This document shows positions 1-35,332 of a stretch of 35,332 nt of DNA, piece by piece. How positions within the stretch are numbered: position 1 is the stretch's first letter; each line of letters starts with the position of its first letter. The stretch comes from Candidatus Cloacimonadota bacterium (lineage in GTDB: Bacteria; Cloacimonadota; Cloacimonadia; Cloacimonadales; Cloacimonadaceae): assembly GCA_028706475.1 (NCBI GenBank), contig JAQWBI010000020.1, positions 1-35,332 of the forward strand, given 5' to 3'. The notes below the pieces were generated by a model. That model was given only the letters and a program-made list of their open reading frames with translations, did no database searches and had not been told where the DNA came from. A program made the translations under genes and the position numbers.

Positions 1-106
1 CGGCGGATACGCCAAATATCTCTTCCATTTCTTTGACGAGTTCAGAGAGCTCAAGAACGGTCATTTCTTTAATCAGGTCAATTACTTGTTGTTTTTTATC
101 GGACAT
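1..106 (-). CDS. rplL: 50S ribosomal protein L7/L12, N-terminal fragment cut by the window edge
   Basis: Only the first 35 codons are in the window. They begin MSDKKQQVIDLIKEMTVLEL, the N-terminal dimerisation helix typical of L7/L12, which forms the mobile stalk that recruits translational GTPases to the ribosome. The start ATG (106-104) has a GGAGG-type ribosome binding site just upstream. The gene follows rplJ with a gap of about 33 bp, as in the conserved rplKAJL cluster. The C-terminal factor-binding domain lies outside the window. Identification rests on the short sequence plus strong synteny. Confidence 0.93.
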   Translation of the reverse strand, partial: MSDKKQQVIDLIKEMTVLELSELVKEMEEIFGVSA

Positions 107-139
107 CTTTCCTCCATCGGATATATAAATAATTCTTGA

Positions 140-676
140 TTAGCTGGCATCAGCTTGTTTTGTTGCGAGTGCGTCCACCGCATATATGAATTTGCGGATT
201 ACACCCTGGTTTACCGCCATGAACCCGGTGAGCGGAGCAGTCATGCTGCCCAGTACTTTGGCCAGTAGTTCATCACGGCTGGGAAGGGTAGCCAGAGCTT
301 TAAGCTCTTTGGGGCTAAATACATGTCCTGCCACGTATCCGGCTTTGAAGCTGGGATAGTCGGCCTCTTCCATTACTTCTTTTATGAACTTCGCAATCAC
401 ACGAGCGGGGGCAACTTCTTCTTCCAGGCATACAGCTACGGCAGTGGGGCCTTTCAGATAGTCATCCAGTTCGGTGATTCCCAGTTCGTTCAATGCAATT
501 TTGAGCAGTGTGTTTTTCTGCACCAGATAATCCACCTTTTCTGTGCGGAAGCGGTTGCGCAGTTCATTCACCTGTTCGATGTTTATTCCCTTGTAATCCA
601 CTAGTACGATCGCTTTTGCGCTGCTCAGTCTTTCGACGAGGTTCTTTACAGTATCTACTTTGTATTGTTGAACCAT
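140..676 (-). CDS. rplJ: 50S ribosomal protein L10
   Basis: A 178-residue protein that anchors the L7/L12 stalk dimers to 23S rRNA. It starts MVQQYKVDTVKNLVERLSSA and carries the L10 signature region around residues 24-60 (VLVDYKGINIEQVNELRNRF). Length is normal for the family. A strong AAAGGGAGG ribosome binding site precedes the ATG. It lies only 16 bp after rplA, so there is no room for a separate promoter or a long autoregulatory leader between L1 and L10, and autoregulation must act on a message started further upstream. Confidence 0.97.
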   Translation of the reverse strand: MVQQYKVDTVKNLVERLSSAKAIVLVDYKGINIEQVNELRNRFRTEKVDYLVQKNTLLKIALNELGITELDDYLKGPTAVAVCLEEEVAPARVIAKFIKEVMEEADYPSFKAGYVAGHVFSPKELKALATLPSRDELLAKVLGSMTAPLTGFMAVNQGVIRKFIYAVDALATKQADAS

Positions 677-692
677 GTTTTCGTGCCTCCCT

Positions 693-1397
693 TTAGCTCT
701 TTGCTGCCAAGGTTGCGCTTGCGACCTGTAGTTTGATGCCGGGGCCCATGGTTGTGCACAGAGTGATGCTCTTAATAAAAACTCCCTTGAGGGTTGCAGG
801 GCGTTCTTTGAGAACCGCAGAGAGAATGGCTTTCACGTTGTCTCTCAATTTGCCTTCTTCAAAGCTGATCTTGCCGGCCGGAACATGCAGGTTGGCGAAT
901 TTATCCACTCTGTAAGTGACCTTTCCGCCTTTTGCTTCTGCAACGGCTTTGGCAATATCCATGGTTACGGTTCCCACTTTGGGATTGGGCATCAGTCCGC
1001 GCGGACCGAGGACACGGCCTAATTTTCCGATACGTCCCATCAGGTTCGGAGTAGTGATGACCACGTCGAAATCGAACCACCCACCGGTGATTTTTTCCAC
1101 GAGTTCATCTACTCCAACGTAATCGGCGCCAGCATTTCTGGCTTCGTCTGCTTTGTCACCTTCAGCAAAGACCAACACACGCATTGTCTTACCCGTTCCA
1201 TGGGGCAGAACCAGCGAGTTTCTGATCTGCTGATCGGCTTTGCGAGGATCCACGCCAAGATTGAAGTGAATTTCGACCGTTTCGTCAAACTTCGGAGCCG
1301 GCAGGCTCTTGAGCAGTTTGAGTGCATCGTCGAGATCAAAACGTTTCTGGCGGTCATACATCGCATAGGCGACTTTGTACCTTTTACTATGTTTCAT
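693..1397 (-). CDS. rplA: 50S ribosomal protein L1
   Basis: A 234-residue L1 protein, the base of the flexible L1 stalk that releases E-site tRNA; in many bacteria L1 also represses its own operon. Family features include GVDPRKADQQIRNSLVLPHG near the N-terminal third and the GPRGLMPNPKVGTV segment. I chose the start at MKHSKRYKVAYAMYD because AAAGGAGA sits directly upstream and it matches the family N-terminus. An in-frame start 15 codons further upstream would overlap the end of rplK and lacks a good ribosome binding site. Gap to rplK is 41 bp. Confidence 0.97.
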   Translation of the reverse strand: MKHSKRYKVAYAMYDRQKRFDLDDALKLLKSLPAPKFDETVEIHFNLGVDPRKADQQIRNSLVLPHGTGKTMRVLVFAEGDKADEARNAGADYVGVDELVEKITGGWFDFDVVITTPNLMGRIGKLGRVLGPRGLMPNPKVGTVTMDIAKAVAEAKGGKVTYRVDKFANLHVPAGKISFEEGKLRDNVKAILSAVLKERPATLKGVFIKSITLCTTMGPGIKLQVASATLAAKS

Positions 1398-1438
1398 TGA
1401 ATCTCCTTTATGAATACTATCTCCTGCACCGGGCGGGG

Positions 1439-1870
1439 TCACTCTTCGATGGTGACGCCCATGCTCCGTGCAGTACCTGCGATCATACTCATAGCGGATT
1501 CAAGGGAATGGCAATTCATATCCTGGATTTTGAGTTCGGCGATCGTCTTCAGCTGCGCTTGATTCAATTTCCCCACTTTGGCTTTGTTTGGGGTAGCGGA
1601 ACCTTTTGCAAGGCCTGCTTCTTTTTTTATCAGTACGCTGGCTGGAGGAGTCTTGATCTCAAAAGTAAATGATTTATTCTTTGCTACGTAGATCACTACC
1701 GGAAACACCATTCCGGGTTGATCTTGAGTTTTATCGTTAAACTGGCGGCAGAATTCTGGTATATTCACACCAGCCTGACCCAATGCGGGACCGACCGGAG
1801 GAGCCGGAGTTGCTTTACCGGCAGGCAATTGCAGTTTTATGATTGCTACGGCATCTTTTGGTTTTGCCAT
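1439..1870 (-). CDS. rplK: 50S ribosomal protein L11
   Basis: A 143-residue L11 protein of the GTPase-associated centre. The N-terminal domain has the conserved [19 protein letters not shown] stretch (about residues 16-34), and the C-terminal rRNA-binding domain ends with the usual [25 protein letters not shown] leader gives a normal ribosome binding site. It lies between nusG and rplA in the universal order and has no unusual features. Confidence 0.98.
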
Positions 1871-1895
1871 GATTTATTTCCTCTTTGTATAATAT

Positions 1896-2435
1896 CTATT
1901 TCTTAATCAGTTCTACTTGATTTCCATTAAGCTCTACAGGGGTGCGACGGCCAAACACCGTAACATCGATCACCAGCTTGTTGCCTTCATCGGCAGTTTT
2001 TTGCACGATGCCCTCAAAATCGGAGAAAGGTCCGGATATCACACGCACCAAGTCTCCCGGCATATATGAAAAAGTCTTGAAATCGCGATCCGGATCTGCT
2101 ATGCCCAGCAAGCGATCCACTTCTTCCTGAGGTAGTGCGATGGGGTCTTTGTGTTCCTTGCTCATGCCCAAAAAACTGGTCACACCAGCCATGCTCAGGA
2201 TATAGGTCTTCAGTTCCTGGCTCATTTCTGCTTCAAGGATCACATAACTGGTAAAAACCTTGCGTTCCCGCTCGATCTTCTTACCGTCCCGGATGACAAA
2301 AGTCTTGCGTACGGGCACCAATATCTGCCCGACGGATTTACCCAGTTCGGTTCCTTCCAGACCCTTTTCGATCGCGGTCTTTACCTTGTTCTCAAAACTT
2401 GAGTAGGTATGGATTACATACCATTTCATTGCCAC
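1896..2435 (-). CDS. nusG: Transcription termination/antitermination factor NusG
   Basis: A 179-residue protein with the NGN domain at the N-terminus (KWYVIHTYSSFENKV) and a C-terminal KOW domain (GDLVRVISGPFSDFEGIVQ, about residues 127-145). It binds RNA polymerase and couples it to Rho or to the ribosome. Two starts are possible. A GTG at 2435 has GGGG about seven bases upstream; an ATG two codons later would match the usual MKWYVIHTY beginning. The GTG form is listed. Gap to secE is 11 bp. Confidence 0.97.
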   Translation of the reverse strand: MAMKWYVIHTYSSFENKVKTAIEKGLEGTELGKSVGQILVPVRKTFVIRDGKKIERERKVFTSYVILEAEMSQELKTYILSMAGVTSFLGMSKEHKDPIALPQEEVDRLLGIADPDRDFKTFSYMPGDLVRVISGPFSDFEGIVQKTADEGNKLVIDVTVFGRRTPVELNGNQVELIKK

Positions 2436-2446
2436 AGGTCTTCCCC

Positions 2447-2632
2447 TTAAAACAGCAGTTCCAAGATCTTCGAAAAGCCAAAATCCACCAAGGAGAGAAA
2501 GATGGCCACGATGGCGGACATTACTATCACCACCACTGTACCCTCTTTGAGGTCATCCTTACCAGGCCAGCTAACCGATTTCATCTCAGAACGCACATCG
2601 CGGAAAAAGCGACTTACATTTTCAAATTTCAT
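2447..2632 (-). CDS. secE: Preprotein translocase subunit SecE
   Basis: A 61-residue, single-membrane-span SecE of the short bacterial type. The amphipathic N-terminal helix (residues 1-25) contains the conserved SEMKSVSWPGKDDL segment, followed by a hydrophobic span at about 31-56. SecE clamps the SecY channel in the inner membrane. The ribosome binding site (GGTGAG) is weak. It sits directly downstream of tRNA-Trp and upstream of nusG, the standard arrangement. Confidence 0.96.
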   Translation of the reverse strand: MKFENVSRFFRDVRSEMKSVSWPGKDDLKEGTVVVIVMSAIVAIFLSLVDFGFSKILELLF

Positions 2633-2690
2633 TTATCTCACCATTTTCCCCGGCGCATCGCCAAAAACGATCTCCGGAAAATAATGTTGG

Positions 2691-2763
2691 CAGGACAGGC
2701 AGGAATCGAACCCGCAACCCCCGGTTTTGGAGACCGGTGCTCTACCAGTTGAACTACTGTCCT
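2691..2763 (-). tRNA. tRNA-Trp (anticodon CCA)
   Basis: On the minus strand the acceptor stem AGGACAG/CTGTCCT, the D arm TAGTTCAACTGGTAGAGCA and the T arm GCGGGTTCGATTCCTGC are all complete. The anticodon loop reads CTCCAAA, giving anticodon CCA. The discriminator base is G. No CCA tail is encoded, unlike the four tRNAs upstream of tuf. The gene lies between rpmG and secE, presumably within one transcript. Confidence 0.95.
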
Positions 2764-2784
2764 GCAACATCTATTAATCAGCGT

Positions 2785-2931
2785 TTAGCGCTGTTTGTGA
2801 TTTGTGTGTTTCCGGCAGGTGGGGCAATATTTCTTCAGCTCCATTCTGTTCGGATGCTTGCGTTTATTGCGCGTCGTGGTATAATTACGATTCTTGCACT
2901 CTTCGCAAGCCAGGATTACTATATCTCTCAT
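2785..2931 (-). CDS. rpmG: 50S ribosomal protein L33, zinc-binding form
   Basis: A 48-codon gene translated from the minus strand, beginning [20 protein letters not shown] and ending TNHKQR. It has two CxxC pairs (C9/C12 and C36/C39), the zinc-ribbon (C+) form of L33 rather than the Cys-less form made during zinc limitation. It sits between tuf and tRNA-Trp, its usual place upstream of secE in many bacteria. The start ATG is preceded by AAAAGAAAG, a modest ribosome binding site. Length and composition match the family. Confidence 0.95.
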
Positions 2932-2954
2932 CTTTCTTTTCCGGTTTGTACAGC

Positions 2955-4139
2955 TTACTCAATAATGCTGGATACAACACCGCTGCCGATGGTGTGACCA
3001 CCTTCGCGGATAGCGAAGCGAAGTCCCTGCTCCATAGCAATCGGGGTAATGAGTTCGGCATTTATTTCCACGTTGTCGCCGGGCATAACCATCTTGATGC
3101 CTTCAGGCAGAGTGAGGGTTCCGGTCACATCGGTGGTACGGAAATAGAACTGGGGACGATAACCGGTTTGGAACGGTTTGTGGCGTCCGCCTTCGTCTTT
3201 GGTAAGAATATAGGTCTGACCAATAAACTTGGTGTGAGGAGTGATGGATTTCGGTTTGGCAAGCACCTGTCCGCGTTCCACGTCGGTCTTGGCAAAGCCG
3301 CGCAGCAGCAAGCCTACGTTGTCGCCAGCCTGAGCTTCATCCAGAAGCTTGCGGAACATTTCCACGCCGGTGCAGGTGGTTTCCACTGTCTCGCGGATAC
3401 CTACGCGCTCGATCTTGTCGCCAACCTTCACCACACCGCGTTCCACACGACCGGTGGCAACAGTGCCGCGGCCGGGGATGGAGAACACGTCTTCCACGGG
3501 CATCAGGAAGGGTTTGTCAACAGCACGGTCAGGAAGCGGGATGTAGTTGTCCACAGCGTCCATCAAAGCCTGAATCTGAGCTTCTCCATCGGGATCCTGA
3601 TTCAAACCTTTGAGGGCAGAACCGCGAATCACGGGAATTTCGTCGCCGGGGAATTCATATTTGTCAAGAAGTTCACGCACTTCCATTTCCACCAGGTCCA
3701 ACAGCTCTTCGTCATCAACGAGGTCGCATTTGTTCATAAATACTACGATGGCAGGCACACCTACCTGACGGGCGAGAAGGATGTGCTCACGGGTCTGAGG
3801 CATGGGGCCGTCATATGCGCTTACAACGAGAATCGCACCGTCCATCTGAGCGGCACCAGTGATCATGTTTTTGATGTAGTCGGCATGACCAGGGCAGTCA
3901 ACGTGGGCATAGTGACGAGTGTCAGTTTCATATTCAACGTGAGAAGTGGCAATGGTAATACCACGAGCCTTTTCTTCTGGGGCATTGTCAATACTATCGA
4001 AAGAACGGAATTTGGCTCCGCCCTTTTTTGAAAGGTAAGCGGTAATCGCCGCGGTGAGCGTGGTCTTACCATGGTCAATGTGACCAATCGTACCAACGTT
4101 TACGTGTGGCTTGGTACGTACGAATTTTTCTTTTGCCAT
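2955..4139 (-). CDS. tuf: Elongation factor Tu
   Basis: A 394-residue EF-Tu, the GTPase that delivers aminoacyl-tRNA to the ribosome. All G-domain motifs are present: GHIDHGKT (residues 19-26, with I where V is usual), [17 protein letters not shown] and GSALKGL, followed by the two beta-barrel domains ending [11 protein letters not shown] strong CCAGGAGGAACA ribosome binding site precedes the ATG. About 100 bp separate it from tRNA-Thr upstream. Full length with no degenerate positions. Confidence 0.99.
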
Positions 4140-4241
4140 TGTTCCTCCTGGAATTACTATTCCATGTCCTTGTATTATTCGCTATAAAAAATTTAGCCGG
4201 ATTACAAAAGCTTCCGCAAACTTCGTAACCTGCTCTTAAAA

Positions 4242-4317
<76 letters not shown>

Positions 4318-4359
4318 CTGTCTCTACGCCACCCAAAAAGAGATGACATTTAAAAAAAA

Positions 4360-4436
4360 TGGAGCGGGAAACGGGGTTCGAACCCGCGACCCTCAGCTTG
4401 GAAGGCTGATGCTCTAGCCAACTGAGCTACTCCCGC
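4360..4436 (-). tRNA. tRNA-Gly (anticodon TCC), CCA encoded
   Basis: Acceptor stem GCGGGAG/TTCCCGC (one G-U pair), discriminator U and encoded CCA. Anticodon stem TCAGC/GCTGA with loop CTTCCAA gives TCC. It is the equivalent of glyT in the tufB operon order. Confidence 0.96.
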
Positions 4437-4447
4437 TAAGGCAAATG

Positions 4448-4533
4448 TGGTGGAGAGGGGAGGATTTGAACCTCCGAAGTCGTCTGACGACAGATTTACA
4501 GTCTGTTCCCTTTGACCGCTCGGGAACCTCTCC
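4448..4533 (-). tRNA. tRNA-Tyr (anticodon GTA), CCA encoded
   Basis: A class II tRNA with a long variable arm (86 nt including CCA). Acceptor stem GGAGAGG/CCTCTCC, discriminator A. Anticodon stem ACAGA/TCTGT with loop CTGTAAA gives GTA. It is the equivalent of tyrU in the tufB operon order. Confidence 0.96.
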
Positions 4534-4540
4534 ACATCTA

Positions 4541-4615
4541 TGGAGCCGATGAAGGGAGTTGAACCCCCAACCTATTGATTACAAATCAATTGCTCTGCCA
4601 TTGAGCTACATCGGC
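4541..4615 (-). tRNA. tRNA-Thr (anticodon TGT), CCA encoded
   Basis: Acceptor stem GCCGATG/CATCGGC, discriminator U and encoded CCA. Anticodon stem ATTGA/TCAAT with loop TTTGTAA gives TGT. This is the first gene of the tRNA-tuf-secE-rpl transcript, equivalent to thrU of E. coli. Confidence 0.96.
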
Positions 4616-4628
4616 GTAAGGTTTTGCC

Positions 4629-4657
4629 AATCAATTTCGAACCACTTTTTTTGTCAA
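4629..4657 (-). promoter_or_regulatory. Putative promoter of the tRNA-tuf-rpl operon
   Basis: On the minus strand a perfect TTGACA (4657-4652) is followed after 17 nt by TTGATT, a poor -10 match, with the first tRNA base 13 nt further on. The TTGACA lies exactly 42 nt before the mature tRNA 5' end, the same distance as in the tRNA-fMet cluster promoter. The -35 is convincing; the -10 is not. Confidence 0.5.
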
Positions 4658-4833
4658 TTACTTTTTTTACGGCTCACTCTATGTTCTTGCTTTTATTCTT
4701 ATTCATAACCTTGTTTTTCAGTCCCCGAAATATGTCAATGCTTTTCTTCTGCACACCTGAAAGATATCAGACATTATTACATCAGACTTAAACCCAAGTA
4801 ATACACAGAGTTCACCCATACTACCTCTGTTTA

Positions 4834-4931
4834 AATAAGTTAAGTGGTGGCTTGGACTTCGTTGCATAGAATCCACCCCAGATATTGAAGTCCATTTGAC
4901 CATATCACGTATAGGTAAACAATGAGATACA
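4834..4931 (+). repeat. Dispersed intergenic element E, copy 1 (TGGACTTC inverted repeat)
   Basis: About 98 bp that aligns along its length with 26895-26996 read on the other strand. Shared landmarks in order are AATAAGTTAAG, TGGACTTC, AATCCAC, TATTGAAGTCCAT, TGACCATAT, ATAGGT and ACAAT(G/A)AGATACA. The arms TGGACTTC (4853-4860) and GAAGTCCA (4887-4894) form a perfect 8-bp inverted repeat with a 26-nt spacer. I see no coding potential. Function unknown. The rest of the 690-bp gap around it (4658-5347) holds the element at 5066-5178 and a hairpin at 5312-5340, and otherwise nothing recognisable. Confidence 0.75.
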
Positions 4932-5065
4932 AAATATATAATGTTACCCTACCTGACGGTGTTAAAGTGAGGGGTTCCGTACTGGAGGATACCTTTCTAC
5001 AATTTTCGGCGCTGCGGCGATCACCGGTACGAAAGACACCGTTCAGCCTATGTTTTATTCTATTT

Positions 5066-5178
5066 TCCTCCTCTGGGTTATCTAGAGATGAACCTGATAT
5101 AGTCGGGTTATCATCGAGTGAGCATAGGATGATAACGCCTTTATATCTACTTCGGCACTGCTTTACATAAAGAGACAT
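5066..5178 (+). repeat. Nested-hairpin repeat, copy A
   Basis: Aligns without gaps to the right half of the repeat at 13666-13868, from TCCTCCTCTGG through GAACCTGATAT, ATCATCGAGTGAG, GGATGATA and ATATC to CACTGC. The inner stem is strongest here: GTTATCATC and GATGATAAC can pair perfectly over 9 bp around a 12-nt loop. The outer stem is weaker than in copies B and C. I could not confirm the left 90 bp present in copies B and C. Confidence 0.75.
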
Positions 5179-5311
5179 CTTGATGCTTTTTTTGTCCACA
5201 GATTTACCCAAATTATCGCGAATTGTCAGGCTCAACAGCGGAAGGTTTGAAGAGTATTACCGGGATCCCCACGGAAATGCGCAGTTTTTTTGTGAGGTAA
5301 CTTCCGGGGTA

Positions 5312-5340
5312 CCCAAAGCTGAGTACAGCGAAGCTTTGGG
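5312..5340. repeat. Inverted repeat (hairpin) without U-tract
   Basis: CCCAAAGCT (5312-5320) and AGCTTTGGG (5332-5340) form a perfect 9-bp stem around an 11-nt loop. Neither strand is followed by a T-run, so it is not a canonical terminator. It lies just beyond the terminator of the large secreted-protein gene. Confidence 0.55.
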
Positions 5341-5347
5341 GCAAACC

Positions 5348-5377
5348 AAAAAAGCGGGACACCTTGTGGCATCCCGC
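5348..5377 (-). terminator. Rho-independent terminator of the large secreted-protein gene
   Basis: On the minus strand GCGGGATGCC-ACAA-GGTGTCCCGC forms a 10-bp stem (two G-U pairs) followed by TTTTTT. It begins 22 nt after the stop codon at 5400. Confidence 0.9.
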
Positions 5378-5399
5378 AGATATGATTTATGTTTGTCAA

Positions 5400-8300
5400 T
5401 CAGGGTAAAGCTATTACACGGTAGAATTTCTTTGATGCAGAAGGAGTAATCAGCATCTCAGTGTAACTTGTGGTACCCACCGTGGTGAACGCGGTGGCAT
5501 AGGGATTATCCGCTGCTTCCACTCTGTAGCTAGTGGCGCCGCTAACCGCAGGCCAACTGAGATGCAGCATGGTATCCATCAAGGCGATATCCACCTCCGG
5601 GCTGCTCAGAGGCATTTCGATATCGCTAAGGAAACGGTGTCCGATCTGCATATCATCGCCGTATTGACCCACCAGACAGATAAGATTCACGGGATCGACT
5701 GGGATAGTAGTGCCAGCATAATCCGCACCAGTGAAGGTTCTCAGGACGAGGCTTCCGGAAGCATCCTCCACATTGATATTCTGAGCCGAGGATGAGAAGG
5801 TACCCGTCGATAAGAAGCTAATATCCATCACCTTGATCAGTTTGCACTGATCAGCACTGGTAAGGCTCGCCAAGGTTCGCACTTCCGGTTCCACAACGTT
5901 ATTCGCAGAAGTAGCAGGACCGGGATCGGCAACGGGAATAAACTGCAGAAGTTGGTTATAAAGACTCAGATACCCTGTGATGCCTGTGATGCCATCATAA
6001 AGGTTGTAGGTACTCGTGATCACTGCTGAGTAATCGTCAATCAAGATAGCTGCAGTAGCATCTTGAATGTACTTCTGATTGCGGTTGCTCAGTTGGAATG
6101 TGAGTACAGCTTCACCGGTGAGAGTATAAACATATGTATTTCCGGTAGGTTGCGTTCTCAGGGCAGCGATATTGCTGATGGGAGTAGGATAAGCGTAGGT
6201 AGCTTCCACCACTATGCTGGGATCATATCCATCGGCGTAGGCTATGGCTTTGATAGTAGTGGAGGCAGAGATAGCGATAGGAGTGGAATAAATTGTACCA
6301 TACGTTGCGGTGGGCTCTGAACCATCTGTGGTATAACGGATTACTGCATCAGGAGTAGAGCTGCTGAGGCTCACGTTGATCGGAACTAAATAAGCACCAG
6401 CGGGAGGATCAAATACAGGTGCAGAAGCCATAGGATTGCCCCCGGGATTGTAGGTGTGAAGACCCAGATCAGCAATGTAATCCTGCGCCATCACGATCCA
6501 TTCACTATCTTCAGCATTGGTACCCTGTTGTGCTGCCCAGTTTGAGTTTCCAGTAGCAACTGTAGGTTTACGGATTAGGGTGTGATTCAGTGTGGCATTG
6601 GTAACACCCGCCACATTCCATGCAGTACCTGGATCATTACCGATTTCACCAATAACATCAATGATCGATTCATCCGGAATATATACCAAGGCTACAGCGT
6701 CGTCGCCATTAAAATAGGTAACTGTGGCGGTAACATCTGCCACATCCAGGATCGTCGGAATTGAGCTGGCGTTCGCTATAATAAACATACTAGCGTCTGC
6801 CAATGTGCCAGACAATGTAAGTGTATTACCCGGAGTGGTAGCTCCATTAGCATAGAGATCAACTCTATAATTGGAAAGAACTACAGGTGCTCCGGAAGCA
6901 TTGTAGATCTCCAGAGCTTTGTTGTTGCTGCTACCCTCAAGATATTCGCTGAAGAACAGGTTTGCCGCTGGAGGGATTGGCTCAGTAACGGCACCGCTAA
7001 GAGTAATGGTTTGCTGATCTACTCCGGTGGAGCTGATGGTAATGGTTCCCGGATAATCCCCAATAGAAAGACCAGAGGTCAATCTTACATAAATTGTTTT
7101 TACATCAACGGTACTACTTACAGGAGTAAGGGAAAGACTGGTACTATAAAACGTGCCATTGCTAGAAACCCGATAGTTTGCTGATGCAACAATACTGATC
7201 GAGCCGCTCAAGTTTACTCCGCTCACTGTGAAGGTCTGGCTTTCGGATGGACCTTGGTCCACCTCATAATTGAATCCGCTGAGAGAAGAAGTACTTACTG
7301 TGACCACCGCTTGACCGGGATCCAGATTGTAGATATTGATGTTATCTACCTTCCAATATGTGTAGTTACCGGCAACAGCATAGTATTTAAAGGCAAAGAA
7401 TACACTTGTGCCTGAGATGCCGGATAGATCCAATAGTCCGGAATTTGCCCAGACATCAGGTTCCGATGGTGATGTGAAGGAAATCTCTGTCCAAGTAGCG
7501 CTGCTGGGATTACCGACTCCAGCATAGTTTGTAGAGTAAAAAAGCTTCAAATAGTTATCAACTCCGGGAGTTCCATACAAACCCCATGTTTCAAAGCTCA
7601 TCTTTTCGTATGAATTTAGGTTCATGTTCAAACCAGGCAGGATTAGCCAATCCTCTTCGGTATCACCAGAATTGTAACCATTTATTGCTGCTGTGCCATC
7701 AGTGTAGTACCAGGTTTTGGTGGGACCAGACACGCTATAGCTGTAGGTATCTCCCATATCCGCATCAAAGGTTTGGGTATATGGAATCGTGGCGTATTGC
7801 GGGGTCTCAATCACATAATCAGCCATTGCTATTGAACTGGGCTGATAGCCGCTTGCGTAGGCTATAGCCTTTACGGTCGTGCTTGTAGTAATCTGTATGG
7901 CTGATGTGTATTGGGTGCTGGCATCCGTAGGATTATCTCCATTCAATGTATAATAAATGCTCGCACCGGGAGTGGTAGTACTGATAGTAACACTCTGAGT
8001 AGTGTAATAAGTACCCGCTTCTGGATTGAAGGTGGGAGTTGCGGCAAAAGGAAGCCCCCCGCCTGTAACTGTGAAAGTATATTCTGGGATAACAATAGCT
8101 GTGTCACTGATGAAGTATTTTGTATTATCGGTGAACAGCATGAGTAGCTCACTTTTACTGCCAGTTACCGATATGATATCAATATATATACTACCATTTG
8201 CGAACACTGCGTTATCAACATCTGTAGTAGTTAACGTAATTGCTACAGAGTAGTCTGCTAGTACGGTTGGGATATCAGAAGTTGTAGAAGAATCTCCCCA

Positions 8301-8735
8301 ACTGAAAGACTCTGTAGAAAATCCATACAACCAGGTAGAATCATTGTTTGTGGTAGGTGCAGTAGTGCCTTCATAAGCCAATACTTGGTCTCCGCTTGTA
8401 GAAAGGGTAAAACCCGAACTGGTTGTAACGGTACCAACATTAGCTGAGAAAGGGCTAACAAGGCCTATATGAACTACAGTTCCTGCATCAGTTTGAGCTT
8501 CGTTTGACCATGCAATGGTTCCTTCACCACTCCGCCAAGTCTCTGTCGTAGCATTCCAGGCATTATCGGTGAAGCTGATAACCGTATTTGCAGGGATATC
8601 AGTAAGAGTAACAAATGCCATGTATTTGCTTGCATCTGTGTGCACTGCTATGATGGCGATATCACCTGCTGCAAGCGCAAAAAGCCCACTGCCCATCATC
8701 AGGCTGAGCATAAACATAAAAAGTAGTTTCTTCAT
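5400..8735 (-). CDS. Large secreted multidomain protein (chitobiase-like, lamin-tail-like, OB-like and FN3 domains)
   Basis: 1111 residues with a signal peptide (1-22, LFALA before AGD). Domains by eye: an N-terminal beta domain (24-210; IPANTVISFTDNAW) common in surface proteins; a chitobiase C-terminal-like domain (234-310); a jelly-roll or adhesin-like domain (about 314-470) with WKVDNINIYN; an Ig-like beta domain (478-583); a lamin-tail-like domain (592-765; LFFSEYLEGSSNNKALEIYN); a second chitobiase-like domain (772-850); an OB-fold-like region (852-1040); and a C-terminal fibronectin type III-like segment ending KKFYRVIALP. No catalytic motif and no classical type IX sorting domain are evident. 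It has its own ribosome binding site (GGGAGG) and terminator, so it is probably monocistronic. Likely role: cell-surface or extracellular adhesion or binding; substrate unknown. Confidence 0.85.
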   Translation of the reverse strand: MKKLLFMFMLSLMMGSGLFALAAGDIAIIAVHTDASKYMAFVTLTDIPANTVISFTDNAWNATTETWRSGEGTIAWSNEAQTDAGTVVHIGLVSPFSANVGTVTTSSGFTLSTSGDQVLAYEGTTAPTTNNDSTWLYGFSTESFSWGDSSTTSDIPTVLADYSVAITLTTTDVDNAVFANGSIYIDIISVTGSKSELLMLFTDNTKYFISDTAIVIPEYTFTVTGGGLPFAATPTFNPEAGTYYTTQSVTISTTTPGASIYYTLNGDNPTDASTQYTSAIQITTSTTVKAIAYASGYQPSSIAMADYVIETPQYATIPYTQTFDADMGDTYSYSVSGPTKTWYYTDGTAAINGYNSGDTEEDWLILPGLNMNLNSYEKMSFETWGLYGTPGVDNYLKLFYSTNYAGVGNPSSATWTEISFTSPSEPDVWANSGLLDLSGISGTSVFFAFKYYAVAGNYTYWKVDNINIYNLDPGQAVVTVSTSSLSGFNYEVDQGPSESQTFTVSGVNLSGSISIVASANYRVSSNGTFYSTSLSLTPVSSTVDVKTIYVRLTSGLSIGDYPGTITISSTGVDQQTITLSGAVTEPIPPAANLFFSEYLEGSSNNKALEIYNASGAPVVLSNYRVDLYANGATTPGNTLTLSGTLADASMFIIANASSIPTILDVADVTATVTYFNGDDAVALVYIPDESIIDVIGEIGNDPGTAWNVAGVTNATLNHTLIRKPTVATGNSNWAAQQGTNAEDSEWIVMAQDYIADLGLHTYNPGGNPMASAPVFDPPAGAYLVPINVSLSSSTPDAVIRYTTDGSEPTATYGTIYSTPIAISASTTIKAIAYADGYDPSIVVEATYAYPTPISNIAALRTQPTGNTYVYTLTGEAVLTFQLSNRNQKYIQDATAAILIDDYSAVITSTYNLYDGITGITGYLSLYNQLLQFIPVADPGPATSANNVVEPEVRTLASLTSADQCKLIKVMDISFLSTGTFSSSAQNINVEDASGSLVLRTFTGADYAGTTIPVDPVNLICLVGQYGDDMQIGHRFLSDIEMPLSSPEVDIALMDTMLHLSWPAVSGATSYRVEAADNPYATAFTTVGTTSYTEMLITPSASKKFYRVIALP

Positions 8736-9076
8736 AATTCCTCCCTGAATTATGTTTTATATCACAAAATAAGTCCATGGGAATTGAGTCCCATATCCAA
8801 AAAAGTCGTTGTCCATGTGTTTATAGGCTGCCGATATTGGCATTATTGAGATGGCATATGCTCTCTGCGCACACAATCTCAATAGTATCATAAACTGATA
8901 CCCTTACAATTTCGTCAACCAATTTCTTCTTATGAATTTGCTCATTCAGTACCTTTATCCCATTTACTCATTGCCATGCTTAATGGAATGCTATGGAACT
9001 ATATCCACAACCACAGAGAATGGAATGTTTCGTTGCTGAGGGACATATGAGTCTAATCTGTCATCTGTTGAGCAGA
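8736..9076. other. Gene-free region upstream of the secreted-protein gene
   Basis: No convincing gene on either strand. It holds three inverted repeats: ATGGGA/TCCCAT (8777-8794), in the probable 5' leader of the secreted-protein gene; TATTGAGAT/ATCTCAATA (8844-8852 and 8876-8884, 23-nt spacer); and GTATCA/TGATAC at about 8886-8902. A minus-strand TTGACG near 8917 could be a -35 for the secreted-protein gene, with no clear -10. The remainder shows nothing recognisable. Confidence 0.4.
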
Positions 9077-9104
9077 GAAAAGCCCGGGATTTGAGGTCCC
9101 AAGC
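9077..9104 (-). terminator. Rho-independent terminator of the decarboxylase operon
   Basis: On the minus strand GCTTGGGA-CCTCAAA-TCCCGGGC makes an 8-bp stem (two G-U pairs) followed by TTTTC, about 55 nt past the stop codon of the beta subunit. Confidence 0.7.
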
Positions 9105-9158
9105 CATTGGTTATGCACCCTATATATCAATTGGCAATCATAGCGAGCAGGTTTCGCA

Positions 9159-10286
9159 TCAGGAACCGAAGAGTCCCAATAGTACGCCGGCTGCTACAGC
9201 GGAGCCAACCACTCCTGCCACGTTTGGTGCCATGGCATGCATCACCAGGTAGTTTGCCCGGTCGTATTTCTGCCCCATCACCTGTGCTACACGGGCAGCG
9301 GCTGGAACGGCAGAAACACCGGCAGCTCCGATGAAGGGATTGATTTTGTTTTTGGAAAACAGATTCATGACCTTGGCAAAGATCACTCCGGATGCTGTTG
9401 CTACGGAGAAGCTTGCAGCTCCCAGGATAAAAATCTTGATGGTGGAAGGAGTCAGGAACACATCTGCAGTAGTCTTTGCGCCTACCGTGAGCCCGATCAG
9501 CACCGTCACCACATCTATCAACACAGATTTAGCGCTATTTGCCAGGCGATCTGTAACACCGCTTTCTTTGAGCAGATTACCCAGAAAGAGCATAGCTAAA
9601 AGCACAACTGATCCCGGAGCTATGAAAGTGGTTACGATAAATGCCACAATGGGAAAGAATATCTTTTCTTTCTTAGATACCACTCGCAGAGGTTTCATGC
9701 GGATCAGGCGTTCTTTTTTGGTGGTAAGCAGACGCATGATGGGTGGCTGAATAACCGGTACCAGTGCCATATATGAATATGCTGCAAGGGCAATTGAGCC
9801 TAATAGATGGGGTGCTAACTTGCTGGCCAAAAAGATCGAGGTTGGGCCGTCCGCTCCACCGATGATGCCGATGGAGGCAGACTCCAGGATAGTAAAGCCT
9901 AACAGGATGGATCCAATAAAGGTGGCAAAGATGCCAAACTGCGCTGCAGCACCCAATAGGATCAACTTGGGATTCGCAATCAGTGCGCTAAAATCCGTCA
10001 TCGCTCCTACACCCAAAAAGATCAGGGATGGATATATTCCTTTGTTTACCCCAAAATACAGATAGGACAGCACAGAGCCTTCGCTCTGTACACCTAATCC
10101 TTGTTCCGCTACTCCGGGAATATTTCCCACGACCATACCGAAGCCGATGGGAACCAATAGCAGAGGTTCAAATTCCTTGCTGATACCCAGATACACAAAG
10201 AACAGTCCAGCGGCAATCATTATGATATCGCCAATTTCCACATTCAGGAATCCCGTTGTCTGGATAAATTGTAGAAGTTCCTGCAT
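9159..10286 (-). CDS. Na+-pumping decarboxylase beta subunit (OadB/MmdB/GcdB family)
   Basis: 375 residues, about nine to ten membrane spans. This subunit decarboxylates carboxybiotin and couples the reaction to Na+ export across the inner membrane. Family hallmarks are present: GGADGPTSIF (143-152) with the conserved aspartate D146, and NPFIGAAGVSAVPAAAR (316-332), both linked to Na+ and proton handling. The C-terminus ends GVVGSAVAAGVLLGLFGS as is usual. It starts 3 bp after the biotin carrier gene and closes the operon. The partner carboxyltransferase points to methylmalonyl-CoA rather than oxaloacetate or glutaconyl-CoA as substrate. The sequence does not show the direction of operation. 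Confidence 0.95.
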   Translation of the reverse strand: MQELLQFIQTTGFLNVEIGDIIMIAAGLFFVYLGISKEFEPLLLVPIGFGMVVGNIPGVAEQGLGVQSEGSVLSYLYFGVNKGIYPSLIFLGVGAMTDFSALIANPKLILLGAAAQFGIFATFIGSILLGFTILESASIGIIGGADGPTSIFLASKLAPHLLGSIALAAYSYMALVPVIQPPIMRLLTTKKERLIRMKPLRVVSKKEKIFFPIVAFIVTTFIAPGSVVLLAMLFLGNLLKESGVTDRLANSAKSVLIDVVTVLIGLTVGAKTTADVFLTPSTIKIFILGAASFSVATASGVIFAKVMNLFSKNKINPFIGAAGVSAVPAAARVAQVMGQKYDRANYLVMHAMAPNVAGVVGSAVAAGVLLGLFGS

Positions 10287-10289
10287 GCC

Positions 10290-11027
10290 TTAGTCCTCCA
10301 GCTCGATCAGGATGTCACCTTCCTGAACACTGTCGCCTTTGCTGATATTTATTTTACTCACTACGCCGTCCCGGAAGAAATGAATATCGGATTCCATCTT
10401 CATGGCTTCCAAAACCAATGCTACGTCCCCATTATGAACTCGCTGTCCCACATTTACCTTCACATCGATGATGGTGCCGGGGATGGGAGCTATCAGCTTT
10501 TTATCGCCTGCGGGACTTGCCACGGGAGCTGATCCAGATTGTGTTGCAAGGACTGCATCACTGCGGACTTGTCTGCGGGTCACAGTGGGGCTCTGTTTAA
10601 CCTGGCCACCTTCCAGAATCATGAGGATGTCGCCTTCTTGAACCAAAGCACGTTCTTTGGCTACTATCTTTGCCACTTTGGCATCTACTGGCGAGGCAAT
10701 CTCGGATTCCATCTTCATAGCCTCTATTATCATTATGGTCTGACCGCTCTTTACTTCATCACCTTCCTTTACCGGAATGGAGACAATCACACCGGGCAGA
10801 GGAGCACGCATCTCCCCCGAACCCAAGTCAAAATCGCTGTTAAATGCGGGAGCCATAGGTACGGCCTTTTCCTGACCGCCCAGTTTGGGAACATCACTGC
10901 TGTGGTCTTCTTCGATCTGCACCAAGTAGTCATGACCGTTTATATTTATCTTGGCATGAGAACTGCTGTATTCCAACACGCGAGCGTCATAGCGCTCACC
11001 GTTAATCAAGAGTTTATAGGTTTTCAT
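10290..11027 (-). CDS. Biotin carrier protein with two biotinyl domains
   Basis: 245 residues with two separate biotinyl/lipoyl domains, each with a biotinylation motif: EAMKMES at 102-108 (target K105) and at 207-213 (target K210). An N-terminal region (1-55, MKTYKLLINGERYDARVLEY) resembles the start of acyl-CoA carboxylase biotin carriers. A linker of about 35 residues joins the two domains. Carriers of this enzyme class usually have one biotinyl domain. The start MKTYKLL was chosen because TAAGGAGACCC precedes it and its ATG overlaps the TGA of the upstream gene (ATGA), implying translational coupling. The carrier shuttles carboxyl groups from the carboxyltransferase to the membrane beta subunit. 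Confidence 0.93.
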   Translation of the reverse strand: MKTYKLLINGERYDARVLEYSSSHAKININGHDYLVQIEEDHSSDVPKLGGQEKAVPMAPAFNSDFDLGSGEMRAPLPGVIVSIPVKEGDEVKSGQTIMIIEAMKMESEIASPVDAKVAKIVAKERALVQEGDILMILEGGQVKQSPTVTRRQVRSDAVLATQSGSAPVASPAGDKKLIAPIPGTIIDVKVNVGQRVHNGDVALVLEAMKMESDIHFFRDGVVSKINISKGDSVQEGDILIELED

Positions 11028-11872
11028 TTGGGTCTCCTTACAGAAGTCATTTCGCGGTTTGGCATGCTGAGCACTGCACTTGCTCGCCATTGATTGGTAG
11101 GGGTGCGGCGGAAGGTAAGCACCATCTTGCGGCGTTCTTCCAGATCCATTCTATGCATATGCAGTGCCGTGATTGCAGCCACTATCACATTGCTGTTCAG
11201 GTCTTTGGGTGCGCTCTTCACTTTACCGGAACTGCTTACGGTGATCTTGCTCTCCTCATCTTTCTTTTTATTCAGATGTACCAATTGGCTGATGATAATA
11301 CTGGTAATCAATAGCGCACTAAATACAATAAGTATGCCCACCAATGTCACAGATCCGCTATAAGAAAGGATGTGTTCATCAAAGTCTTCCTTCAACCCGC
11401 TAATCGTTTCCAGTTCGATATTCAGGGCCTGCAGGGATAAATTGTCCTGACTGGTATCCATGGAATCGTTGTATCCCAGCATCGCTTTCATCTTTTTGAT
11501 AGGTATATCCAGCTTTGCTGCAACCGTGCCAAGGCTACTAAGCTCATTGAAGCCATAATCCACAGTCTGTTTTGCCAGAAAAGCCTGATATGGGGTGATG
11601 CCCAAGCGTCGCAAACTCATATTGTCCAAAGCTTTGTTTTCAGGTTCCAGGTTCAACGCATGCTTCCACCGAGCAATATCTTCGATTTCCAGCTTGACTG
11701 CCACATCTTTCAAAGTGTTACTATCCCGAAAGCCGAACTCTGATGCTACTTCCCGCTCGCGTGCCAAGACAAGGGAATCAGCATTGGCTTGCGAGCTATC
11801 CTGCATTAGGTCCTGCGCACACAAGAGCCAGGGCACAAGCAGCAGTATAAATAATGATATCTTACGCATCAT
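11024..11872 (-). CDS. OadG-like membrane subunit with extended N-terminal extracytoplasmic domain
   Basis: 282 residues. It begins with a signal peptide (MMRKISLFILLLVPWLLCAQ), then a helical domain of about 145 residues, one membrane span (about 168-195) and a charged cytoplasmic tail. The tail motif VIVAAITALHMHRMD and the segment RRTPTNQWRASAVLSMPNREM resemble the C-terminal part of OadG/MmdD-type subunits, which assemble the carboxyltransferase and membrane parts. The helical domain contains two similar units, each with a (T/S)L..VA.KL.I core and ending N.SL..L.I. Typical OadG proteins are about 80-120 residues and lack this domain. ATG at 11872 was chosen over a GTG one codon upstream; AGGAT precedes it. 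Confidence 0.75.
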   Translation of the reverse strand: MMRKISLFILLLVPWLLCAQDLMQDSSQANADSLVLAREREVASEFGFRDSNTLKDVAVKLEIEDIARWKHALNLEPENKALDNMSLRRLGITPYQAFLAKQTVDYGFNELSSLGTVAAKLDIPIKKMKAMLGYNDSMDTSQDNLSLQALNIELETISGLKEDFDEHILSYSGSVTLVGILIVFSALLITSIIISQLVHLNKKKDEESKITVSSSGKVKSAPKDLNSNVIVAAITALHMHRMDLEERRKMVLTFRRTPTNQWRASAVLSMPNREMTSVRRPK

Positions 11873-11878
11873 CACATC

Positions 11879-13429
11879 CTACAAAGGGATGTTTCCGTGC
11901 TTACGCGGTGGGATGCTATCCTTTTTGTTTGCCAGCATTTCCAGGGCGCGGATCAAGCGGAAACGGGTCTGAGCTGGTTCGATGATATCGTCCACATAGC
12001 CTCGTTCGGCGGCACGATATGGGTTCGAGAATGCCTCGCGGTATTCTTCTTCGCGATCTTTGAGCACTTGCTTGGGATTATCACTATCCTTTGCTTCTTT
12101 GCGGAAGATTACTTCCACTGCACTCGTGGGACCCATCACGGCAATCTCGGCACTGGGCCAGGCATATACCAGGTCGGCACGCATATGGCGGCTGTTCATC
12201 ACGCAGTATGCGCCACCGTAAGCTTTGCGTAGGATCACGGTAATCTTGGGTACGGTGGCTTCAGCAAAGGCATAAAGCAGTTTAGCACCATTGCGGATGA
12301 TGCCATTGTGCTCCTGAGAAGTACCCGGAAGGAAGCCGGGGACATCTTCAAACACCACCAATGGGATGTTGAAGGAATCGCAGAAACGCACAAATCTAGC
12401 GGCCTTGATGGAAGCGTCGATATCCAATACTCCAGCCAATACCTTGGGTTGATTTGCCACCACTCCCACGCTGTAACCATTAAGACGGCCAAAACCGACA
12501 ACTATATTTTGGGCAAAATTACCCATTACCTGCAGAAACTCGCCGTCATCCAAGACGGGGTGAATCACGTCCAATATATCATAAGGCTTATTAGTATTGT
12601 CCGGGATTACCTCTTCCAACTCCGGACAGGCTCTGGTAAGGGGATCCGGGCTGGGATAGACCGGTGGGTCTTCCATATTGTTTGCCGGCAGATAGGATAG
12701 CAATTTCTTGATCAGCATCAGAGTTTCCTCTTCGCTGTTGGTCATAAAATGCGCTACACCGCTTTTACTGGCATGGATTTTGGCTCCGCCCAGATCTTCA
12801 ATGCTCACGGTTTCGTTGAGTACGGTTTTTACTACTTTAGGACCGGTAACGAACATATAGCTGTTGTTCTTTTCCATCACCACAAAGTCCGTAATGGCAG
12901 GGGAATAAACAGCGCCACCAGCACAGGGACCCAATATGGCGGAAATCTGCGGAATCACGCCGCTTGCCATCACATTACGCCAAAAGATCTCAGCATAACC
13001 CGCCAGAGCATCAACTCCTTCCTGGATGCGAGCGCCGCCCGAATCGTTCAATCCGATCAAGGGACAACCGTTTTTGAGCGCCATATCCATGATCTTACAG
13101 ATCTTTTCAGCATAAGTTTTGGATAGCGAACCGCCAAAGACGGTGAAATCCTGCGCAAAAAGATAGACAACGCGGCCATTGATAGTCGCACTGCCGGTAA
13201 CCACACCATCGCCGTCATATACTGTGTCTTGCATGCCAAAGTTTGTGCACTGATGTCTCACAAAGAGGTCAAATTCTTCAAAGCTGTCTGGATCTACCAG
13301 ACTTTCAATGCGTTCGCGGGCAGTAAGTTTGCCTTTCTCGTGCTGCTCGGCAATACGCTTTTCACCGCCGCCGAGCATGGCCTTCTGTTTGCGAACCCTC
13401 AACTTGTCCAAGGGTTTAAGTGTCTCCAT
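11879..13429 (-). CDS. Methylmalonyl-CoA decarboxylase alpha / propionyl-CoA carboxylase beta-type carboxyltransferase
   Basis: 516 residues, full length for the family. It transfers a carboxyl group between methylmalonyl-CoA (or propionyl-CoA) and biotin. It has the two crotonase-like carboxyltransferase halves: an N-terminal half with [13 protein letters not shown] and [12 protein letters not shown], and a C-terminal half with [33 protein letters not shown] and [16 protein letters not shown]. It is the first gene of the four-gene unit with OadG-like, biotin carrier and beta subunits, so the complex is a Na+-pumping decarboxylase. Together with the epimerase at 26357-26758 this makes methylmalonyl-CoA the likely substrate. 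The ribosome binding site (AAGGA) is about 13 nt from the ATG, rather far. A short gene remnant ends 14 bp upstream on the same strand. Confidence 0.93.
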
Positions 13430-13443
13430 TTTCTTCTATATCC

Positions 13444-13665
13444 TTATGTTTTTTTGTTAAGCATTCTCTCATAAGTGACATCATTTTTACCGGGCTGTAT
13501 AAGTAAAGCTAAATCTTCCGGGTAGGGGATACTGATTCGCTGACACACACACTGAATGTCCATTGGCTTGTTGAGTGTTCTGGCATCTCTACGCAGTTTG
13601 CTGATTACTCTGATCGCTGATGCTACTTTCTCATTGTAATTTGAGCTGAAAGAAGGCTCCAGTGC
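13444..13665 (-). pseudogene. Truncated small gene, 5' end replaced by a 203-bp repeat
   Basis: The minus strand carries an open frame of about 74 codons that reads like a real protein: it includes NEKVASAIRVISKLRRDART, the pair CVC and PYPEDLALLIQPGK, and ends ERMLNKKT. The frame continues about 24 codons into the adjacent repeat until a stop at 13740, but there is no ATG, GTG or TTG before the internal methionine codons. The repeat boundary falls exactly where the protein-like sequence begins, so I infer that the repeat removed the 5' end. It ends 14 bp before mmdA, so it may once have been co-transcribed. I do not recognise the family. Confidence 0.4.
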
Positions 13666-13868
13666 CTCGTCAAGACACGTATGCCGTATGTTACTGGTCT
13701 GCCAAACTCTAATTTTGCAGATACTTCTACCGATGATTCAAAACCTTCGTTCCTCCTCTGGTTTATCTATACTTGAACCTGATATTATCGGGTAATCATC
13801 GAGTGAGTACAGGATGATAGCGGCTTGATATCAGCTTCATCACTGCATCGAACAAAGGGGAAGAGGAG
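13666..13868 (+). repeat. Nested-hairpin repeat, copy B (203 bp)
   Basis: Starts CTCGTCAAGACACG and ends AAGAGGAG. It aligns over its full 203 bp with 19143-19345 on the opposite strand, which has the same length. The right half also matches 5066-5178 and, more weakly, 27160-27255. The core holds an outer stem TGAACCTGATAT/ATATCAGCTTCA (13774-13785 with 13828-13839, one mismatch), two 9-nt internal loops and an inner stem ATCATC/GATGAT (13795-13800 with 13813-13818) around a 12-nt loop. Terminal CTCCTCT/AGAGGAG could also pair. No intact reading frame is present. Confidence 0.85.
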
Positions 13869-13956
13869 AAAAACTCAAAAGAGTCCTTCGGTAGCTGTGG
13901 CAATTTCCCAGCTTGATCTGACACCAGCAAATCTGACAAGAAACCGGGAAAAAGAG

Positions 13957-13984
13957 TTGACGTTTAAGTGCCCGCCAATAACTT
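13957..13984 (+). promoter_or_regulatory. Putative promoter of the M3 peptidase gene
   Basis: TTGACG (13957-13962), 16-nt spacer, TAACTT (13979-13984), then a leader of about 32 nt to the GGAG ribosome binding site and ATG at 14023. The -35 is good and the -10 weak. Confidence 0.35.
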
Positions 13985-14022
13985 GTGTTTAATAGATAAT
14001 ATTCTACAAAATTGGAGTGAGA

Positions 14023-16104
14023 ATGCAAGACAATCCCTTACTACGCAAAGAGAACACTCATCGTCTGAAGGCAATCCCTTTTGATGAAATTAAACTTGAA
14101 CACTTCATGCCTGCCTTTGAAGAAGGACTAAGAACCGCCAAAGCAGAGATTGAAGCCTTGAAGAATAATCCAGAAGCCCCCACTTTTGAAAACACGATCC
14201 TGGCTATGGAGAATGGAGCTGTGGAACTGGATTATGCCTCTACGGTCTATTTCAACCTTTTAGGCGCTCATTCGGATGCCGAGTTCAAAGCTCTAGCACA
14301 AAAAATCTCTCCCATGCTGGCAGAATTTAGCTCGGCAATCGCTACCGATCCCAAGATCTTCGAGCGTGTGAAAACAGTATATACCGAAGAAGTGGCCGGA
14401 AAGCCAAAACCTACTCTGCCAAAGGATCTCAGTGATAAGGAAGCCCTACGTAGAGCAGAACGCTATCGCCTGATCGAGCGCAGCTACAAAAGCTTTATCC
14501 GTGGTGGTGCACTGTTGAAAGATGCAGAGAAGAAACGCTTTACCGAGATCGCTATGGAGCTTTCACAGCTCTCACCCAAATTTAGCGACAACGTTTTAAA
14601 CGCAACCAATGCATTTGAGTTGCACATCACCGATCCCAAAGACCTGGAAGGCATACCTCAAGGAGTATTGGATGCCGCAGAATTTACGGCACGTAAAAAA
14701 GGCAAGGAGAGCGGATGGCTCTTCACCCTTCAACCTTCCAGCTTAACACCGCTGCTCACCTATTGTAAAAACCGTGAAATCCGACGCAAAATATCCACTG
14801 CCTACAATTCACGCGCTTTCAAAGACCAATATGACAATTCGGATATCATCAAACGCACTCTTGTCCTGCGCAAGGAACGCGCCAAGCTCCTGGGCTACGA
14901 AAATCACGCTGAATACGTGCTTGAAGACCGCATGGCAGCCAGTGTGGATACGGCCAGAGAGTTTTTGGACAAAGTGTATGAAGTGGCATATCCAGCCGCT
15001 CTGAAGGAACGCGAGGAAGTGGCCAAGCTAGCTAAAGAATTGGATGGTATAGACACTCTGATGGGATGGGATTGGGCATATTACAGCAATAAACTCAAAG
15101 AAAAAATGTATGCCTACGATCCCGAGGAATTGCGGCCCTGGTTCAAAGTGGAAAATGTGATCGACGGTCTTTTCACAGTGGTCAATAAGATTTACGGCAT
15201 CACCATGAAACAAGTCCACGATGTGCCAGTATATCACAAAGACGTAAGTACTTGGGAAGCTTATGATGAAGATGGCAGCTATCTTGGTTTGCTCTACATC
15301 GACCTCTTCCCCCGCGATACAAAACAAGGTGGAGCCTGGAAAAGCAGCCTGCAAGGTCAGGGACTGTATCACGACGGAATGCGCCGTCCGCAGGTAATGA
15401 TAGTGGGCAGCCTCACTCCATCCACGGATAAAAGCCCTTCTCTACTGCGGCTGGACGAAGCTCGCACCATCTTCCACGAATTTGGTCATGCCCTGCATTC
15501 CCTTCTGGCAGACGGTTATTACCACGGACTCTCAGGCACTTCCGTACTCTGGGATTTTGTGGAATTGCCCAGCCAGATAATGGAAAACTGGCTTCTGGAA
15601 GAAGAGGCCTTGAACCTGTTTGCCCGGCATTATAAGACCGGCGAGCCCCTCCCCAAGGAACTGCTGGATAAAGTGATCGCTGCCAGGAATTTCAATGCCG
15701 GAACCGGAAACGTTACTCAATTGCGCTATGCCAATGTCGATTTCGATTGGCACCTGGCAGATCCAGAAAGCATCGATGACGTGGACAAATTCGAAAGAAA
15801 CGCCACGAAACGCTTTACCCTCCTGCCTCCTGTGGAAGGAACCAACTTTAGTTGCTCCTTTTCCCATATCTTTGCAGGCGGTTACGCTGCTGGATACTAC
15901 TCCTACAAATGGGCAGAAGCGCTGGAAGCTGATGCCTGGAGTCTGTTCAAGGAAAAAGGTATCTTTGACCATGAGACCGCTATGAACTTCCGCAGATACA
16001 TCCTGTCCAGAGGAAATTCCTTCCATCCCCAAGAGCTCTTTGAGGCTTTCAGAGGACGACCTCTGGATCCTGAAGCGCTGCTTAAACGCGATGGATTGAT
16101 ATAG
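14023..16104 (+). CDS. M3 family zinc oligopeptidase (Dcp/oligopeptidase A type)
   Basis: 693 residues, full length for the M3A family. The zinc motif HEFGH is at residues 485-489, preceded by LRLDEARTIF, and the third ligand is probably E514 in WDFVELPSQIMENW. The downstream CSFSHIFAGGYAAGYYSYKWAEAL segment is the conserved C-terminal part of the catalytic cleft. No signal peptide, so cytoplasmic; it would trim peptides, which suits an amino-acid-fermenting organism. I chose the ATG at 14023 (MQDNPLLRKENTHRL), six bases after GGAG; an in-frame GTG two codons earlier overlaps the ribosome binding site. Single gene with its own terminator. Confidence 0.95.
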   Translation: MQDNPLLRKENTHRLKAIPFDEIKLEHFMPAFEEGLRTAKAEIEALKNNPEAPTFENTILAMENGAVELDYASTVYFNLLGAHSDAEFKALAQKISPMLAEFSSAIATDPKIFERVKTVYTEEVAGKPKPTLPKDLSDKEALRRAERYRLIERSYKSFIRGGALLKDAEKKRFTEIAMELSQLSPKFSDNVLNATNAFELHITDPKDLEGIPQGVLDAAEFTARKKGKESGWLFTLQPSSLTPLLTYCKNREIRRKISTAYNSRAFKDQYDNSDIIKRTLVLRKERAKLLGYENHAEYVLEDRMAASVDTAREFLDKVYEVAYPAALKEREEVAKLAKELDGIDTLMGWDWAYYSNKLKEKMYAYDPEELRPWFKVENVIDGLFTVVNKIYGITMKQVHDVPVYHKDVSTWEAYDEDGSYLGLLYIDLFPRDTKQGGAWKSSLQGQGLYHDGMRRPQVMIVGSLTPSTDKSPSLLRLDEARTIFHEFGHALHSLLADGYYHGLSGTSVLWDFVELPSQIMENWLLEEEALNLFARHYKTGEPLPKELLDKVIAARNFNAGTGNVTQLRYANVDFDWHLADPESIDDVDKFERNATKRFTLLPPVEGTNFSCSFSHIFAGGYAAGYYSYKWAEALEADAWSLFKEKGIFDHETAMNFRRYILSRGNSFHPQELFEAFRGRPLDPEALLKRDGLI

Positions 16105-16130
16105 AAAACCTCCATTCATTAAGATATATA

Positions 16131-16154
16131 AGCCCGCTCTCTGCGGGCTTTTTC
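16131..16154 (+). terminator. Rho-independent terminator of the M3 peptidase gene
   Basis: AGCCCGC-TCTCT-GCGGGCT makes a 7-bp stem with a 5-nt loop followed by TTTTTC. It lies 27 nt after the stop codon. The converging gene at 16210 may also end here, though its strand lacks a clean T-run. Confidence 0.9.
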
Positions 16155-16209
16155 TTGAAGACAGCAAAGACAGATCCTGCCATCGACCAGAACCGTTCAC
16201 CAGAGCGGT

Positions 16210-16857
16210 CTATTCATAGACATCATTATTGATGCGCAGGCGGGTTACATATATGATCTCGCATGCGCCATTACCGGTATCTTCCCGCGTAAGGCTGGAA
16301 GTCCAGTTGCCGATCCTATTCTTTCTGTCTGTGCTGATTACATTCACCAGAAAGCCATCAATCAGAACCTGATCTTTCTTCTTTACCCGTCCCATTGCCT
16401 TGCGGAGATTGTTATTAGCCGGGATCAGATGATTATTGGCAATATGGCTTTCCAAATAGGAGATATCCACTTTTTCCGGATGTTTGGTGCTAAACAGGCA
16501 AAAGCGCACTATCTGATCGAACTTCACGTAGGGCAAATACTGCTGAGTATTACCCCACGACACTGTATAATCCCAGGGAGAAAGATTGTGCATCCAACCT
16601 CGGCGGTACCTACGGTAACTTACTACAATTCCCGATAGCTGATAACGTTTCTGAGGGATAATGGTGTAACGCTCTTTTCCCCTATGGATAATCGGGATTA
16701 TTGTATCTGGAGCTGCACTCTGTACAGGATCCATCAGAACGTCGATCGGCTTGGCTCTGTTTAGAGTAATGTACTCAGGTTCTGTGAGTGTATAAACATA
16801 GGAGCCGAACAGAATCAGGCTAACTACTAGTGTGGTAATTGCTATGACATCTTTCAC
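16210..16857 (-). CDS. Conserved hypothetical membrane-anchored protein
   Basis: 215 residues with one N-terminal membrane span (about 4-23, DVIAITTLVVSLILFGSYVY) and a soluble domain outside the membrane. The segments YDYTVSWGN-like (WDYTVSWGN), NNHLIPANNNLRKA, QVLIDGFLVNV and the C-terminal TREDTGNGACEIIYV resemble an uncharacterised family I associate with Bacteroidetes and proteobacteria; this is from memory, and no function is known to me. I chose the GTG start because GAGGAA lies seven bases upstream; a TTG start 17 codons earlier coincides with a likely -35 box. It stands alone, converging on the M3 peptidase gene. Confidence 0.65.
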   Translation of the reverse strand: MKDVIAITTLVVSLILFGSYVYTLTEPEYITLNRAKPIDVLMDPVQSAAPDTIIPIIHRGKERYTIIPQKRYQLSGIVVSYRRYRRGWMHNLSPWDYTVSWGNTQQYLPYVKFDQIVRFCLFSTKHPEKVDISYLESHIANNHLIPANNNLRKAMGRVKKKDQVLIDGFLVNVISTDRKNRIGNWTSSLTREDTGNGACEIIYVTRLRINNDVYE

Positions 16858-16879
16858 GATCAATTCCTCATTGATAAAC

Positions 16880-16908
16880 TCATAATTCCAGATGTGAAAA
16901 GCAGTCAA
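16880..16908 (-). promoter_or_regulatory. Putative promoter of the membrane-anchored hypothetical gene
   Basis: On the minus strand TTGACT (16908-16903), 17-nt spacer, TTATGA (16885-16880), then the GTG start at 16857 after a short leader containing GAGGAA. Spacing is ideal; the -10 matches moderately. Confidence 0.4.
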
Positions 16909-17041
16909 TATCTTTTAGCTAATATTCTTGTCTTTATATCCGATCTTGCTTTCAGACAGTTAAGACTCTACACTATACACGGGTAATAAGTCCTTGATAC
17001 CTACTACGATTATTAAGGTGGCAGTTCAACCCTAATAGCTT

Positions 17042-18184
17042 TTAAAAAGCCAGCATCAATAGAGAGCGGATTTCATCTTTCTTTAGCTTAAACACTTCTC
17101 CGATGGCAGGCTGCACCATTATCATGTCCAGGAGGGTGCTCAATTCGTTCTGTTTGATGCCCAAATCTCTCAAGGAACCTGCCAAACCCCAATCCTGCAG
17201 TTTATCGCGAAATCGGCGCACTGCCAAGGCTACGGTATCTTCGTTCCACACGCATTTTGCCCACCTCAGGAAGCAAGCTGGATTCTTCTCGCTCAAATAC
17301 TCGATCCAAGCCGGGAAGATTACTCCCAGACCCTCACCATGTGCTATCTCCGGATGCAGCGCACTAAAAGCATGTTCGATACTGTGGCAGCCCCAGTCTC
17401 CTTCATGCAAACCCACTCCGCTGATGCCGTTCAGCGCCAGGGTCGCACTCCAGGCCAGGTTTCCCCGTGCCACAATATCTGCAGCATTTTGTTTGAGACG
17501 GTCTGTCATATCCACAATGGTGCGCAACAAGGCATCATTGATGGCCAACGTACTGAGAGCTCTATCGTCTGCGAAGTAGAATTCCAGAATATGAGCGATG
17601 GCATCCATGGCACCGTTTGCCGTTTGTTTGAAAGGCAAAGTGCTTTGCAGAGAGGGATCTATGATGCTCACCCGGGGATACAGGAAAGGCGAAGACACTC
17701 CCCATTTCTGCCGTGTCTGCATGTTTGTAATTACAGCATTACCGTTCATCTCACTACCCGTTGCCGATAGCGTCAGTACCGTGTATATGGGCAAAGCTTG
17801 TACGATCTTTTCCTTTTCCGTAAAGGCATTCCATGTTTCTTTGAGATATACTCCCGCTGCTGCAGCTTTGGCAGTGTCGATCACGGAGCCTCCACCGGCT
17901 GCGATAATAGCCTCAGAGGCGTTTTGGCGCAGCTGCAGCACGATCTCATTTACTTTATTCAAGGTTGGATTGGCCTGCACTCCCCAAGATTCTGTCATTT
18001 CTATACCAGCTGCCTTCATGCTTTCCAGAATGCGCTTGTACGCACCATTCATTTTCAAAGATCCGCCTCCGGCAATCAGATGACACTTGGTGATGCCATC
18101 TTTCTTTAGTATCTCGCCCAGTTCTTCTATCGATGACTGCCCAAAAAGAATCTGAGTGGGATTGTGAAAACTGAAAGCCTCCAT
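17042..18184 (-). CDS. Iron-containing (group III) alcohol dehydrogenase
   Basis: 380 residues, full length for the YqhD/BdhA-like branch that reduces aldehydes with NAD(P)H. The nucleotide-binding GGGS is at 97-100, and metal ligands can be assigned to D194 and H198 (GAMDAIAHILE), H267 (GCHSIEHAFSA) and H282 (AHGEGLGV). A strong GGAGGAG ribosome binding site lies seven bases before the ATG. It starts 17 bp after the outer-membrane protein gene and is probably co-transcribed with it. Cofactor and substrate cannot be told from the sequence. A role as an electron sink in fermentation is inference. Confidence 0.93.
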   Translation of the reverse strand: MEAFSFHNPTQILFGQSSIEELGEILKKDGITKCHLIAGGGSLKMNGAYKRILESMKAAGIEMTESWGVQANPTLNKVNEIVLQLRQNASEAIIAAGGGSVIDTAKAAAAGVYLKETWNAFTEKEKIVQALPIYTVLTLSATGSEMNGNAVITNMQTRQKWGVSSPFLYPRVSIIDPSLQSTLPFKQTANGAMDAIAHILEFYFADDRALSTLAINDALLRTIVDMTDRLKQNAADIVARGNLAWSATLALNGISGVGLHEGDWGCHSIEHAFSALHPEIAHGEGLGVIFPAWIEYLSEKNPACFLRWAKCVWNEDTVALAVRRFRDKLQDWGLAGSLRDLGIKQNELSTLLDMIMVQPAIGEVFKLKKDEIRSLLMLAF

Positions 18185-18201
18185 CTATATCTCCTCCATC
18201 T

Positions 18202-18945
18202 TTATAATCTGACACTGAAGCCTATAGTGCCATAGTGAATTGCGGCAAAGGTATAGACCTCATCGTTGTCACTACCGCCTTCCAAGAGGCGATAACCGGC
18301 GCGCATGTTTAGTTTGTGATTGATTCTGAAATCCAAGCCCAAATACACATCTTCCGCTCTGCCGTATGGTGATGCCAAGCCCTCTGCTTCCAATACCAAC
18401 TCCAATTCCTCCATGATGGGATATCCCAGGTCGAAATTGAGAAGCGGAACAAAGCCGATGTTGGTTTTGGAGGATTTCTTACTGCCATTCTTCAGAAGGA
18501 TCTCTGCGTCTCGTATCTTGGCTGCCGCTCCCACAGATTTCAACACAAAGAGACGTTTGGGAAAGAAGTATCTGTAGCCCAGACGATAGGAATTGAAACG
18601 ATATTCCGCATCAATCTCTTCACCGGCATTGAAGGTGACTCCTTCGTAATCAATTGTGTTTTCCAGGCTTCCCTTTGGCTTCAAGGTCAGAGGTGCTGCC
18701 ATAAGTGTAATCTGATGCCGGGGGTGAGGCATGTAGTGCAAGAGCAATCTGCTGCTAAAGCCAGGATCGGTGCTTAGTTCGTCCGTGAAAGACAGCAAGG
18801 GACTATTGTTGTCTTTGTTTGGGCTGCGTACATCATTGTATCCGGAAATTGCCGCACTCAATTCGGTTTCAATACGAAAGCTGCCCTGAGCCCATAACGC
18901 AAGGGACAAAAGCATCATGCATAGCAGGATTATATTTCGTTTCAT
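18202..18945 (-). CDS. Outer-membrane beta-barrel-like protein
   Basis: 247 residues with a signal peptide (MKRNIILLCMMLLSLALWAQ) followed by alternating polar/hydrophobic strands, typical of a small outer-membrane barrel: for example SSRLLLHYMPHPRHQITLMA, YRFNSYRLGYRYFFP, LNMRAGYRLLEGG and the final strand IHYGTIGFSVRL. I chose the ATG at 18945 because AGAGGAA precedes it and the signal peptide begins there; an upstream in-frame start adds 25 residues with no ribosome binding site. No specific family recognised. First gene of the pair with the alcohol dehydrogenase. Confidence 0.75.
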   Translation of the reverse strand: MKRNIILLCMMLLSLALWAQGSFRIETELSAAISGYNDVRSPNKDNNSPLLSFTDELSTDPGFSSRLLLHYMPHPRHQITLMAAPLTLKPKGSLENTIDYEGVTFNAGEEIDAEYRFNSYRLGYRYFFPKRLFVLKSVGAAAKIRDAEILLKNGSKKSSKTNIGFVPLLNFDLGYPIMEELELVLEAEGLASPYGRAEDVYLGLDFRINHKLNMRAGYRLLEGGSDNDEVYTFAAIHYGTIGFSVRL

Positions 18946-19142
18946 TGTGTTCCTCTGTAGATTCTTCTTAGAATACAAGATAAGCCAAAGCCGGAACAGG
19001 GCAATAATCAATCCACGCATATTGGGGCTCTATGTGATGTCTCAAGCCACTATTGCATTGTATTCATTTCTATATGCCGCTTCATCATGAGTAGTCCCAA
19101 GCTTATGTGTTGCGAAGGATAAAACAAAGAAGAGAAATGATA

Positions 19143-19345
19143 CTCCTCTTTCCCTTTGTTCTATCCAGTGTTGAAGCTGATATCAAGGTGTTATTATCCT
19201 GTACTCACCCGATGATAACCCGATGATATCAGGTTCAAGTATAGATAATCCCAGGAGGAATGAAGCTTCTGAATCATCGGCAGAAGTATCTATCTTTTCG
19301 AAGTTCGGCAGTCCAGTAGCAAAACGACATTCGTGCCTTAACGAG
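19143..19345 (-). repeat. Nested-hairpin repeat, copy C (203 bp)
   Basis: Read on the minus strand it begins CTCGTTAAGGCACG three bases after the copper ATPase stop codon and ends AAAGAGGAG. It matches copy B (13666-13868) along the full 203 bp. Outer stem TTGAA-C-CTGATAT/ATATCAG-C-TTCAA has 12 pairs with one C-C mismatch; inner stem GTTATCATC/GATAATAAC has one mismatch; internal loops are again 9 nt each. The rest of the gap to the beta-barrel gene (18946-19142) shows nothing recognisable. The repeat may act as the 3' end of the copA message, as no other terminator is visible. Confidence 0.85.
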
Positions 19346-19348
19346 TTG

Positions 19349-21556
19349 TTAGAACTTTCTCCGCAAAAGGTTGGCATTGGATACCACCGTTACCGAGCTG
19401 AGCGCCATTGCAATCTCCGCGATTACTGGATGCAATACCCCGAAAGCCGCCAATGGAATGGCTATCAGATTGTAGAAAAACGCCCAAAACAGGTTTTGAC
19501 GGATCTTGGCAAAGGTCTGCACTGAAAGCTTGTGCGCCAAAGGTATGAGGTTTAGATCTCCTCGTAAGATCGTGATATCCGCCGCTTCGATGGCAATATC
19601 GGTACCCATGCCCATGGCGATCCCGATGTCTGCTTGCTTCAGAGCCGGAGCGTCGTTGATACCGTCTCCTACCATTGCCACTACGCTGCCACCGGCCTGC
19701 AGTTCTTTCACCTTCCCTGCTTTATCAGCAGGCAAAACATTGGCCAGCACATCTGTAATGCCGCATTTATGCGCTATCGCCCGGGCTGTATCCAGGTTGT
19801 CGCCGCTCATCATAATCGGCTTTATCCCTTTCTGCAAAAGGCTTTGTACCACACTGCGTGCTTCCTCCCGAATGGTGTCTGCCACATAAAAGCGAGCCAA
19901 TAGCTTGGCATCGGTTGCCAGATAGATGTTGCCGGCATAAGCGAGATCAGCATCCGGCTCCGGTTCACTCTCGATACCGATTTCCCGCATCCAATTGAGA
20001 CTGCCCAGATAGTAATTTATGCCTCCTATATCTGCAGATACTCCACGACCGGGACTGGCGTTAAAATTCTGAATGGGCTTCAGACTCAAGTTTTGTGCTT
20101 GTGCTGCATTCTTGATGGCAAGCGCCAGAGGATGTTCGCTGGAGTTTTCCAGAGCATAAGCCAGGCCAAGAACTTGTTCTTCATCACTTTCGAATACGTC
20201 TGTTTTGATCAGTTCGGGTTTACCGTGAGTGAGGGTGCCAGTTTTGTCCAGAAGCACCGTATCCACATCCTTCATACGCTGCAAAGCCTCACCGCTGCGA
20301 ATCAGGATGCCGTTATTTGCCCCAATGCCGGAGCCCACCATCAAGGCGGTAGGCGTGGCCAGACCCAGGGCGCAAGGACAGGCAATCACCAGAGTAGCAA
20401 TCGTGGCCATCAAAGCTGCCGCAATTCCATCTGCAGGAAGTGAAAGGGGTAATACTGTGTGCAGAATGGCTGCCACACTTCCCATGAAGCCAGGAAAAAT
20501 GATCCAAGCAACAAAAACAAGCAGTGACAGCGCCAGGATCACAGGCACAAAGATCGCCGTGATGCGGTCTGCCAAAAGCTGGATAGGCACTTTGGAGTGT
20601 TGAGCATCGCTCACCATCTTAATCACCTGAGCCAGAAAAGTCTCCTTGCCTACTTTGGTAGCCCTGGCAAGGAAGTATCCATCTAAATTGATCGTAGCAC
20701 CCAAAACGGCATCGCCTACAGTGCATGTAACCGGCATGGACTCACCGGTGGCAATAGAAATATCCAAAGAACTGGTACCGCTGGTGATAATGCCGTCTGT
20801 AGGAACCTTGGCTCCAGGTTTCACCACAAAGATATCTCCGGTTTTGATACGGTGTACGGGAACTTCCTGCTCGCAATCATCAATCATCAGAATGGCCGTC
20901 TTGGCACCAAGTGAGATCAGTTTGCGTATGGCTTCGGAGGCTTTACCCCTGGCTCTGCTTTCCAGATATCGTCCCGTGAGGTGGAAGGAGATGATCATGG
21001 CGGCAATACCTGCAAAATCGTGTGCAGAGATGTTCGTGATCACCAGTGACAACGGACTTACCATTAGAGATGAGAGAGTACCCAAAGCGATGAGCACGTC
21101 CATGTTTGCAGCGCGCCCCTTCAGGGATTTGAACGCAGAGACATACACGTGACGAGCGGGAAAAAGAACTGCCGTGAGGGATAAAGCAAACATAATCCAG
21201 GCATCGGCATTGTGCCCAAAGACCTTGCCGCCAAAGAACATATGCGGTATCATCAATACCAACACCAAGGCCGTGAGTATCCAACTGAATATCATCCGCC
21301 GTGAAGCCATGTGCATCATCCGGATATGCTCATCCTCGTCCCGATACACACTATCCCGGATGCTGAAACCCAGATCGGTGATACTCTTGAAAATGGCTTC
21401 CTGCTTTACCTTGCGCTCGTCATATTCCACCTGAGCTTCTTCCAAAGCGAGGTTCACATGAGCCGAACTTACTCCACCCAGAGCTTTCAAACTCTTCTCC
21501 ACATTCGCACTGCATGAAGCACAATGCATACCGTCGATGCCGATTTGTAACTGCAT
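19349..21556 (-). CDS. copA: Copper-translocating P-type ATPase (P1B-1)
   Basis: 735 residues, complete. One N-terminal heavy-metal-binding domain (1-67) carries GMHCASC with C12 and C15. Catalytic motifs: TGES (270-273), the ion-binding CPC (393-395), phosphorylation site D437 in DKTGT, SEHP (473-476) and GDGINDAP (630-637). Transmembrane residues Y695/N696 and M717 with S720/S721 fit the Cu(I) subgroup. It exports Cu(I) from the cytoplasm using ATP. An AAAGGA ribosome binding site precedes the ATG. No CopZ chaperone or CueR/CsoR-type regulator gene is next to it. The 258-bp gap on its 5' side (21557-21815) contains an imperfect inverted repeat (CGATAATCTGG/CCAGATAATCG, 21632-21673) and nothing else I recognise. 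Confidence 0.95.
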   Translation of the reverse strand: MQLQIGIDGMHCASCSANVEKSLKALGGVSSAHVNLALEEAQVEYDERKVKQEAIFKSITDLGFSIRDSVYRDEDEHIRMMHMASRRMIFSWILTALVLVLMIPHMFFGGKVFGHNADAWIMFALSLTAVLFPARHVYVSAFKSLKGRAANMDVLIALGTLSSLMVSPLSLVITNISAHDFAGIAAMIISFHLTGRYLESRARGKASEAIRKLISLGAKTAILMIDDCEQEVPVHRIKTGDIFVVKPGAKVPTDGIITSGTSSLDISIATGESMPVTCTVGDAVLGATINLDGYFLARATKVGKETFLAQVIKMVSDAQHSKVPIQLLADRITAIFVPVILALSLLVFVAWIIFPGFMGSVAAILHTVLPLSLPADGIAAALMATIATLVIACPCALGLATPTALMVGSGIGANNGILIRSGEALQRMKDVDTVLLDKTGTLTHGKPELIKTDVFESDEEQVLGLAYALENSSEHPLALAIKNAAQAQNLSLKPIQNFNASPGRGVSADIGGINYYLGSLNWMREIGIESEPEPDADLAYAGNIYLATDAKLLARFYVADTIREEARSVVQSLLQKGIKPIMMSGDNLDTARAIAHKCGITDVLANVLPADKAGKVKELQAGGSVVAMVGDGINDAPALKQADIGIAMGMGTDIAIEAADITILRGDLNLIPLAHKLSVQTFAKIRQNLFWAFFYNLIAIPLAAFGVLHPVIAEIAMALSSVTVVSNANLLRRKF

Positions 21557-21815
21557 ATCTATGTCCTTTTTATAATGTCTATGCTTATGATATGATATTG
21601 CTAAACATGCCTACCCGCAAGTGAAATCTCGATAATCTGGCATAAAACCTTTGTAAGCCCAGATAATCGGTTCCAAGCGACTGGGAACTCTGATACCGTC
21701 CATGTTTGACATATTCCGGTTTTCCTGCGCCTGTCTATGCCGATTGTTGCGGTGCTTCAGTTACGCTTGCCAAGCCAGAAAGCTCAATTGGCAGGAATAG
21801 CTTCAGAAAAAACAC

Positions 21816-21843
21816 TTGACCTTTAAAGCGATTGATTTATAGG
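21816..21843 (+). promoter_or_regulatory. Putative promoter of the amino-acid catabolism operon
   Basis: TTGACC (21816-21821), 16-nt spacer, TATAGG (21838-21843), followed by a short leader to the ATG at 21870. The preceding CACTTGACCTTTAAA resembles the region before the M3 peptidase gene (GAGTTGACGTTTAAG). This would start a transcript running to the terminator at 26779. Confidence 0.45.
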
Positions 21844-21869
21844 GGTACTAAGTAATGATTGGAGAATAT

Positions 21870-22160
21870 ATGAATATCCACTTTCGTGATGTACAGGCAG
21901 GCAGTGTGGAGGCAAGAGCGATCCTGGAGATCGCTGAAGGCGTTTTTTTGAACGAAGTTACCATTCTCAACATAGATGGCGAGATCGTAGTGGAGTTTCC
22001 CAAAAAAAGCTTTGTGGGCAAGAATAAACGTACTTTTTACATAGATATTATTACTTTTGAAGACATGGACAAACGCATAGTCTGGGAGCTTGAAATCAAG
22101 GACGCTTACCGGGAATGGCGCAAGAGTAATAAGAAAGTTTTGGTTTACGAAGAAAAATAA
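21870..22160 (+). CDS. Small hypothetical protein, possibly SpoVG-like
   Basis: 96 residues starting MNIHFRDVQAGSVEARAILE. The pattern FLNEVTILNIDGEIVVEFPKK loosely resembles the beta-strand core of SpoVG-type proteins (small nucleic-acid-binding regulators), but the match is weak and the C-terminal EIKDAYREWRK helix is only suggestive. GGAG six bases before the ATG decides the start; an in-frame ATG five codons earlier is less well placed. It precedes the aminotransferase by 18 bp and is probably the first gene of the catabolic operon, so a regulatory role is possible but not shown. Confidence 0.6.
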   Translation: MNIHFRDVQAGSVEARAILEIAEGVFLNEVTILNIDGEIVVEFPKKSFVGKNKRTFYIDIITFEDMDKRIVWELEIKDAYREWRKSNKKVLVYEEK

Positions 22161-22178
22161 AATATACGGAGGATCAAC

Positions 22179-23396
22179 ATGATCACCAACTTGAACAATG
22201 CATTATCCACGAACATCAAAGGGATGAAGCGTTCGGCTATCCGCGAGCTTCTGAAGTATCTCGGCACCCCCGGATTGATCTCTTTCAGCGGTGGCTTTCC
22301 CAGCCCGCTCACCTTCCCGGTGGAAGAACTGAAACAGATTATGAATGAAGTAATGGACAAAGAAGCCGCCATGGCCCTGCAATATGGCGCCACCGAAGGC
22401 GACATGCTGCTGCGCACTCTTTTGGCAAACCGCTACAAGAGCCAGGGCGTGGATGTAAGTGTGGACAACCTGATTATCACCACGGCTTCCCAGCAAGCTT
22501 TGGACCTCATTGCCAAGATGTTTATTGATCGCGGCGACTACGTGATCGTAGGTCTGCCCTCATATCTGGGCGGGCTATCCGCCTTCAATTCCTATGGCGC
22601 AAAAATGATCGGCATTCCCATGGATGATGAGGGAGAAGATCCCGCAATACTGGAAGCTGAATTGAAAAAGCTTCAGGCAATGGATAAGAAACCCAAATTT
22701 ATCTATTTGATCCCGGATTTCCAGAACCCCGCCGGCGTTACCATGACCGAGCGTCGCAGAAAAGAGATCATCGCCCTGGCCCATAAATACGATGTACTTA
22801 TTCTGGAAGACAGCCCCTACCGTGAGCTGCGTTATGAAGGCGAGACTCAAAAGACCATGTACGAACTGGACGGCACGGGGCATGTAATCATGCTTGGTAC
22901 CTTCTCCAAGATCTTCTGCCCCGGTTTCCGTATCGGTTGGGTAGTGGGTCATGCAGATGTACTGGATAAAATTGTGGTGGGGAAACAAGCTACCGACCTC
23001 TGCACACCGCCCTTCACTCAGAGGATTGCCGCCCGCTACATCGAAAAAGGTCTTTTGGATCCCAAGATCGAAGACATCCGCAAGATGTATTCCGTGAAGC
23101 AGAAAGGCTTCCTGGCCGCTCTGAAACAGTACATGCCGGAAGAGATCACCTGGACTAAACCGGAAGGCGGCCTCTTTATGATGGCCTATGCTCCAAAACA
23201 CCTGGATACAAACGCTCTGTTGCTGGATTGCATCAAGGAAGCGAATGTAGCTTATGTAGCCGGAACCTCTTTCTTCTGCGATGGCGGAGGTAATAACACC
23301 ATGCGCCTGAATTTCTCTTATGAGACTCTGGAAAAGAACGAAGAAGGCGCAAAGCGTCTTGGTGACTTCTTCAAAAAAGTATTGGCAAAAAAGTAA
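22179..23396 (+). CDS. PLP-dependent class I aminotransferase (2-aminoadipate/valine-type, MocR-like fold)
   Basis: 405 residues, complete fold-type I aminotransferase. Features include the N-terminal ISFSGGFPSP (34-43), the cofactor-contacting IPDFQNPAG (178-186), DSPYRELRY (211-219) and the PLP lysine K244 in GTFSKIFCPGFRIGW. This subfamily transfers amino groups from branched-chain or acidic amino acids to 2-oxoglutarate or pyruvate. It sits 28 bp upstream of a ferredoxin oxidoreductase that would consume the resulting 2-oxoacid, so I infer a role in amino acid degradation. Exact substrate not determinable. Good ribosome binding site (GGAGG). Confidence 0.93.
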   Translation: MITNLNNALSTNIKGMKRSAIRELLKYLGTPGLISFSGGFPSPLTFPVEELKQIMNEVMDKEAAMALQYGATEGDMLLRTLLANRYKSQGVDVSVDNLIITTASQQALDLIAKMFIDRGDYVIVGLPSYLGGLSAFNSYGAKMIGIPMDDEGEDPAILEAELKKLQAMDKKPKFIYLIPDFQNPAGVTMTERRRKEIIALAHKYDVLILEDSPYRELRYEGETQKTMYELDGTGHVIMLGTFSKIFCPGFRIGWVVGHADVLDKIVVGKQATDLCTPPFTQRIAARYIEKGLLDPKIEDIRKMYSVKQKGFLAALKQYMPEEITWTKPEGGLFMMAYAPKHLDTNALLLDCIKEANVAYVAGTSFFCDGGGNNTMRLNFSYETLEKNEEGAKRLGDFFKKVLAKK

Positions 23397-23424
23397 CACA
23401 CTCATATAATAAACTGGAGGAATA

Positions 23425-23724
23425 ATGTCCAACAAAGTCATTAAAGACCGTATGGGCATGATCATCAAAGAGGAAGACACTCTGGCCAAGATGGAGGTGG
23501 AACCCACCGAAGTCAAAGCCCCCGGAGAGAAGGACTCCCCCGTATTGATCTATTACAATTGGTGCAAGAAATGCGGCATTTGCGTCGCATTCTGCCCTAC
23601 CGGATGCCTGGGATTGAAGAGCGATGGCTCTCCCTATGTGCAAGCTCCGGAAAAATGTATCCATTGCGAAACCTGTGATCGCTTATGTCCTGATTTTGCC
23701 ATCACCGGAGCGAAGGAGAAGTGA
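23425..23724 (+). CDS. korD: 2-oxoacid:ferredoxin oxidoreductase delta subunit (2[4Fe-4S] ferredoxin-like)
   Basis: 99 residues with two classic four-cysteine clusters: C47, C50, C53, C57 (CKKCGICVAFCP) and C78, C81, C84, C88 (CIHCETCDRLCP). An extra C61 follows the first. It passes electrons from the catalytic subunits to ferredoxin. It has a GGAGG ribosome binding site, and its stop codon overlaps the start of the alpha gene (TGATG), giving tight coupling. Gene symbol follows the four-subunit KOR layout; a VOR-type enzyme would look similar. Confidence 0.93.
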   Translation: MSNKVIKDRMGMIIKEEDTLAKMEVEPTEVKAPGEKDSPVLIYYNWCKKCGICVAFCPTGCLGLKSDGSPYVQAPEKCIHCETCDRLCPDFAITGAKEK

Positions 23725-24959
23725 TGTTGATGAAAGAAACAAGTAAGGTCGCAAAATCCACGAAGAAAGCCGAAACTGCGGTCAAAGTGGAAAGCAAGAT
23801 CAACGAACTACAAAACACTCGCGAACGCAAGACCGTAATCATGCAAGGTAACGAAGCCGTAGCCTATGGAGCTTTGGATGCCGGCGTGAATTTCTTTGCC
23901 GGATATCCCATTACTCCTTCTACCGAGATTGCCGAGATATTGGCTGCTGAGCTTCCAAAGCGCAATGGCGTGTTTATCCAGATGGAAGATGAAATCGCCT
24001 CCATCTGCGCCATCACAGGTGCCTCTCTTGCCGGAGCCAAGTCTCTTACCGCCACCAGCGGCCCGGGCTTCTCCCTCATGCAAGAAGGTATCGGCTTTGC
24101 CAAGATCACCGAGACACCTTGTGTGGTAGTGAACGTGCAACGCATGGGCCCCTCCACCGGAATGCCGACCAGCCCCGCTCAGGCCGACATCATGCAAGCC
24201 CGCTGGGGTTCTCATGGCGATTCCCCGGCCATCGTGCTGTATCCGGATAGTGTAAAAGAAAGCTATGAACTCACCATCCGTGCCGTAAACCTGGCCGAAA
24301 AATACCGCACCTGCGTAATCCTGCTTCTGGATGAAGTCCTGGGACACATGCGTGAGTCCGTACGCCTGCCTGATTTGGCAAATGTGAGAGTAATCAACCG
24401 AATCAAACCCACAGTGCCTCCGCACTGGTATAAACACTATGATGAAAACCAAAAATACCTGTCGCCCCTGGCCAGTTATGGCGAAGGCTACAGGTTCCAT
24501 GTAACCGGGCTCACCCACGATGCCCACGGTTTCCCCACAAACAAGAGCAGCGAAGCCGCCGAGATGATGGAGCGTCTGCGCAAAAAGATCTCTTACAATA
24601 TCCGGGACCTCGTGCAGATCGAAAGCCACGAAATGGACGATGCCAAGATCGCCATCTTCGCGGCAGGTATTACTGCCCGTGCCGCCAAGGGAGCTATTGC
24701 CATAGCTCGTTATGAAGGCATCAAAGTAGGACTTCTGCGCCCGCTTACCATTTGGCCATTCCCGGATGACGCCGTGCGCAAAATGCTGCGCAATGTTGAG
24801 ACCGTGATTGTCCCCGAACTCAATCAAGGCCAGCTGATTAACGAGATACGCCGCCTTACAAAAGACAAGAGCGACAGCAATGTGCTTAGCATTCAGAGGG
24901 TAAACGGTCAGTTGATCACACCCAACGACATTCTGCGCAAGATCAAGGAGGTAAGTTGA
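23724..24959 (+). CDS. korA: 2-oxoacid (probably 2-oxoglutarate):ferredoxin oxidoreductase alpha subunit
   Basis: 411 residues. Conserved family elements include FFAGYPITPSTEIAE, QMEDEIASI, TSGPGFSLMQE and RMGPSTGMPT, followed by the transketolase C-terminal-like domain (about 290-410). The N-terminal 40 residues are Lys-rich (VAKSTKKAETAVKVESK) and longer than usual. The start ATG overlaps the korD stop (TGATG) with AAGGAG upstream; a GTG one codon earlier and an ATG two codons later are alternatives. Together with the beta subunit it makes the active site that splits a 2-oxoacid into acyl-CoA and CO2. Confidence 0.93.
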   Translation: MLMKETSKVAKSTKKAETAVKVESKINELQNTRERKTVIMQGNEAVAYGALDAGVNFFAGYPITPSTEIAEILAAELPKRNGVFIQMEDEIASICAITGASLAGAKSLTATSGPGFSLMQEGIGFAKITETPCVVVNVQRMGPSTGMPTSPAQADIMQARWGSHGDSPAIVLYPDSVKESYELTIRAVNLAEKYRTCVILLLDEVLGHMRESVRLPDLANVRVINRIKPTVPPHWYKHYDENQKYLSPLASYGEGYRFHVTGLTHDAHGFPTNKSSEAAEMMERLRKKISYNIRDLVQIESHEMDDAKIAIFAAGITARAAKGAIAIARYEGIKVGLLRPLTIWPFPDDAVRKMLRNVETVIVPELNQGQLINEIRRLTKDKSDSNVLSIQRVNGQLITPNDILRKIKEVS

Positions 24960-24960
24960 G

Positions 24961-25803
24961 ATGGCTAATATCCCGCAAAAAATAGTACATCAATACCTGC
25001 GCCACGACAAGAAGTTCCCTCACGTGTGGTGCGCCGGATGCAGCAATGGCATAGTACTGGGCGCCATTATCCGCGCCATTGCCTCCCTGAATCTGAACCG
25101 CGACGACATCGTGATGGTTTCCGGAATCGGCTGCTCCTCCCGTATGCCGGTCTATATAGACCTCAACACTCTGCATACCCTGCATGGACGTTCCATCGCC
25201 TTTGCAACAGGGATCAAGATGCATAAACCTTACATGAAGGTGATTGTGATCACCGGAGACGGAGACTGCACCGCGATCGGCGGAAACCACCTGATTCACG
25301 CTGCCCGCAGAAACCTCGACCTCAGCGTGATCTTGATCAACAACAACATCTATGGCATGACCGGCGGTCAATGTTCACCTACCACGCCGCATGATGCCAT
25401 CGCCACCACCGCTCCTTATGGCAATATCGAGCCTGATTTCAACATCTGTGAGCTGGCAATGGGCGCCGGCGCCTCTTTCGTTGCCCGCACCACAGCCTTC
25501 CACGTACAGGAAATGCAGAATTACATTCAAGCTTCTCTGGAACATCCCGGATTCTCTTTGCTGGAAATAATCTCCGCTTGCCCCGTTATCTTCGGACGCC
25601 TCAATAAAAAGGGCGGAGCTCCGCAGATGATGAAGGAATTCAGGGACAACTCCATTCCTTTGGCAGCTGTGGACAAGCTTCCTCCGGAACAGGTGCAAGG
25701 CAAGATCATCCGCGGTATTCTGCGCAAGGACATCAAACCCGAATTCTGCGCCGCTTATGCCGATCTGGTGGCCAGAGTGGCTCCGAAAGGGGAGGATAAA
25801 TGA
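24961..25803 (+). CDS. korB: 2-oxoacid:ferredoxin oxidoreductase beta subunit (TPP-binding)
   Basis: 280 residues. The thiamine pyrophosphate motif runs from GDGD (99-102) to NNNIYGMTGGQ (127-137). Cysteines C24, C27, C58 and C207 (WCAGC, GIGCSSR, SACPV) are placed to hold the proximal [4Fe-4S] cluster. The TGGQ.SPTT segment is typical of KorB. The gene starts 1 bp after the korA stop codon, with AAGGAGG upstream. The ATGA overlap with the next gene shows coupled translation. Confidence 0.94.
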   Translation: MANIPQKIVHQYLRHDKKFPHVWCAGCSNGIVLGAIIRAIASLNLNRDDIVMVSGIGCSSRMPVYIDLNTLHTLHGRSIAFATGIKMHKPYMKVIVITGDGDCTAIGGNHLIHAARRNLDLSVILINNNIYGMTGGQCSPTTPHDAIATTAPYGNIEPDFNICELAMGAGASFVARTTAFHVQEMQNYIQASLEHPGFSLLEIISACPVIFGRLNKKGGAPQMMKEFRDNSIPLAAVDKLPPEQVQGKIIRGILRKDIKPEFCAAYADLVARVAPKGEDK

Positions 25804-26345
25804 ACAAGAGTTACGAAATCCGTCTCTCCGGCAGTGGAGGTCAGGGACTGATCCTGGCCGGCATCATCCTCGCCCGCGCCGCAGTAATTGATAAGCACAA
25901 AGTTACTCAAACCCAGAGTTACGGTCCGGAATCCCGCGGCGGATACTCCCGCGCAGACGTGATAATCAGTGACAAAGAGATCTATTTCCCCGAAGCCACA
26001 AACTTCAATTGCCTGCTCGCCCTTACACAGGAAGCTTGCGACAAGTATCTCTTTGACTTGCGCGACACCGGTACCCTGATAATCGACACCACCTTCGTGA
26101 AAAACCTGGCTCTGGCTGCCGACAATACGTATGAGCTGCCCTTTACTGAGATTGCTCAAGAGCAGTTGGGCAGTACGATGTCCACGAACGTGCTATCTCT
26201 GGCTTTTCTGGTGAAAGTAACCCAGATTGTTAGCGAAACTGCTCTGGAAACATCGCTGCGTGAAACCGTGAAGCCTGCCTTTGTAGATATGAACATCAAG
26301 GCCATGAAGCTTGGCTTCAAGCTGGCCGATGAATACAAGAAATAA
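25800..26345 (+). CDS. korC: 2-oxoacid:ferredoxin oxidoreductase gamma subunit
   Basis: 181 residues. The N-terminal RLSGSGGQGLILAGIILARA and TQTQSYGPESRGGYSRADVI are the hallmarks of the gamma domain, which binds CoA and completes the enzyme. Its ATG overlaps the TGA of korB. It is followed 11 bp later by the epimerase gene. Gene order D-A-B-C plus the epimerase favours 2-oxoglutarate as substrate, giving succinyl-CoA; this is inference. Confidence 0.94.
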   Translation: MNKSYEIRLSGSGGQGLILAGIILARAAVIDKHKVTQTQSYGPESRGGYSRADVIISDKEIYFPEATNFNCLLALTQEACDKYLFDLRDTGTLIIDTTFVKNLALAADNTYELPFTEIAQEQLGSTMSTNVLSLAFLVKVTQIVSETALETSLRETVKPAFVDMNIKAMKLGFKLADEYKK

Positions 26346-26356
26346 AGGACTACAGC

Positions 26357-26758
26357 ATGGTTAAGCACATCAGCCACATCGGAATAGCAGTGAAAGACCT
26401 GGAAGCCGGAATCGCCTTTTACCAAAAGCTGGGCCTCACCCTGGAAGGAACTGAGGAAGTGCCCTCACAGATGGTAAAAGTTGCCTTTTTCCCTGTTGGC
26501 AATACCAGAATTGAACTACTGGCACCTACTTCCGAAGAAAGCCCTATCGCCAAATTCATCGAGAAAAAAGGTGAAGGAATCCAACATATCGCCTTCGCAG
26601 TGGAAGATCTGCCCGATGCTCTCAAAAAATCTGAGGAAGAAGGCATCCGCCTCATCGATAAAGAACCCCGCCCCGGAGCGCATGGAGCCGATATCGCCTT
26701 CCTGCATCCAAAATCCACTGGTGGTGTCCTGATCGAACTCTGTAAAGAAAAACACTGA
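26357..26758 (+). CDS. mce: Methylmalonyl-CoA epimerase
   Basis: 133 residues, a vicinal-oxygen-chelate fold with two paired beta-alpha-beta-beta-beta modules. Metal-ligand candidates are H7 (HISHIGIAV), H77 (GIQHIAFAV) and E127 (GVLIELC). TRIELLAP and HPKSTGGVLIEL are family signatures. It interconverts (R)- and (S)-methylmalonyl-CoA, linking a B12 mutase (not in the window) with the decarboxylase or carboxyltransferase at 11879-13429. Being last in the KOR operon connects 2-oxoglutarate oxidation with the propionyl-CoA branch. A terminator follows at 26779. Confidence 0.95.
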   Translation: MVKHISHIGIAVKDLEAGIAFYQKLGLTLEGTEEVPSQMVKVAFFPVGNTRIELLAPTSEESPIAKFIEKKGEGIQHIAFAVEDLPDALKKSEEEGIRLIDKEPRPGAHGADIAFLHPKSTGGVLIELCKEKH

Positions 26759-26778
26759 TAAACACCTAATAAGAAAGA

Positions 26779-26812
26779 GACGGAGCCCTTCATAGCGGTT
26801 CCGTCTTTTTTT
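26779..26812 (+). terminator. Rho-independent terminator of the KOR-mce operon
   Basis: GACGGAGCC and GGTTCCGTC form a 9-bp stem (one G-U pair) around a 9-nt loop, followed by TTTTTTT. It starts 20 nt after the mce stop codon. Confidence 0.92.
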
Positions 26813-26894
26813 GCGCCTGCGTAGGAACCACACCATCTATTACGCAGATACAAGTGGGACTAATCTTGGATAATGCAAAGTTTATTTGACCTTA

Positions 26895-26996
26895 TGTATC
26901 TTATTGTATACCTATATGTTATATGGTCATATGGACTTCAATAGCAGGAGTGGATTTTATACATTGCCCGAAGTCCACGCCGCCCCTTAACTTATT
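26895..26996 (-). repeat. Dispersed intergenic element E, copy 2
   Basis: The minus strand matches 4834-4931 with the same order of landmarks (AATAAGTTAAG, TGGACTTC, AATCCAC, TATTGAAGTCCAT, TGACCATAT, ATAGGT, AATAAGATACA). Perfect arms TGGACTTC/GAAGTCCA lie at 26932-26939 and 26970-26977 with a 30-nt spacer. The surrounding gene-free stretch (26813-27344) also holds a 9-bp inverted repeat, TCCATTTGA (27054-27062) with TCAAATGGA (27098-27106), and the element at 27160-27255. Confidence 0.75.
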
Positions 26997-27159
26997 TTGC
27001 CATAAGATAGACAGCATAGGTGTTTTGAGCTGTGTGCCTTATTAGAGATAAAGTCCATTTGAGATTGCAACTCTATGTTTAGCAATTCATTTCGCGGTCA
27101 AATGGAATCATGGACGACGTAAACGCAGCTCCTCATTCAGCTTTACCCCTTTACTTTCA

Positions 27160-27255
27160 GGAGTGGTGAAGCAGATATCATCGAGTGATCATCGAGTGGT
27201 CACTGCTTTATAACAGCTTTATATCAGCTTCAGTACAGCTTGAACATCAGGGGAG
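27160..27255 (+). repeat. Nested-hairpin repeat, diverged copy D
   Basis: The 66-bp core (27167-27232) aligns without gaps to copy B (13774-13839). Outer stem TGAAGCAGATAT/ATATCAGCTTCA keeps 11 of 12 pairs although its left arm differs from copy B at two positions; one of these changes (C to G) restores the pair opposite C and the other (T to A) creates a new mismatch. The inner stem is lost (ATCATC against CTTTAT). The left 90 bp of copies B and C are not recognisable here. Confidence 0.6.
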
Positions 27256-27344
27256 AACCTCGCTGCAATGCATTTTATAGCCTATGAATCTGGCACTTCT
27301 GTACGTCAGATAACTCTCTCTCATAAAGCGTTATGCGTGTATAT

Positions 27345-27379
27345 AAAAAAAGGTCTGGGATTTGTAAACCCGAGACCTT
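27345..27379 (-). terminator. Rho-independent terminator of the tRNA cluster
   Basis: On the minus strand AAGGTCTCGGG and CCCAGACCTT pair over 10 bp (one bulged C), followed by TTTTT. It begins 10 nt after the CCA end of tRNA-His. Confidence 0.85.
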
Positions 27380-27389
27380 GAAATCAAAA

Positions 27390-27465
27390 TGGGGTGGGTG
27401 ATGGGATTTGAACCCACAACGCCCGGAACCACAATCCGGTGCTCTGCCGTTGAACTACACCCACC
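27390..27465 (-). tRNA. tRNA-His (anticodon GTG), CCA encoded
   Basis: Acceptor stem GTGGGTG/CACCCAC with the extra G(-1) opposite discriminator C, the histidine identity pair. Anticodon stem CCGGA/TCCGG with loop TTGTGGT gives GTG. Last tRNA of the cluster. Confidence 0.95.
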
Positions 27466-27494
27466 ACAATGTTTGTGGATAAAGAAAGGTAATC

Positions 27495-27571
27495 TGGCAC
27501 GCCAGAAGGGATTCGAACCCCTGACCCGCAGCTTAGAAGGCTGCTGCTCTATCCTACTGAGCTACTGGCGC
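27495..27571 (-). tRNA. tRNA-Arg (anticodon TCT), CCA encoded
   Basis: Acceptor stem GCGCCAG/CTGGCGT (G1-U72 wobble), discriminator G. Anticodon stem GCAGC/GCTGC with loop CTTCTAA gives TCT, reading AGA and AGG. Confidence 0.95.
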
Positions 27572-27581
27572 AAGAAAAATA

Positions 27582-27658
27582 TGGTAGCGGCGCAGGGATT
27601 TGAACCCCGGACCTGCGGATTATGATTCCGACGCTCTAACCAGCTGAGCTACACCGCC
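27582..27658 (-). tRNA. tRNA with anticodon CAT (elongator Met, or Ile2 with lysidine)
   Basis: Acceptor stem GGCGGTG/CGCCGCT has G-U pairs at 1-72 and 6-67. The anticodon loop ATCATAA gives CAT. The anticodon stem TCGGA/TCCGC has a U-C mismatch at 27-43. Discriminator A and encoded CCA. It is not an initiator, since the three G-C pairs are absent. Whether it is elongator tRNA-Met or the AUA-reading tRNA-Ile2 cannot be settled by eye. Confidence 0.85.
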
Positions 27659-27707
27659 ACACTCTATAAAAAAGAACGAGTTATCTCTCGCTCTTATTAC
27701 TGAAATA

Positions 27708-27783
<76 letters not shown>

Positions 27784-27796
27784 TCACATGTTCTAC

Positions 27797-27825
27797 CACT
27801 TTTTTGGGAGGAGCCCATCTGTCAA
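27797..27825 (-). promoter_or_regulatory. Putative promoter of the fMet-CAT-Arg-His tRNA cluster
   Basis: On the minus strand a perfect TTGACA (27825-27820) lies exactly 42 nt before the tRNA-fMet 5' end. The -10 position (27802-27797) reads AAAGTG, not a TATAAT match. The block TTGACA-N12-CCAAAAAAGTGG recurs upstream of nadC. Confidence 0.45.
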
Positions 27826-27875
27826 GATAAATCTTGAGACGCTTTTCATTGAGGCTTTTAATACACTCCAATTCA

Positions 27876-27906
27876 CAAAGAGGGAAGACGACCAAGCCAT
27901 CTTCCC
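27876..27906 (-). terminator. Probable terminator of the P5C dehydrogenase gene
   Basis: On the minus strand GGGAAGA and TCTTCCC form a 7-bp stem around an 11-nt loop, followed by TCTTTG. It starts 12 nt after the stop codon. The U-tract is imperfect. Confidence 0.6.
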
Positions 27907-27918
27907 CTGTGGTACTTA

Positions 27919-29538
27919 TTACTTCATGAATGGATAATCGAAATTAAGTGCTGGAACGAAGTTTTCCTTGATGGATCGAGCGGAAATCCAGCGTTGCAGG
28001 TTCAAGGCAGAACCCGCTTTATCGTTAGTTCCGGATGATCTTCCGCCGCCAAAAGGCTGTTGACCTACAACAGCACCGGTTGGCTTGTCGTTGATGTAGA
28101 AATTACCTGCACTATGTCGCAGGGCATTATAAGCAGTACAGATTGCGGTGCGATCCTGAGAGAAGATCGAACCTGTAAGTCCATAAACAGAGGTTTTATC
28201 ACACAGTTCCAATGTCTTCTCAAAATCCTCATCCTGATATACATACACGGTCAACACCGGGCCGAATATTTCTTCCTGCATGGTTTTGAACAGTGGATTT
28301 TCGGCTTTGATGATGGTAGGCTCTACAAAGTAGCCCACACTATCGTCGCAGTTACCACCGCGGATCACGCTTGCATCATTGGCATTTTTTGAGTAGTCGA
28401 TGTAACTTTTTATGTTATCGAAGCTTGCTTTATCGATCACAGCATTAATCAAATTGCCAAACTCGCGCACATCACCCATTTTTACCTGATCCAGCATTTC
28501 ATTCATGGAGCTCAGCCATTCATCATAGATGGATTGTGGAATGTAGAGCCGGGAAGCGGCACTGCACTTCTGCCCTTGATACTCAAAGGCTCCTCGCAGT
28601 GAGGCCACGGCAAGGGCTTGAACATCGGCAGAAGGATGCGCAAAGATGAAATCCTTTCCTCCCGTTTCGCCCACTATTCTGGGATATGACTTGTACAGGT
28701 GAATATTGTTTGCTGTTGTTTTCCATAGATGGTTAAACACCTTTGTACTGCCTGTGAAATGAATCCCAGCAAGATGCGGAGAGTGCATCACGTGCTGTCC
28801 GATGGTTTCACCTGAGCCGGGGATGAAGTTTATCACACCATCCGGCAATCCTGCTTCTTTGAGAATCTTCATTATATAGTATCCACTGTAAACCGCTGCG
28901 CCGGAGGGTTTCCACACTACTGTGTTACCCATCAAAGCAGGGGCAGTGGGCAGATTTCCAGCAATAGCCGTGAAATTGAACGGAGTAAGGGCAAAGATGA
29001 AGCCTTCCAGGGCTCTGTATGAAGAAAAGTTCCATTCCCCTTTGGGCGAGATTAAGGGCTGCTGTTCATATATCTTCTGTGCAAAATAGGCATTGAAACG
29101 CCAGAAATCTATCAGTTCACAAGACGAATCGATTTCCGCTTGGTGCGCATTCTTGCTTTGCCCCAGCATGGTTGCTGCATTCAGGAGAAAGCGGTATTTT
29201 GTTGAGAGTAATTCTGCTGCTTTCAAGAAGATCGCAGAACGGTGATAAAAGGGCATATCTTCCCAGTCTTTGTGGGCTTTCACTGCCGCATCGATGGCGC
29301 ACAAGATTTCTTTTTCATCGGCCTTGTGATAGGTGGCTAGTTTGTGCTGATGGTCATGAGGGCAGATGCAACTCCCTGTGGCTCCACCATATACCTCTTT
29401 TCCCCCGATGATTGCGGGGATTTCGATATGCTTGTTATACAAGTCTTGCAGAGTGTTCTGAAGCTGCTGACGTTGAGGAGAACCAGGCTGATAGGTCAAC
29501 ACTGGTTCATTTTTGGGTACGGGTACGCTAAAAAACAT
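27919..29538 (-). CDS. pruA: 1-pyrroline-5-carboxylate dehydrogenase
   Basis: 539 residues, an aldehyde dehydrogenase of the P5CDH branch (length like the stand-alone enzyme related to animal ALDH4A1, not a PutA fusion). Catalytic C325 lies in GQKCSAASRLYIP, the general base E291 in GETGGKDFIF, the oxyanion N188 in TPFNFTAIAGN, and the C-terminal SAGNFYINDKPTGAVVGQQP is typical of P5CDH. It oxidises glutamate semialdehyde/P5C to glutamate with NAD+, the second step of proline (and ornithine/arginine) breakdown. No proline dehydrogenase gene is adjacent. AAAAGGAGATAAC gives a strong ribosome binding site. Single gene with terminator. Confidence 0.95.
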   Translation of the reverse strand: MFFSVPVPKNEPVLTYQPGSPQRQQLQNTLQDLYNKHIEIPAIIGGKEVYGGATGSCICPHDHQHKLATYHKADEKEILCAIDAAVKAHKDWEDMPFYHRSAIFLKAAELLSTKYRFLLNAATMLGQSKNAHQAEIDSSCELIDFWRFNAYFAQKIYEQQPLISPKGEWNFSSYRALEGFIFALTPFNFTAIAGNLPTAPALMGNTVVWKPSGAAVYSGYYIMKILKEAGLPDGVINFIPGSGETIGQHVMHSPHLAGIHFTGSTKVFNHLWKTTANNIHLYKSYPRIVGETGGKDFIFAHPSADVQALAVASLRGAFEYQGQKCSAASRLYIPQSIYDEWLSSMNEMLDQVKMGDVREFGNLINAVIDKASFDNIKSYIDYSKNANDASVIRGGNCDDSVGYFVEPTIIKAENPLFKTMQEEIFGPVLTVYVYQDEDFEKTLELCDKTSVYGLTGSIFSQDRTAICTAYNALRHSAGNFYINDKPTGAVVGQQPFGGGRSSGTNDKAGSALNLQRWISARSIKENFVPALNFDYPFMK

Positions 29539-29584
29539 GTTATCTCCTTTTCATGTTGTTTTGTGAAAAGGAAGACACACTTTA

Positions 29585-29635
29585 TCAGGGCATACAATTC
29601 CTATGTCCGTATCTCCTTTTCACACTGGAAGGCAT
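29585..29635 (-). other. Possible short upstream ORF in the pruA leader
   Basis: A 16-codon minus-strand frame (MPSSVKRRYGHRNCMP, then TGA) ends 46 nt before the pruA ATG, with GGAA seven bases before its ATG. A second in-frame ATG with AGGA five bases upstream gives the two-codon peptide Met-Pro-stop. The sequence TGAAAAGGAGATA occurs both inside this frame and as the pruA ribosome binding site. Coding is not demonstrated. Confidence 0.25.
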
Positions 29636-30002
29636 ATCTGTTTCCGGATACACCCTATCGGCGTACAGCCTTGCCCTAAACGGGGGTTAGGTGTGCACGC
29701 TCGGGGACGCTGCCAACTTCTTATTCTAAGTGTTTTTCGTCAAGGAGATAAACTAAATAATTTTTAACATGGTTGCACTTGTATGTGTATTTCCCATCCC
29801 GGTAAGTAATTATAGGTGCCAATATAGTGGAAGGACATTGGTAAGAGTGAACGTTACGCTTCGCTTCACTGTTGGAACAGCCTTCGGCCTGTTTAACCAC
29901 CCCACAAAAACGCTTCGCATTTCCTGGTGACCCGGCAATCCTCAATACTTGATAATCTGTGTGCTATTTACCGGTATGGCTCAAGCATTGCAATTGTCAG
30001 GT
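29636..30002. other. Gene-free region between pruA leader and phnC-like gene
   Basis: No convincing gene. It contains two ACGCTTCGC motifs (about 29856 and 29910) and a small hairpin-prone AACAGCCTTCGGCCTGTT between them, plus an imperfect CCTAA/TTAGG hairpin around 29672-29690. A 74-codon minus-strand frame runs through these structures and is probably not a gene. It also contains no permease gene, which matters for the PhnC/PhnD pair. Confidence 0.4.
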
Positions 30003-30743
30003 TTAAATCTCTTCTGCTTCTTCTCCGTAGATTTCTTTGAAGCGCGCTTTGTCGATCTGCGTAGGTAGACCCTCAAAGGCTTTGATTCCGTCCTTCAGCG
30101 CCAACACTCTGGTACCATAACGCCGCACCAGTGAAAGGAAGTGTAAAGAGCAGATTACGGCGATGCCGTCTTTATTTATCTCTGCCAGGTATTGCATAAT
30201 GGAATCTGCCGTGGCGGGATCCAGGCTGGCAACCGGTTCATCTGCCAGGATGATGCGTGGTTCCTGCATCAAGGCACGGGCTATTGCCACCCGTTGCTGC
30301 TGTCCTCCAGAAAGCTGTTTTACCTGTTTCCTGGCAAAATCCTGCAAACCCACCCGCGCCAGATTCTGCATGGCGGCGGCGATTTCAGCTTTGCTATAAG
30401 CAGAACCAATATTGTGGTAGCCCAAGCGACCGGTAAGCACATTGGTGAGCACTGAAAGATTCTTGATCAGGTTGAATTGCTGAAAGACCATGGCAATATT
30501 GCGGCGATAGCGTCGTAAGTCCTTTCCTTTCAGGTTTATGATGGACTCACCACCATAGCGTACATCGCCCTTTGTGGGCTCGATCAAGCGGTTTATGCAG
30601 CGCAAAAGAGTGGATTTCCCGCTGCCAGAAAGCCCCAAAAGTACGATGAAATCTGTGGCATCCACCTCAAAGGATAGGTCGTTGATGGCGTAAGAAACAC
30701 CATCATAGCTTTTATACAAGTTCTGAATTTCAAGGAGTTTCAA
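30003..30743 (-). CDS. ABC transporter ATP-binding protein, PhnC family (phosphonate/phosphate-type)
   Basis: 246 residues. Walker [10 protein letters not shown] (37-45), Q-loop in VFQQFN (86-91), signature LSGGQQQR (144-151), Walker B IILADEP (164-170) and H-loop H201. The motif QQFNLI and the overall pattern place it with PhnC. It energises import of phosphonate-like or phosphate-like anions at the inner membrane. It starts 10 bp after the PhnD-like gene. No permease follows within the window. Confidence 0.9.
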
Positions 30744-30753
30744 ACAGTATCAC

Positions 30754-31677
30754 CTATTTCAGCATAGTTTCCGGATCCATATTCATAGCTTTCAGGGAGT
30801 TGCGAACCACGTCATAATCCGCATCCGAGGCATGTTCCAGCCCATCAACGTCGTAGAGGCTTTTCAAAGTGCTCCTGCCTTCGGGGGTCTGGGCAAAATC
30901 GTAGAGTGCTTTCACCACTTCTTTTTCCAGCTCTTCCGGTAGATTTCTGCGGAAAGTGACAGTATCGTTGGGAATCCAATCCGTGAAGCCTATGATGCGT
31001 ACTTTTTCAAAGATATCTTTATGAGTCTCGTAGAGCTTTTCGCGTGCATCCATGGGCATTCCGGTGGAATCCGCCGGACTCCAGTAGCTGCATGCCACGT
31101 CCGCCCTACCGCTGTAAACCGCCAGGATGGCTTGGGGATGACCACCGGCAAAGATGTGTTCTTTGGGCTCTATACCTTTTTCCTTCAGAATTGCGGAGGG
31201 ATATATATAACCTGAGGTGGAAGCGGCATCTGTGTAGGCAATTATCTTGCCTTCAATATCTTCCAAACTCTTGATATCTTCCCGCATGGCCACAAATTGA
31301 CCCCGGTATTTGTTGAGACCGTTACGCACTGTCATCAGCCTCACATTTGCGTCATACTTCTGTTTGGCAAGCACATAAGCATAAGTTGGCAACCAGGCGA
31401 TATCTGCCTGATAGGTGCCCAGCGCTTCGATCACCGCAGCATACGATGTGGGTACTGCCACTTTGAAATGATAACCTATCGCTTTGTGCAGAGCCTCGGC
31501 AATTGCTTCACCGCTGGCTACCACTTTTCCGGCTTCCAAAGAAGGCACAAAATACATCTTGATCGGATTTTGGCGGGTTCCCAATTTCTTGTTTGCGTTG
31601 GAAATTCGGGCACTTTCACTCTGACAGGCAGTCAGAAGCAGCAGAGCAACGGCTAGAATAAGTAGAATTCTTTTCAT
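30754..31677 (-). CDS. PhnD-type substrate-binding lipoprotein
   Basis: 307 residues with a lipoprotein signal peptide (lipobox LTAC, lipidated C18), followed by a two-lobed PhnD/transferrin-like binding fold: KMYFVPSLEAGKVV, DIAWLPTYAYVLAK, GKIIAYTDAASTSGYIYP and FAGGHPQAILAVYSGRADVA are typical. It captures a phosphonate, phosphite or phosphate-like anion in the periplasm for the adjacent ATPase. Ligand not determinable. The start is supported by the signal peptide. Confidence 0.9.
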   Translation of the reverse strand: MKRILLILAVALLLLTACQSESARISNANKKLGTRQNPIKMYFVPSLEAGKVVASGEAIAEALHKAIGYHFKVAVPTSYAAVIEALGTYQADIAWLPTYAYVLAKQKYDANVRLMTVRNGLNKYRGQFVAMREDIKSLEDIEGKIIAYTDAASTSGYIYPSAILKEKGIEPKEHIFAGGHPQAILAVYSGRADVACSYWSPADSTGMPMDAREKLYETHKDIFEKVRIIGFTDWIPNDTVTFRRNLPEELEKEVVKALYDFAQTPEGRSTLKSLYDVDGLEHASDADYDVVRNSLKAMNMDPETMLK

Positions 31678-31713
31678 AAATGGTCTTGTACTCCATGTTT
31701 AAGTATACTATGC

Positions 31714-31742
31714 ATGAAATAGCAAAAACACATAATGGTCAA
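31714..31742 (-). promoter_or_regulatory. Putative promoter of the phnD-phnC-like pair
   Basis: On the minus strand TTGACC (31742-31737), 17-nt spacer, TTTCAT (31719-31714), then a leader of about 36 nt to the ATG at 31677. An AGTATACT palindrome lies in the leader. Confidence 0.4.
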
Positions 31743-31803
31743 GGAAAAAATCTCAACCTGCGCCAAGAGGGATAAATATCCCGTGACAGGGTGTTTGGCT
31801 AAA

Positions 31804-31906
31804 TTCGACAACCCATTTGAAAATCACGGCATTTGTCAAGAGGTTTGACAAACAAATCGCTAATTATCTGGGATCATGATGCCCTGTTCGACAAGCGGTT
31901 TGACAA
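31804..31906. repeat. Three copies of a 20-bp paired motif (TTYGACAA-N4-TTTGACAA)
   Basis: Units at 31804-31823 (TTCGACAA-N4-TTTGAAAA), 31832-31851 (TTTGTCAA-N4-TTTGACAA, left half inverted) and 31887-31906 (TTCGACAA-N4-TTTGACAA). The 8-bp halves always lie 12 bp apart, about one helical turn. It lies between the PhnD-like gene and the phage relic. A further copy in inverted orientation is at 33349-33366. Confidence 0.7.
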
Positions 31907-31911
31907 TCATA

Positions 31912-32215
31912 TCATGTAGAGATGATCTTTTTATTCCCTTTATTGACGGCTCTTGCTAATGCTTTTCCCTCGCAGTTAAGTACAACGTTCATCGCTATGT
32001 CTTGCTGGACAGGCATTCCTGGACGCACCACGCCGCCGGTAGTATAGCCAGGCATCGAATTTAAGTTCCTTCTTGGCTCTTGTTTCCATATCTTTTAGAG
32101 CTTGATCTCTATTTGATGCCAGATTGCTATACAACTGGCTCCAGAGGGAGGATATCTGAGTGGCAACAGATTGGGGTGTTCTTGATCTTCGCTTGGTGTT
32201 CAGATGGAACCAACA
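31912..32215 (-). pseudogene. Phage tail tape-measure-like C-terminal fragment, frameshifted
   Basis: Two overlapping minus-strand frames read as parts of one protein. The first (32215-31976) contains TQISSLWSQLYSNLASNRDQ and ETRAKKELKFDAWL. The second (32055-31912) reads MPGYTTGGVVRPGMP, then LNCEGKALARAVNKG and a stop. A glycine-rich GG.V segment followed by a short beta strand and GKALARAV resembles the extreme C-terminus of tape-measure proteins. A single frameshift near 32055 would join them. The 5' end is missing, cut at the junction with the plus-strand head-gene fragment. Assignment is tentative. Confidence 0.45.
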
Positions 32216-33040
32216 TCATCGCTACCGCCTTACCATTATAATTGCCGTACCAGGATAATACCTTACATTGAGCCTACCGATCCCTATGATGCCGCCCTGG
32301 ATCGCTATAACAACCTGATTAAACCCCAGGAAAAGCATATCGAGGCTATCGTCTCCAGGGTAATGAACTACGACTTCGCCTCCCGCGATAAACTCTTTGA
32401 TCACTTGGCAAAGCATAAAAGCGATCTCGGCGTCTCCACCCATGCCGAATACATGGCTAATGTCTCTGATCTACTAAGGAATCCGCTCAAACAGATGGGA
32501 CTCGCCATCTCTGCCCGTGATCACACGCTCAATCTCTACGTATGGGATCCCAGGGTGCGAGTGATCAATGATAAGCCCATGCATGATTTTGCAGTTTTTA
32601 GCCTTGACAAGAAACGCCTTAAAACATTCCATCCCAAAATCATGGACAAGATAATGCAGAACCTGGATCCCAATGTACATGGCAAGGTTATGATGCTCAC
32701 CGATCAATATACGTCAAAAGGAGTTTCTAAAATGGTTGCTGAAATAGAAGTTAGGCAATATGAATACATCATCGACTACTTCGAGGGTGATGATGCTACA
32801 GACGAGCTGGAAATGTTCAACCGTCTGGGTATGGAAGAAGAATGGGACACCATCCCCGAAGACTTCAAACAGCGTATCCTCGCCGTCGATAAGATCGTCC
32901 TGGAGCGTTATGCCGATTGGTTCAACTACAATGTCTTCAACAAATACATCGAGTGCATCCGGCACCGCCAGGAACTCGAAGCCGCCAAGACCCCAACTCT
33001 CAACTCTCAACTCTCAACTCATTATGAAACTCATAATTAA
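32204..33040 (+). CDS. Truncated phage minor-head protein C-terminus with probable BECR-type nuclease domain, fused to a second small phage gene
   Basis: 278 codons. Residues 7-21 (LPPYHYNCRTRIIPY) match the C-terminal P.H..CR motif of Mu gpF/SPP1 gp7-like minor head proteins; the rest of that protein is missing. Residues about 60-145 (LFDHLAKHKSDLGVSTHAEY to LKTFHPK) show the H..KH...G..s..EY and F.V....T(F/Y)F.P pattern of nuclease domains of the barnase-EndoU-ColicinE5-RelE (BECR) fold found on phage head proteins. At M177 a good ribosome binding site (AAAAGGAG, nine bases upstream of ATG 32732) suggests that a separate gene of about 100 codons (MVAEIEVRQYEYIIDYFEGD onward) was fused in frame. 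The C-terminus runs into a heptamer repeat. Expression doubtful. Confidence 0.5.
   Translation: MEPTSSLPPYHYNCRTRIIPYIEPTDPYDAALDRYNNLIKPQEKHIEAIVSRVMNYDFASRDKLFDHLAKHKSDLGVSTHAEYMANVSDLLRNPLKQMGLAISARDHTLNLYVWDPRVRVINDKPMHDFAVFSLDKKRLKTFHPKIMDKIMQNLDPNVHGKVMMLTDQYTSKGVSKMVAEIEVRQYEYIIDYFEGDDATDELEMFNRLGMEEEWDTIPEDFKQRILAVDKIVLERYADWFNYNVFNKYIECIRHRQELEAAKTPTLNSQLSTHYETHN
32995..33020 (+). repeat. Heptanucleotide tandem repeat (AACTCTC, 3.7 units)
   Basis: Three perfect AACTCTC units plus AACTC, encoding the LNSQLS tail of the preceding frame and ending four bases before the next ATG. Because seven is not a multiple of three, a change in copy number would shift the preceding frame. Confidence 0.8.
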
Positions 33041-33281
33041 ACGCATCACCACCACCCTCTACCAGACAGATTCCCTGCTGGAACTCGAGCTCGATCCGCT
33101 CAGCCTCTCCGGAGTCGATTACTGGAACCAGGAAGCACGATCCGCCAAGATCAAGCTCCTCATGGATGACACCCTGCAGTCCATCCTGGTGGGCTCCCTG
33201 CGCGAGATAAAAGCCGGATTTCACACCTTCGCTGCCTTTTTCTACAACGAAAGCTCAGAAGAGCCATCATCAAATCACTGA
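33024..33281 (+). CDS. Small phage-like hypothetical protein
   Basis: 85 codons starting MKLIIKRITTTLYQTDSLLE, overlapping the last 17 bp of the preceding frame. It has mixed alpha/beta character and no motif I recognise. The heptamer repeat occupies the place where a ribosome binding site should be, so translation is uncertain. Position suggests a small phage structural or assembly gene. Low confidence that it is functional. Confidence 0.4.
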   Translation: MKLIIKRITTTLYQTDSLLELELDPLSLSGVDYWNQEARSAKIKLLMDDTLQSILVGSLREIKAGFHTFAAFFYNESSEEPSSNH

Positions 33282-33348
33282 AAAAAACCTCAAACTAAGC
33301 TATCGGGAATCATCATCTAATCCATACAGGTAAACTCAAACTATTTTC

Positions 33349-33366
33349 CAAACCCCTTGTCGAACA
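33349..33366 (-). repeat. Inverted-orientation copy of the TTCGACAA paired motif
   Basis: The minus strand reads TGTTCGACAAGGGGTTTG, 17 of 18 identical to 31885-31902 on the plus strand. Further along the minus strand ACAGGGTGTTTGG (about 33393-33405) also matches 31786-31798. The pair therefore brackets the phage-derived segment in inverted orientation. The rest of 33282-33430 shows nothing recognisable. Confidence 0.6.
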
Positions 33367-33431
33367 TACCCCCAAAAATCACCAAATATTTCCAAACACC
33401 CTGTTCCTTAGTAGCATGTGAGGATAAATAG

Positions 33432-33520
33432 CACGCAGATCACGCAGATCAAACGGATTTACACAGATAATTCTGTTCATTGAATGTGATGCATTCGGTG
33501 CGTAGCATCGGAATGCTACG
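33432..33520. repeat. CACGCAGAT tandem repeat and a perfect hairpin
   Basis: CACGCAGAT occurs twice in tandem (33432-33449), followed by a degenerate ACACAGAT at 33461. This pattern resembles ACGCAGAT-type intergenic repeats that I recall from Bacteroidetes-like genomes. Further on, CGTAGCAT-CGGA-ATGCTACG (33501-33520) forms a perfect 8-bp hairpin without a T-run. It may serve as the 3' end of the zinc-ribbon gene transcript. Confidence 0.5.
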
Positions 33521-33580
33521 ATACGATATGTCTTTCCCTTAGGCAAGCTAATCCAGAAATCTCAGGTATGGGCGCCGCTT

Positions 33581-34309
33581 TTAGTCGTCCTCGGTTACAG
33601 CATCGTTGAAATGATCAATGATGATGCGCCCGCAGTTTTCGCAATAGACTATCTTTTTACGCAGTTGCAGTTCTATGCGCATTTGCTGCCGAAGCACGAA
33701 GCCGCATCCTCCGCAGGAGCCATCACGATTGTAAACTACGGCAAGGTTATCCTTGTGTTTGATGAGGTTGCCATAGCGTTTGATGAGTGGAGTGGGGAGG
33801 GTAACGGCCAGTTTATTGCGATTGGCGCGGGTATCTTCGATTTCCTGTTCCAGGGAATCGATCTGGGCTTTGAGGTCGCCTTCTTTGGCACGTTTGTTGG
33901 CCTCAGCTTCCTGTAAGGCTTTTTTGTTTACCTCGATCTTATCTTTGATCTCGCTTTCCTCGTCCATCAGGGCCAGGGCTTGCGATTCGATCTCAGAAAT
34001 TTTGTCTTTCAGATAGGCTATTTCGCTGTTCAGTGCCTTATATTCTTTGTTGGTTTTGATCTCGGAAAGCTGACCGGAGTACTTTTTGATCTGATTTTTG
34101 TGGGCATCTACTTCAGCATCGAGGGCACGTTGTTTCTTGTTGATTTCGGCTTTTTCACTTTCAGAAGCCAAGAGGTCCGCAGTTGCTTGTACCACACGCT
34201 CGTTGATCTCGGAAAGCTGTTTGGGCAATTCCTGTTGCAAAACGCGATATCTGCCGATCTTATTGTCCAAAAGCTGCATTTGCTCCAGGGTCCGCAATTG
34301 TGATTCCAT
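33581..34309 (-). CDS. C4-type zinc-ribbon coiled-coil protein (DUF164/CdsZ family)
   Basis: 242 residues. Residues about 1-170 form a long coiled coil with a central LSEIKTNKEYKALNSEIAYL segment typical of the family. The C-terminal zinc ribbon uses C199/C202 (CGGC) and C223/C226 (CENC). The family is widespread but poorly understood; it is thought to bind nucleic acid or act in translation-related processes. The start at MESQLRTLEQM is supported by AAGGAG eight bases upstream; an upstream in-frame start would overlap nadC. It starts 4 bp after the nadC stop codon, so the two are co-transcribed. Confidence 0.9.
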   Translation of the reverse strand: MESQLRTLEQMQLLDNKIGRYRVLQQELPKQLSEINERVVQATADLLASESEKAEINKKQRALDAEVDAHKNQIKKYSGQLSEIKTNKEYKALNSEIAYLKDKISEIESQALALMDEESEIKDKIEVNKKALQEAEANKRAKEGDLKAQIDSLEQEIEDTRANRNKLAVTLPTPLIKRYGNLIKHKDNLAVVYNRDGSCGGCGFVLRQQMRIELQLRKKIVYCENCGRIIIDHFNDAVTEDD

Positions 34310-34313
34310 GTAT

Positions 34314-35135
34314 TTACTCCTTAAATAACAAGCTGATATCCAGCGACTTGTATGAATGAGTGAGGGCTCCGCTGGAAATATAATGCACGCCCGTCCTGGC
34401 ATATTGCAATATGTTGTCTTCGTTTACTCCGCCGGAAATCTCCAGTTCCACTTTTTCCCCAAAGCGTTTTACTGCGGCTTTGATTTCCTTGATGCCCATG
34501 TTGTCCAGCATCACTCTGTCCGCCTTAGCCGCCACCGCTTCTTCCAATTCTTGCAAATTTGTAACTTCCACCTCAAGCTTGTAGCTGGCGTTTTGAGTTT
34601 GAATCTTTTGGATTGCTTTGCTGATACCGCCTGCCGCGCGGATGTGGTTCTCTTTCAGCATAATCATGTCATAAAGGCCGTGTCTGTGGTTCAAACCGCC
34701 CCCCACCCGTACCGCATATTTTTCCAAGCTGCGCAAGAGCGGAGTGGTTTTGCGGGTATCCAGGAGTTTGGTGTTTGTGCCGGCGATTGCGTCCACCATA
34801 CGGCGGGTTTGAGAGGCTATTCCGGAAAGGCGCTGAAGAAAGTTCAAAGCTGTGCGCTCTGCCTGAAGAATGCTGGAAGGCTTGCCCTCCACACGCATGA
34901 TCTCATCTTTGGGATGCACCATGTCTCCATCTTTGCGGTACAGGGTAATCTTCAACTCCGGATCCACGGCTTTGAACACCTCTTTGGCGATGTCCGTGCC
35001 AGCAAGAATTCCATCGGCTTTAGCTATCATGTATGCGCTGCAAATGGCCGGATCGAGATCCAGGTATCTGGTAGTGATGTCACCTGATCCGAGGTCTTCC
35101 TCTAAACTTTTGCGAATAATCTCATCGATAAGCAT
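34314..35135 (-). CDS. nadC: Nicotinate-nucleotide pyrophosphorylase (carboxylating)
   Basis: 273 residues, complete. It converts quinolinate and PRPP to nicotinate mononucleotide, CO2 and pyrophosphate in de novo NAD synthesis. Signatures: EDLGSGDITT (13-22), the RTALNFLQRLSGIA helix, DTRKTTPLLRSLEKYAV, GGGLNHRHGLYDMIMLKENH, then ISGGVNEDNI and a final GVHYISSGALTHS. A GGAGG ribosome binding site lies six bases from the ATG. It is preceded by a hairpin with a nine-base U-tract in the leader, a candidate attenuator. nadA and nadB are not in the window. Confidence 0.96.
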   Translation of the reverse strand: MLIDEIIRKSLEEDLGSGDITTRYLDLDPAICSAYMIAKADGILAGTDIAKEVFKAVDPELKITLYRKDGDMVHPKDEIMRVEGKPSSILQAERTALNFLQRLSGIASQTRRMVDAIAGTNTKLLDTRKTTPLLRSLEKYAVRVGGGLNHRHGLYDMIMLKENHIRAAGGISKAIQKIQTQNASYKLEVEVTNLQELEEAVAAKADRVMLDNMGIKEIKAAVKRFGEKVELEISGGVNEDNILQYARTGVHYISSGALTHSYKSLDISLLFKE

Positions 35136-35149
35136 CTATCCTCCAAGGC

Positions 35150-35179
35150 AAAAAAAAAGCACTTGCGTATGCAAATGCT
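35150..35179 (-). terminator. Intrinsic terminator hairpin immediately before nadC
   Basis: On the minus strand AGCATTTGC-ATAC-GCAAGTGCT makes a 9-bp stem (one U-G pair) followed by nine T. The T-run ends six bases before the nadC ribosome binding site. It is either the terminator of a gene beyond the window or an attenuator in the nadC leader. Confidence 0.8.
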
Positions 35180-35261
35180 CAAACTCTATCTTCAAGTTTT
35201 GTAGTGCTATAGTTATCTTGGTTCTCAAACACATATATTCTCTAAAACCTCTCTAAGATGC

Positions 35262-35290
35262 CATTTTTTTGGGTTCCAGCTATATGTCAA
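35262..35290 (-). promoter_or_regulatory. Putative promoter upstream of the nadC leader
   Basis: On the minus strand a perfect TTGACA (35290-35285) with AAAATG 17 nt downstream. The arrangement TTGACA-N12-CCAAAAAAATGG is nearly the same as upstream of tRNA-fMet. CCAGCTA and TAGCTGG flank the -35 as a 7-bp inverted repeat, a possible operator. The leader to nadC would be about 120 nt and include the terminator hairpin. Confidence 0.4.
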
Positions 35291-35332
35291 GAAAAACAAT
35301 GGTTAGCTGGTGGAGATACGTTTATAGCGAAG

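Follow-up and report, generated by a model that had tools for sequence, protein, structure and literature searches.

The repeated hairpin of this window is best read, at a probability of roughly 70%, as a lineage-restricted, non-autonomous palindromic core that was captured by an IS630-type MITE, giving two nested kinds of mobile DNA. The window is the whole analyzed stretch of 35,332 nucleotides, contig C20 of a 2.06-Mb genome in 90 contigs, whose proteins suggest an affiliation with Cloacimonadota. The core family appears to be mostly ordinary repeated mobile DNA, because the palindrome is dispersed at at least 127 sites and two of the four copies in the window lie inside a MITE with IS630 ends. 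The initial annotation had described these four copies (A to D) as one family of like elements. All four are present, and their common core aligns without gaps across 66 bp, with identities of 81% (A-B), 89% (B-C), 77% (A-C) and 79% (C-D). However, copies B and C belong to one longer element, here called MITE1, whereas the setting of A and D is different. Copy A (5066-5178, + strand) is not part of MITE1; a second repeat, MITE2, has a partial copy (4833-4934, - strand) some 130 bp away. Copy D (27152-27256, + strand), a solo core of the D type, lies about 110 bp from another MITE2 copy (26880-27043, + strand).

Abundance and distribution of the core

The proposal that the family is dispersed held to a far greater extent than four copies would indicate. 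The 19-base left-arm motif ATCGGGTTATCATCGAGTG, allowing up to 3 mismatches, occurs at 127 sites in the 2.06-Mb genome (60 on the + strand and 67 on the - strand), compared to 0 sites genome-wide for the reversed-motif control. In the same kind of genome-wide pattern count the motif is exact in 43 copies. This amounts to about one site per 16 kb, so the four in the window are a mild excess, and a 251-bp query around copy B returned 41 matches in the genome. We read 66 distinct core copies, the remainder of the 127 being known by pattern count only. Sorting by flank signature assigned 27 of the 66 to the MITE1 type and placed 39, including A and D, outside MITE1. The claim that all copies are intergenic applies to the copies read, which fall between genes as judged by rough ORF calls, with one possible overlap at L088. 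Many cores are situated no more than a few hundred bases from the end of a contig (for example C42, C52, C63 and C78), as if the assembly broke at nearby repeats.

Related cores were found in only one of 11 congeners, G003, which is also the sole one among 59 relatives. The exact core motif had no match in IMG/VR or in a genome collection covering 84,980 species, in searches that may lack entries for the host genome itself and would not detect diverged versions. No orthologous core site shared across species was seen, and a literature search found no account of repeats of this kind from the phylum. For the solo core, neither a target-site duplication nor an exact empty site was resolved, because sequence conservation is low at its outer ends and congeners have diverged too far between genes. 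At one solo core (L122), an exact empty site was not obtained, as synteny with the closest congeners does not extend to the upstream gene. No transposase linked to the solo core was found.

MITE1 and its IS630 parent

On the evidence of their ends and flanks, copies B and C are non-autonomous MITEs of the IS630 type. Copy B (13659-13927, + strand) consists of 261 bp (13663-13923) with no transposase ORF, is bounded by the imperfect terminal inverted repeats TGCCTCGTCAAG and TGTCAGATCAAG, and reads as lying between CCAG duplications at 13659-13662 and 13924-13927. Its palindromic core, of the B type, occupies the middle of the element (13751-13868, + strand). Copy C (19143-19352, - strand) has lost one end; the remaining one is at TTAG (19349-19352), overlapping the stop codon of a P-type-ATPase-like ORF (19349-21556, - strand), and its core spans 19143-19251 (- strand). 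B and C had been taken for units of exactly 203 bp, but this figure is the extent of their similarity, B being longer and C cut at one end.

When loci were aligned together with their flanks, MITE1 measured about 260-285 bp. Its inverted ends, CTAGTGTCATGTCAAG... and CTAGTGACTCGTCAAGG..., are both present on about 20 copies, and the hairpin core lies at the center. One locus, L062, is a 127-bp MITE1 that does not carry a core, although it gives no clean insertion point, since neighboring sequence is missing too. CTAG stands at both ends of many copies, and matching variants occur in copy B (CCAG/CCAG) and L038 (GTAG/GTAG), while a good part of the copies have mismatched flanks. The target duplication is therefore read from a minority of copies, because many have mutated flanks. 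Copy B is missing from the orthologous gap, between the same flanking genes, in five congeners (G005, G003, G009, G011 and G008), whose intergenic DNA is too diverged to place the exact junction.

The statement that no named family matches the repeat remains valid for the core. For MITE1, however, a parent is clear: the IS630 family, which is Tc1/mariner-like. A Pfam search of the host genome for DDE_3, the IS630-type transposase family, found none; the genus has one, in the close congener G005. There it belongs to a 1,209-bp element (L266, 1367-2575) with ends CTAGTGTCATGTCAAGCTTG and CTAGTGTCTTGTCAA, and the MITE1 end is identical to CTAGTGTCATGTCAAGCTTG at 20 of 20 bases. The ORFs of this element match HTH_32/HTH_29, DDE_3 and NCBIfam transpos_IS630, the transposase being split across two overlapping frames. 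A DNA search with the IS of the congener detected a relic in the host (G000:C74:456-972) that is 85% identical to the G005 element and lacks the catalytic part and both ends. An intact IS630 was not found in the host assembly, which is incomplete (96.8%), and a search of the host for an IS with MITE1 ends gave just MITE1 copies, halves and chance-like matches.

Similar ends, with up to 3 mismatches each, flank 61 of 80 relatives of the G005 transposase in other species, both bacteria and archaea. Several have matching variant 4-bp flanks (CTAC/CTAC, GTAG/GTAG and ATAG/ATAG), which suggests a 4-bp duplication. IS630 prefers TA within CTAG, according to the work of Tenzen and Ohtsubo (1991) as cited in PMC2170065. 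The same article (PMC2170065) describes a target duplication of TA only for IS630 and ISY100, in contrast to the apparent 4 bp here. The target duplication of MITE1 would be 2 or 4 bp, and the flanks suggest 4 bp. The wider IS630 subgroup (L266 and loci L293-L372), which has CTAGTGTCATGTCAA ends, targets CTAG-like sites and apparently duplicates 4 bp, extends over many bacterial and archaeal phyla. The MITE family of this lineage thereby gains a parent, the IS630 subgroup of bacteria and archaea whose ends are TGTCATGTCAA and whose target is CTAG-like.

What was observed directly for MITE1 comprises its ends, a full IS in a congener that matches them, flanks resembling CTAG, the host relic and the absence of copy B from the orthologous gap. 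As to its movement, an IS630 transposase acting in trans on ends in which CTAG adjoins TGTCATGTCAAG may have moved MITE1 by cut-and-paste, and insertion would have been into CTAG-like sites with a short duplication.

Anatomy of the core and alternative readings

The solo core has a consensus of about 110-120 bp. Its strongest regularity is a rhythm of 11 bp, present in each arm: self-match is 0.50 at lag 11 and 0.43 at lag 22, compared to a mean of 0.25 over lags 2-30, and the cores of G003 reach 0.53 at lag 11. The right-arm units carry GCTT at constant phase and the left-arm units are ATCATCGGGTT and ATCATCGAGTG. Such an 11-base-pair rhythm is unusual. The internal loops, described earlier as symmetrical and of 9 nt, span 4 + 4 columns for the majority of copies in alignment A1. 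Most copies have conserved mismatches there (T-T, C-C, G-G and G-G), whereas a few (L067 and L234) have these loops fully paired. In these two the paired sequence differs, which would fit copying of one arm onto the other. A short tandem motif, ACGCAGATnACGCAGAT, adjoins several solo cores, for example at L158.

The initial annotation also offered a structured RNA or a transcript 3' end. The palindromic form favors this reading, and copies C and D do fold better as RNA than their shuffles (z of -4.1 and -2.9), but the folds of A and B are weak (z of -1.5 and -2.0). DNA folding of single copies gained modestly over shuffles (z of -1.0 to -2.5). Among 46 aligned copies the palindrome pairs at 78% of cells, which equals the shuffle value; cells changed on both sides number 31 versus 25.2 +/- 4.6 in shuffles, and the covariation score is 0.082 versus 0.079. 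With covariation no higher than in shuffles, the data do not support a structured RNA. RNAalifold on the same 46 copies returned a weak alternative pairing that tracks two subfamilies. The changes in copy D, which had been thought to keep pairing, do retain pairs, but they represent a subfamily difference. An Rfam scan of the window gave no match to the core and only tRNAs and a Moco riboswitch. From rough, mechanical ORF calls, the gene context of cores is 27 tandem, 13 divergent and 9 convergent, versus a rough background of 36, 18 and 11. There is thus no enrichment downstream of genes, copy B itself standing between divergent genes, and a terminator role was rejected on this unbiased context. 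Taken as a whole, an RNA or mRNA 3'-end hairpin is very improbable.

Movement of the core as a REP-like element, in single-stranded form, by a resident REP-associated tyrosine transposase (RAYT) is improbable too, though less so. The host has one RAYT gene (C46:297-554, NCBIfam REP_Tyr_transpos) and so does G003, the sole congener with cores, and in abundance, palindromy and intergenic position the core resembles REPs. However, the hairpin beside the host gene is a different one, CGTGCCTCTGGCACG, and no core accompanies the gene; this led us to reject RAYT as the core mover. Other congeners have Y1 transposases yet lack cores. The core lacks both marks of a REP, which are a tagged unit of 20-40 bp and a position flanking its RAYT gene: it measures about 110 bp, and no GTAG or CGTC tag was found at either end of its consensus. 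The suggestion of a MITE-like or REP-like element was right in kind, B and C being IS630-type MITEs and the core a dispersed palindrome. The RAYT gene at L202 (189-839, - strand) has its own flanking hairpins, CGTGCCTCTGGCACG, and hairpins like these were seen at a dozen sites among the stretches read.

We give about the same low weight to the idea that the core is a binding-site array for a host DNA-binding protein involved in the nucleoid or supercoiling, and is retained for its benefit. Inverted, 11-bp-phased units in both species that bear the core and the exactness of the left-arm motif in 43 copies agree with it, but the core is limited to one species and one congener, shares no orthologous site that we saw, prefers no gene context and has been captured by a MITE. 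With the RAYT gene flanked by CGTGCCTCTGGCACG rather than by cores, and with gene contexts unbiased, we favor a lineage-restricted, non-autonomous palindrome that is read as DNA and was captured by MITE1.

The abundance of the core, its contexts (alone, inside MITE1 and beside MITE2), its restriction to a lineage and its 11-bp phasing were observed directly. A palindrome of roughly 110 bp, with 11-bp-phased units opposed on its two arms, would have spread to more than 100 sites; it was presumably captured at the center of MITE1, which then may have copied it further. The solo core may be, or may have been, mobile by means of a putative enzyme that reads phased DNA repeats, and the hairpin would be a by-product of the inverted arrangement rather than a selected RNA fold. 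It is conceivable, but doubtful, that the core represents a new type of transposition or protein-binding site, in which helically phased 11-bp units in inverted arms are read as DNA by a putative dedicated protein that would have spread the core to more than 100 sites and allowed it to ride inside an unrelated MITE.

Comparison with known repeats and neighboring features

RUP of Streptococcus pneumoniae is an IS630-family MITE of 107 bp with ends like those of IS630-Spn1 (PMC3049150). Like RUP, MITE1 is short, non-autonomous, intergenic and present in many copies with IS630 terminal repeats. Unlike RUP, it is about 260-280 bp long and has an unrelated palindrome at its center, and its flanks suggest a 4-bp duplication with a CTAG preference. 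ERIC, RPE and YPAL are dispersed, lineage-restricted imperfect palindromes of 100-170 bp whose mover is unknown or lost (PMC2229807). The core resembles them in general description, but differs in its 11-bp-phased units and in its occurrence inside another MITE. REPs (20-40 bp with GTAG or CGTC tags) and REPINs, associated with RAYT, are likewise abundant intergenic palindromes (PMC3733652, PMC3116915), but in this genome the hairpin beside the RAYT gene is another one. In the present case a dispersed palindrome is seen riding inside another mobile element. The movers of such palindromes are mostly unknown, and the 11-bp phasing provides a tangible starting point in the search for a protein that reads them.

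MITE2 is a second dispersed family, with a full consensus of about 205 bp and inverted ends ACTCGGATAATGCGATTGGAGTTCA and AACCCGAATAATGCACGGAGTTCA (26 distinct stretches read). It abuts MITE1 sequence at an identical junction in several loci, and from this constancy it seems that the chimera was itself copied. Elsewhere in the window, a molybdenum cofactor riboswitch (Rfam RF01055) at 29597-29718 (- strand) lies 5' of an ORF (27919-29538, - strand) that resembles aldehyde dehydrogenase.
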